This document shows positions 1 through 46,872 of a stretch of DNA of 46,872 bases, in pieces. Position 1 is the stretch's first letter; each line of letters begins with the position of its first letter. Origin of the DNA: a virus. Made by a program: the position numbers and the translations under genes. Under the pieces are notes generated by a model. That model was not told the DNA's origin and did not search any database. It was given only the letters and a program-made list of their open reading frames with translations. The stretch covers positions 1 through 46,872 of IMG/VR virus record IMGVR_UViG_3300025133_000192. One strand, given 5' to 3'.

Positions 1-759
1 TATGGTAAGAACCTAACAACGGAAATTATAAATGGAGAAGAAAAGCTTTATAAAATTTTAGATTCCGGAATAAGTACCCAAGCCGGCTGGTATGTCCAGA
101 TTATACACTGGCCAGAACGAATCGGCAAAGAAGATAAAGGCGGTGGCCAAGGGTTTGAAGGAGCTAATTCTTTAACATATGCCACCAGATATTTGCACCT
201 TAGAGACCCACCCCTTGTTGTTCCTGGGCAAAAAGTAAAAAGAGGCCAGATAATCGGCTTCGTTGGAGGCACGCCTTGGTTTACCCCCCATCTCCACATA
301 GATGTGGTTTACAAGGGAGTTTACGTCGATCCGGGCCCATATTGTTATTTGGACATAAATGCAATTGCAATGATAGAAGACGAAGGAAATGGTGCCATCC
401 GAAATAATGATACGACCCCAGGCGCCTCCGGGTGGTGCAGAAAAACCGTCAAGAGCAATAAAGACAAAGACTTGAGGATAAATTATAGAGTTGGCACCTT
501 TATAACCGGGCAACAATATATCTCGCCTAAAGTTGAGAGAAACCCATACTCCAAGCCAGGGCGCTCAATTAATAGAAAATGGTATAAGCCAGTAATTGGA
601 AATCCGCTGACAGAAGCGGAGCTAACTTATGTAGTTAGTCAACCAAAAGTATCAGAAACTTCAACAGAGAATCCGGCAGCCACAGACGTCGGCAACGAAA
701 AACAAGCAGATATTTCTAAGTCGCCGCAGGCAAGCGCCCCGCCCACCGCGAAAAGTTAA
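1..759 (+). CDS. M23-family metallopeptidase, 5'-truncated (probable tail-associated lysin)
   Basis: The frame is open from base 1, so the N-terminus lies before the window. The visible part is the C-terminal half of a LytM/M23 zinc endopeptidase domain. It contains a tyrosine-histidine-leucine strand (YLHL), a loop GQKVKRGQIIGFVG typical of the family, and the zinc/catalytic HxH motif as PHLHID, with His codons at 289 and 295. The upstream HxxxD ligands are not in the window. M23 enzymes cut peptide cross-bridges of peptidoglycan. The last 40 or so residues are rich in Pro, Ser, Thr and Ala and look like a flexible tail. The gene sits 14 bases before a spike-like gene and within a baseplate cluster, so I infer that it acts during DNA injection, like the lysozyme part of T4 gp5, rather than as a late endolysin. 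An endolysin role cannot be excluded. Any internal start, such as TTG at 193, would cut through the domain. Confidence 0.85.
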   Translation, partial: YGKNLTTEIINGEEKLYKILDSGISTQAGWYVQIIHWPERIGKEDKGGGQGFEGANSLTYATRYLHLRDPPLVVPGQKVKRGQIIGFVGGTPWFTPHLHIDVVYKGVYVDPGPYCYLDINAIAMIEDEGNGAIRNNDTTPGASGWCRKTVKSNKDKDLRINYRVGTFITGQQYISPKVERNPYSKPGRSINRKWYKPVIGNPLTEAELTYVVSQPKVSETSTENPAATDVGNEKQADISKSPQASAPPTAKS

Positions 760-766
760 GGAGGAG
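758..766 (+). promoter_or_regulatory. Strong ribosome binding site for the spike-like gene
   Basis: The sequence AAGGAGGAG lies 7 bases before ATG 774 and overlaps the stop codon of the peptidase gene. It is a near-perfect Shine-Dalgarno site, fixes the start of the next gene, and suggests high expression coupled to termination of the peptidase. Confidence 0.8.
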
Positions 767-773
767 AAAAGAA

Positions 774-1769
774 ATGCCATTAATTATACCAGCCATTTAT
801 ACAGCCTACAAGCTACAGGCAACATCCCTTTCCATCGCCGCCCGAACTTACAAATACTTAACCAAAGGGCAGGAAGAGGTTGTTAATCTGGGTGTTTGTG
901 AGGCCACGGATGATACCTCTGAATCACCAAGGGTAAGCCAAACAGACTTCGACCCTTCTGTTTTGGGTCTAAATAACGCCCGATCAGCTGAGGCCGTCCC
1001 CCTCTACGCTAAAGCAGCCGGCGAGAAAGAAATTACAAATAATAATAATGCAAGAATTATATTAGGGAGAGACCGCCCCGCATCCAAAGCAAGCGGCTAT
1101 GGTGGCGCCGGCCACTCGCAGGCCTCTGCGATAGACATTTCTGTTGGCACAATGAATGCTGTCGGCCCAAGAGAGGGAATCAGCGCTGATCCAAACTTTA
1201 AAGCAGATTCTGCCAGAGTCTATATAAGTCAAAAAGCAGACATAGATGATTATTTAGATTTATGCGACGGATCCGTTGGCCGCTCCGCATCCCGCTCAAC
1301 CATTGGTTTGAAGGCTGACGCAGTAAGAATTGCATCCAGGCAGGGAATCAAACTTGTCACTGGCACCGACGATACAAACTCGTGGGGCTCTCTTCTTATG
1401 GCCACAAAGGGAATCGACCTTATTGCAGGAAATAATGACGAAGATTTGCAGCCGATACCCATCGGCGGTAATTTGGTCGAGGCGATAAAAGATTTAAAAG
1501 ATAATCTAAGTGATCTTAACGCCACTGTTTTAGCATTTATGATGAATCAGATGGCATTTAATGCCGGCGTACAGGCCCACACCCACAACCCGTCTTTTGG
1601 AATGGCCCCCTCTTTGGATTTAATCCCGGTAGGTGTTCCAGTTGCAACAAATTTAATTTCGAAGTTACCGAACCTCTGGCTAAATAAAATAAATATGCTT
1701 ATGTTTGATTTTAATTATTTATATCCATTTGGACCAAAATACATTAACGGCCAAAACAGGACAAATTAA
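774..1769 (+). CDS. Probable baseplate central spike or hub protein (331 aa)
   Basis: Start ATG 774 is set by a strong Shine-Dalgarno site. The middle of the protein has short beta-rich segments such as ARIILGRDRP, GGAGHSQASAIDISVG and a run near residues 178-195 (IGLKADAVRIASRQGIKLVT). Their spacing resembles the repeating strands of gp5-type or VgrG-type spike beta-helices. A segment near residue 270 contains AHTHNPS, with histidines that might bind metal at a spike tip; this is speculative. The C-terminus is rich in Leu, Asn and Tyr. Position right after an M23 peptidase and upstream of gp25/gp6 genes fits a central spike, where T4 has lysozyme and spike fused in gp5. Here the two activities appear to be on separate polypeptides. 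The function is inferred from context and strand pattern; I cannot name the family with certainty. Confidence 0.55.
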   Translation: MPLIIPAIYTAYKLQATSLSIAARTYKYLTKGQEEVVNLGVCEATDDTSESPRVSQTDFDPSVLGLNNARSAEAVPLYAKAAGEKEITNNNNARIILGRDRPASKASGYGGAGHSQASAIDISVGTMNAVGPREGISADPNFKADSARVYISQKADIDDYLDLCDGSVGRSASRSTIGLKADAVRIASRQGIKLVTGTDDTNSWGSLLMATKGIDLIAGNNDEDLQPIPIGGNLVEAIKDLKDNLSDLNATVLAFMMNQMAFNAGVQAHTHNPSFGMAPSLDLIPVGVPVATNLISKLPNLWLNKINMLMFDFNYLYPFGPKYINGQNRTN

Positions 1770-1770
1770 G

Positions 1771-4700
1771 ATGGAAGAAGAGTGCAAATTAGAATTTCCA
1801 GAAGAGGTGAATTGTACACCGCCTCCAAATAAATGTAAAAAAAACCCGGCACCAACTCCAGACTGGAGGAAGACAGAAGAGCCCTTTATAAATGAAAAAG
1901 ACTCAACTTATTCCGACACAATTGTTCTAAAGGAGGAAGTAAAGACTCTTGAAGAGGTGGACGCGTCCGCCGTAAAAATCGAAGCCCTCGACGACCTTTT
2001 GGGTTTTTATGGAAAATCAAGAGATAATTTAAAAGATTTAATTTCAATGGAAGATCTGACGCTAGAGGATTTATATATTGATCCTAGGCTTAAAATCTTG
2101 CCAAAAGTCTTAGTAACAGTCCCGGTTGAAATTTTCGAAAAAATACCCTCCACCGACGAACCTCCCCCTTTCGACACCCCCTTCGATGACAAAGCAGACG
2201 AGTCCACATCCAAAGCCGACGCGTCCCAAAACCATTCTGTACCGACAAAAGAAGCCGATTCTGCAAAAAATATAATACCCGATCAGGTTCTGGATAATTC
2301 AATCCCGGCTGCCTCAACACCCCGACCGCCCCAAACCACAAACCCTGGCACCCCACTCAGCGCTTTCGTCGTTTTTAAGGCAAAAAAAATGTCTGAAATG
2401 TTTGATAATGTGGCAAAGAAAATGATAAAGCTCTCGAAAGAGCAAGTCTCAGTATCATATTATGACCCAGCACAAACAACATCCATAAATTTGTCGAAAG
2501 AGGCCTCTCGCCTAGCCGGCTTCAAGGGGGCTCTTTTGAGATTCCTGGGAAAAAATGGCTTTTCAATTAAGGAATTGCAAAAAATAAAAATTGGGTTTAA
2601 TGGAAGCTTGGATTATGTGAAGGTAGGCCAAAAAAAGGGATGCTCTGAATTTTTAGTTCAAGGACTAGAGGAGTTCAAAAAACACAGAGATGCATCTAAT
2701 TCAAATACTATACTTTTAGTGCAAAGACTTCCAGAAATTTATTCCGACCTTAATGCTAAGGACCCAATAGGGTGGCGAGAATTTACTCAAAAATATTTGG
2801 GACAAGGTGCATCTGGGAATGATTTTATAGATATGAAGTCTGCCGGCGAAATTTATCCCTTTAGAAAATTTATTGAGGACCAATATAATTCCAAGCCTTA
2901 TAAGACTCTCAAGGATTCCTTGCAGGTTGCAAAGGCCCTAGAAGATCCTCAATCTATGAGGCAAAGATACCAAATGCTCATTGATGAGCGAATCCCCGTC
3001 GGTGACGAGCTGGTTAATGCATTTCCAGAGCTTATTAATAATTACGGAAATGATTCTGATGTATATACTTTATGGGGAGAGGTGGTAAACTCTGTCGCGA
3101 AAAGAGGAGTGTCTGCTCTCGCGCGAATCGGCCTAAATAAGGCAATGCAAGAGTTATCAATTAACGAGATCAATGAAATTCTTTCGGCCAATTTTGTTTT
3201 AAATTTAGATAATGCCTCTTTGGTTAAATTTTTAGACCTTCTCCCAACTAGCCAAAGAGAAATCACAATTAACCAGGCGGTAAAATTTAATTTAGCTGCT
3301 AGCAAATTAACTGATGAAGAGAAGGAAATATTAAAAGAAGCAAAAAAAGAAGAAAAAGAAGCAAAAAAAGAAGCAAAAAAAGAAGCAAAAGAAGCAAAAA
3401 AAGAAGCAAAAGAAGCAAAAAAAGAAGAAGAGGGAGCAAAAGAGGACGCAGTGCAGAGTGCCCAAGAATCTCTAGCCTTTGTAATGCAAGGTTTGGAGAA
3501 TTTTGTCCCCCCATGGGAACAAGGCCGCCGCGAAGGAAGTTTTTCAAGCGCGCAAATTTCGAACCAGAACCCCTCTTACGACGATGAAGTCTTGTCAATC
3601 TATGAGGAAAAATTAAAATTTGGAACTATTGCCTCCGGAGGATCTTCAGAACAGGATGAATATATATATGATGCCTATAGACAGGCAATAATCGAAGAAA
3701 TTGATCCTCAAAGCATTTTAAATCTCGCCTCTTTACATTTTGAAGGCCCGGATTTTTATTCTACATTTTGTTTGAAACAGCCAGCAACTTTTTCTTTAGA
3801 GGGGTCTGTTCCTGGTGTAAATCTCCCGGCCCTGTCCTTCCCGGATTTACCTAAATTTAATAAACCAATCAAGCTTCCAAAATTCCCAAAATTTCAAATA
3901 GGAGACTTCTTAAAGCCAATTATAGAAGAGGCTGAAAAAATAATTGTTAAAATTGCCGTAAACACTATTTTAAATATTATAAGCAAGATTTTATCAACGC
4001 TCGGAGACGGAATCTGCAACGAACCATTAAATTTTGGAATTGGAGACGTTCCAGCCGCAGACATCAGAGCTATAATAAATAATTCACTCCAATTACCACC
4101 CGATTCTTCCGCCCAATCTACCGATCATTACCTCACAGCGCTACTAGCCAAGGCCGGATACACGCAGGACCTGTCGAACAATACACGCCAATTGGTTACT
4201 GACTTCGTCGATGATATTTCGGTTACCTTGACAGAGGGAGAGTTGCTCTCTCTCTTAAGGGGCGATGCCAATCCCGAAGTCCTAAAGTTAATTTCTGAAT
4301 TGGCAAAAATGAGAAATAACAGTTTTTCAAATAATTTAACAAACCCCAATATCGTTGCGGACCTCTTTAGTTCATTAAGTAATTTTATTCCCAAAAAATA
4401 CCTCGAAGACAATGGCTTAGCAGATGTCGGAAATCCCAGCAGTGTAGGAATTTGTAAATCACAGGGCGCCCTTGATAAATTTAGCAGATTAAGATGCAAT
4501 CTTCTTCAGCAAAATAAAGGAATCCCAGAAACTGAATGCGCAAAACACCTAGAAACGCTAAAGAAGATGGCAAAAAATGATGTAGAAGATTTAAATAATA
4601 TTCTCCAAAATTTGGACGGAATGCTTGAGTGTTCAATACCTAAAATTTTAGACGACCCATCATGTCCGGACCAAGAATCTGATGCGCTGCTCCCCCTCGC

Positions 4701-7700
4701 TCCCCCCGAAATAAAAGCGGCGACAGACAGCGCTACAAAAGCTTATTTTGATGGGCTTAGTATTGCGTTTATCGATGATTTAATCGACCACCAAGGTTTT
4801 CTGGATATGGTCTTATCCGACAAGCTGGGTGCTGGCTATAGACAACACAATAATTTAATCTCGGGCCCATTTGGTAAGGAAAAAGGAGACGATTTGGGGC
4901 TTTTTCAACTGTTTGCGTCCGCCGGCTCTGACGGAAAGTCTCTTCTTTTGAAGCTGCTAGGAGACGCAGGGGAAACCGCAGGCTCTCTCGCCAACTACCC
5001 CACAACCGTAGCAGACAACTTAAAGAAGCAATTAGAAAACGAGGGGAACTTTACAATGTCCTATTCCACCGAACATGACGTTGACGTTTTTGAATATTCG
5101 TTCCCAAAGGACACTAATGGATATGCCTTTATAATAAAGGACAAGAGCCTAAACGCAAAAGAATATCAATTAACAATTACAGATTTCTTGACAAAGAAAA
5201 AAACCAAAGGCAATGAAATCATAATTGAGGGGGATGAGGCTATAGATTCGGATTTACAAAATTATTTAGAATCTGATCTGCAAATTAATTTAAATTCTCC
5301 AAATCAAAACAAAAAGACCGCCATTCAAAAAATTATTCTGAATAGTTGGAAATCTGTACCCGGCTATTCTTCGTCTCACGATGCTCTTTTAGAAAAATTT
5401 GGAGAGGAACTGTTTTATTATTTTTATAAAAGATATCTAAACCTCATCGCCACACAAATTGTAGATTCGGGCGCCTCATCCTCATTTTATTTTGGATATG
5501 ATGAATCCGCCGAAGCGGAGATTATATGCCTAGATTATAAGAAATATGGCGGCAGCGAAGAGCATCCCGCCTTCTATCTCCAATACCCGGAAAGAACCGG
5601 ATGGTTGGGGATCCTAGATAAAATGGTACCCGAGTATGACGGCCTGGAGCCAAGAAGAGAGGGGATTGTCAATTTCTCTGAAATTGCCTCCGAGGTTAAC
5701 GATAATACTAACTTATTTAAGGACGATTTGAGACTCAATGTTAACCAGAAAAAGATTTTTGTTCCACCATTTTATCAAATTTTTGATAGGAGTACGAAGG
5801 CCTTCATAGAGGGGGCTCTCAAATCTACTATAAGAATTTATATCGTAGACGTAATTCTAAAAGGCCTCCCGGCTTTTAACGCATTTTCGGTAAAATTTCC
5901 CCAAAATTATGATGACACGCTCGCTGCGTACATAGCTAAAGAAATGAAAGAGGGCCTCCTAGAGGAGGGAAGTAATTTTTTCGGCTTGAGAGAGGATTCA
6001 TACTATTTGGAATTTTTGGAGCAAATGGTACAACTCTTCGGCGAGAAAGTAGACGCTGGTCTGGTCGACCCAACGGAGGCGGAATGGGCCGCCATCGATT
6101 ATTTAAATAAAGAACAGGTAAAGCTTAATGGAGATTGCAAACAAGATAAGAAATTTAAGAAAAAGCAAAAATATGAGTTTCTGAGAAGGCAAGATATAGA
6201 CGATGCAGCTCAAATTATAGCGAAAAGGTATGTTAAGGATGGCCTCGAAGAAGAGTCAAAAAGGTTTAGGGAGCAAATAAGTATAGATTCGTGGGATGTA
6301 GATCCTTATTTTATATCAACCGCAGATTGGATTAATTATCCTGCCGGCATCACCTCTTGGAATACCGGCCCCTTTAAAAAGGAGATGGCCGTCCGCGATG
6401 TGGTGCCGTCAGTCATAAAGGACGAAAATGATATTTTATACGACCTAAAAAAGATATCTGATTCCGGCGAGTATGGTTTTAGTACCGATCGACAAAATTC
6501 CGACTATAAGCCATTTATATTAGAAAAATATATAATGATAGAAGATTATGAAGCAGAAGAAGCAGACAGCTTAGGCCTGACAATCCCGGACGAGATTTTA
6601 TACCGCGATCCTTCTCTGTTCGGAGTGGTTAACGTTGTAAAGTGGGACGAATTTTTAAATTCTATTGGGGAAACATATTCTGATAAAATGATAAGTGATT
6701 TTTGGAAGAGTTGGAAATTTGGAATAAGAATCAGTATTATCCCCCCATCGGGCGCATCCACGTCATCGAGCGAGAGCCAAAGTTGGGACGAAGATTTTAA
6801 AGAAATTTCAACCTCCCTATCTACGCAGGCATGCCAAAATACAAAGGCATTTAGACTCGGCACTTATCCAATCTGTTTGTTCCCAATTTCCTCCATGGAA
6901 GAAGAAATTGAAGACTCTCAGATTTTAAATTTCAGTGATGGAAAAATTATCACCAGCTTTGATAGTAAATTAACATGTTTATTGGTTGATTTCTTCGACA
7001 GCGCACAATACAAGGCCGTTTTTAAATATTCTTTGTCTTTTACGAGAATTCTGTCAATGTTGGCAATTTATACAATAAAAGGTTTTTTGCCCTCATTATC
7101 TCCCGGCGAAGACGCCATTTACTTGGGCCCTCACCGTGGCTTTAAAAGTTGGGATAGGCAGACCTTTAAAAAATCAAAAGACCAGGCCCGCATGATGTTC
7201 GAGGCGTTATACAACTCACAAAACCCCAATTATAAAGATCGCAAACAGCTGGGTTTCGCCGACAATTATAGAATACAAAAAACGATTAAGCTTCCCTTCA
7301 TTGACGAAGGGTTGAAGTGGTGGGAGAGAAATCTGCAAAGAATGCGCCCGTTCGACAAGGAAGGAAAACCTTTATCTCACAGGTGTGATGTCTCCGAAGA
7401 TCCACCAGTTCAGACATCGACCTCCAATAATTTGGACGACGAATCCGCGCGTACATCCACGCCGGATGAAGACAGTTCACTGATTTTTAAAACAGACAGT
7501 GCGTTGTTTGGATACTACCGCGATATAACCGAGGAGCTTTTTGGGGTTTTTGATGACCTATTAGAAAAAAACAGCGACCCCTTCATTGATCTTAAATTAG
7601 CGAGGCCACTTGGCTATACAGAATTTTCCACGCACGACTCGGAGTTTTTAAGGGAATATTTTAAATACACTATTTCTCAAATTCGCTCCATTAAGTCAAT

Positions 7701-8151
7701 GCTCCCCCACCCCGGAGGCGCCAGGACTTTTGAGCCACCAAAGCTGCCACCTTCCTACGAAACCGCGATGACTGCAACCGGAACAACCGGCGAGGACTCT
7801 ATGGGGTCACTGGCCATAAATATTTTGGAAAAAATTCTAGATTCACTGGACAGCCATATATCTTCTATAGAAGATTCCTCCTCCCCTAGCGGCAAAGGAG
7901 GCTCTAATACAGTCTTTAACAACGCTATTGCAAAAAATAACCTTAGACACAAAGAATTAAGTGGTTTAATTGCAGATCTCCGCAATTTGTTAAATAAACA
8001 GTGGAGCTACGAAACCGAGGTTTCCGGATTCGAAAACGGGTACCACGGCGATTACGACGCTCTTGAATACGCCGAGGGCGCCCTCGAACAAGTGGTTAAA
8101 AGAATCGTGACTAATGATTTTTCCAAAGATTTGGGTGAAACTATAAATTAA
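1771..8151 (+). CDS. Giant virion-associated protein of unknown function (2126 aa)
   Basis: The start chosen is ATG 1771, directly after the stop of the spike gene (TAA 1767-1769). An in-frame ATG at 1705 would add 22 residues but lies inside the upstream gene. The first 230 residues are acidic and Pro-rich, with little predicted order. Residues about 510-563 form a Lys/Glu/Ala tract (KEAKKEAKKEAKEAKK type) that should be a long charged helix or coiled coil. Residues about 690-730 are Pro/Leu/Lys/Phe-rich (FPDLPKFNKPIKLPKFPKF) and precede a hydrophobic, possibly amphipathic stretch (IIVKIAVNTILNIISKILS). The rest is mixed alpha/beta with no motif I recognise. There is no signal peptide. It lies between the spike gene and gp25/gp6, so a hub, tape-measure-like or injected virion protein is possible. 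A tape measure would usually be more helical and lie near the tail tube genes. Function unknown. Confidence 0.75.
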   Translation: MEEECKLEFPEEVNCTPPPNKCKKNPAPTPDWRKTEEPFINEKDSTYSDTIVLKEEVKTLEEVDASAVKIEALDDLLGFYGKSRDNLKDLISMEDLTLEDLYIDPRLKILPKVLVTVPVEIFEKIPSTDEPPPFDTPFDDKADESTSKADASQNHSVPTKEADSAKNIIPDQVLDNSIPAASTPRPPQTTNPGTPLSAFVVFKAKKMSEMFDNVAKKMIKLSKEQVSVSYYDPAQTTSINLSKEASRLAGFKGALLRFLGKNGFSIKELQKIKIGFNGSLDYVKVGQKKGCSEFLVQGLEEFKKHRDASNSNTILLVQRLPEIYSDLNAKDPIGWREFTQKYLGQGASGNDFIDMKSAGEIYPFRKFIEDQYNSKPYKTLKDSLQVAKALEDPQSMRQRYQMLIDERIPVGDELVNAFPELINNYGNDSDVYTLWGEVVNSVAKRGVSALARIGLNKAMQELSINEINEILSANFVLNLDNASLVKFLDLLPTSQREITINQAVKFNLAASKLTDEEKEILKEAKKEEKEAKKEAKKEAKEAKKEAKEAKKEEEGAKEDAVQSAQESLAFVMQGLENFVPPWEQGRREGSFSSAQISNQNPSYDDEVLSIYEEKLKFGTIASGGSSEQDEYIYDAYRQAIIEEIDPQSILNLASLHFEGPDFYSTFCLKQPATFSLEGSVPGVNLPALSFPDLPKFNKPIKLPKFPKFQIGDFLKPIIEEAEKIIVKIAVNTILNIISKILSTLGDGICNEPLNFGIGDVPAADIRAIINNSLQLPPDSSAQSTDHYLTALLAKAGYTQDLSNNTRQLVTDFVDDISVTLTEGELLSLLRGDANPEVLKLISELAKMRNNSFSNNLTNPNIVADLFSSLSNFIPKKYLEDNGLADVGNPSSVGICKSQGALDKFSRLRCNLLQQNKGIPETECAKHLETLKKMAKNDVEDLNNILQNLDGMLECSIPKILDDPSCPDQESDALLPLAPPEIKAATDSATKAYFDGLSIAFIDDLIDHQGFLDMVLSDKLGAGYRQHNNLISGPFGKEKGDDLGLFQLFASAGSDGKSLLLKLLGDAGETAGSLANYPTTVADNLKKQLENEGNFTMSYSTEHDVDVFEYSFPKDTNGYAFIIKDKSLNAKEYQLTITDFLTKKKTKGNEIIIEGDEAIDSDLQNYLESDLQINLNSPNQNKKTAIQKIILNSWKSVPGYSSSHDALLEKFGEELFYYFYKRYLNLIATQIVDSGASSSFYFGYDESAEAEIICLDYKKYGGSEEHPAFYLQYPERTGWLGILDKMVPEYDGLEPRREGIVNFSEIASEVNDNTNLFKDDLRLNVNQKKIFVPPFYQIFDRSTKAFIEGALKSTIRIYIVDVILKGLPAFNAFSVKFPQNYDDTLAAYIAKEMKEGLLEEGSNFFGLREDSYYLEFLEQMVQLFGEKVDAGLVDPTEAEWAAIDYLNKEQVKLNGDCKQDKKFKKKQKYEFLRRQDIDDAAQIIAKRYVKDGLEEESKRFREQISIDSWDVDPYFISTADWINYPAGITSWNTGPFKKEMAVRDVVPSVIKDENDILYDLKKISDSGEYGFSTDRQNSDYKPFILEKYIMIEDYEAEEADSLGLTIPDEILYRDPSLFGVVNVVKWDEFLNSIGETYSDKMISDFWKSWKFGIRISIIPPSGASTSSSESQSWDEDFKEISTSLSTQACQNTKAFRLGTYPICLFPISSMEEEIEDSQILNFSDGKIITSFDSKLTCLLVDFFDSAQYKAVFKYSLSFTRILSMLAIYTIKGFLPSLSPGEDAIYLGPHRGFKSWDRQTFKKSKDQARMMFEALYNSQNPNYKDRKQLGFADNYRIQKTIKLPFIDEGLKWWERNLQRMRPFDKEGKPLSHRCDVSEDPPVQTSTSNNLDDESARTSTPDEDSSLIFKTDSALFGYYRDITEELFGVFDDLLEKNSDPFIDLKLARPLGYTEFSTHDSEFLREYFKYTISQIRSIKSMLPHPGGARTFEPPKLPPSYETAMTATGTTGEDSMGSLAINILEKILDSLDSHISSIEDSSSPSGKGGSNTVFNNAIAKNNLRHKELSGLIADLRNLLNKQWSYETEVSGFENGYHGDYDALEYAEGALEQVVKRIVTNDFSKDLGETIN
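3336..3436 (+). repeat. Tandem GAAGCAAAA(AAA) repeat with five A7 tracts
   Basis: Imperfect repeats of GAAGCAAAAAAA and GAAGCAAAA encode the Lys/Glu/Ala helix of the giant protein. Seven-base A runs occur at 3342-3348, 3363-3369, 3375-3381, 3396-3402 and 3417-3423. The unit lengths (12 and 9 bases) keep the frame, so unit gain or loss changes helix length by 3 or 4 residues, while slippage of a single A run would break the frame. Confidence 0.9.
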
Positions 8152-8158
8152 ATTGGTT

Positions 8159-8176
8159 TTTCGCCTATTTATATAA
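8159..8176 (+). promoter_or_regulatory. CTA-N6-TAG-like motif upstream of gp25 gene (candidate late promoter or operator)
   Basis: The 42-base gap before the gp25 gene contains CTATTTATATAA at 8165-8176, followed at once by AAAGGAG as ribosome binding site. It matches three other gaps in this window (8590, 31390, 39260). This copy lacks the final G of the consensus CTATTTATATAG. The reverse complement contains TATAAATA, the T4 late promoter box, but on the wrong strand for this gene. Confidence 0.5.
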
Positions 8177-8193
8177 AGGAGCAGAAATATAAA

Positions 8194-8583
8194 ATGGCGT
8201 CTGGATATTCACCGAAATTACCAATCAGTAGAGACCTGGATGATGGATTTACACTTACAAAAACACTGCAACAAGTAAGCACGCAAAATTTAAAACACAT
8301 TATTTTAACAAACCCAGGTGAAAGAATGATGGATCCAAATTTTGGAGTGGGAATAAAGCGATTTTTGTTTGAAATGAAAGCCGGAGAAGTAGAGATAGAT
8401 ATCAACGAAAAAATAAGAGAACAAGTTTCAAAATATTTACCATACATAAAAATCCAGGGCATTCTTTTTCAAAAAAATCCAGAAAATGAAAATTTAATCA
8501 ACTTCTCTATCATTTATAAAATACCGACAACCACAAAAGAAATAGTAGCTAGCTTTCTAATTTCTGCGCCGACAACACTCTAG
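8194..8583 (+). CDS. gp25: Baseplate wedge protein, gp25-like (129 aa)
   Basis: The protein has the length of T4 gp25 (132 aa) and the family core in residues about 25-60: a helix with LQQVSTQNLKHIILTNPGER followed by MMDPNFGVGIKRFLFE. The TNPGER and FGxGxxxxLFE pattern is the signature of the GPW/gp25 family. gp25-like proteins sit in the inner baseplate wedge next to the hub, bind gp6, and help trigger sheath contraction. The C-terminal half continues with the expected beta strands (FSIIYKIPTT). The ribosome binding site AAAGGAG ends 12 bases before the ATG, a slightly long spacing. It lies directly upstream of the gp6-like gene, its wedge partner, which supports the assignment. Confidence 0.92.
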   Translation: MASGYSPKLPISRDLDDGFTLTKTLQQVSTQNLKHIILTNPGERMMDPNFGVGIKRFLFEMKAGEVEIDINEKIREQVSKYLPYIKIQGILFQKNPENENLINFSIIYKIPTTTKEIVASFLISAPTTL

Positions 8584-8584
8584 A

Positions 8585-8602
8585 AGATACTATTTAAATA
8601 GG
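8585..8602 (+). promoter_or_regulatory. Palindromic CTATTTAAATAG motif upstream of gp6 gene
   Basis: The 28-base gap between gp25 and gp6 holds GATACTATTTAAATAGG. CTATTTAAATAG (8590-8601) is a perfect 12-base palindrome. The same GATAC prefix precedes the copy at 31390. Candidate late promoter or dyad operator. Confidence 0.5.
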
Positions 8603-8611
8603 AAAATACAT

Positions 8612-10411
8612 ATGGCAAAAGATAAGAAAAAAACAACAATAAAATATACAAGCAGAGATTACACCACTATCCGGCAGGATTTGATAGAATTTGCAAAAAG
8701 ATATTACCCGGACTCATATCAGGATTTTAACGAATCCTCTTTTGGCGCCCTGATGTTGGACACGGTCTCTTATGTGGGAGACATTTTATCTTTTTATCTA
8801 GACTACCAGGCAAACGAAGGTCTCTTAGACACTGCTATAGAATATAATAATGTTGTTAAGATCAGCAAGCAAATGGGTTTTCGATTTCAAGGTAAGTCTT
8901 CTGCGTCGGGAATCATAACTCTTTATTGTATAATTCCCGCAAACAACCTGGGCCTAGGCCCCAACGCGTCATACTTGCCAATCTTAAAGAAAAATTCTCA
9001 AATAAGATCAAAAAATGGAGTTTCTTTCCTTTTAGAGAGTGATGTTAGGTTTGATAACCCGAATAATGAGATAGTGGTTGCTAGAATAAATAGCACAACT
9101 GGCACCCCGTCTTCATATGCAGTGAAAACTTATGGAAAAATAATCTCTGGAGTCCTTTCTGAGGAAACGGTCACTGTCGGCGATTTTAAGAGATTTCAAA
9201 AAATTCAATTATCCTCCAGAAATATATCTGAAATTTTATCAATTGTAGATTTGGAAGGAAACGAATATTTCGAAGTCGATTTTTTATCTCAAAATGTTAT
9301 TTATAAAAATGTTTCAAACCGTGGCGAAGACAGGGATGACGTCCCTTCGATTCTTAAGCCATTTGTGGTCCCTCGGAGATTTACGGTAGAGCAAGAATAT
9401 GGAAAAACATCAATTCAATTCGGTTACGGATCTGATTCTGAACTTGCGGAGCCATCCATCGCCGAGCCATCAAATGTTACTTTGAAATTGCATGGAAAAG
9501 ATTATATTTCCGATGTTTCTTTCGATCCGTCGAAAATGCTGAGCACTGATAAATTTGGGGTGGCGCCATCAAATACTAGACTTATTATTAAATATAGGAC
9601 AAATAGTTCCACCAATGTCAATGCTGCCGCCGGCTCTGTAACCGAGGTGAGCAACCCAATTGTGGAATTTAATAATCCACAGACGCTAAGCACCGCAACA
9701 GCAAACCGCGTCCGCGCCTCAATCGAGTGTTTTAATGATGAATCAATTACTGGAGATGTTAGCCCAATCACATCTGATGAATTAAAAATTAGAACACTTG
9801 CAAACCATGCAGCACAAAATAGGGCAGTCACGAGCGAGGATTATAAATCAATTATTTACTCCATGCCACCAAAATATGGAGCAATAAAAAGGTGTCAAAT
9901 CATCCGCGACATGGATTCTTTTAAGAGAAATATAAACGTTTATCTTTTATCTTCTGACGAGAAGGGTTATCTCGTTCAATCCTCTCAAACTTTGAAAAAT
10001 AATTTAAAGGTTTGGCTTGGCCACATGAAAATGGTGAACGATACCATAGATATTATAGATGGAAAAATCATAAATATAGGAATTAATTTTAAAATAATTG
10101 CTGATAAAGATTATAACCGATTTGATATAATGGAAAAGTGCACAGAGGCCCTTAGAGAAAAATTCTCAGAGCCTTCAGACATTGGCGAGCCAATTTATTT
10201 AACTGAAATTTATTCGACTTTAAACCGCGTAAGGGGAGTTGTAGATACGGAAGATGTGGAAATAGCCATAATGAAAGGTCCATCCTATGCGTCCACTTCC
10301 TATACTTCCCGCGAGGGAATGTCCGATAACGGCCGCAGCCTCAAGTGCCCACTTAATGCCGCCTTTGAGTTAAAATTTCCAAAACAAGATATTAAAGGTG
10401 TAATTAAATAA
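8612..10411 (+). CDS. gp6: Baseplate wedge subunit, gp6-like / baseplate J family (599 aa)
   Basis: The N-terminus has the T4-like gp6 signature: YTSRDYTTIRQDL, then SFGALMLDTVSYVGDILSFY and a segment DYQANEGLLDTA at residues about 10-75. The C-terminal half carries a baseplate-J-like region, including a stretch reading ANHAAQNRAVTSEDYKSIIY near residues 392-411, typical of gp6/gpJ proteins. T4 gp6 is 660 residues, so the length fits. In T4, gp6 dimers form the continuous inner ring of the baseplate wedge and contact gp25, gp53 and gp7. It follows gp25 as in many T4-like genomes. ATG 8612 is preceded by AGGAAA and by the palindromic motif. Its stop overlaps the next start as TAATG. Confidence 0.92.
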   Translation: MAKDKKKTTIKYTSRDYTTIRQDLIEFAKRYYPDSYQDFNESSFGALMLDTVSYVGDILSFYLDYQANEGLLDTAIEYNNVVKISKQMGFRFQGKSSASGIITLYCIIPANNLGLGPNASYLPILKKNSQIRSKNGVSFLLESDVRFDNPNNEIVVARINSTTGTPSSYAVKTYGKIISGVLSEETVTVGDFKRFQKIQLSSRNISEILSIVDLEGNEYFEVDFLSQNVIYKNVSNRGEDRDDVPSILKPFVVPRRFTVEQEYGKTSIQFGYGSDSELAEPSIAEPSNVTLKLHGKDYISDVSFDPSKMLSTDKFGVAPSNTRLIIKYRTNSSTNVNAAAGSVTEVSNPIVEFNNPQTLSTATANRVRASIECFNDESITGDVSPITSDELKIRTLANHAAQNRAVTSEDYKSIIYSMPPKYGAIKRCQIIRDMDSFKRNINVYLLSSDEKGYLVQSSQTLKNNLKVWLGHMKMVNDTIDIIDGKIINIGINFKIIADKDYNRFDIMEKCTEALREKFSEPSDIGEPIYLTEIYSTLNRVRGVVDTEDVEIAIMKGPSYASTSYTSREGMSDNGRSLKCPLNAAFELKFPKQDIKGVIK

Positions 10412-12621
10412 TGGCCATTAAAAAATACTTTTCAAATGCAGACAACACTATTACTAGCGCCTTTCGCGCGAATTTGACAGCCCGAGGCACTCATGCAAAC
10501 ATGGGCCTCTCCGATATACTGGAAACATTTTCAATATATGGTCAAGCCTCGTCAACCTCTACCGAATTAGAGAGAATCTTAATCAAATTCCCAGTTAATA
10601 AGATTTCTCAAGACAGAGTGAATGGGATTCTTCCTGCCCAGGGCAAGGTTAGATTTTATTTGAACATGTATAACGCCCCACATAATCAAACAACACCCAG
10701 GGAGCTAGAATTATCAATTCTGCCAATTTCAAGATCTTGGCAGGAGGGAACTGGGCTGGATATGGAGGAATACCGAGATACAACCGATGGCAATGAGGGT
10801 TCGAGTTGGATCCAAGCTGCTAAGTCTGACCCTTGGCAGCGCCAAGGGGGAGATTACCTGTCTTCTCCTGCTTTTTCTCAAACTTTTCCCATAGGAAACG
10901 AAAACCTCCGGGTTGACGTTACCGCCCTGGTGGAAGATTGGATCGCCGGAACAATTGAAAATCACGGTGTAGGGGTCCATCTAACATCGAGTCAGGAAGC
11001 TTATTTCGCTGAATATTACCCAAGAGAAGCTGTACAATTTGACGGCGCCGCATTCCTTTCAGGAACATCAGATACCGATCTGAAAAACGATTCTACAATA
11101 TCCGCCTGGATTAAGCAATCTAACAACGCGGGCACGAGATATGTGCTTTTTTGGCAAAGAAGTGGGGCAACAAGTTTCAGGAGGGTTTTACAAATAAATC
11201 CGGCCGGCACAGCAGTCGTTTATAGAAAGATGTACTCCCTAGGGACCACCACAATAACAACTGATGATCCCCTTCCTCTAAATACCTGGACCCACATAAC
11301 AGTGACGGACACACAAGACTCAGCAGATATTCCCTCAATTTATATAAACTCAATCTCCGCTTCCGCAACGGTCACACAGGGCACAGGTTCTGCATTAGAT
11401 GATGTCGATATGTTTGCCATTGGGGGCTCAAAATCGGGAGCTTCCTTTAATTTTAGTGGATATATCGATGATGTAGCATCTTTTGATAAAATTTTAAGTC
11501 CCGGAGAAATAACTGAGCTTTATAACGGCGCATGTCCGGCCCCAATTAAAGAGCTTTCTATTTATGAAAATCTCTCAAATTGGTGGGTTCACGGCGATGA
11601 TCCTAGAGATGAAATTAATCTTGGAACTCCCCCAACAGAAATAAGTATTTATGACAGGGTTGGTGACATGAATCTTTATGCCACCGGTTCGGGAGGCATG
11701 TCCATCGTAACTGGCGCATGTTTTGGTGGCGGCGGAGTTGTGGGCCCAGAGTCAGATGGTCAATTAATAAATCTCAATGGCGCCCAAACAAGCTATTATA
11801 CCAAGAAATTCTTCGGAAGAGGGAGCGAATTTTATTATAAACGACCCGTTATTGAGGCTTGTTGGGATTCTTCTATCAAAGACGATCGAGGCCGCGTCTA
11901 TGCTAGTAGCTCTCTTCTTACTGCGGCTGAAAATAGTCATACTATTTATCTTTATAATATTTACGGAGGCCGTTTGCGCAATATCCCCTCTATTGGAACA
12001 GGGCCAATTTTCGTCGAGCTTTTCTCGGCCTCGTTCGGAGGCGCATCTCTATCTCAAATAACCGGAGGATATGTTTCGACGGGGATCTACTCCGCCTCAA
12101 TAGAAGAGGCGTCCCCCATGTTTGTGGGAGAAACTTTCTATGATCGCTGGGGCACTGCGGGGCTAGGAACTGTCTTCCATACCGGGTCTTTTAAGCTGCG
12201 TTCCCATAACGCTTTTTCATATCACCCATCCAGCGTTAAATATGTTTCGACCCTTACAAATCTCCAAGCGGCCTATACTCCCGCTGACAATGTGCGCTTA
12301 AGAGTGTTTACGCGATTAAAGAATTGGTCACCCACCATTTATACTGTTGCCAACTCTCTTATCGAGACTTCTATTATAGTCAGCGCTTCTTATGAGATCT
12401 CCCGCGTTGTAGATGATTTAAAAGTTCTCCCCTATGGGACGGGGTCCGATAATTGTACGATGATGTCATATGATGTAAGTGGCAATTATTTTGATTTAGA
12501 TATGGGCTATTTCGAACCCGGATATGCCTATGGAATAAAGATTGCTTTCTATGATGAAACTTCGTGGGTAGAACAACCATATATATGGAAATTTAGGGTT
12601 GATAAATTAGATGAGCATTAG
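10411..12621 (+). CDS. Structural protein with DNRLRE-like N-terminus and LamG-type jelly-roll insert (736 aa)
   Basis: Residues about 1-200 resemble a DNRLRE/TGF-beta-propeptide-like module: ELERILIKFPVNKIS, later SRSWQEGTGLD, WQRQGGDYLSS and VDVTALVEDWIAG. Residues about 208-370 form a LamG/concanavalin-A-like jelly roll: VQFDGAAFLSG, STISAWIKQ, LNTWTHITVT, a ring of beta strands, then GYIDDVASFDKILSPGEITELY. Residues 463 onward (YTKKFFGRGSEFYYKRP and a following DDRGR motif) resume what looks like the parent structural protein. LamG domains commonly bind glycans or protein ligands, so a receptor or surface contact role is likely. The gene starts inside the stop of gp6 (TAATG) and overlaps the next gene by 11 bases, so it is translationally coupled with both. 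Position after gp6 is where T4 has gp7 and gp8, but I see no clear gp7 or gp8 signature. Confidence 0.75.
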   Translation: MAIKKYFSNADNTITSAFRANLTARGTHANMGLSDILETFSIYGQASSTSTELERILIKFPVNKISQDRVNGILPAQGKVRFYLNMYNAPHNQTTPRELELSILPISRSWQEGTGLDMEEYRDTTDGNEGSSWIQAAKSDPWQRQGGDYLSSPAFSQTFPIGNENLRVDVTALVEDWIAGTIENHGVGVHLTSSQEAYFAEYYPREAVQFDGAAFLSGTSDTDLKNDSTISAWIKQSNNAGTRYVLFWQRSGATSFRRVLQINPAGTAVVYRKMYSLGTTTITTDDPLPLNTWTHITVTDTQDSADIPSIYINSISASATVTQGTGSALDDVDMFAIGGSKSGASFNFSGYIDDVASFDKILSPGEITELYNGACPAPIKELSIYENLSNWWVHGDDPRDEINLGTPPTEISIYDRVGDMNLYATGSGGMSIVTGACFGGGGVVGPESDGQLINLNGAQTSYYTKKFFGRGSEFYYKRPVIEACWDSSIKDDRGRVYASSSLLTAAENSHTIYLYNIYGGRLRNIPSIGTGPIFVELFSASFGGASLSQITGGYVSTGIYSASIEEASPMFVGETFYDRWGTAGLGTVFHTGSFKLRSHNAFSYHPSSVKYVSTLTNLQAAYTPADNVRLRVFTRLKNWSPTIYTVANSLIETSIIVSASYEISRVVDDLKVLPYGTGSDNCTMMSYDVSGNYFDLDMGYFEPGYAYGIKIAFYDETSWVEQPYIWKFRVDKLDEH

Positions 12622-15600
12622 GAAACTATTCGATAAAAAGATACCGTACTCCATCCAGGGCGCAACAGATATTGCGCAATTGGGAAGGGAAGTCGAATCT
12701 TCTGGGAACATGGCCCAGCGCCTTATCGAGAAGAATAGGTTTATTCCAGATGTAGATTTTGCATACCCCGCCAACTTCGCCAAATTTGGATCCGCTGAAA
12801 AATATTATATTGATGCGATGGAGAGGATTTATAATCAATATCCCTATGATGGATCTCTGCAGGAACGCACGAAGTTCGCTAATGAGTCTTCTTATTTAGA
12901 TCTTTATATCTTCGACGAAAGATACCCCAGAAGAAATGGGTATGGGACCATCGCCTCGGAAGGCGCCTTTTGGCCGCCTCCCTTCGGAGGAGATCCTTAT
13001 AATCCCCCCACTCAGGTAGAATATATCGAATTTAGGGGTGGTCCTCACGGGGCCCCTGATGAATTTCGACAGGAAACTATTCAAAAACAATTTCCGGAAT
13101 CTAATATTTATAGTCCTCCCGATGATCGAGGTTCCAATCTTACAATGGATGGCACCAAAGGAACCACTATTGAATTTTGGTTTAAACACGGTCCCCAATA
13201 TGCTCCTTTCGACATAATCCCCCCTGGCGGCATATCGAATGAAGTATTATTTTCTGCTGTTTCGGGAAGTGCCTATCTGGAACTCAACGCCGAAAGGCAT
13301 GATACCGGTAACATAATTTTCTTGACGTTGGACGCTAGAGATGGTGCGGGAAATGTGGTCAATACTACATGGACCAACATCACTGAGGATTCCTGGGAAG
13401 AATGGAATCATTATGCTTTTTCTATGATAAATTCCGGATCCGGAACTGAGTTTAAACTTTATATTAATGGAAATCTTGTAAACACTGCCAGCGATCCAGA
13501 TCAAATAGAGGAAGTTAATTTTATTTCTGGCGCTCTGGGAGCGTCCCTTAACCCCATATACGGCACCAAAGGCGTCGGCAAAACCTCTGGCTCCTTTGAT
13601 GAATTCCGCTTTTGGAAGACTCAACGAACTTCTCAAGATATTGGCAGATATTGGTTCACCCAGGTAGGCGGAGGAACCAATACCGACCTTGCCAACACGG
13701 ATTTGGGAATATATTATAAGTTTAATGAAGGTATAACCGGAAGAGGCGCTACCGATTCGACGGTTTTGGATTATTCGGGCAGACTCTCGAATGGAAGCTG
13801 GATCGGTTATCCGGGTTCCGAAGCGCGCTCCACCGGCTCGGCGATGGTTTTATCCGACGCGGCAAAATTCGAATTTAAAGACCCCATTATTTACTCCTTT
13901 CACCCTGCGGTCAAGCGCATTCAGGCATCTTTAGCCTCATCAGGCTCGGCCTATGATCATACCAATAATGCGAGTATCTATCACTCGATGCCAAATTGGA
14001 TTATAGATGAGGATGAAATCGAAGCCGGAGGCGCCCTCAAAACTTTGACACAAGTGATGTCGAGCTATTTGGACGCACTCTACCTCCAGATCGAAGCGCT
14101 TCCGAAAATTAGAGATATGGTCTATGACTCAGATCATGTTAAACCCGCGCCCTTCGCAAGTAAACTATTAGAATCCTACGGTATGCAAGCGCCTGAAATA
14201 TTTGTTAATGCCGATATCCTAGCACAGATTTTAAACAGAGATGAAGAGAGAGAATTCGAAGAACAGTTAGGAGATATTAAGAACCTTATTTATAAAAATA
14301 TCTACAATAATCTCATTTACATTTATAAATCTAAAGGAACCATGAAATCCATTCGAAACCTGGTTCACTGCTATGGTGTAGATGAGGACTTAATCCGGGT
14401 TAATTCCTATGGCAATAATGTAACCTATACTTTAAAAGATAATTTCCGCCCCAAGGCTCAAAAAAAGAAATATGCGGATTTTAATGACACCGATCGTTTT
14501 CAGGCTACAGTTTATCAACAAACCGCTAGCGGAAACCCCGCAAGCCGCAACTTCATCGCCGCTCAAGGCACCAACACAGCCTTCACTGCGCAGTGTGAAG
14601 TTATTTTTCCACGCAAATTAAAGGAATCCGATCCCGCGTATTTCCGTACTCCCTTTTTAAGTTCTTCCATTTATGGCTTTCATTCCGCTTCGGCAACAGT
14701 CACCGACTTGACTTGGGGGATTCACGATCAAGGCTTACAAGTATATGCGGTTCGGGATCAAATTGAATCCCCCAATGCTTATTTCCAATTAGTCAATACC
14801 GAAGGAACTCTAAACCTCACGAGCAGTCTCTTTTATGACATATATGATAATAAAAAATGGAATTTAGCTTTCCGTCTCCAACGAGAAAAGCCAGTAGCCG
14901 ACTTAGTAAGTGGGAGCACCACTCCCGGTAATTATATATTAGAATTTTACGGCGTTAATTCGGAAGTGGATGTTGTGGCTAATGAATTCTACCTAACTCA
15001 GAGTGTCGATAATGCCGCGACAGGGTCCATTGGTAGGCGTAAGCGCTTTTATGTGGGCGCCCATCGCACTAATTTTACGGGATCCGTGCTGACTCGCAGC
15101 GATCTTAAAATATCTTCCTTAAGATATTGGGGAACTTACCTCAATAACGATGTTATAAAGGCCCACGCGCGCGATGGTGCCAATATGGGAACCTTATATC
15201 CGCCAAAAAGCGCCTATTTATATCCGAAGGTACCTTTCGGGACGGAGATTCCACAAACAGAACTCCTGGCCCTGAATTGGGATTTTACTAACGTCACTGC
15301 GTCAGGCCCGGGCACTACGCCCAATGCTTATGACGCCCAATACACGGTGCAAGACCTTTCTTCCGGTTCGTTGGCCCTCGCAAGCGACAGGGCCCGCTTT
15401 TCTACCTTTGCTAACGTAGTCAACCGTCAACATACAGGTCGAGGCGACTTCTATTTAGCTAATGACTCCAAAGTGGTTGATTTGCGGTATGTTTATAGTG
15501 GAAAACAGAATTTACCGGAAGTGGTATATAGCTCTGATATGATTCAGATCATGGCCAGCGACGATGTAACATTTACCAAAGAAAGTCGACCAGTTGATTA

Positions 15601-18600
15601 CTATTTCCAGATAGAAAAGAGCATGTATCAAACGATTTCGGATGAAATGCTTAATATTTTCGCTACCATTGTGGATTTTAATAACTTAATTGGCGAACCG
15701 GTGAACCGATACCGCCAGCGATATAAAAGGATGGAGAAATTACGACAACTTTTCTTTGAAAGAGTCGAAAACACGCCCAGCTTAGACAAATATGTCCAAT
15801 TTTACGAGTGGATTGATGCTTCTTTAAATGTCATGATACAACAATTGCTCCCCGCATCGGCCAATTTTAGTGAGGATATTAGAAATATGGTCGAAAGTCA
15901 TATTTTGGAGCGAAATAAGTATAGAACTAAGTTCCCCACCCTCGAAATGGCGCCCACACACCCCATCACCGGTATTCGCGGCATAAATGAGCTTCTTTAT
16001 AACTGGAAGTTCGGACACGCACCTATTTTGGCATCGATATCGCCCGCCCCTCAAAGTGAAAACTGTTTTTGGTGGAAACAAAGAGCCGAACGAGATGAAC
16101 CGCCGCTTTCATCGAGTGCCAGCGGGGTGAATGCCTCTAAAGAGAAAATTTTAGCCTCCACAGTTAGAGTTTTAGATCGCAGTTATTCTACTCCCTATCG
16201 CCTTACGGTCGATAAATCTCTCCAAGCTCATGGTGGGGTTAATTTCCCTCCGATTAAAAAGATTGATTATGTTAAATCAGCCATTAAATTTGGATCCACG
16301 ACGGGAGTTACAGTTGGTGAAGTCCAACCCTTAAAAGACTGCGACGATGTCTATAATCCCTGGGAAAAATTAAAGTTAGGGTTTAAGGCCACAACAAATG
16401 AACATAGCTATTTTTCAGGAAAAGGCGATATTTTCACTCCTTTTAGTTTATATTCGTCTTCCATTTATGATGACGTAGCACCCGGTACCAAAATAACCAA
16501 CCTTCATACAGATACATATGGTGACGATAAAGCCGTTCCAATGCAGGGCCCTTTTACAAATTATGCGGTAGGGGGCTTACAATATAGGCATGTTCCCTTT
16601 GATTCACAACTATATCTTTCGGAGACGTTCACTTCTCAATCAAAATTTGATGATAATAATGGCCTGGATCCTGCTGTGTGGAGTTTCAATCATGATGTCG
16701 CGCAACCACGAACATATTGGACGGGCCCACGTCTGGGGAGTGGTACCGACGGAGATACGCGCACCGACAACTGGGCAGTCCGCCTTGCGGGATTAAATAA
16801 TACTATTGGCACCCAGGAACGCTGGTTGGAAACAGTGCAGAAATATGATTGTCCACTGGAGGTTATTTTCGGATATGCACAGGGGGACTTTCAAAATGTA
16901 ACACTGGTGGGATACGATTTACAATTGCCAAATGAGGGATCCTCTCCTCTTGAAGATCTCCTTTTCCAATATAGTTTGGATGACGGCGCCTCGTGGATAA
17001 CTCAAAAACATTTCCCAGCCTCCGATGATAATCAGGGAAAAGACATTGGTTGGAGAATTCATCATGCTAAATTTCCCGCTGACTTTGCTGCATCCAGTCT
17101 TAAGTTTCGGTGGTATCAGGAAGATACCAGCGGCGCCAACTTGGACAACTGGGCCATAGATTTTGTTCGCATCACTAATGGCAAAGAGCGCCCAGAGGGA
17201 TGGGAATTTAAAAATAATAAATTCACGCGTCCTCCTATCACCATGTATGAGACCGTCCCGGCATCTGCATATTTTATTGGCTCTCTTTTTCAACCATATG
17301 CCCCCTACTATCGCGACGAAATAGCCAAAAGGCCCGTCAATATTCGCAATATTCATCATCGCACAGGCTCTACAATCATGGGCAACTACAATGCGGTTTA
17401 TGATTTAGTCCAAACATGCGGCCGCCGAACGAACAACAGAGCTTTCGTCAAGGCAGGCGGCTTTAATTTAAATCCCCTCCCTATTTATTCGGAGTATATT
17501 TTAGATGTAGCCGCTCTCGAATATGCCAAAATTCAACGGGGACGTACACCGCATGTTTTTGTTAACCGATTCTCAGCGCCAGGAGGTCCCGACACCGCTG
17601 GGAATGCTAATGGGGGCCCCGGTTTAGACCGAGCGTCTGGTGAGTTGTCGTCCAATAACGATGTCAATTACCGAAACAATTTTATTCGCCAAGTCTTACA
17701 ATGGCTCCAAACATCGCATGTTGGCCAATTTGGATATTATACAAACTCTCAAAATATTAATGGTCTCGCAGGGTCGACTGTAAACCCCTATAATTATGCA
17801 GGGACTGGTTCGATTTATCAAGTAAATCGAAACCCAGTAGGCCGGATAATCTCGGGCGGTTTATACAATCCTCCCGGTCCAGATGGGACGCGATATTCAT
17901 GTAAGACCACTTATGATAATTATTATATCCAGCACGCTATCCCCCAAAGCGATTGCCATTATACATGGACAACTGCGTCGGTTTTGGGATGCGAGTGTCC
18001 TACGGGATACTGGCCTTATGATGGAATGGATGGCGCAAAGCCGGCCGTTTCTTTTGTAAGTGCTAGCTCTATTCTGGCCGTTCCATCGCTCCCGTTCATA
18101 GACGCGCAATGTATTGATTTTGGGAAGGGCCCTTCGCCAACTAAGAATTATCTCGAATGTGTCACACCCTCGTGTTATCCGTCGCCCTTTGGAAAACCTA
18201 ACCCAGGCAACCAGCCTGATTGTAACCAATCTCTTGGTCCGGTATTTACGGTCTCCGTGTGGATCAAATATGACGGCGCCGCTGGATGGGGCGATGGCAC
18301 CATCATAAGTAGAGCTAAATTTGATAATGGGGTCATTGATGAAGAGAATAGTGATTGGTCTTTAGCCGTGGATGATGCCGGGAATGTTACGTTTGTGGTT
18401 AATTCAGGCCCCATCCCTAACCCTGGAGCCACTGGTGGATTCCGAGGTGCTCGAAGTGTGGTGGGAGGGGGCGCCCCGAATCTGTGTGATGGAGATTGGC
18501 ATAGCATTCTCGTCCACTTGGCAGCCAACTGGCATTCCAGTCGTTGTAAGTGGAAATTCTGGATCGCCATTGATGGGATCCAACTTAGTGGGGGGCAGGT

Positions 18601-19879
18601 AAGTGGCATCAATAACACCTACCCAGTCTTTGGATCATCTGACGACCGTATACCGGCCGTATTATCAAAGACATTCATCGGAGCCACATATGACACCGTC
18701 CAAGAAACAACAGCTCCATTCCCAGGTAAAATGACGCAGTTGGCGGTGTGGATGAAAGGTATTAGGGGCACTTCGGCACCGAATACAGCTACATTCCTGG
18801 CTGCCTATAACAGTGGATGTCCGCCTGATCTTATCAATGACCCTACTCTGACTGCGATTGCTAACTATGAAATGCCGACGACATGGTATAGAATGGGTGA
18901 CGTTTTCGGAGACTCCACCGCACCCGGGGGCATTATTCACGATGTCGTGACTCATTATGATACTGGCGGAGGAGGAGGACCGAAGCCCGTTCTCGAAGGG
19001 CCTATCAATGCGATACCTCACCACATGAGAGAAACCAATATCACGCGTGATCGACCATGTCCCAATATTTGCATGATGTATAATGGAGGAGTTAAATCTT
19101 TTCCATTGGATTTTGTAGGATTAAATACTGTAATTGTAGACGAGCTAAATCCCTCCGTCGGCCTAATGAGTTCTTCGTCGGGAGAATATGAAAATACTTA
19201 TTTTGCATGGCTTTGTGAAACAGAGGATGCCGCTGCTCATCAATTCCGCGCTTTGATATGTCACCGCCAAGGTCCCTATGGGTGGCCAACTTGGAAACAA
19301 ATAAGAGGATCCGAGAATTCGTTAGTGCGTTATTATCGAAAAAATAATCTTATAACGTGTAATGGAAACCCTGGCCCGACACGAATTTTCAAAGATGGAA
19401 AAACAACCCGGGTAGTCACCGACCGCTTTGGATCATTTAAAGTGTATCACGAGCCAGCAGTCACCTCTCAATGTATCCCCATTCAACATACATTTGGGTT
19501 GAGAACTGCAATTTATCCCAAAGCGGGAATTCCCTATAGTACCATTGAGCCGGCCACATATCAAAGTACGTTAGGGAATAATTTAGAACTATTTACCAAT
19601 GAGGAATTAAACTATTGTTCAGGGCTGAAACAATGTGACCCCCAAGCTTACGATACGTTCAAGGGCCTTTATCTTGATGGCGCTCTTAACGAACCATCTA
19701 ATCCAATTTATAGCTTCATTGAATTGGTCTACAAAGAACGAGTTTATCCGGCAGCAAATAATGCCCACAAACAAATTAATCGAGAGAGAGCAGGATATAA
19801 AAATGATTTTTGGAAAAATTCCAGACAGAAAAGAAGTGCCATTGGCGCCAAAAAATGGGGCGGCGGAGGTTGTAAATGA
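12611..19879 (+). CDS. Giant multidomain virion protein with LamG and reelin-like jelly rolls (2422 aa)
   Basis: This is the largest protein of the window. Residues about 137-407 contain a LamG-like domain (TTIEFWFKHG, EEWNHYAFSMIN, FKLYINGNLV, SGSFDEFRFWK). Residues about 640-860 hold another concanavalin-like beta sandwich (KKWNLAFRLQR, ILEFYGV, SSLRYWGTYL). Residues about 1332-1524 resemble a reelin-repeat jelly roll: LLFQYSLDDGASW, then KFRWYQ at 1498-1503 and DNWAIDFVRI from 1512. Residues about 1810-2110 hold a third LamG-like domain in a Cys-rich setting (VSVWIKYDG at 1881, CDGDWHSILVHL, WKFWIAIDG). The segments between them look like one continuous phage structural protein. Such domains bind sugars or proteins, so roles in baseplate periphery, fibre attachment or receptor contact are likely. 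It starts 11 bases inside the previous gene and ends in an ATGA overlap with the next, so all are co-translated. No trypsin-like or enzyme motif was seen. Confidence 0.78.
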   Translation: MSIRKLFDKKIPYSIQGATDIAQLGREVESSGNMAQRLIEKNRFIPDVDFAYPANFAKFGSAEKYYIDAMERIYNQYPYDGSLQERTKFANESSYLDLYIFDERYPRRNGYGTIASEGAFWPPPFGGDPYNPPTQVEYIEFRGGPHGAPDEFRQETIQKQFPESNIYSPPDDRGSNLTMDGTKGTTIEFWFKHGPQYAPFDIIPPGGISNEVLFSAVSGSAYLELNAERHDTGNIIFLTLDARDGAGNVVNTTWTNITEDSWEEWNHYAFSMINSGSGTEFKLYINGNLVNTASDPDQIEEVNFISGALGASLNPIYGTKGVGKTSGSFDEFRFWKTQRTSQDIGRYWFTQVGGGTNTDLANTDLGIYYKFNEGITGRGATDSTVLDYSGRLSNGSWIGYPGSEARSTGSAMVLSDAAKFEFKDPIIYSFHPAVKRIQASLASSGSAYDHTNNASIYHSMPNWIIDEDEIEAGGALKTLTQVMSSYLDALYLQIEALPKIRDMVYDSDHVKPAPFASKLLESYGMQAPEIFVNADILAQILNRDEEREFEEQLGDIKNLIYKNIYNNLIYIYKSKGTMKSIRNLVHCYGVDEDLIRVNSYGNNVTYTLKDNFRPKAQKKKYADFNDTDRFQATVYQQTASGNPASRNFIAAQGTNTAFTAQCEVIFPRKLKESDPAYFRTPFLSSSIYGFHSASATVTDLTWGIHDQGLQVYAVRDQIESPNAYFQLVNTEGTLNLTSSLFYDIYDNKKWNLAFRLQREKPVADLVSGSTTPGNYILEFYGVNSEVDVVANEFYLTQSVDNAATGSIGRRKRFYVGAHRTNFTGSVLTRSDLKISSLRYWGTYLNNDVIKAHARDGANMGTLYPPKSAYLYPKVPFGTEIPQTELLALNWDFTNVTASGPGTTPNAYDAQYTVQDLSSGSLALASDRARFSTFANVVNRQHTGRGDFYLANDSKVVDLRYVYSGKQNLPEVVYSSDMIQIMASDDVTFTKESRPVDYYFQIEKSMYQTISDEMLNIFATIVDFNNLIGEPVNRYRQRYKRMEKLRQLFFERVENTPSLDKYVQFYEWIDASLNVMIQQLLPASANFSEDIRNMVESHILERNKYRTKFPTLEMAPTHPITGIRGINELLYNWKFGHAPILASISPAPQSENCFWWKQRAERDEPPLSSSASGVNASKEKILASTVRVLDRSYSTPYRLTVDKSLQAHGGVNFPPIKKIDYVKSAIKFGSTTGVTVGEVQPLKDCDDVYNPWEKLKLGFKATTNEHSYFSGKGDIFTPFSLYSSSIYDDVAPGTKITNLHTDTYGDDKAVPMQGPFTNYAVGGLQYRHVPFDSQLYLSETFTSQSKFDDNNGLDPAVWSFNHDVAQPRTYWTGPRLGSGTDGDTRTDNWAVRLAGLNNTIGTQERWLETVQKYDCPLEVIFGYAQGDFQNVTLVGYDLQLPNEGSSPLEDLLFQYSLDDGASWITQKHFPASDDNQGKDIGWRIHHAKFPADFAASSLKFRWYQEDTSGANLDNWAIDFVRITNGKERPEGWEFKNNKFTRPPITMYETVPASAYFIGSLFQPYAPYYRDEIAKRPVNIRNIHHRTGSTIMGNYNAVYDLVQTCGRRTNNRAFVKAGGFNLNPLPIYSEYILDVAALEYAKIQRGRTPHVFVNRFSAPGGPDTAGNANGGPGLDRASGELSSNNDVNYRNNFIRQVLQWLQTSHVGQFGYYTNSQNINGLAGSTVNPYNYAGTGSIYQVNRNPVGRIISGGLYNPPGPDGTRYSCKTTYDNYYIQHAIPQSDCHYTWTTASVLGCECPTGYWPYDGMDGAKPAVSFVSASSILAVPSLPFIDAQCIDFGKGPSPTKNYLECVTPSCYPSPFGKPNPGNQPDCNQSLGPVFTVSVWIKYDGAAGWGDGTIISRAKFDNGVIDEENSDWSLAVDDAGNVTFVVNSGPIPNPGATGGFRGARSVVGGGAPNLCDGDWHSILVHLAANWHSSRCKWKFWIAIDGIQLSGGQVSGINNTYPVFGSSDDRIPAVLSKTFIGATYDTVQETTAPFPGKMTQLAVWMKGIRGTSAPNTATFLAAYNSGCPPDLINDPTLTAIANYEMPTTWYRMGDVFGDSTAPGGIIHDVVTHYDTGGGGGPKPVLEGPINAIPHHMRETNITRDRPCPNICMMYNGGVKSFPLDFVGLNTVIVDELNPSVGLMSSSSGEYENTYFAWLCETEDAAAHQFRALICHRQGPYGWPTWKQIRGSENSLVRYYRKNNLITCNGNPGPTRIFKDGKTTRVVTDRFGSFKVYHEPAVTSQCIPIQHTFGLRTAIYPKAGIPYSTIEPATYQSTLGNNLELFTNEELNYCSGLKQCDPQAYDTFKGLYLDGALNEPSNPIYSFIELVYKERVYPAANNAHKQINRERAGYKNDFWKNSRQKRSAIGAKKWGGGGCK

Positions 19880-22800
19880 CTATTAATTCTCAAGACAAGC
19901 TTGTGTGTTCTCAAAGCTGTTGGAGCTTGGACGCATCCAGTGAGTTTTTGACACAAAATGTCCCGGTAGCAATGGATTGTCCCAAAGAGATGTCAGTTCG
20001 CTGGGTTCCACCGGACTATACTTCTCCTGATCAGCCGATCGACGACGCAGGGGAATTACAAAATTCTTATACGACGGTTCATTCTCATAATTTTTGTGAA
20101 GATAAACTACTTTTGACAAGCGGGAACTACTCGAATCCCTTTGGGTGGGTAGCCAGTTGGGTGAGTGGGAATTATACTTCGCTGGGTTCCCCGGGCCACG
20201 GGCCCGTATACGCTCGACGCCATACGATGGCTTCGGTGTATTCTTTTAACGGCATCAGCGGAATCCAGAATCCCCAAGTCACTGTAGCCTTTGAAGAAAT
20301 GTGGAATAACGCATGGCAAGATATCTTGTGGCAAGTCGGCGGCGCGGCGCCTACTATAGGGGGGAGTTTGAGTTTAACGGGTTCCAACCTCGTGCTTAAT
20401 CTTCTTTCTAAAAGTATGGGAGATCCTCAATTATATGGTGGGGCCGCCTTATGGGAAGCCGATATTTTAGCCAACTGTCAGAGAGAATACGATCAAATTA
20501 TATCGACAGACTCAGGCCTCCTAGCGAGGCTCAAGCATCCCATTTCTCCTTTTTATAATTCCTATGCGTCTTATAATGAGAGTCTCCGAACCCAAAATCA
20601 GGATTATTCGGTTTTACCCGAATTTCGTATTAGTGAATTTCTGGATTTTTACATAGATAACGGAGAAAATTATCTTATTCCCAACCCCAGAGAATTTGCA
20701 ATTCCTGGGATGACGGGTTCTCAACAAAGTTGGATCCCCGGGAACGAAAATAATGCCACTCTAGTCAAGGCCGAAAATATTCGCAATAGCTCTCAAGATC
20801 ATTTTTATAAAGTATTTTCTAATTCAGATTTTATGAAACATTATGGGCGCCTCAGAGAGGACCACGAACCGTTCGGTTCGCCCCCCACCACCTTAACTCT
20901 GACCTGCAAGGCACTAATGAAATTATTGCCATATGATGGATTCTTCCCTTCTGAAAGAACATTACAAATTTCCCACCTAATGTCTCAATCTTTTGGAAGC
21001 AATATTGCAGTCCAACTTTCGGGAACCTCTAATAATCCCTTATCCAATGTGGATTTTAATGGAAGTCTCCATGGAGAAAATATGCCCGGGATCTCTTTTC
21101 TGAGACGACCTTTTTATAGTGCCATGATGGCTCCTGGTTTACTTTATAATACCATAAAAGCCGGCATTGCTGTAGATTATCCAATTTATAACAATGTCAC
21201 ACATTCCCACGTTGGGCCCGACGGCGGCGCCGAGACCCAAAAAAATGGATTTAGTATTACTCAATATACTGAGACACGCGGCGTCTTTACTGGTGCCGGA
21301 TCCGACTTATGGTTTGACGCTCCAACCTGGATGTATGCTCTTGGAACAGGATCAAATGGTCATCAAGGTTTCGATTATCGAATTCCCTTCGAGGCTTTGG
21401 TGGAGCCCTCTAATTATCTTAGCGATCTCCCTATAGCAGATATGGAGCCACATCCTGACGCTACATATAATTATGGAATCATCCCCTCCTCGTCTATATT
21501 GGATTTGGCTAACTACGCAGGGCGATATTCAGGTCACGACGAGCCGCCTGGATGGTATTCTTTGCGCAATCGGTGGAACGGGCAGTTCGATAGCGTTTTA
21601 TATGAACGTGCCATTAATAATTTTTTAGCCGAAGTCCCGGAATTCTTTTTACAAGACGAAGAATTTGGAAGTATAGAATCCAATCCCGCTACGAGCTTTG
21701 GCACAGTCACCCAGGGCGCCTTTTATGCCATGCGCGTCAAATTAAGAAGAACTATGGATAAACCCAGGATTTGGAGTTCATTAAATAGGGGTCAAAATGG
21801 AAACTCAATTATTAATTTTGATCTTCCGCAGGACCCCATCGCGTTTAATGGAATTTTTCGTCAAGAATTCTATGGTTCATCATCATTTACGGCATCGTTG
21901 CCCGGGTGGTCAGTAACACTACCTCCCGTTATTCCTCCCTCTGCTGTTTGTAGGGAAAATTTCACTATGTATTCCAATCCGTCTGCTTTCGGACCTCCCA
22001 CATCGGGAACTGGTTCTCTGGCTCAGGGATATCAAGTGGAGAACCTCTCCCTCCCCGCTAAGATTAAACGACAAAATCAAATGGGGATTGGTTATAGAGT
22101 TTCTGATTCCACCAACGGCTATTATTGTGCCTTTACCCCTCCTTATATGGACGGGGAAGCGTGGGCAGATATCGTCTTCGAGGCACCCCGAACTGGGCGC
22201 CCAACGCTAGAAGAACTCCAAGCTCATTCGATGGTTATTTTATTACGCGTCGATGGCATGCCACGATTGGATGCCGAGAAGTATTCTCTCGCGAGCGGGG
22301 ATGTGTACCCTTATGTACTCTCAGAGGCTGGTTTATTGGCACTCCAAGACCAAGAGTCCCGAGAATGGGGAGGCAATCTGCGCCAAAATGCTATTTGGAA
22401 TGCCACCTCTCAATCGTGCGACGAGCACGGCCATTTCGGTAATCCGGGAGAGGAGTATTACTATCCCATACACCCCCATTCAGCCGTCGCGGTTAATAAT
22501 AACGCCATGCAGCTAGATGCATCGCTCAATTTATTTGGGTTTAAAGACAATAAATGGGTCATTCAGCCCAAATTCGAGACTCCTCACGCTAATTTTAATG
22601 AAATCCAAAGTAGCTTTGGTTACACCAATCCCGAAGGAACCATCAGGCGCTCATTAATCGCCGGCGGCGATGTTAATGTTTTGGGCTCCTCATCTTGCGA
22701 ATTGCCCGACGCGAACGGTCTTTCTATTCCTGTCCATGGTTCTGAATCGGTTCCCCGAGGCATGTGGCACCAATTTGGAAAGACTGAAGGGAAAAAGGGC

Positions 22801-24126
22801 ATCTGGCTCGAATGTGATGACATTCCTATGACGTGGCTCCGCGAACGAGGGTATCTCTTTCCCGGGGATCCCCACAATGGTGATACCTTTGATCCCTCCT
22901 ATGAGCGCCCGGGCGCCCCTTATTACCGAGGGCACTGGACGGACCAAGCTTTTAAAAATGATAATAACACTTGGGAAGCGGGCATCAATGGGGCTCTCTA
23001 TGGAATGAAAGAAGGGGGAGAAAGTGTTTATAATCTAGAGGGACAATATCCTGGCCCGTTGGCCACTATTCTAGGCTTCAACAAACGTAAACGCTTAGGC
23101 AGAACGGCCCAGCGCAAACAAATTTCGGAGGGTATCGTTGCAGTTCCCTTTATCGAACACCTCGGCCGCCGTAATTTTTTTGCAATCCCCGAAAATGTAA
23201 TCAGAATTGCCCTCGGAGATCTCGGTGCATCAACGGCAGCCTCCGAAGCAGTCTCTGCGGCATCATCGGCTACTGAAGCTGCGATGGCCGCTCTGGAAGA
23301 CTTGGTAGTAGACGGTATTTTGGATACCCCCGATCAAGCATCCGCCGCCTCCCAAGCTGCAGCCACCGCCGCAGGGACCATATTCGCTCAAACTCAAAGC
23401 GTAGTCCCTCATAAAACGATTGTGGATATGGTCGATTTAATGAAAAAATATATTTTCCCTCCTCGTATGGATTTTGTTAAATATCTTGGTCAAATTCGAC
23501 CGTTTGCCATGTATATCTTTGAGTTTAGTCATGAACTATCGCAGTGTGATTTATCTAAAATTTGGCAGAATGTTCTCCCTGAAATTGGCGAAAAGATGGT
23601 CGAACAAGAAGTCTCCATTTCTCACAAACTTCTAGCCAATCAGTTAATGGGGGATTTTAAGGGAAGCACACACGAATCTATGAAAGACCAAGTTCAGTGG
23701 ATGGTTTTTAAAGTAAAACAGCGCGCGAATGATGATTATTCGAGCAAGGTGGCTGCCAAGAGGCCGATCTCCCGACTGGTCGGCACGAAAAAGACAAGCT
23801 CTGCTTCTAAATACGAGTACAGTTATAACTGGCCTTATGATTATTTTTCATTGGTAGAGTTTGCAAAAATCGAGGCCACTGTCGGGTTTGGGACCGAAAC
23901 TGATGAGGCCCAAGCGCTCCCCGGGCTCCCTCGTGGTCCGGGCTCCGACCTTCTAAATACTGGAATCCAAGCAACTAGAGCACTAGAACCCCTAGCTTCC
24001 CAGACGCGTTCGACCACCAACAGCTTACCGGCCGGCGAGCGGCAACAAGAGGCGCAAGAAAAGAGAAAAGAAGCCCGAGTAGCCGATGAGGCACGGGGAC
24101 CATTTGGAGGTACTAAGAAAAAATGA
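19876..24126 (+). CDS. Large virion structural protein of unknown function (1416 aa)
   Basis: The gene begins within the stop of the preceding giant gene (ATGA, ATG 19876). The N-terminal 350 residues contain many aromatic and Gly/Ser/Asn residues and several Cys, like extracellular beta-rich structural proteins. Residues about 1115-1175 are a low-complexity Ala/Ser tract (STAASEAVSAASSATEAAMA), probably helical. The C-terminal 30 residues are strongly charged (AQEKRKEARVADEARG). Midway there is a conserved-looking block, LDFYIDNGENYLIPNPREF, near residues 254-272. There is no signal peptide, enzyme motif or transmembrane segment. Placement between two large structural genes and translational coupling on both sides indicate a virion component co-expressed in fixed ratio with them. 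I do not recognise its family. Confidence 0.7.
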   Translation: MTINSQDKLVCSQSCWSLDASSEFLTQNVPVAMDCPKEMSVRWVPPDYTSPDQPIDDAGELQNSYTTVHSHNFCEDKLLLTSGNYSNPFGWVASWVSGNYTSLGSPGHGPVYARRHTMASVYSFNGISGIQNPQVTVAFEEMWNNAWQDILWQVGGAAPTIGGSLSLTGSNLVLNLLSKSMGDPQLYGGAALWEADILANCQREYDQIISTDSGLLARLKHPISPFYNSYASYNESLRTQNQDYSVLPEFRISEFLDFYIDNGENYLIPNPREFAIPGMTGSQQSWIPGNENNATLVKAENIRNSSQDHFYKVFSNSDFMKHYGRLREDHEPFGSPPTTLTLTCKALMKLLPYDGFFPSERTLQISHLMSQSFGSNIAVQLSGTSNNPLSNVDFNGSLHGENMPGISFLRRPFYSAMMAPGLLYNTIKAGIAVDYPIYNNVTHSHVGPDGGAETQKNGFSITQYTETRGVFTGAGSDLWFDAPTWMYALGTGSNGHQGFDYRIPFEALVEPSNYLSDLPIADMEPHPDATYNYGIIPSSSILDLANYAGRYSGHDEPPGWYSLRNRWNGQFDSVLYERAINNFLAEVPEFFLQDEEFGSIESNPATSFGTVTQGAFYAMRVKLRRTMDKPRIWSSLNRGQNGNSIINFDLPQDPIAFNGIFRQEFYGSSSFTASLPGWSVTLPPVIPPSAVCRENFTMYSNPSAFGPPTSGTGSLAQGYQVENLSLPAKIKRQNQMGIGYRVSDSTNGYYCAFTPPYMDGEAWADIVFEAPRTGRPTLEELQAHSMVILLRVDGMPRLDAEKYSLASGDVYPYVLSEAGLLALQDQESREWGGNLRQNAIWNATSQSCDEHGHFGNPGEEYYYPIHPHSAVAVNNNAMQLDASLNLFGFKDNKWVIQPKFETPHANFNEIQSSFGYTNPEGTIRRSLIAGGDVNVLGSSSCELPDANGLSIPVHGSESVPRGMWHQFGKTEGKKGIWLECDDIPMTWLRERGYLFPGDPHNGDTFDPSYERPGAPYYRGHWTDQAFKNDNNTWEAGINGALYGMKEGGESVYNLEGQYPGPLATILGFNKRKRLGRTAQRKQISEGIVAVPFIEHLGRRNFFAIPENVIRIALGDLGASTAASEAVSAASSATEAAMAALEDLVVDGILDTPDQASAASQAAATAAGTIFAQTQSVVPHKTIVDMVDLMKKYIFPPRMDFVKYLGQIRPFAMYIFEFSHELSQCDLSKIWQNVLPEIGEKMVEQEVSISHKLLANQLMGDFKGSTHESMKDQVQWMVFKVKQRANDDYSSKVAAKRPISRLVGTKKTSSASKYEYSYNWPYDYFSLVEFAKIEATVGFGTETDEAQALPGLPRGPGSDLLNTGIQATRALEPLASQTRSTTNSLPAGERQQEAQEKRKEARVADEARGPFGGTKKK

Positions 24127-25202
24127 CTTTTTTTAACCCTAAAGAAGAAGTTTTAGATATTAAACTCACTCAATACGGAAAATATTTGCTCTCTTTGGGT
24201 AAATGGAAGCCTGTCTATTATGCTTTTTTTGATAATGATGTTTTATATGATGGCGAGGCAGCAGATCTCGTAGAAGTCCAAAATGATATAGAGCCTCGAA
24301 TTCAGGAGAACACTCCACGCCAAAAAACTCAATATTCTTTCACAAGTCGAGAAACCGCTTTTGCTCAATATTACGAGGCGCGCCAAGATCCCACCATGAG
24401 TGAGTTGGAGCGCCTTAAAATGCAGACTTCGCCCGATAAATTATATTCTCTCACGGCACCCTTGGGAACTGCGGACTTAAGTCTCAATAAGGCGCCACGG
24501 TTTAAATTACAACTTTATGCCGGTACCATTAGCGGCTCATCGAACGTCACCGGTGGATCTTTCCAACAATTACAAATCCCCCAAATAAATATGGATTTGA
24601 CTTACACCACGCAAGTCAAAGACTTAAATGAGGATGCCACAGAAACAATGATTGACACGGGGGTTGTTTCTCCGAATCAGGAGGCGGAAGAATTAAATTT
24701 GGGGGTTTTCCACGACGGAACTTATATTGCGGTTACGCCAGCTAATATTTTATTACTCCTAGAGGAAGAAAATACTGTCTTTAATAAGGAAAATTTTGAT
24801 ATTGAAGTTTTTAAAATTGAGAATGAAATTGATCGAACCACTCAGGAATCTAAAGAAATTTTAACTCCCCTCTCTTTTTTACCACATCACTCTCCCATTA
24901 AGGATGGTATATTACGACCCACGGACAAATTGGAGCCCGTCTACACCCCGGACCCAACTTTTGTGGAATATTATTTTCATTTATATGTGGACCACGAAAT
25001 TGATGAGGCCGAGATTTGTGGGGCCCTAAAAAGATTAAAATCGCAAGGGATTTATGTGGATGAAGAACTTAATTGTCCAGACATTCCCATCGGACCAGTT
25101 AAGAAAAATATTTACGGGCCCCCAGGCTATACAGATAGTGAAATTTGTGACACCGACCCTCCCGACCAAATTCCCCGCGCCACATATATTAAAAATGACT
25201 AA
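24123..25202 (+). CDS. Virion structural protein (359 aa)
   Basis: The N-terminus, FNPKEEVLDIKLTQYGKYLL followed by SLGKWKPVYYAFFDNDVLYDG, is a pattern I associate with a conserved but unnamed structural family in T4-like aquatic phages. The very similar start of the protein encoded at 31418 (an asymmetric DIILDAVLTDTGRMRLALG) suggests that both belong to a wider group of tail proteins beginning with an xDxxLTxxGRxxL/YGKxxL motif. The C-terminal 70 residues are acidic, with CPDIPIGPVKKNIYGPPGY near the end. It starts in an ATGA overlap with the 1416-residue gene and is followed 11 bases later by the next gene. No catalytic or membrane features. Function unknown; a baseplate or tail accessory role is inferred from context. 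Confidence 0.72.
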   Translation: MTFFNPKEEVLDIKLTQYGKYLLSLGKWKPVYYAFFDNDVLYDGEAADLVEVQNDIEPRIQENTPRQKTQYSFTSRETAFAQYYEARQDPTMSELERLKMQTSPDKLYSLTAPLGTADLSLNKAPRFKLQLYAGTISGSSNVTGGSFQQLQIPQINMDLTYTTQVKDLNEDATETMIDTGVVSPNQEAEELNLGVFHDGTYIAVTPANILLLLEEENTVFNKENFDIEVFKIENEIDRTTQESKEILTPLSFLPHHSPIKDGILRPTDKLEPVYTPDPTFVEYYFHLYVDHEIDEAEICGALKRLKSQGIYVDEELNCPDIPIGPVKKNIYGPPGYTDSEICDTDPPDQIPRATYIKND

Positions 25203-25213
25203 TTATAAACACC

Positions 25214-28200
25214 ATGAATATTAATATTTCCACCATTGAAACCGGACTCTTACCAGATGTATTTTTTACTAAAATATTATTAGAAAGTAGCAGTACGCCA
25301 AGCCGACGCGTCCCGAAAAATCCCACCCGCGCGAATACACTGCGTCCCTCTAAGGCTTCTAAGAACACAGTAAATAATGGGGGCGCCCTCAAGGTTAGTT
25401 TATCGCTGACTATTATGGATCACATAGATGAAAATGGGATGACTAGCTGGTTTTATAATGAAGATTTAACTAAATATTTGCGCATAAAAATTATCCAAAG
25501 TGAGTCTCGCACCATTACGAGAGCCCTCATGGCGGGCAAGCTCGGTGTCCTAGATAAACCGACCTTCATTAATCTTTTCCAAGAACAAGTGATTAGTGTA
25601 AGAAAGAATCAAAATGAACCTATTACCGATTTTATTAGCTTTGACACGCAGCAAAACAAACGAGTTTTTAGCATAGATTATAATATTAATTTTATAATAA
25701 ATGATCTGGAGCCTCATCACCTGGCTTACTTTGCTTTGTGCTTCTTTGACCTCGGAGCATTGTGCCGTGATTACGAAATGGAATTTTTATTACCCGATGC
25801 CAACGCGAACTTAGTAAGGGGTCTCTTAACTGGAGAAAAGGTGATCGAGAAAGGGAGTCTTCAATTAGAAACTTACTGTTTCTTCTTCGAAAATGGAGGG
25901 CAAATTTACTCCGGACCTACCCATAGAATGCCCGACGGTCGGTGGATGACCCTCGAAACCCATGACGCCACCTCCCGCTATTTAGTCCGACGGAAAATGG
26001 CCAATACAAAAATTCAGGATTACCGCGAAGTTGACGCGCTGAAGTTGATGGATTTCGATTTGATTCCGGCGCCCAATGTATTTTCTAAAATTGAAAAAAC
26101 CGCCCCGACGCAGCGTGTAATCCAAAATCCACCCGAAGTATATTTTTCGGACGCCTTTATTTCATATGGCACTGATGGTCAGGCTAAATTTTTATTTCAG
26201 TTGGATTATAACCGTATAATTCGTGATAAAACTCAATTTGGGAATATCATCGATAAGGCGTCCAACCCCCAGGCGTATGCTGATATTTATAAGGGCTCTA
26301 AAATCACCCACCTTAAGGTACTGCGACGACGGGTACGCCAAGAGATTGGAGATAATCGCCTTGGGAGTCCTGTTTTTGGTCAAGTAGTCGTCGATCCGGT
26401 TGAACCCATCGCTGATATAACAATGACGGGAGATACTCCGGAAGGTATTTTAAAAAGCACAGATACTAATTGGGGAGGGATCCGAGAATTGACGGTATTG
26501 GGGGGTGCCACACAGTTGCGCACATTTACCGTTTTAGATAAGGGGTTCGCCGGCCTAACGGATGGATATTATCAATACGGAATAGAAATAGAGATCCTCG
26601 ACGGTACCGTTGATTTCTTGAATAAGCAATTGAAGCGCCTAGTTAATATTCGAGACATGATGATTCTCTATAATTCTACCGCTTCGATGCCCAAATTTTA
26701 TAATCATAAATCTGCTCACTTTACTTCGAAGTTAACCAAATATTATAACAAATTCGATTCCGATCAACTCCCGTGGGTGAAAAGCATCACAGTTTTTGTG
26801 GATGTTATTAGTTCTCTCACCCGCATTCAAGACCCTAAATCATTAGGGAAACGTCTCTACGCCCTAATCTCTCCCAAATCCGGTAATTTGGAAGGCATCC
26901 GGGCGTTTAATTCATTGATTGATATGCTCATCACTAAATTAACTCAAATTCTAGGCCCCCGTCTTCACACTGAGTTGCCGGGGAATGAAGTAAAAAGACA
27001 AACTAGCTCTAAATTTAAGGCGTCTACTATAACGATAAGGAGATTTTTTAATGAAATATACAACAGCAATGAGCGTAGCGATATTGGAATGGATTTTTTA
27101 GGAGTTCCGGGCGCCACACGACTGGTAGGATTAAAGACGGTGACAAAAGCGGCTTTTGAGGAGCGTATAACTCAAGAAAATACACTCTACTGGGCCTCTC
27201 CCGATTTACAAAATCTCCAGTCCACTCTGGGTGCCATCGATCTTGGCCCCGCCGGCGGCCTCAATACTGATCTCTTAAATTTATCCGAAATTGCCCCCTC
27301 TTATATAACTCCAGCCGTTATCTTTGCGGGGCCCGACTTAGTGGTAGATAGATGTTCTAGCCCTGAATTTTCTAATAACACCGAGCAGTATACAGGCTTA
27401 TCCGCTGCCCTTGTTGCCTCCAGTGCTGGTCAGTGGGCGCCCACAAACGCAAGTTATGCCGGAACCCCGACGAATACAGCCAACTATTCTTCCACCATGG
27501 AGACCGCCGGAAACTTGGCGTGTGCGAATATATTAGGGCAATTAAATGTAAATGTTATACCGAGCCCTCCGACTCTATTCAGCCAGGTTACTGAAGGACT
27601 GACAATTGATGATTCTTTGAGTGTGGGAGAAATCCTTGGAAGTGAAGATCTGCAGGTATCTTCCGATTTAATAAACTCTACGGGGGATTATTGTGAGGAA
27701 AAAATCCTAATCACTGAGACGGATACACAAAGTAGGAAAAACCTCCCCATTGCAACCATATTTCTGCAAGATTTGGCTGTTACAAAAAACCTGGGCCCAC
27801 AAGCTAGCAACCTCCCCATGCGTCCCTCCCCTTTCGTATCGCCAGTTAAGAAGAACATGGCCACTTTTGATTTAAATAGTGATACAAGTGCCATCTCTCT
27901 CATGCGTCGTACCAAATCTCAATCGCAAACTTATTCCATGACACGGCCCGAAGAAGAGCCCGAGCCAGAAACTCAGGCAATGACGAGGCCTGAAGAGGAC
28001 CCCACCAGAACATCTGTGGCTGATAAAAATATTAATTTCGATTTAATACCAAACCAGATCCGCTCATTGATGTTTGGTAAGAGTGAAGCTGTTTCCAATA
28101 ACTGGCCCGATACGGGGATTGATTTAATTAAAAGCGTCGACACGTCGGAATATTATAGATATAACTATGATATGATTTCTCAGGTTGAGTTTTTGAGTGG

Positions 28201-28609
28201 GTACAAAGCCAATAGCAACGGGGTGAGCTTAATGATGGCCCCCCAATTCACCCTTCTAAAGGCGCACCACCTCACTAAATTAACGGGCCAAAAGGTTCTT
28301 TTATGTCGGGTGCGCCCATATACCAATGAAGCCTTGGGTGTTGGTATATCGGACGGGATTGATGTCAAATCCTTCGATCAATATTTTCTTATTTCCACCG
28401 CTCCGTCCAATTTTAGCATTAAGAAAAGAAAATCAACCGAGAGTCCCGATAGTGCAATGATTGAACTGGATCTCACATCTATGAGTGTGGGCAGCGGTGT
28501 CCTCGGGGTATTAAAATCGGAAATTGCCCAAAATGCACAAACCGCCCCAGCGTTTCAGAGTAATATGATTATTAACCAAATACGCACAACCAAATTGGAT
28601 ATTCTGTAA
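25214..28609 (+). CDS. Large virion structural protein of unknown function (1131 aa)
   Basis: The ATG at 25214 follows the preceding stop by 11 bases and has no clear Shine-Dalgarno site, so translation is probably coupled to termination upstream. The first 420 residues contain beta-rich blocks such as VSLSLTIMDHIDENGMTSWF, FLLPDANANLVRGLLTGEKV and PPEVYFSDAFISYGTDGQAK. Residues about 900-935 are a Pro/Glu-rich linker in which MTRPEE occurs twice. The last 100 residues are again folded (LLCRVRPYTNEALGVGISDG, then FDQYFLIS). The stop overlaps the next start (TAATG). No signal peptide or enzyme motif. It is flanked by structural genes and is probably a tail or baseplate component. I do not recognise the family. 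Confidence 0.7.
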   Translation: MNINISTIETGLLPDVFFTKILLESSSTPSRRVPKNPTRANTLRPSKASKNTVNNGGALKVSLSLTIMDHIDENGMTSWFYNEDLTKYLRIKIIQSESRTITRALMAGKLGVLDKPTFINLFQEQVISVRKNQNEPITDFISFDTQQNKRVFSIDYNINFIINDLEPHHLAYFALCFFDLGALCRDYEMEFLLPDANANLVRGLLTGEKVIEKGSLQLETYCFFFENGGQIYSGPTHRMPDGRWMTLETHDATSRYLVRRKMANTKIQDYREVDALKLMDFDLIPAPNVFSKIEKTAPTQRVIQNPPEVYFSDAFISYGTDGQAKFLFQLDYNRIIRDKTQFGNIIDKASNPQAYADIYKGSKITHLKVLRRRVRQEIGDNRLGSPVFGQVVVDPVEPIADITMTGDTPEGILKSTDTNWGGIRELTVLGGATQLRTFTVLDKGFAGLTDGYYQYGIEIEILDGTVDFLNKQLKRLVNIRDMMILYNSTASMPKFYNHKSAHFTSKLTKYYNKFDSDQLPWVKSITVFVDVISSLTRIQDPKSLGKRLYALISPKSGNLEGIRAFNSLIDMLITKLTQILGPRLHTELPGNEVKRQTSSKFKASTITIRRFFNEIYNSNERSDIGMDFLGVPGATRLVGLKTVTKAAFEERITQENTLYWASPDLQNLQSTLGAIDLGPAGGLNTDLLNLSEIAPSYITPAVIFAGPDLVVDRCSSPEFSNNTEQYTGLSAALVASSAGQWAPTNASYAGTPTNTANYSSTMETAGNLACANILGQLNVNVIPSPPTLFSQVTEGLTIDDSLSVGEILGSEDLQVSSDLINSTGDYCEEKILITETDTQSRKNLPIATIFLQDLAVTKNLGPQASNLPMRPSPFVSPVKKNMATFDLNSDTSAISLMRRTKSQSQTYSMTRPEEEPEPETQAMTRPEEDPTRTSVADKNINFDLIPNQIRSLMFGKSEAVSNNWPDTGIDLIKSVDTSEYYRYNYDMISQVEFLSGYKANSNGVSLMMAPQFTLLKAHHLTKLTGQKVLLCRVRPYTNEALGVGISDGIDVKSFDQYFLISTAPSNFSIKKRKSTESPDSAMIELDLTSMSVGSGVLGVLKSEIAQNAQTAPAFQSNMIINQIRTTKLDIL

Positions 28610-31365
28610 TGGCTAAGAAAACTACACTTTTTATTGGATTAGACGCAACAGCGGGAACGGGTGATGCCTTTCGTAGTGCTATGGGGAATTATTGGGTAGG
28701 CTCCGCACACGGAAATCCTCCCCCAGCGACGGCCAAAAAGATAGAGGTTATGTATGGAGAACAACTGACTACCAAAAGCGCCCAGGCCCCCTTCTTTAAT
28801 GTGAAACAGAAAATTGAAATTTTAGGGATACCCTCCTTTTTCCCCACTGAAAAAGATTGGAAAGATTATATGGCGGCTATGTTTCCCATCGGGGTTACCC
28901 AAACAGACATGGTTTTCGATTTAGAAAGCTTAATACCTAAGTACGAGGACACCCTCGGCGGTACTGGCGCCCTTTACGGAGATGTGGAGTTTGTATATAA
29001 TTTTTATGTCCGCCCTTATGAATTTATATTAACTTTACCCCAAGTGTCGGAGAAAGTTTTACCCAATATTTATGCGGAGATATCGAACGATGCTAATAAC
29101 GTCGACCCCTTTTTTGAAAATTTGATTACGGGCTTCGGTGTGGCACCGAAACAAGAAGTGAAGATGACCAATCTCATGAAAAATGATGATGCCGACGCAC
29201 GAGAGCTACTGTATACTAATATTTCTAAAAAAATAGCGAATACCGGCGGAGGCAATCGCCAGCTTTTAGCCAGTCGTTTCTCAAATGTAATTTTTCCCAT
29301 AGACAATATAGACATGTTAAAAGAAATCGAATCCCATGTTAATATTTTTCCCATGGTAAGTAAAATAGAATTTAGAACCGACAGTAGAACAGAGTTTGCG
29401 CAAATCTTAAAAGATTCACAGTTGAGCACCTCTTTTTTAAAATATATATCTTTCATCGACAGAGCAGCCGACGAGACCACCGATGCGGGCGCCCAATTAG
29501 CTAATTTAAAGATGTTTAAAGGAAAAGGCACGAGCTTCCAAACAGTGGTGGGAAATACATCGGCTAATCAATCCCCCGGTCTTCGACCCGACCTGGGAGG
29601 AGCTGGCAATCGATTTGGGAGCAACACTATAAAATCAACCGGCGCGCCAAATATTGTCGAAGGAAGTGAGCTTCCCGAGATTGATGTATTGGAGTGGTGG
29701 GATGGGTTTCTCCACAATACTATTGATTTCGGATCGTCGTCTAAAAGCGAAGTATTTATGGGCAACCAAGACGCGTCAGTCCAAATCGCGCGCAATATCC
29801 AGTCCTCCTTTTCTAAAATTTTATCATTACTCATATTTTCGGGTAAATTGCAATCGCTCATTAAAAGTAAAATGCGCAGTTATGCCCAAATCACCAATGG
29901 AGAAAAATGTTACACCGAAACTGTAGCTTACCGCGTAGCTAAGTACAGTACGGACTCAGGCCAAGGAGTCCCCATTCAAAATTTTTGGTTTCCTAATTCC
30001 AATGAGATTGATGTTATTAAATATTTTGACACTCAGGTTAAATATGATAAGGCCTATAAATACATTATTTATGCATACGAGCTAGTAATTGGCTCCGAAT
30101 ATGAGTATACGAATCTTGAGATTGTGCCCGACATCATTACGGCTGATTTAAACACTCCGGGCGCAACCGAAGCTGTCCTAAATATCTTCGAGGATGTATT
30201 TGGTTTTTCAGTGGAGGGCTCTGTCTCCTCGACGAGTGATAGTGCACCAACGCTCGAAAATGCCGAAGTGGTAGTGGCCAGCGAGACCGCAACTGTGGCC
30301 TCACCTAGTAATTTTTACACGGCTGCAGTGTATGGGAATAATTCAGGCACTCCCTCTTTCTTCCCCGCCCCCAACCAGATCGAGGGAAGCGGTGTCGGTG
30401 CTCCCTCAAATACTGTTATGGCTCCTTTCGGGTCCGTTAATCTTAATGTGGACATTCTTCCAAATTATGAAGTTTCTCTCACTAATCAGATCCAGGTGAG
30501 GGATTATGACCAACTCCGAGCGAATGTGAGTGTGACGGTGCGCCCAAATGTCAAAATTATGGAAAGACAAATTTATGAACGCACGGGCCGCATAATGGAC
30601 AATCCTCCCGTTTTCCCCGATACCTTTATTTATCCGCTAAAGGGCGTTGATAATAAAATTAAAATTAATTTAAATACTCATGTGGGTTCCTATCTCATGG
30701 ATCCCATCATCCTAGACCGACCCGGAGAACAAATCTTCATAGATAATCTCCGCCGGGATAAAAAGGTACCCGGGACTTCCCGTGTGTGGTACACTACAGA
30801 TGACCCAGTGGATCACTTCGAAATATATCGCATGGTCACATTGCCAGAAAAATATGTGGATTTTAGTAATCATTTTCACACCCTAGTCAGCACGGATATC
30901 GATCCCACATCGCTGCAGCAAGCATCCGCCGCCACTTATATTGATGACATCAAGCCAAATACTTTATATTACTATATGTTTCGTTCCATTGATCGTCATG
31001 GTAAGTTTTCCAACCCGTCGCCCGTCTTTTCGGTGATTATGGTGAGTAATGATGGCGTTATATTCCCCATTATTAAACCCGTAGAATTAAAGCCCGCTTT
31101 GACCCCAAGACGCCCCGCCAAATCCCTAAAAAAGATGATGAATATTGTCCCCACAATAGCTCAGTCCATGGTAGACTATTCTCGCACTAACCTCGAAGGT
31201 CTGACAACTGCCAAAAATGCCACCATTGTCTTGGGGGTGGAAAGTGAGGGTCTGTTTGGAAACAAATTTAAGATTAGGTTAACTTCTAAAGAAACTGGGA
31301 AACAGATAGATTTAAATGTACAATTCAAAACTGCACGCAAAACCACAGAAAGAGAGAGAAAATAA
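28609..31365 (+). CDS. Virion structural protein with C-terminal fibronectin-III-like segment (918 aa)
   Basis: The N-terminal 250 residues include FFNVKQKIEILGIPSFFPTE and a block GDVEFVYNFYVRPYEFILTL, without a match I can name. Residues about 725-810 look like a fibronectin type III fold: VWYTTDDPVDHFEIYRM, then IDDIKPNTLYYYMFRSIDRH and GKFSNPSPVFSV, with the expected Tyr-containing strand before the Gly/Ser turn. Such folds are common decorations of phage virion proteins and often contact surfaces. The end, GNKFKIRLTSKETGKQIDLN, looks like a small terminal beta hairpin. Start is in a TAATG overlap with the previous gene. It is the last gene of the coupled run that began at 8612, and a 52-base gap with a candidate promoter follows. 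Function unknown beyond a structural role. Confidence 0.72.
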   Translation: MAKKTTLFIGLDATAGTGDAFRSAMGNYWVGSAHGNPPPATAKKIEVMYGEQLTTKSAQAPFFNVKQKIEILGIPSFFPTEKDWKDYMAAMFPIGVTQTDMVFDLESLIPKYEDTLGGTGALYGDVEFVYNFYVRPYEFILTLPQVSEKVLPNIYAEISNDANNVDPFFENLITGFGVAPKQEVKMTNLMKNDDADARELLYTNISKKIANTGGGNRQLLASRFSNVIFPIDNIDMLKEIESHVNIFPMVSKIEFRTDSRTEFAQILKDSQLSTSFLKYISFIDRAADETTDAGAQLANLKMFKGKGTSFQTVVGNTSANQSPGLRPDLGGAGNRFGSNTIKSTGAPNIVEGSELPEIDVLEWWDGFLHNTIDFGSSSKSEVFMGNQDASVQIARNIQSSFSKILSLLIFSGKLQSLIKSKMRSYAQITNGEKCYTETVAYRVAKYSTDSGQGVPIQNFWFPNSNEIDVIKYFDTQVKYDKAYKYIIYAYELVIGSEYEYTNLEIVPDIITADLNTPGATEAVLNIFEDVFGFSVEGSVSSTSDSAPTLENAEVVVASETATVASPSNFYTAAVYGNNSGTPSFFPAPNQIEGSGVGAPSNTVMAPFGSVNLNVDILPNYEVSLTNQIQVRDYDQLRANVSVTVRPNVKIMERQIYERTGRIMDNPPVFPDTFIYPLKGVDNKIKINLNTHVGSYLMDPIILDRPGEQIFIDNLRRDKKVPGTSRVWYTTDDPVDHFEIYRMVTLPEKYVDFSNHFHTLVSTDIDPTSLQQASAATYIDDIKPNTLYYYMFRSIDRHGKFSNPSPVFSVIMVSNDGVIFPIIKPVELKPALTPRRPAKSLKKMMNIVPTIAQSMVDYSRTNLEGLTTAKNATIVLGVESEGLFGNKFKIRLTSKETGKQIDLNVQFKTARKTTERERK

Positions 31366-31384
31366 TTACACACTTATACGTGAA

Positions 31385-31401
31385 AGATACTATTTATATA
31401 G
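31385..31401 (+). promoter_or_regulatory. GATACTATTTATATAG motif (candidate late promoter or operator)
   Basis: The 52-base gap after the 918-residue gene carries AAAGATACTATTTATATAG, with CTATTTATATAG at 31390-31401. The ribosome binding site GAAAGGG follows at once and ATG is at 31418. It shares the GATACTATTTA core with the gap before gp6. No sigma-70 -35 box is evident upstream, as would be expected for a late-type promoter. Confidence 0.55.
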
Positions 31402-31417
31402 AGAAAGGGATTAAACT

Positions 31418-32332
31418 ATGGCTTTTTTAGACAACGCTGGCGATATTATTTTAGACGCCGTACTAACCGACACTGGACGAATGCGTCTCGCCTTGGGAGA
31501 TGGTTCATTTAAAATAACAAAATTCGCTTTAGGCGACGACGAAATTAATTATGAATTGTATGATTATAACAATCCTAGCGGTTCCGCATATTATGATTTA
31601 GAAATTATGCAGACTCCTATTTTAGAAGCGTTTACTAATAATACTTCCCAGTTGCATTCTAAAATTATAAGCATTCCTCGAACTAACTTGATTTATTTGC
31701 CCATCTTAAAGCTAAATCAGGTGTTTACCAGGGATAATGTCATGGCCGACGTGGGCGTTTATTATGTTGCTGCCGACGACACCACTATGGATAAGTTGGC
31801 AAATATAAATGGGGTCATTAACGGCTCCGACCCCGCCGAGGGGAAGGCTTGGGTGCGTATTGACCAAGGTCTCGACACCACCGAGGTATCTCCAAGCCGC
31901 AAGCTGGATGCCGACTTAGTCGAAACACAATATTTGGTCGAAATGGATTCCCGGTTTGGCCAACTAATCAATCGGAATGGCACTCAATTAGCCGCCACTT
32001 CATATATCGATGATGACCAGATAGCAAGTTATTATTTATCACTGGGGACTGACGCGTCTTTTGTAATAGATAACCCATCTATTAAAGTAATCGGGGATGG
32101 TGGAGATGCACAGACGATTGCTGGCCCGCGAGGAACTGTCTTGAAGTTTAAAGTACAATCTTCGTTGGATTTAGTTTCGAGCACTTACTATTTTACATTG
32201 GTTGGAACCGAAACGTCGCTGGGCGGCCACACATTTTATATGATTGACACCAACATCCGAGTAACGGGCGTCACAACGGGCTACCGGTTAGATATTCCTA
32301 TTCGATATCTAAAATATAAATCAACTCCATAA
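31418..32332 (+). CDS. Conserved structural protein (304 aa)
   Basis: The N-terminus AFLDNAGDIILDAVLTDTGR followed by MRLALGDGSFKITKFALGDDEINYELY is a pattern I associate with an unnamed virion protein conserved among T4-like aquatic phages. A Gly/Asp-rich turn segment (KVIGDGGDAQTIAGPRGTVL) lies in the C-terminal third, followed by beta strands. There is no signal peptide or enzyme motif. It opens a four-gene run (31418-35116) preceded by its own candidate promoter motif. GAAAGGG gives a good ribosome binding site. The partners downstream are the tandem paralogues at 32348 and 33371. A neck, tail-terminator or fibre-attachment role is possible, but nothing in the sequence decides this. Confidence 0.72.
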   Translation: MAFLDNAGDIILDAVLTDTGRMRLALGDGSFKITKFALGDDEINYELYDYNNPSGSAYYDLEIMQTPILEAFTNNTSQLHSKIISIPRTNLIYLPILKLNQVFTRDNVMADVGVYYVAADDTTMDKLANINGVINGSDPAEGKAWVRIDQGLDTTEVSPSRKLDADLVETQYLVEMDSRFGQLINRNGTQLAATSYIDDDQIASYYLSLGTDASFVIDNPSIKVIGDGGDAQTIAGPRGTVLKFKVQSSLDLVSSTYYFTLVGTETSLGGHTFYMIDTNIRVTGVTTGYRLDIPIRYLKYKSTP

Positions 32333-32347
32333 TAAAAGGATCACAGA

Positions 32348-33355
32348 ATGGCTACAGTATTTAAGAATTTATTAAGCAACGATGTTGCTAGCACGAGGAC
32401 GCTCTTAAACGAAGCGATTCCTCTTACGGGCACGATTGTATCGGGAACTTATAATGATCTGAATGTTCAAAACTATCCTCATGGCATGTTTCAGAGTGTC
32501 TATGATTATCCAGTGTTGAGTTCATCGGCTAATCACATTTTTGATTTAACTTATGGATATTCCGCCACCCTCAATAACCCCGCGAATTCCATGAATTCCA
32601 AAAAGCGCAATATTTATAACCAAATGGCGCAGGTTCTTGTGGGTTATGATGAGACAGGATCGATCCGGCCTTTTGATCGCGACGGCGACCTAACAGGCGG
32701 AGATAAATTAGATCAATGTGTTTTTATCAACTTCGCGCGCCTCTTGACAAAAGATGAAATAAAGAAAGGCTCATTCGCGTTGACTTTACAAAGTGATGGA
32801 ATCACCCCGGGCCTGAAGGTCATAGCGGATCATGGAGCGGAAAATGACTATCGAGTCAACTCCCCAGCGGGAGAATTTGGTATTTTATACACCTCTTCGG
32901 CGCCCATTATCCCGGGTTCCGGCGTGGGGCTCTTATATTATCAAGCCGGCGTCTGTGTATTGACGGCATCCACGGAAATTATTGAATCTGCTTCATTTTT
33001 TACGGGGTCGACTACTTTAACGGTAGGTCCCGACGCATGGAATATTTCGGGAACCTGCAATTATATGCGTCACATTTGGAAAAATGATATTTTTAATAAC
33101 ACGACCGAACTTAATTCTACTATTTATTTCTGCCGCGTCAATAATAACGAATTTAATTACTCTTCTAACCCGACTTACCTGAGTGGAAGCCGCATTAATG
33201 TAAAACAAACTAGAGATGACAATCCTGTTTCTTATGTTACAACTGTGGGACTTTATTCAGCAGATAACGAACTTCTTGCGGTAGCAAAGGTGTCCGAACC
33301 TCTCAAAAAGGACCCCACCAACGAATTAACTCTCAGAGTTAGGCTTGACTATTAA
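32348..33355 (+). CDS. Structural protein, first of two tandem paralogues (335 aa)
   Basis: Start ATG 32348 follows AAAAGGA. The C-terminal half shares a pattern with the next gene: a strand pair ending in GVGLLYYQAGVCVLTAS, then NEFNYSSNPTYLSGSRINV, then YVTTVGLYSADNELLAVAKV and the ending SEPLKKDPTNELTLRVRLDY. The next protein reads GVVLYGQGFIILTGS, GEFNYSNNPTYVLHS, YISKIGLYDDQGNLIGIAS and KKTETVDYTFKLKLDF at the same relative places. Both therefore descend from one ancestral virion gene. The N-terminal halves differ, which could give each a different partner. The EFNYSxNPTY box is known to me from uncharacterised structural proteins of T4-like phages. Function not established. Confidence 0.75.
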   Translation: MATVFKNLLSNDVASTRTLLNEAIPLTGTIVSGTYNDLNVQNYPHGMFQSVYDYPVLSSSANHIFDLTYGYSATLNNPANSMNSKKRNIYNQMAQVLVGYDETGSIRPFDRDGDLTGGDKLDQCVFINFARLLTKDEIKKGSFALTLQSDGITPGLKVIADHGAENDYRVNSPAGEFGILYTSSAPIIPGSGVGLLYYQAGVCVLTASTEIIESASFFTGSTTLTVGPDAWNISGTCNYMRHIWKNDIFNNTTELNSTIYFCRVNNNEFNYSSNPTYLSGSRINVKQTRDDNPVSYVTTVGLYSADNELLAVAKVSEPLKKDPTNELTLRVRLDY

Positions 33356-33370
33356 AACGGAGGTAATTTT

Positions 33371-34588
33371 ATGCCTCTAAAAAAATTTACATCAAACGAT
33401 ATTTTCTATAATACTATCAAGACGTATCCTACAATTCAGATAGACGTTTATGATAGTAAAACTTATTACCAAAATGTAAGCACAATATCCGGCGCCTTTA
33501 CATCAAGCACCCCGAATGCTCCAACGGGTTACATTTCTTTGTATGAAATGAATGTGGACAGGAATGAAGCCCAGACTGGCCTTATTTATCCCTTTATTGT
33601 CAAAAATGGAACTTTATCTAATTTTAAGACCATCTCAACAAGTGAGTTTGTTGGAGGGTTTCAGTATGGAGATACCCTTACCGGTTCATATCCCTTATTG
33701 GCCAGCATATCGCGCGAATATTGGCAACTTGGCGCGGGCACTTTAATCGCACCAGCCCCCCATCCACGGGCGCATGTTAGGGCATTGCAAAATATCTTGA
33801 ATTACAACATATTTTCAAGTCAACATTATGCTTTTAGCTCAAGTTTGGGGGATAAGGCCACTCAAGAATTGTCTCTTATCTCTATTCCCTCCATTTTTTA
33901 TGGATCCTCCATTCAAAAGGGGACCGTGGATCTCAAATTTTATATTTCTGGCACCTTAATCGGTCGGCTGCAAGACATCACTCAAAATGGCGAATTAATT
34001 CAGACCGATGGAACCGCATATGCCCAAAGTCAAGGGTCAGCTTCTTGTGCAGGCGTTGTTTTATACGGTCAGGGCTTTATTATTTTGACTGGCAGTTGGG
34101 ATCTTGAACCCACAGCGCGTAATTACGGCGGAGGACTCCCTCTCATGAATTCTTCTTGGATTAATTTCGGCACAGGGTTGGGAGGCCACGAATCTTATTC
34201 TGGAGGCGCGATAGACTCAGGTCAAATCCCGAGCGCGAGTTTTATGATGAACTTTAATGGAACCCAAAACGTTCCCACAGTTACAATGTTTGCGCATGCG
34301 GACAAGGGCGAGTTTAATTACTCCAATAATCCCACCTATGTTCTCCATAGTCAATCTATGGAGCCCATTTCGGGAGCCTATTCTTATCTAGAACCAGAGC
34401 TTGTTATCAAGAATACCGCTCTGAGCCCTTATCCAGACCCCACAGGCTCCTTCGAGAAAATAACTTATATCTCTAAAATAGGGCTATATGATGATCAAGG
34501 AAATTTAATAGGAATTGCTAGTACCGCTACACCAGTCAAGAAGACCGAGACTGTGGATTACACATTTAAACTTAAGTTGGATTTTTAA
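33371..34588 (+). CDS. Structural protein, second of two tandem paralogues (405 aa)
   Basis: A strong ribosome binding site, CGGAGGT, precedes ATG 33371. The protein is 70 residues longer than its neighbour. The extra length lies mainly in the region after GSWDLEP, with a Gly-rich loop (YGGGLPLMNSSWINFGTGLG), and near the end, where a 20-residue segment precedes the conserved GLYDDQGNL block. The shared EFNYSxNPTY and terminal LxLDF elements make it a paralogue of the 32348 product. The stop is 3 bases before the RuvC-like gene, so a structural gene and a DNA-processing gene are in the same transcript here. Confidence 0.75.
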   Translation: MPLKKFTSNDIFYNTIKTYPTIQIDVYDSKTYYQNVSTISGAFTSSTPNAPTGYISLYEMNVDRNEAQTGLIYPFIVKNGTLSNFKTISTSEFVGGFQYGDTLTGSYPLLASISREYWQLGAGTLIAPAPHPRAHVRALQNILNYNIFSSQHYAFSSSLGDKATQELSLISIPSIFYGSSIQKGTVDLKFYISGTLIGRLQDITQNGELIQTDGTAYAQSQGSASCAGVVLYGQGFIILTGSWDLEPTARNYGGGLPLMNSSWINFGTGLGGHESYSGGAIDSGQIPSASFMMNFNGTQNVPTVTMFAHADKGEFNYSNNPTYVLHSQSMEPISGAYSYLEPELVIKNTALSPYPDPTGSFEKITYISKIGLYDDQGNLIGIASTATPVKKTETVDYTFKLKLDF

Positions 34589-34591
34589 TAG

Positions 34592-35116
34592 ATGATCCTC
34601 GGACTCGACATTAGCACAAGTATTGTGGGGGTATGTGTTCTCAAAAATGACAAAATTGTTCATACACAATACATTGATTTGAGAAAAATCAAGAACTTTT
34701 TTGAAAAAGGACAAGAAGTCGAAAATGCTTTAAAGGATATAAAGAAAAATTTTAAAATTGAATACATTTATGTTGAACAAGCTCTCATGTTCTTCCGTCG
34801 AGGAGGCTCAACTGCTAAAACTATGTCAATTCTGCAACGATTTAATGGCATTGTTTCCTGGTTATGTTATAATATATATGGGATGGAACCTAATTATATC
34901 ACTCCTATTGGCGCTCGGTCAAAATGTGGCATAAAAGTCAAAAGAGGCGAGAAAGCCAAGGAAATTGTTATGAAATACTTCCTTGAAAATGAAGATTTCG
35001 GCATCATTTACACAAAAAAAGGTAATATTCAGAAGTATTGCTACGATATCGCAGATGCTATCGTTGTTGCGCGCGCCGGTTATTTAACTTTACGCGAGAT
35101 CCAAAAAAAGACTTGA
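34592..35116 (+). CDS. RuvC-like Holliday junction resolvase (174 aa)
   Basis: The protein has the RNase H-like fold pattern of RuvC. A first strand with the catalytic Asp (ILGLDISTSIVGV, D6), a second acidic residue after a strand (IEYIYVEQAL, E62), and a C-terminal helix with two Asp residues (YDIADAIVVARAG, D152 and D155) match the D-E-D-D tetrad of RuvC enzymes. The length agrees with bacterial RuvC (about 173 aa). It would cut four-way junctions made by recombination-dependent replication so that DNA can be packaged. T4 uses the unrelated endonuclease VII (gp49) for this. It begins 3 bases after the structural paralogue and ends inside the promoter of the primase gene. Confidence 0.85.
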   Translation: MILGLDISTSIVGVCVLKNDKIVHTQYIDLRKIKNFFEKGQEVENALKDIKKNFKIEYIYVEQALMFFRRGGSTAKTMSILQRFNGIVSWLCYNIYGMEPNYITPIGARSKCGIKVKRGEKAKEIVMKYFLENEDFGIIYTKKGNIQKYCYDIADAIVVARAGYLTLREIQKKT

Positions 35117-35141
35117 CAGAGCCCTTAAAGTATGTTATATT
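35113..35141 (+). promoter_or_regulatory. Consensus sigma-70 promoter for the primase gene
   Basis: TTGACA (35113-35118), a 17-base spacer, and TATATT (35136-35141) form a near-consensus host promoter. The -35 box overlaps the stop codon of the resolvase gene. The expected start of transcription, about 6-8 bases past the -10 box, falls at about 35147-35149, at or next to the ATG at 35148. No Shine-Dalgarno site exists upstream of that ATG. Confidence 0.75.
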
Positions 35142-35147
35142 AGTAGT

Positions 35148-36086
35148 ATGAATGAAAAGCTATCTATTCTCTCTAATATCCTCGGTTCGCATTTCCAAAC
35201 GAACGACGAATATGTGTTCTTTTGTCCCTACTGTAAGCACGAAAAGAGAAAATTTTCTGTCAACTTGAAGCGAAATGTCTATAAGTGTTGGGTATGCAAT
35301 CAGCGCGGAAGAAGCCTATATAGGGTCGTCAGACGATTTGGTTCCTTTAAGGACCAGGAAGGTTGGAGGACCCTCATGGGCGCGCCCAGAGAGGATTTAG
35401 GCCGCTTCGAGGCCCTATTTGAGGGGGAAATACCAGAAGAGAATATCCAGGTGGTGGATCTCCCGAGCGACTTCAAGAGTCTGACTCGCGCGCATCTTGA
35501 TTCGTGCGGCAGAAAGATGTTAAAGTATTTAGAAGGGCGAGGAATTGACAAAAAGGATGTTCTTGGGTGGAAGGTAGGGTATTGTTCGTCCGGTCGTTAT
35601 CGTGACAGGGTTATCTTTCCGTCTTTTAACGAAGACGGCGCCGCAAATTATTTTGTCGCGCGCGCCCTTACCGAAGGAGATTTCAAATACCTCAACCCAG
35701 CAGCAAGCCGTAATATTATTTTTAATGAGTTATATCTGGATTTCGATAAAGAGATAACGATTGTTGAGGGTATTTTTGATGCCATGAAGGCTGTAAACGC
35801 GGTGCCTATCTTGGGCTCGACATTATCCGAAAATTCTGTACTTTTTAAGAAGATTATTAAACATGACACACCTGTTCTTTTGGCGTTAGATAAAGACGCC
35901 AAATGGAAGGCCCTTAAAATTAAACGTTTGTTATTAAAATATGGTATTGAGATACGAGAGTTGGATTTAGAAGAATATGAAGACGTTGGTGAAATGTCGA
36001 AGGATGAATTTAAACGTTTATCATCTCAGGCTTCTTTTATTCAAGAAGAAGATATTCTTACCTCTCTCATTTCTAATATCAATTAG
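35148..36086 (+). CDS. gp61: DNA primase, DnaG/T4 gp61 type (312 aa)
   Basis: Residues 26-50 form a zinc ribbon with two CxxC pairs (C26, C29, C47, C50; CPYCKHEKRKFSV and YKCWVCNQRG). The middle contains the primase core (GWKVGYCSSGRYRDRVIFPS). The Toprim domain follows with E207 in ITIVEGIFDAMKA and the metal-binding DxD as D248 and D250 (LLALDKDAKWKA). Length is close to T4 gp61 (342 aa). It makes RNA primers for lagging-strand synthesis with a replicative helicase that is not in this window. A sigma-70 promoter lies just upstream and would give a leaderless or nearly leaderless mRNA. The stop is followed 8 bases later by the recombination nuclease gene, so the two are likely an early or middle operon within the late region. 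Confidence 0.9.
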   Translation: MNEKLSILSNILGSHFQTNDEYVFFCPYCKHEKRKFSVNLKRNVYKCWVCNQRGRSLYRVVRRFGSFKDQEGWRTLMGAPREDLGRFEALFEGEIPEENIQVVDLPSDFKSLTRAHLDSCGRKMLKYLEGRGIDKKDVLGWKVGYCSSGRYRDRVIFPSFNEDGAANYFVARALTEGDFKYLNPAASRNIIFNELYLDFDKEITIVEGIFDAMKAVNAVPILGSTLSENSVLFKKIIKHDTPVLLALDKDAKWKALKIKRLLLKYGIEIRELDLEEYEDVGEMSKDEFKRLSSQASFIQEEDILTSLISNIN

Positions 36087-36094
36087 GAGAAAAA

Positions 36095-39000
36095 GTGAAA
36101 TTTGCGCATATTGCAGATACTCACATTCGTAATTTAAAATATCATTACGAATATAAAATTGTATTTGATAAACTATATCAAACACTAAAAGATGAAAATG
36201 TTGACTATATCATCCATTGCGGAGATATCGCTCACACGAAGACGCAAATTAGCCCGGAATTCGTGGAGATGTGTACTAACTTCTTTCGAAGTCTGGCAGA
36301 TATTGCCCCCACCTATATAATTCTAGGCAACCATGATGGCAATTTAAAGAATTCGAGTCGACAAGACGCATTAACGCCAATCGTAGAAGCCCTGGATCAC
36401 CAAAATCTTAATTTATTGAAGAATTCAGGAGAAGTTCCACTAGAAGGCGACTTTGTTCTCAATGTGTTATCAGTTTTTGATGAAGATAATTGGTCTGAAC
36501 CAAGCGATCTAGAAAAAATTAATATTGCCCTATATCATGGATCTATTTCGGGTGTCAAGACCGATACAGGATGGGTTATGCAACACGGCGATCACCCGTT
36601 GGAAATTTTTCGCGGCCTCGACTATGGATTCCTTGGGGACATTCATAAAACCAATCAGTGTTTGGACGAAGGGGGTTATATTCGTTATCCTGGCTCTACT
36701 ATCCAACAAAACTTTGGTGAGACCAATGATAAAGGATTCTTAATTTGGGAAATTGATAGTAAAGAAGACTTTACTTGTCGTCATATCCAGATTGATAATC
36801 CGCGCCCGTTTATTACTATTGATTTGACATCCAAGGGCAAAATGCCCAAAAATATTGAAAAAATAGTTCCTCGAAAAGCTCGTTTGCGGCTTGTATCTCA
36901 TAATAACCTTCCCCTTAACGTAATGAGAAAAGCCATCGAAATCGCTAAAAACCAATTTCAGCCGGAAAGTGTCACCTTCCTCAACCGTGGAGCCGGCGAG
37001 CATGGTACTATCGACGAATTGGCTATATCTCTGGAGACTGAAGACCTTCGCGATCTTACGGTCCAAGAAGACCTCATAAAAGAATATCTGAAAGATTTCG
37101 AACCATCAAAAAATTTGATGGAGAAGGTGCAACAATTAAATTTGAAATATAATCAACTGGCGGAAGAAAATGAAGAAGTCTCTCGCAATATTAATTGGAA
37201 GTTGCGTGAAATTAAATGGGATAATCTTTTTAATTACGGGGAAGACAATTCTATTAATTTTGATAACCTAAACGGAATTGTGGGCATCTTCGGGAAGAAT
37301 TTCTCCGGCAAATCGAGCATTATCGACTCCATTTTATACACTATCTTTAACTCAACTTCCAAAAATGACAGAAAAAATTTAAATATTATTAATCAGAATC
37401 AAGGAATCGGTCGCGGAACTGTAAAAATATCTATTGGAGAAAATGACTATTTTGTGGAGCGAGAATCGGAAAAATATACGCGCAAGCTCAAAGGCGTCGT
37501 GACAGAAGAGGCACGCACAAATGTAGACTTTAAGATGTACAATGCATCGATGGATAATATCCAAACATTAAATGGACTCACCAGAAATGATACTGATAAA
37601 AACATTCGTAAGACCTTCGGAACATTAGATGATTTCCTTTTTTCGTCTATGTCTTCTCAGTTGGGGGCGTTGGCTTTTATTAGCGAAGGTTCCACGCGCC
37701 GGAAAGAAATTTTAGCTAAATTTCTTGATTTAGAATTTTTCGACAAGAAATTTAAATTAGCCAAGGAATCTGTAGCTGACACTAAGGGCGCCCTTAATAA
37801 ATTGGAAGGTCGCAATTATGACGAAGAATTAATCAGCGCCGAGCTTGACCTGGAAGATTGTAATTTAAAACTTTCCAAACAACAAAACGATTGTAATAAA
37901 TATGATCTTTCCATCAAAGACAAAGTCCAACAACGGGAAGACATTATTGCTCAAATTGAGTCAATTCCGGCTGAAATTATCGATGTGGTTACGGTTCGCA
38001 CCGAGCTTCGGGACACAAAGAATCAAATAATATCTCTATCGGATATGAATCACACTCTCCTGTTGGAGCGCGACGAAAAGAAAACTCAATATCAAAAAAT
38101 TATTGATTTTATCGAGAATTTTGATATTAAAAGTCTCTATGAGGATCAAGACAAAATTGATGAAATGGTTGCAGAACTCGAAGCTCTAGAATCTCACTTA
38201 AACAAAGAAGAAGAGGAATTAGAAAGGAATACAAATAGGGTGCAGTTATTGGACGGCATTCCATGTGGCACACAGTTTCCAACTTGTAAATTTATCAAAG
38301 ACGCATATGCCTCCAAGGCAATAATTCCCAGCAATAAACAAAAAATTGATATTTTTGAGGAGTCTATCGAGGACTTAGCCGATCAGGTTGCTTTAATTAA
38401 TCCCGACAGAGTCGAAGAACATATTACCAAATATAATCAAGTGACCGAGAAGAAGAATGCTCTGTCTAATGATATAATCAATTCCGATTTACAGGTAGAA
38501 AAGAATTCTTCTATCATCAAAGACTTAATGAATCAAGTGGTTTGCCTTGAAGATAAGGTTTCGGAATATGAGCTTAATAAGGATGCTATTGAAAATTTGG
38601 AAAGTTTGCTTAAAACCAAAAAGTCTCTCAAGTGGGAAGCCACGAGGATGCAGAGATTATATGACGCATGCCAGGAAGATGTATTGGCGCTCTATAAAAC
38701 AATTGGCTCCTATGAGCAGAAAATAGAAAACATCAAAGAACAAAAACAACAATTTACTGATTTGCGTGATGAGTATGCGGCTTATGATCTTTATTTGCGG
38801 TGTATGCATCCCAATGGGATCGCTTACGACATCATCAAGAAGCGCCTTCCAGTAATTAACGAGGAAATAGCCAAAATCTTAGCAAACATTGTTGACTTCG
38901 AAGTATTTTTCGAAGACGACGGTAAGAGATTAAATATCTTCATTAAGCATGCAGAATATAACCCACGGCCGCTGGAGATGGGCTCAGGGGCAGAGAAAAC

Positions 39001-39253
39001 AATTGCCGCCGTCGCCATTCGGCTGGCTCTCTTATCGGTTTCGAGTTTACCCAAATCGGATATCTTTGTTCTCGACGAGCCGGGAACAGCCTTGGATGAA
39101 GAAAATATGCAAGGCTTTATTGATATCTTAGATTTAATCAAATCATATTTTAAAACAGTTTTATTGATTTCTCATGTGGATTCTTTAAAAGACTGTGTAG
39201 ACATGCAAGTCACTATCGACAAAAAGGAAGGTTATGCATTCGTTCAGCAGTAA
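36095..39253 (+). CDS. gp47-gp46: Fused Mre11-Rad50-like recombination nuclease (SbcD-SbcC; T4 gp47-gp46 in one chain), 1052 aa
   Basis: Start is GTG 36095, 6 bases after AGGAG. Residues 1-340 are a calcineurin-like nuclease: DTH (D8, H10), CGD (D44), GNHD (79-81), an HG at 148, and GDIH at 181-184 where Mre11/SbcD usually has GHxH. Residues from about 370 are a Rad50/SbcC ATPase: Walker A FGKNFSGKSS (to 408), a long coiled coil, a hook with C724 and C731 (CGTQFPTC), a returning coil, the signature MGSGAEKTIAAVA, Walker B DIFVLDEPG near 989-997, and ISHVDS as H-loop. Together they process double-strand ends for recombination-dependent replication. In T4 the two subunits are separate genes 47 and 46; here the order nuclease-ATPase is retained in a single polypeptide with no stop between them. 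It follows the primase and precedes the lysis-like genes. Confidence 0.93.
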   Translation: MKFAHIADTHIRNLKYHYEYKIVFDKLYQTLKDENVDYIIHCGDIAHTKTQISPEFVEMCTNFFRSLADIAPTYIILGNHDGNLKNSSRQDALTPIVEALDHQNLNLLKNSGEVPLEGDFVLNVLSVFDEDNWSEPSDLEKINIALYHGSISGVKTDTGWVMQHGDHPLEIFRGLDYGFLGDIHKTNQCLDEGGYIRYPGSTIQQNFGETNDKGFLIWEIDSKEDFTCRHIQIDNPRPFITIDLTSKGKMPKNIEKIVPRKARLRLVSHNNLPLNVMRKAIEIAKNQFQPESVTFLNRGAGEHGTIDELAISLETEDLRDLTVQEDLIKEYLKDFEPSKNLMEKVQQLNLKYNQLAEENEEVSRNINWKLREIKWDNLFNYGEDNSINFDNLNGIVGIFGKNFSGKSSIIDSILYTIFNSTSKNDRKNLNIINQNQGIGRGTVKISIGENDYFVERESEKYTRKLKGVVTEEARTNVDFKMYNASMDNIQTLNGLTRNDTDKNIRKTFGTLDDFLFSSMSSQLGALAFISEGSTRRKEILAKFLDLEFFDKKFKLAKESVADTKGALNKLEGRNYDEELISAELDLEDCNLKLSKQQNDCNKYDLSIKDKVQQREDIIAQIESIPAEIIDVVTVRTELRDTKNQIISLSDMNHTLLLERDEKKTQYQKIIDFIENFDIKSLYEDQDKIDEMVAELEALESHLNKEEEELERNTNRVQLLDGIPCGTQFPTCKFIKDAYASKAIIPSNKQKIDIFEESIEDLADQVALINPDRVEEHITKYNQVTEKKNALSNDIINSDLQVEKNSSIIKDLMNQVVCLEDKVSEYELNKDAIENLESLLKTKKSLKWEATRMQRLYDACQEDVLALYKTIGSYEQKIENIKEQKQQFTDLRDEYAAYDLYLRCMHPNGIAYDIIKKRLPVINEEIAKILANIVDFEVFFEDDGKRLNIFIKHAEYNPRPLEMGSGAEKTIAAVAIRLALLSVSSLPKSDIFVLDEPGTALDEENMQGFIDILDLIKSYFKTVLLISHVDSLKDCVDMQVTIDKKEGYAFVQQ

Positions 39254-39254
39254 A

Positions 39255-39272
39255 GAAACTAATTATATAGGC
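39255..39272 (+). promoter_or_regulatory. CTAATTATATAGG motif upstream of the membrane-protein cassette
   Basis: The 32-base gap after the nuclease gene holds AAACTAATTATATAGG, with CTAATTATATAG at 39260-39271. It keeps the CTA-N6-TAG form of the other three sites. AAAGGAG (39274-39280) then serves ATG 39286. Candidate late promoter for the lysis and packaging genes. Confidence 0.5.
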
Positions 39273-39285
39273 TAAAGGAGAATAC

Positions 39286-39489
39286 ATGACAATGACACAA
39301 GTAGCAAAAGGTCTTTTGGACCGCGTATTAGAAAAAATGGTTTCACGAAAACTATTGGTATGGAGTATGGCAACAGCTTTAATGTTCACGGCTCATATCG
39401 ATAGCGGAGATTGGTTAATTTTAAGCGCATTATATATCGGTGGTCAATCCGTAATTGACGCAATTGTGAAACTCAAGGGGGGAATGTGA
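39286..39489 (+). CDS. Small two-helix membrane protein, holin candidate (67 aa)
   Basis: The protein has a charged N-terminus (KGLLDRVLEKMVSRK), a hydrophobic segment at about 23-38 (LLVWSMATALMFTAHI), a short polar turn (DSGD), and a second hydrophobic segment at about 43-58 (WLILSALYIGGQSVID), then Lys residues at the C-terminus. This helical hairpin with basic ends is the layout of small holins. The location just before a spanin-like gene supports a lysis role. T4's holin (gene t product, 218 aa) is unrelated. A good Shine-Dalgarno site (AAAGGAG) precedes ATG 39286. The stop overlaps the next start as GTGA. Without an adjacent endolysin the holin call remains tentative. Confidence 0.55.
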   Translation: MTMTQVAKGLLDRVLEKMVSRKLLVWSMATALMFTAHIDSGDWLILSALYIGGQSVIDAIVKLKGGM

Positions 39490-39887
39490 TTAACATTAAT
39501 TTTGGTGACCTCATAGGCGGAATCGGCAAATTTTTGGCAAAGTATTGGCAAACTATTGCCCTGGTCGGCTTGTTGGGGTTTGTGTTCTTATCGCGGAATA
39601 ATTACTCGGCGCTTAAAGATAGTTTTGACGTGGCCGTGGATTCTTATGAAAGTGAAATAGCAGCTATGAAAGCTCTTTACGCTGAAGAGTTGGCATTACG
39701 CGACAACACATTGAAAAATTACGAAGAAATGTTAAATCAACTCAAAGAAGATTATAATGATACTCGCGAAGATTTAGAAGAAGCCCGCAAAGAACGAGCA
39801 GAAACGCATGTACGCGATTTCGAAGAACAACCCCGAGTATTGGCTGACAAAATTTCTGAAACATTCGGATTAGAATATGTGGAATAA
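39486..39887 (+). CDS. Membrane-anchored coiled-coil protein, inner-membrane spanin candidate (133 aa)
   Basis: Start is GTG 39486, within the GTGA overlap of the preceding gene. A single transmembrane segment (YWQTIALVGLLGFVFLS, residues about 20-36) is followed by a long charged coiled coil from about 40 to 118 (YESEIAAMKALYAEELALRD and so on), with no signal cleavage site. This N-in, C-out type II topology with periplasmic coil is that of Rz-like inner-membrane spanins, which help fuse the inner and outer membranes at lysis. The adjacent holin-like gene supports this. A true outer-membrane spanin lipoprotein is not found next to it. It could instead be a general membrane-bound structural or assembly factor. 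Confidence 0.5.
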   Translation: MININFGDLIGGIGKFLAKYWQTIALVGLLGFVFLSRNNYSALKDSFDVAVDSYESEIAAMKALYAEELALRDNTLKNYEEMLNQLKEDYNDTREDLEEARKERAETHVRDFEEQPRVLADKISETFGLEYVE

Positions 39888-40317
39888 TTTTATCAAAACA
39901 TTCTTAATTTTTATTCTCTTCACGAGCGGTGCATATGCAGCAGATGGGAAATTTACATTCGTTCAAGAGGGAAATGAGGTGCCATTTACTGGCACGCTCT
40001 TTGATCCTGAAGCTACAGCGAAAATGTTGTCGGATCACGAATTTCTCAAAGAAGATTATGAGTTGGAAATGGCCTATCGCTTGGCAGTTCAGAAAGAAGA
40101 ATACGATTTTCAGGTCGAACAACTCAACATCACGATCCGGTTTCAGAAAGAACACTACGAGGCTTCCTTGGCTATCTATGACGCTCAAGTGGAGGATCTA
40201 AGAAAAATCATTGCTAAAAAACCAAGCAAGGTCGGTACCGGATTAATAATCGCAGGTGGATTTGTAGCCGGAGTTCTAACTGCTGTGGCAATCGTATATG
40301 CGGTGGATGGCAAATGA
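39877..40317 (+). CDS. Secreted coiled-coil protein with C-terminal transmembrane segment (146 aa)
   Basis: The N-terminus is a classical signal peptide (hydrophobic FLIFILFTSG, then AYA before the likely cleavage after residue 21). Next comes a segment VPFTGTLFDPEATAKMLSD, resembling a motif I associate with unnamed proteins of marine phages. Residues about 55-112 are a predicted coiled coil, and residues about 118-141 (GLIIAGGFVAGVLTAVAIVY) are a Gly-zippered transmembrane helix. There is no Cys lipobox, so it is not an ordinary outer-membrane spanin or unimolecular spanin. It overlaps the preceding gene by 11 bases and the next by 4 (ATGA). It may be a partner of the spanin-like protein or a separate envelope factor. 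Function unknown. Confidence 0.6.
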   Translation: MWNNFIKTFLIFILFTSGAYAADGKFTFVQEGNEVPFTGTLFDPEATAKMLSDHEFLKEDYELEMAYRLAVQKEEYDFQVEQLNITIRFQKEHYEASLAIYDAQVEDLRKIIAKKPSKVGTGLIIAGGFVAGVLTAVAIVYAVDGK

Positions 40318-40700
40318 GCGATAAATTAAATAAAATCGCACAATACGAAAAAGCCATTTCCCAGAAGTATGGCGAGGAGTCTATTGGCAATCCTAAATCC
40401 AAATGGTCGGACGAAAAGGAGGATGATTATCGTCAACAAATCATTGCGCTTCATGAGAAAGAAAAAGCTACTTGCCCTGACCACGATAAAGTAGAAGTTG
40501 ATGGCTTTTTAATTTCTAAAAAACTACTTAATAGAGATAATAATCGAAATTGTCCGATTTGCGAGGTTTATTCATTTGAGATTAGAGATAATGTTTATAT
40601 GAATAAATTTGATTGTTGTTTTAATTGTTATGTGCAATGGGTAGAAGATCGCGAAGAAAGATGGAAATCTGGATGGCGCCCAAAAAAGGAAAATAAATAA
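40314..40700 (+). CDS. Small zinc-ribbon protein of unknown function (128 aa)
   Basis: The start overlaps the previous stop (ATGA). The N-terminal half is charged and probably helical. The C-terminal half contains two Cys pairs, C80xxC83 (NCPICEVYS) and C101-C102xxC105 (FDCCFNCYVQW), spaced like a zinc ribbon, then a basic tail (RWKSGWRPKKENK) suited to nucleic acid contact. An additional Cys at 54 lies near a His. It lies two genes before the large terminase. A DNA-binding or assembly role is possible, including a small-terminase-like role, but the sequence does not show the helix-turn-helix expected of gp16-like proteins. Confidence 0.65.
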   Translation: MSDKLNKIAQYEKAISQKYGEESIGNPKSKWSDEKEDDYRQQIIALHEKEKATCPDHDKVEVDGFLISKKLLNRDNNRNCPICEVYSFEIRDNVYMNKFDCCFNCYVQWVEDREERWKSGWRPKKENK

Positions 40701-41231
40701 ATGGCAACAACATTAGAAATTATACAAGGAATTGCTCAAGCTGCTGCAAATGGCTACGACGGCGCACATGACCAGCGCTTTGTGGAAGATGGCAAGATCG
40801 CGAAAGTCGGAGTCCTTTCGCGAGAAGAAGGATGCCCCATTATAGACTCTCGTGTTATTGACGGATTTGGTATCAAATTCATTGGAGACATGCTCCAAAT
40901 TAATTATGAGGGCGATGTACGTCTTAAGGACGTATATGCAAAAGGATTTGAGGAAGAGTGTGAGCGTCGACTAGCCGGTATCGCGGATTTCCTTAAAAAA
41001 GAATATAAATCTATTACCGGCCGTACAGTTACTCTCACCCCACAGGGAGACGCGGTATGTTTTGTGCAAAATACGTCGCGGGTACGCACCTTTGTCATGG
41101 CTCACAAACTATTTAAAATTAACGGGCTCAAAGGCGTAGATACTTTGGGAGAAGGCGTCGTCGACCCGCTCGCTACTGAATATTATAAATTTCTCAAAGA
41201 AGGCGGGTTTGGCACCACCCACGATAAATAA
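40701..41231 (+). CDS. Conserved hypothetical protein upstream of terminase (176 aa)
   Basis: ATG 40701 follows the preceding TAA directly. The N-terminus (LEIIQGIAQAAANGYDGAHD) is helical. The next part has GCPIIDSRVIDGFGIKFIGD, then a strand pair and a helix EFLKKEYKSITG-like near residues 90-106, followed by TLTPQGDAVCFVQNTSRVRT. The mixed alpha/beta pattern with a conserved-looking RxREEG/IDSRVxDGF block is one I associate with unnamed proteins next to the terminase in T4-like aquatic phages. There are no membrane or catalytic motifs. Its stop overlaps the terminase start (TAATG), so the two are co-translated. A head-completion, tail-completion or packaging accessory role is inferred from position only. 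Confidence 0.65.
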   Translation: MATTLEIIQGIAQAAANGYDGAHDQRFVEDGKIAKVGVLSREEGCPIIDSRVIDGFGIKFIGDMLQINYEGDVRLKDVYAKGFEEECERRLAGIADFLKKEYKSITGRTVTLTPQGDAVCFVQNTSRVRTFVMAHKLFKINGLKGVDTLGEGVVDPLATEYYKFLKEGGFGTTHDK

Positions 41232-42832
41232 TGACGTATGCTCTTTCCAAAAAAGAGATCGTTACAGAAATTCTTAAATGCGGTAAGGATCCAAACTACT
41301 TCATTAATAATTATGCGCGCATAGCTCACCCGCTACATGGCCTGGTCCCCTTTAAAACCTATCCCTACCAAACAGATTTGTTGACGGATTTCAATGATTA
41401 TAGATTTACCGTCATTTTAAAAGCGCGTCAACTGGGGATTTCAACAATAGCGGCCGCGTATATTGTTTGGATGATGGTTTTCCATAGAGACAAAAATATC
41501 TTGGTAATGGCCACAAAATTTAAGACGGCCTCCAATCTAGTTAAAAAAGTAAAAGCAATTCTCAAAAACTTACCAGAGTGGCTTCTTATCGCCGGAATAG
41601 CGGTTGACAACCGGGCCTCATTCGAATTATCTAATGGGTCTCAGATTCAAGCTGCCTCTACGTCGGGAGACGCCGGCCGATCAGAGGCTCTTTCTTTGCT
41701 TGTTATTGATGAGGCTGCTCATATCGAGAATTTGGATGAGTTGTGGGCCGGCTTGTATCCCACCATTTCGACAGGGGGACGCGTGATCGCCTTATCGACT
41801 CCCAACGGGGTGGGAAATTGGTTTCATAAAACTTATAGCGCCGCCGCCGAAGGGACAAATGATTTCCACCCCGTGGAATTAATGTGGGATGTTCATCCCG
41901 ACCGAGACGACGCATGGTTTAATAAAGAGACGAGAAATATGTCCCGTCGCGAAATTTCACAGGAATTGGAATGCAATTTTAATACTTCGGGAGAGACAGT
42001 GATCCACCCAGAAGATATTGCATACATGGAGAAATTAACTAAGGAGCCGAAATATCGCACATCCTTCGATAGAAATATGTGGATCTGGGAAGAATATCAG
42101 CCCGAGGCCTCCTATTTGATGGTGGCCGATGTGGCACGCGGTGATGGCGCCGATTATTCAGTTTTTCATATAATTAAGTTAGAAACGATGGAGATTGTAG
42201 CCGAATACCAAGGGAAGCCCAATTTGGATATGTATTCTAATATTCTTTTTCAGACGGCCAAGGAGTATGGAAATTGTTTACTCGTCGTCGAGAACGTAGG
42301 AATTGGAATTTCGGTGTTGGAGAAACTGATTGAGCTTGAATATCCTAATTTATATTATTCAATTAAGGGAACCCACGAATTTGTGGAAAGTTACCAAGGG
42401 GAACGCAATTCGGCAGCAATCCCCGGTTTCACAACTTCTTCTAAAACGCGACCACTAATTATATCAAAATTAGAAGAATTCATCAGAAATAAACTAATTA
42501 ATGTATATTCACTGAGAACTATTAACGAATTGAGAACTTTTATTTGGCATAACGGTAAACCCCAGGCCATGCGGGGGTATAATGATGATTTAATTATGGC
42601 TTTAGCTATTGGCTGTTGGGTAAGAGACACAGGCCTCACGGTCAACGAGCGCGATATAGAATATCGCAAAGCGTGTTTAGATTCCCTAATCCAGGTTAAT
42701 ACTAAAATTAATACGTCGATACCCGGTATGGAAGGGTATAATAGCAAGACGGCCATAGATGATAAATTATTTAAAGGCCAAAACTCAGCCCAAGAAGAGT
42801 ATACTAAGTACGCTTGGTTAATAAAAGGATAA
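41231..42832 (+). CDS. gp17: Terminase large subunit, gp17-like (533 aa)
   Basis: This is the ATP-driven DNA-packaging motor and headful nuclease. The ATPase domain has a deviant Walker A, KARQLGIST at residues 64-72, a Walker B LLVIDEAAH with D160 and E161, and the coupling motif ALSTPNG at 187-193. The C-terminal RNase H-like nuclease has D300 (VADVARGDGADYS), E354 (LVVENVGIG) and D452/D453 (YNDDLIMALAIG), matching the three acidic positions of T4 gp17. The length is somewhat under T4 gp17 (610 aa), mainly at the N-terminus. Start ATG 41231 is in a TAATG overlap with the previous gene, and the portal gene follows after 2 bases. That the motor and portal genes lie side by side agrees with their direct contact in the packaging complex. 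Confidence 0.96.
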   Translation: MTYALSKKEIVTEILKCGKDPNYFINNYARIAHPLHGLVPFKTYPYQTDLLTDFNDYRFTVILKARQLGISTIAAAYIVWMMVFHRDKNILVMATKFKTASNLVKKVKAILKNLPEWLLIAGIAVDNRASFELSNGSQIQAASTSGDAGRSEALSLLVIDEAAHIENLDELWAGLYPTISTGGRVIALSTPNGVGNWFHKTYSAAAEGTNDFHPVELMWDVHPDRDDAWFNKETRNMSRREISQELECNFNTSGETVIHPEDIAYMEKLTKEPKYRTSFDRNMWIWEEYQPEASYLMVADVARGDGADYSVFHIIKLETMEIVAEYQGKPNLDMYSNILFQTAKEYGNCLLVVENVGIGISVLEKLIELEYPNLYYSIKGTHEFVESYQGERNSAAIPGFTTSSKTRPLIISKLEEFIRNKLINVYSLRTINELRTFIWHNGKPQAMRGYNDDLIMALAIGCWVRDTGLTVNERDIEYRKACLDSLIQVNTKINTSIPGMEGYNSKTAIDDKLFKGQNSAQEEYTKYAWLIKG

Positions 42833-42834
42833 AA

Positions 42835-44814
42835 ATGGCAGATCAAAATAAGAAAAATCCCGCTAACCCCCAATCTGAATTATTTCGAAGATTAACTCGT
42901 CTTTTTTCTGGTCCCATTACAAATTGGCGCACCCAGCAAAATCGAAAAATTCGTAGAACCTCTCTAGATCAGTACGCGACTAAATTTCGATCAGCTTCGG
43001 GCCAACAGTTTCGTAAATCCGAGTATAGTCCCTTTGATGTTATGAATTCAAAAATCATGGCTCAACAGAATAGATCGGAGCGTTATACGGACTACGAACA
43101 AATGGAATATATGCCCGAATTAGCATCTGGGCTAGATATCTACGCGGATGAAATGACAACCCACTCCTCGTTACAGCCTATGTTAGACATTAAATGCCCC
43201 AATGAAGAAATACGGGCCGTTTTACAATCGTTATATACGAATGTTTTAAATTTAGACCATAATTTATTTGGCTGGTGTCGTTCGATGGTTAAATTTGGAG
43301 ATTTTTTACTTTATTTGGATATCGATGAGGCATTGGGTGTAAAGGGAGTCATCGCGTTACCTCTCAAAGAGGTGGAGCGTCTGGAGGGTGAGGATCCCAC
43401 CAACCCCAATTATATTCAATATCAGTGGAACTCCGCCGGCATGACATTCGAAAATTGGCAAGTGGCACATTTCCGTATTTTAGGAAATGATAAATATGCG
43501 CCTTACGGCACCTCTGTCATGGAGCCTGGACGCCGGATTTGGCGCCAATTGGTCCTCATGGAAGATGCCATGATGGCTTATCGAATCGTGCGCTCGTCTG
43601 AGCGACGAGTCTTTTACATGGATGTGGGTAATATTGCTCCTCAAGATGTAGAGCAGTATATTCAAAAAACGATTACGTCTATGAAGAGAAATCAGGTAGT
43701 GGACTCCCATACTGGCCGAGTGGATTTAAGATACAATCCTCTTTCGGTCGAAGAAGACTATTTCATCCCCACGAGAGGAGGCGAAAGCTCCCGAGTTGAA
43801 AGTTTACCTGGCGGTGCTTTCACCGGCGACATAGATGATGTCAAATACTTGAGAGATAAGCTCTTCGCGGCCATAAAAATCCCGCCCGCCTATTTGTCGG
43901 CAGACAGAGAGGCCTCTGAAGACCAAACAACTCTTGCGCAAAAGGATGTGAGATTCTCTCGAACAGTACAACGCCTTCAGAGGTCGGTTGTTTCTGAATT
44001 AGAAAAAATTGGCATTGTCCATCTTTATACCTTGGGATTCCGTGGAGATGATTTGGTCAGTTTCCGCCTAAAACTTAACAATCCTTCCAAAATAGCCGCG
44101 CTCCAAGAGATGGAGCACTGGAAAGCTAAATTCGAAATCGCCGGTAGCGCCACGGAAAACTATTTTTCCAAGAGATGGGTATCCGAGCATATTTTTGGAT
44201 TGTCGGAAGAAGAATTTTTACGAAACCAGAGAGAAATATTTTTTGATCGCAAATATGAAGCCCAAGTTAATGCCGCCGCCGAATCCATGGCGGAATCCGA
44301 AGCAACCGCAGGAGCGGGGGGGGACCTAAGCGATCTTGGAGATCTTGGGGGCGGAGACCTTGGCGGAGACCTTGGCGGAGACCTTGGTGGAGATCTGGGT
44401 GATCTTGGAGATCTGGGTGGTGAAGAACCCGAGGGAGGAGACCTCGGCGGTGATGATGACGCTGCATTATTGGCAGCTCCGCCGGCTAAACGTGACCCCA
44501 AAACTGGCAACTTAATAACTACCAAATCTTCGAAGCCGCAAGCCAAGGGACATTCTTACACTTCTGTAAAATATCGCGATGGCGACGGCCGAAATGGCCG
44601 CCCACAGAATTATACTGCACAGGGGCTTCCTAAACCAAAGACCTGGCTCCCGGGCTCTCCTCGGCTAAAGAGTTTAGGAAAAGGGATTTATGAAAATCAA
44701 GAATCTACTTATAAGCAGGAAGAAAAGATGTTATTTGAGGGTCGAAGTGAAGTCAAAGCTTTGATAGCAGAGTTAAGTAACTTGGAGACGAAAATCGATG
44801 AAAATGAAGCATAA
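42835..44814 (+). CDS. gp20: Portal vertex protein, gp20-like (659 aa)
   Basis: ATG 42835 is chosen, preceded by AAAAGGA, rather than the in-frame TTG 42814 inside the terminase gene. T4 gp20 signatures are clear: MPELASGLDIYADEMT, CRSMVKFGDFLLYLDID, RRVFYMDVGNIAPQDVEQY, a basic-rich YNPLSVEEDYFIPTRGG segment, then SLPGGAFTGDIDDVKYLRDK and IKIPPAYLSADRE. Twelve copies form the head entrance through which the terminase pumps DNA. After about residue 500 the chain continues about 150 residues past the T4 length (524 aa), beginning with an Ala-rich stretch, a Gly-Asp-Leu repeat and then a basic segment. The tail may be a head-core or scaffold contact. The 3' end overlaps the next gene by 17 bases. 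Confidence 0.96.
   Translation: MADQNKKNPANPQSELFRRLTRLFSGPITNWRTQQNRKIRRTSLDQYATKFRSASGQQFRKSEYSPFDVMNSKIMAQQNRSERYTDYEQMEYMPELASGLDIYADEMTTHSSLQPMLDIKCPNEEIRAVLQSLYTNVLNLDHNLFGWCRSMVKFGDFLLYLDIDEALGVKGVIALPLKEVERLEGEDPTNPNYIQYQWNSAGMTFENWQVAHFRILGNDKYAPYGTSVMEPGRRIWRQLVLMEDAMMAYRIVRSSERRVFYMDVGNIAPQDVEQYIQKTITSMKRNQVVDSHTGRVDLRYNPLSVEEDYFIPTRGGESSRVESLPGGAFTGDIDDVKYLRDKLFAAIKIPPAYLSADREASEDQTTLAQKDVRFSRTVQRLQRSVVSELEKIGIVHLYTLGFRGDDLVSFRLKLNNPSKIAALQEMEHWKAKFEIAGSATENYFSKRWVSEHIFGLSEEEFLRNQREIFFDRKYEAQVNAAAESMAESEATAGAGGDLSDLGDLGGGDLGGDLGGDLGGDLGDLGDLGGEEPEGGDLGGDDDAALLAAPPAKRDPKTGNLITTKSSKPQAKGHSYTSVKYRDGDGRNGRPQNYTAQGLPKPKTWLPGSPRLKSLGKGIYENQESTYKQEEKMLFEGRSEVKALIAELSNLETKIDENEA
44316..44397 (+). 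repeat. G8 tract and 12-bp tandem repeats in the portal gene tail
   Basis: A run of eight G lies at 44316-44323. Four copies of a 12-base unit, GGCGGAGACCTT and near variants (GGTGGAGATCTG), follow at 44350-44397, encoding GGDL repeats. The unit number can vary without loss of frame, whereas slippage in the G run would truncate the portal tail. Confidence 0.85.
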
Positions 44815-45619
44815 TAAGAAACGCAACAGCGCTTTTATTTTCGAAGTTCTTATACGAGAGCTTACAAAAGCAATTATGGACAAAGACTCTCCTAAAAAGA
44901 AAATGATTTTATCTCTTATTAAGGAGAACTTTAAGGGAAATAGCGCCCTGGCGCGTGATCTCGAATTATATAAATCTATTTTAGATACATCGGGTCTGGA
45001 CCGGCCCACCGCCGAGAAACTTATCTTTGAATGCCGAATGCAACGGTGTACGATTGATGAGAGACAATTATTTAAAGAACAAAGCGCGCTTATAAAGAAA
45101 ATCAATCAGGAAATTTCTAAAGATGCTTTTACAATTTTTATTCCTAACTACCGGAATGTAGCCACTGTTTACCAAATCTTTAATTCTGGGACCAAAACTA
45201 AACAACGCGTTTTACTAGAGAGTCAAATCCTAAATCAAATGGTAATTGTCGAACACAAAGATAAGCCACTGATGCAGCATATCAATAATCTGACTCTTAA
45301 AACATTCATTAAGGGCTTTAACGAGAAATATAATGATAATTTGATGTTGGAGCAAAAAACTCTTCTTAATAAGTATATCTCTTCTTTCTCCGACGACGGC
45401 GCCGAAATGCGAGTTTATTTAAACGAGGAGATTTCTCGATTGAAAAAGGTGGTCCATAAATCCCTTCAATTAAAAGAAATCCAAGAAGATGGATCGATGG
45501 TCGAAAAGACCCAGAAGGTGCTGGAGATTTTAAATACTACTTCCAAACGCCAAGTCAACACTGAATTCATTCAGGAGATCTTAAAAATCCAAGGTTTAGT
45601 CAAGGAGATGGAAAGCTAA
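44798..45619 (+). CDS. Conserved hypothetical protein after portal, possible prohead core component (273 aa)
   Basis: ATG 44798 lies inside the end of the portal gene; a second in-frame ATG at 44804 is an alternative. The protein is almost wholly helical, with many Lys and Glu, e.g. AFIFEVLIRELTKAIMDKDS near the start and a repeated EQSALIKKINQEISKDAF at about residues 89-106, followed by FIPNYRNVATVYQIFNS. This helical charged character and the position between portal and prohead protease fit a core or assembly factor. T4 has gp67 and gp68 in this place, but I see no specific similarity to either. The stop overlaps the following start (TAATG). Confidence 0.65.
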   Translation: MKMKHNKKRNSAFIFEVLIRELTKAIMDKDSPKKKMILSLIKENFKGNSALARDLELYKSILDTSGLDRPTAEKLIFECRMQRCTIDERQLFKEQSALIKKINQEISKDAFTIFIPNYRNVATVYQIFNSGTKTKQRVLLESQILNQMVIVEHKDKPLMQHINNLTLKTFIKGFNEKYNDNLMLEQKTLLNKYISSFSDDGAEMRVYLNEEISRLKKVVHKSLQLKEIQEDGSMVEKTQKVLEILNTTSKRQVNTEFIQEILKIQGLVKEMES

Positions 45620-46164
45620 TGGCCATCACAATTAAAGTTGGACGCAAAAAAGAAGAAGTAGTGCTACAACTGGAGGCGCGCCAGACTCTGGATGGCAATA
45701 TATTAATATATGATCACGATGATATGGACATTGCGTTGCTCCTTAAAGAGAAAAAGATCCTCACCTTTCCCAAAAAGAAAGCGACGGATTCTCTTTACGA
45801 TTCCCAAAATCGATTGTTTGAATACTTGAGGCAAAAAGGTCTCATTGTTTTGGATTCTATTCGGGGGGGCAACATTTTTGGATCGATAGAAGCGCTCATA
45901 GCAGAAGCGAAAAACGAAGATTACGACACTCTAAGTTACGTTCTCTATGGAATCTCTGAATTTTTAAAAGAAGAAAAGCCCTACATGGATTATATCAAGG
46001 ATTATGAAGAAATGATGGACGATCACTTGGTAGAGCCCACTGAAGAGGATTCGACGGCGCTCGGAGAAGTTCCGCAAGCCGCCCAAAAGGGTACCATTAG
46101 ACCAGGTTATAATTATGCTCCCTACTGGATGAGTTACATGCTAGAACACCAGAAGAAGAAATAG
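45619..46164 (+). CDS. Hypothetical protein in the prohead cluster, gp68-like by position (181 aa)
   Basis: ATG 45619 overlaps the previous stop. The first 80 residues are beta-rich and basic (AITIKVGRKKEEVVLQLEA, HDDMDIALLLKEKKILTFP). The next part has an FEYLRQKGLIVLDSIRGGNI segment with a Gly-Gly turn, then an acidic helix (EFLKEEKPYMDYIKDYEEMM). The C-terminus ends in GYNYAPYWMSYMLEHQKKK. By location between portal and protease it may be a minor head or core protein. Sequence does not prove it. The stop TAG shares a base with the GTG start of the next gene. Confidence 0.6.
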   Translation: MAITIKVGRKKEEVVLQLEARQTLDGNILIYDHDDMDIALLLKEKKILTFPKKKATDSLYDSQNRLFEYLRQKGLIVLDSIRGGNIFGSIEALIAEAKNEDYDTLSYVLYGISEFLKEEKPYMDYIKDYEEMMDDHLVEPTEEDSTALGEVPQAAQKGTIRPGYNYAPYWMSYMLEHQKKK

Positions 46165-46460
46165 TGGATCTCCTTTATTTTGCCTTAGCAGCCTATGGCC
46201 TTACGCAGCTTCTCTGTTATGGTAAGATTTTTGGCAAAATCCGCCCCGAAGGATATTTTTGGACTTGTCCCATGTGCATTGGATTTTGGGTTGGTCTATT
46301 TTTGTGCGGCGTTAATCCCTGGACAGAACTATTTACCTATGAACTTACAGTTATGAATTTTTTAATTTGTGGATGGGTAAGTTCCGGAACTTCATATATT
46401 TTAAATATGATTTTCGGTGATTGTGGCTTAAACATACATTACCAGAAAGGGGGTGATTAA
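46164..46460 (+). CDS. Small three-helix membrane protein with CPMC motif (98 aa)
   Basis: GTG 46164 overlaps the previous stop (TAGTG). Three hydrophobic segments are visible: residues about 2-18 (LLYFALAAYGLTQLLCY), about 31-50 (YFWTCPMCIGFWVGLFLCGV), and about 62-84 (LTVMNFLICGWVSSGTSYIL). The CPMCIGFWVG motif resembles the CxxCxGFW element of small membrane proteins found in phages and bacilli and annotated as DUF1360; this is from memory and unverified. A pair of Cys two residues apart next to a membrane could bind metal or be redox-active. A membrane protein within the prohead gene cluster is unexpected, since T4 proheads assemble on the membrane at a gp40/gp20 initiator. The function is unknown. 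Confidence 0.6.
   Translation: MDLLYFALAAYGLTQLLCYGKIFGKIRPEGYFWTCPMCIGFWVGLFLCGVNPWTELFTYELTVMNFLICGWVSSGTSYILNMIFGDCGLNIHYQKGGD
46446..46457 (+). promoter_or_regulatory. Near-perfect extended ribosome binding site
   Basis: AAGGGGGTGAT differs in one base from the ideal AAGGAGGTGAT complement of 16S rRNA, and lies 7 bases before ATG 46464. It is the best Shine-Dalgarno site of the window and serves a 29-codon ORF. Confidence 0.7.
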
Positions 46461-46463
46461 GAA

Positions 46464-46553
46464 ATGTTAGAAACACTAAAAAGATGGATGCTCCAACCTG
46501 TTCGACTCTGTAAAAACGGGTGCATACGCGCGCGGGTTGCGCCCGCGTTTTAA
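46464..46553 (+). CDS. 29-codon small ORF overlapping a terminator hairpin
   Basis: The ORF runs from ATG 46464 to TAA 46551-46553 and encodes a cationic peptide beginning MLETLKRWMLQPVRL, followed by two Cys and Arg-rich residues (CKNGCIRARVAPAF). The start has a near-perfect extended ribosome binding site at ideal distance. The last ten codons lie within the GC-rich hairpin and T tract of a predicted terminator, and the stop codon lies in the T tract. It could be a true micropeptide, a leader peptide whose translation prevents the hairpin from forming, or a chance ORF. It is not recognisable by family. Confidence 0.5.
   Translation: MLETLKRWMLQPVRLCKNGCIRARVAPAF
46531..46551 (+). terminator. 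Predicted rho-independent terminator upstream of the prohead protease gene
   Basis: The stem CGCGGG (46531-46536) pairs with CCCGCG (46542-46547) around a 5-base loop TTGCG, followed by TTTTAATTT. The stem is all GC. It would reduce transcription of the protease gene relative to the upstream portal and prohead genes. Translation of the mini-ORF could melt it. Confidence 0.65.
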
Positions 46554-46571
46554 TTTAAAAGGGATACAAAT

Positions 46572-46872
46572 ATGTCAAAAGTCTTATTGAGAGAATATTA
46601 TGAACTTTGTGACGGCGCGGTTTGTCAGGATTTGCTGACGGAGGCCGAAAAAGCCGAGGTCGCCAATGGAGGGATGTATCTCACCGGGATGCTCCAATGC
46701 GGGGGAAAGAAAAACGGCAATGGCCGGATTTATCCCACCGAGGTGTTGGAGCGTGAAATAAAGAATTATCAAAAATTGGTCGACGAACGACGCGCGCTCG
46801 GGGAACTAGACCATCCCGACGACTCGGTTATAAATCTTAAAAACGCATCCCACATGATTGTTAATATCTATA
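46572..46872 (+). CDS. gp21: Prohead core protease, gp21-like, 3'-truncated (100 codons visible)
   Basis: ATG 46572 follows AAAAGGG. The visible 100 residues match the N-terminal part of T4 gp21, the maturation protease that cuts head proteins and its own scaffold. GKKNGNGRIYPTEVLEREI leads to the strand GELDHPDDSVINLKN, in which H81 is the likely catalytic His, followed by ASHMIVNIY. The catalytic Ser partner lies beyond the window. The family (peptidase S80-like in T4) has a herpesvirus-assemblin-like fold. The gene starts 18 bases after the mini-ORF stop and lies downstream of a predicted terminator. The gene continues past base 46872. Confidence 0.92.
   Translation, partial: MSKVLLREYYELCDGAVCQDLLTEAEKAEVANGGMYLTGMLQCGGKKNGNGRIYPTEVLEREIKNYQKLVDERRALGELDHPDDSVINLKNASHMIVNIY

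Follow-up and report, generated by a model that had tools for sequence, protein, structure and literature searches.

The window, the whole 46,872-base virus record, carries one uninterrupted frame of 1052 codons at 36095-39253 on the plus strand, read from a GTG start, with genes for a large terminase and a T4-type portal protein (Portal_T4, 3.4e-71) downstream of it. Pfam assigned Metallophos to residues 1-156 of the encoded protein (1.6e-12), SMC_N to residues 370-1041 (2.8e-15) and AAA_23 (2.3e-9), while PHROG returned an SbcD-like match (5.2e-31) and an SbcC-like match (1.5e-49), and the protein matched solved Rad50 and Mre11 chains by sequence. No Rfam family matched in the window at the gathering score. 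The gene, its parts and its upstream neighbours are listed below, with the family alignment and the AF2 model described after the list.

34592-35116, plus strand: RuvC-like resolvase gene, upstream (PHROG, 1.5e-11)
35148-36086, plus strand: DnaG-type primase gene, directly upstream of the fused gene (Pfam, PHROG)
36085-36089, plus strand: AGGAG resembling a ribosome site, 5 bases ahead of the GTG
36095-39253, plus strand: fused Mre11/Rad50 (SbcD/SbcC-type) gene (single frame, Pfam, PHROG, structure-sequence matches)
36095-36799, plus strand: Mre11 nuclease domain, residues ~1-235 (Pfam, family alignment, 7dog_B fold match)
36635-36646, plus strand: motif V, GDIH (181-184), with Asp at the place of the first His of GHxH, as reported for Mimivirus R555
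36800-36988, plus strand: predicted capping domain, residues ~236-298 (AF2 model; 7dog_B is a nuclease plus capping domain structure)
36989-37042, plus strand: variable loop from capping domain to helix-loop-helix, residues ~299-316 (model confidence is lowest at 299-310)
37043-37168, plus strand: helix-loop-helix (HLH), predicted helices 321-335 and 339-358 (AF2 model)
37169-37192, plus strand: fusion linker of fixed length, residues ~359-366 (family alignment, AF2 model)
37193-37729, plus strand: Rad50 N-lobe, residues 367-545, with Walker A (400-407) and Q522
37730-38245, plus strand: predicted coiled-coil arm 1, residues ~546-717 (AF2 model)
38246-38287, plus strand: hook, residues 718-731, with Cys724-X6-Cys731 in place of CXXC
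38288-38806, plus strand: predicted coiled-coil arm 2, residues ~732-904 (AF2 model)
38807-39250, plus strand: Rad50 C-lobe, residues 905-1052, with signature (962-968), Walker B (989-997), L1000-D1001 and H1027

The first-pass annotation had placed all nuclease and ATPase motifs that it listed for an Mre11/Rad50 equivalent in this one chain, and each was found at its position: DTH at 8-10, GD at 43-44 and GNHD at 78-81 in the nuclease, and Walker A within 397-408 (G400-S407), the signature MGSGAEK at 962-968 and Walker B DIFVLDEPG at 989-997 in the ATPase. To these we add H148 and motif V, GDIH (181-184), on the nuclease side, and Q522, L1000-D1001, H1027 and the hook cysteines 724 and 731 on the Rad50 side. 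The metallophosphoesterase motifs I-V are thereby complete with one substitution, GDIH for GHxH in motif V, and the ABC-ATPase motifs of Rad50 are split by a coiled coil. The AF2 model of the protein had a mean pLDDT of 84.5 and a pTM of 0.49, so that it was used for local structure and not for the overall domain arrangement. Residues 1-298 of the model matched SbcD (7dog_B, Z 24.9, rmsd 3.1, 277 aligned) and the Rad50 part matched Rad50 (3av0_B, Z 31.0, rmsd 4.7, 358 aligned); these fold matches, together with Pfam and PHROG, bear out the assignment of both enzymes to a single chain. The best BFVD matches were giant-virus repair proteins, Tupanvirus deep ocean among them (E 1.7e-61, 22% identity), with a TM-score of only 0.39.

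A search for similar fusions had been proposed, and it found many. Three scans of viral contigs returned 26, at least 80 and at least 80 loci, the conserved-peptide search favouring close relatives. One of the two patterns used in the second scan contained GDIH; the first and third scans were run without it. The query of the third scan was the nuclease part alone, so its ranking cannot favour fusions and split genes could have entered, and none was present among the matches listed. Complete fused frames made up 21 of 26, 75 of 80 and 56 of 80 of the matches listed, the rest running off the end of their sequence and none being split. Across the junction, one frame is open in 180 of the 186 loci among the matches listed; six (L019, L020, L024, L181, L193 and L195) have too little sequence there to tell, and none is split. 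Motif V and Walker A were found in one frame in 178 of these 186, of which 170 are distinct and 8 share their last 300 residues with another. Two further loci are L182, a complete 1052-aa frame whose variant Walker A (SPNASGKS) falls outside the search pattern, and L018, which is open across the junction and begins after motif V. These sequences show a fusion that is stably kept throughout a large family and is widespread among viral DNA.

Residue conservation was assessed in an alignment of 81 of 97 full-length sequences, the 16 left out by hand being mostly near-copies. Nuclease residues D8, H10, G43, D44, H47, G78-D81, H148 and G181-H184 are each invariant in 81/81, as are G405, K406, Q522, S964, G965, E967, K968, D994, E995 and H1027 of Rad50. 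An AGGAG likewise precedes the start in all six relatives examined.

A scan of genome_contigs gave 12 loci. Three of them (L114, L115 and L117) are MAG contigs with the full fused gene, and L114 has its length and coordinates in common with L044's viral contig; L118-L125 match weakly, and in the nuclease part alone. In the remaining locus, L116 (CP070664.1, 3995-6052), a WOR-3 'chromosome' MAG, a run of N cuts off the phage genes of the family, and about 1.4 Mb away lies a second fragment; this is likely mis-scaffolded phage DNA. L117 (CALBOT010000005.1, 3030-7081), binned as Candidatus Nitrosopelagicus, encodes a primase and a 1053-aa fused Mre11-Rad50, lies near the IMG/VR contig L160 in both trees described below, and may be a virus contig. 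A cellular origin was rejected, the only genome_contigs loci being MAG contigs, the L116 fragment and weak nuclease-only matches.

At the junction between the halves, the variable, low-confidence loop at ~299-316 leads to a helix-loop-helix that is still predicted, and after an ~8-residue link the first Rad50 strand follows at 367-376. R319 and N377 are 58 residues apart in 81/81 aligned sequences, and R364 and N365 of the linker are invariant (81/81). Mean conservation is 0.71 in the linker, close to 0.75 in the nuclease and 0.73 in the Rad50 N-lobe, and 0.46 in the loop before the HLH and 0.42 and 0.45 in the coils. Because the linker comes directly after the HLH and before the Rad50 strand, the link added by fusion runs from the HLH to the ATPase: on the model, fusion would add some 8 covalent residues and retain the loop on the nuclease side. 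A changed tether between nuclease and coiled-coil base, as first suggested for this protein, was thus not borne out. By analogy with known Mre11, the HLH would bind Rad50, and here it may be seated on the coil base of its own chain. For the T. maritima complex, the estimate of Yoshida et al. was that 9-12 residues would span the distance from Mre11 end to Rad50 start (PMC3175470, here and below as excerpted).

The first-pass annotation had allowed that a stop or frameshift lost in assembly might separate two halves, or that an internal start might yield a free Rad50 part. For the former, in which the fusion would be an assembly or sequencing artefact joining two normal genes, we see next to no likelihood: no stop or frameshift occurs between the halves in the 180 of 186 listed loci with enough sequence to judge, a second contig (L008) encodes a 100% identical protein, and the junction is conserved at constant length. 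The fusion is confirmed as genuine. A fused product that is cleaved or re-initiated into separate Mre11 and Rad50, working exactly as the split enzyme, is a little less far-fetched and still very improbable. The window's gene does contain in-frame TTG 341, ATG 342, GTG 345 and TTG 350, the last with a 4-base ribosome-site match, the most reached by any in-frame ATG, GTG or TTG at residues 341-396. Against this, Met occurs in at most 24 of 81 aligned sequences at any position from 320 to 385 (the maximum being at residue 342), so that no internal start is conserved and none has a good ribosome site, and the linker shows sequence conservation and a constant length.

A further reading takes the nuclease half to be altered in activity, with the protein serving chiefly to tether or sense DNA ends, or acting as a nuclease whose metal requirement differs. 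It draws on the Asp in motif V. GDIH is found in 81/81 of the alignment, a biased count as part of the alignment was found by the pattern containing GDIH, and in 80/80 loci among the matches listed in the nuclease-part scan, whose patterns lacked it; the motif is GHxH in 9/9 split phage Mre11s and in the 3 cellular Mre11s examined. Asp can itself bind metal, however, all other ligand residues are invariant, and a dead site would hardly be kept so strictly. GHxH, not GDIH, also occupies motif V in the fused proteins of phages PAU, XacN1 and LMTA-57. The His at this place is named among the residues for nuclease activity in PMC3175470, and metal use or activity could differ with Asp there, but we consider an altered role of the nuclease half unlikely, and the preferred reading remains a one-chain Mre11-Rad50 enzyme.

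A CXXC hook is typical of Rad50. The window protein lacks a CXXC zinc hook at the coil apex and has Cys724-X6-Cys731 instead, within a hook that in the family typically reads P-C-G-x-x-F/Y-x-x-C-K/R-F-I-K/R-D-A. Classed by simple patterns, the 81 aligned sequences comprise 61 with C-X6-C, 10 with C-X2-C and 10 with neither, the last including forms such as C-X7-C. In the third scan, all 56 complete frames among the matches listed have a CXXC within residues 561-900, one of them also a C-X6-C, and a CXXC hook is present in 8 of the 9 split phage Rad50s examined. On a FastTree tree built without the hook columns, which has SH-like support only and carries a long-branch warning, the three types require 13 changes; C-X6-C against the rest requires 12, all of them forced by starred branches. 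On this tree, hook type changes repeatedly within the fused family. Tentatively, the C-X6-C hook may replace the CXXC zinc hook in function and may have been swapped with CXXC and other hooks many times, in which case Rad50 dimerisation modules would be exchangeable cassettes and not a fixed feature; we put this somewhat below an even chance. The window protein itself is read as working like Mre11-Rad50 with another hook sequence. We found no such C-X6-C hook described in excerpts of the zinc-hook literature; ocean SMC proteins without CXXC, discussed in PMC12153180, are a different case. Nor is a CXXC hook part of the definition of the fusion in the excerpts of PMC3175470. An SbcC-like protein of Moorella phage MTATph1 (L032, 4995-7127) matches neither the CXXC nor the C-X6-C pattern.

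The rarity implied for such a fusion did not hold, a fusion of this type having been published by Yoshida, Claverie and Ogata (2011) for Mimivirus R555 (PMC3175470). They described twelve further fusions, from bacteria (some on plasmids), from eukaryotes and from Bacillus phage 0305phi8-36, together with abundant marine homologues of most likely viral origin; in R555 itself they reported that His replaces the final Asp of GDxxD and that Asp stands where P. furiosus has His206. Set against that published description, the window protein shares the order Mre11 then Rad50 in one frame, a retained HLH, a short linker (~8 residues here, 9-12 proposed there) and both nuclease substitutions, H47 (GDxxH) and D182 (at the position of P. 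furiosus His206), these positions being matched by motifs and not by alignment with P. furiosus. Homologues abundant in marine viral DNA are likewise a feature of both. The window protein is shorter, 1052 against 1351 aa, and its gene has T4-type portal and terminase genes as neighbours. Apart from an unusual hook sequence, it is an ordinary member of the published fusion type.

T4 gp47/gp46 and the phage and cellular SbcD/SbcC resemble the window protein in their enzymes, core motifs and fold, but are encoded by separate genes and have GHxH (9/9 split phage) and CXXC (8/9 split phage). In excerpts of a jumbo-phage survey, too, SbcC and SbcD are treated as partners (PMC7824862). We built one tree for the nuclease half, with 32 rows, and one for the Rad50 half, with 29, from a hand-chosen set of 20 fused and 9 split proteins, with 3 cellular ones in the nuclease tree, from which the cellular row L215 was left out as it had no frame passing the motif filter; only 8 of the 80 loci listed in the third scan are included. 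Nineteen fused proteins form one group (99/98 in the nuclease tree, 100/99 in the Rad50 tree), and the window protein lies outside the T4-type group in both. The twentieth, the 1099-aa 'recombination endonuclease subunit' of Xanthomonas phage XacN1, is also a one-chain Mre11-Rad50 but differs in its GHFH motif V and CXXC hook, and both trees join it to the split pair of Atu_ph07 (100/97 and 100/98). A single clade of all 20 fused rows was rejected (p-AU 0.00014 for Mre11, 0.0006 for Rad50). The trees point to a separate fusion in the T4-type lineage of XacN1, and so to more than one fusion; several rows are long-branched, which leaves the deeper order unsure.

One-chain fusions also occur in the isolated phages pT24 (L228), MA9V-1 (L229) and PAU (L230), where they are recorded as 'DNA repair', 'metallo-phosphoesterase' and 'gp288'. 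pT24 and MA9V-1 share GDIH with the window and PAU has GHIH; all three proteins differ from the window's in their length of ~1300 aa and CXXC hooks, and the motif I pattern (D.H) had no match in their first 40 residues. PTm1, PTm5 and MA9V-2 have one annotated feature under the match and are candidate one-chain fusions. In Listeria phage LMTA-57 (L227, 1504-4533), a 1009-aa fused record with GHYH is found, and two other Herelleviridae phages, ESa1 and 043JT007, have two genes; the LMTA-57 record reflects either a fusion of recent date or an error in the sequence.

Among the matches listed, 159 loci have at least 1 kb of upstream sequence, and in 124 of them a primase gene directly precedes the fused gene (21/21, 26/59 and 77/79 in the three scans). 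The primase is the usual neighbour, though in a minority in the second scan, and this fits a role in recombination-dependent replication, as described for T4 gp46/gp47 (PMC3175470). The RuvC-like gene is not general, being upstream in 21/21, 46/53 and 0/75 loci with at least 1.8 kb of upstream sequence among the matches listed. Nine viral contigs were searched, and in each the fused frame accounts for the single SbcD-type and the single SbcC-type match; a second SbcCD may exist elsewhere, the window being a 46.9-kb record only and the nine contigs having no completeness estimate. The search also covered four named phages. XacN1 matches each family once, Mel-JY01 shows two extra SbcC-type matches, both weak (7e-6 and 2e-4), and in LR756501 there is a second SbcC-type match, a strong one (3.7e-74), along with an SbcD-type match elsewhere. 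The SbcD profile missed the fused gene in LR756501 and LR756508. In the latter, a 484-kb phage (L028, LR756508.1, 4944-9169), the fused gene is interrupted just past GDIH by ~1 kb that contains a 305-aa frame. This frame matches a TnsA-like endonuclease domain (5.8e-6), and the insert may be a mobile element of the homing type; Rfam, searched up to E 0.1, showed neither a known intron nor any other RNA in the interrupted gene. Elsewhere in the window, a 2422-aa frame (12611-19879) combines a laminin-G/concanavalin-like domain with a stretch resembling a reelin subrepeat and perhaps encodes a large virion or host-binding protein.

Taken together, the fused gene probably encodes the phage's own Mre11-Rad50 (SbcCD, T4 gp47/gp46-type) DNA-end-processing enzyme in one chain, a fusion of the R555 kind. 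The single frame, the catalytic and ATPase motifs, the predicted fold, the conserved junction and the primase as usual neighbour are established, while dimer assembly, nuclease activity, hook function and a role in replication are drawn by analogy from known families. We propose that two chains would pair into the usual head with two nucleases and two ATPases, through Mre11-Mre11 contacts and ATP sandwiched between the Rad50 heads, and that the coiled-coil arms would come together at the cysteine hook. Binding and hydrolysis of ATP would open and close nuclease access for DNA ends, and the resected 3' ends would serve the phage genome in recombination-dependent replication and in repair. The expectation that fusion fixes the stoichiometry holds in that a 1:1 chain ratio follows from the sequence; fusion would ensure 1:1 co-synthesis and keep the HLH beside its own Rad50, the predicted domain arrangement, HLH docking included, being limited by the pTM given above.

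Complete frames on viral contigs beside phage genes are given here, whereas the 2011 paper aligned only partial marine scaffolds. A one-chain Mre11-Rad50 with a fixed junction offers a convenient single-gene model for the coupling of ATPase to nuclease through the HLH. The varying hook, the part most worth following, provides natural variants for asking what a Rad50 hook must do.
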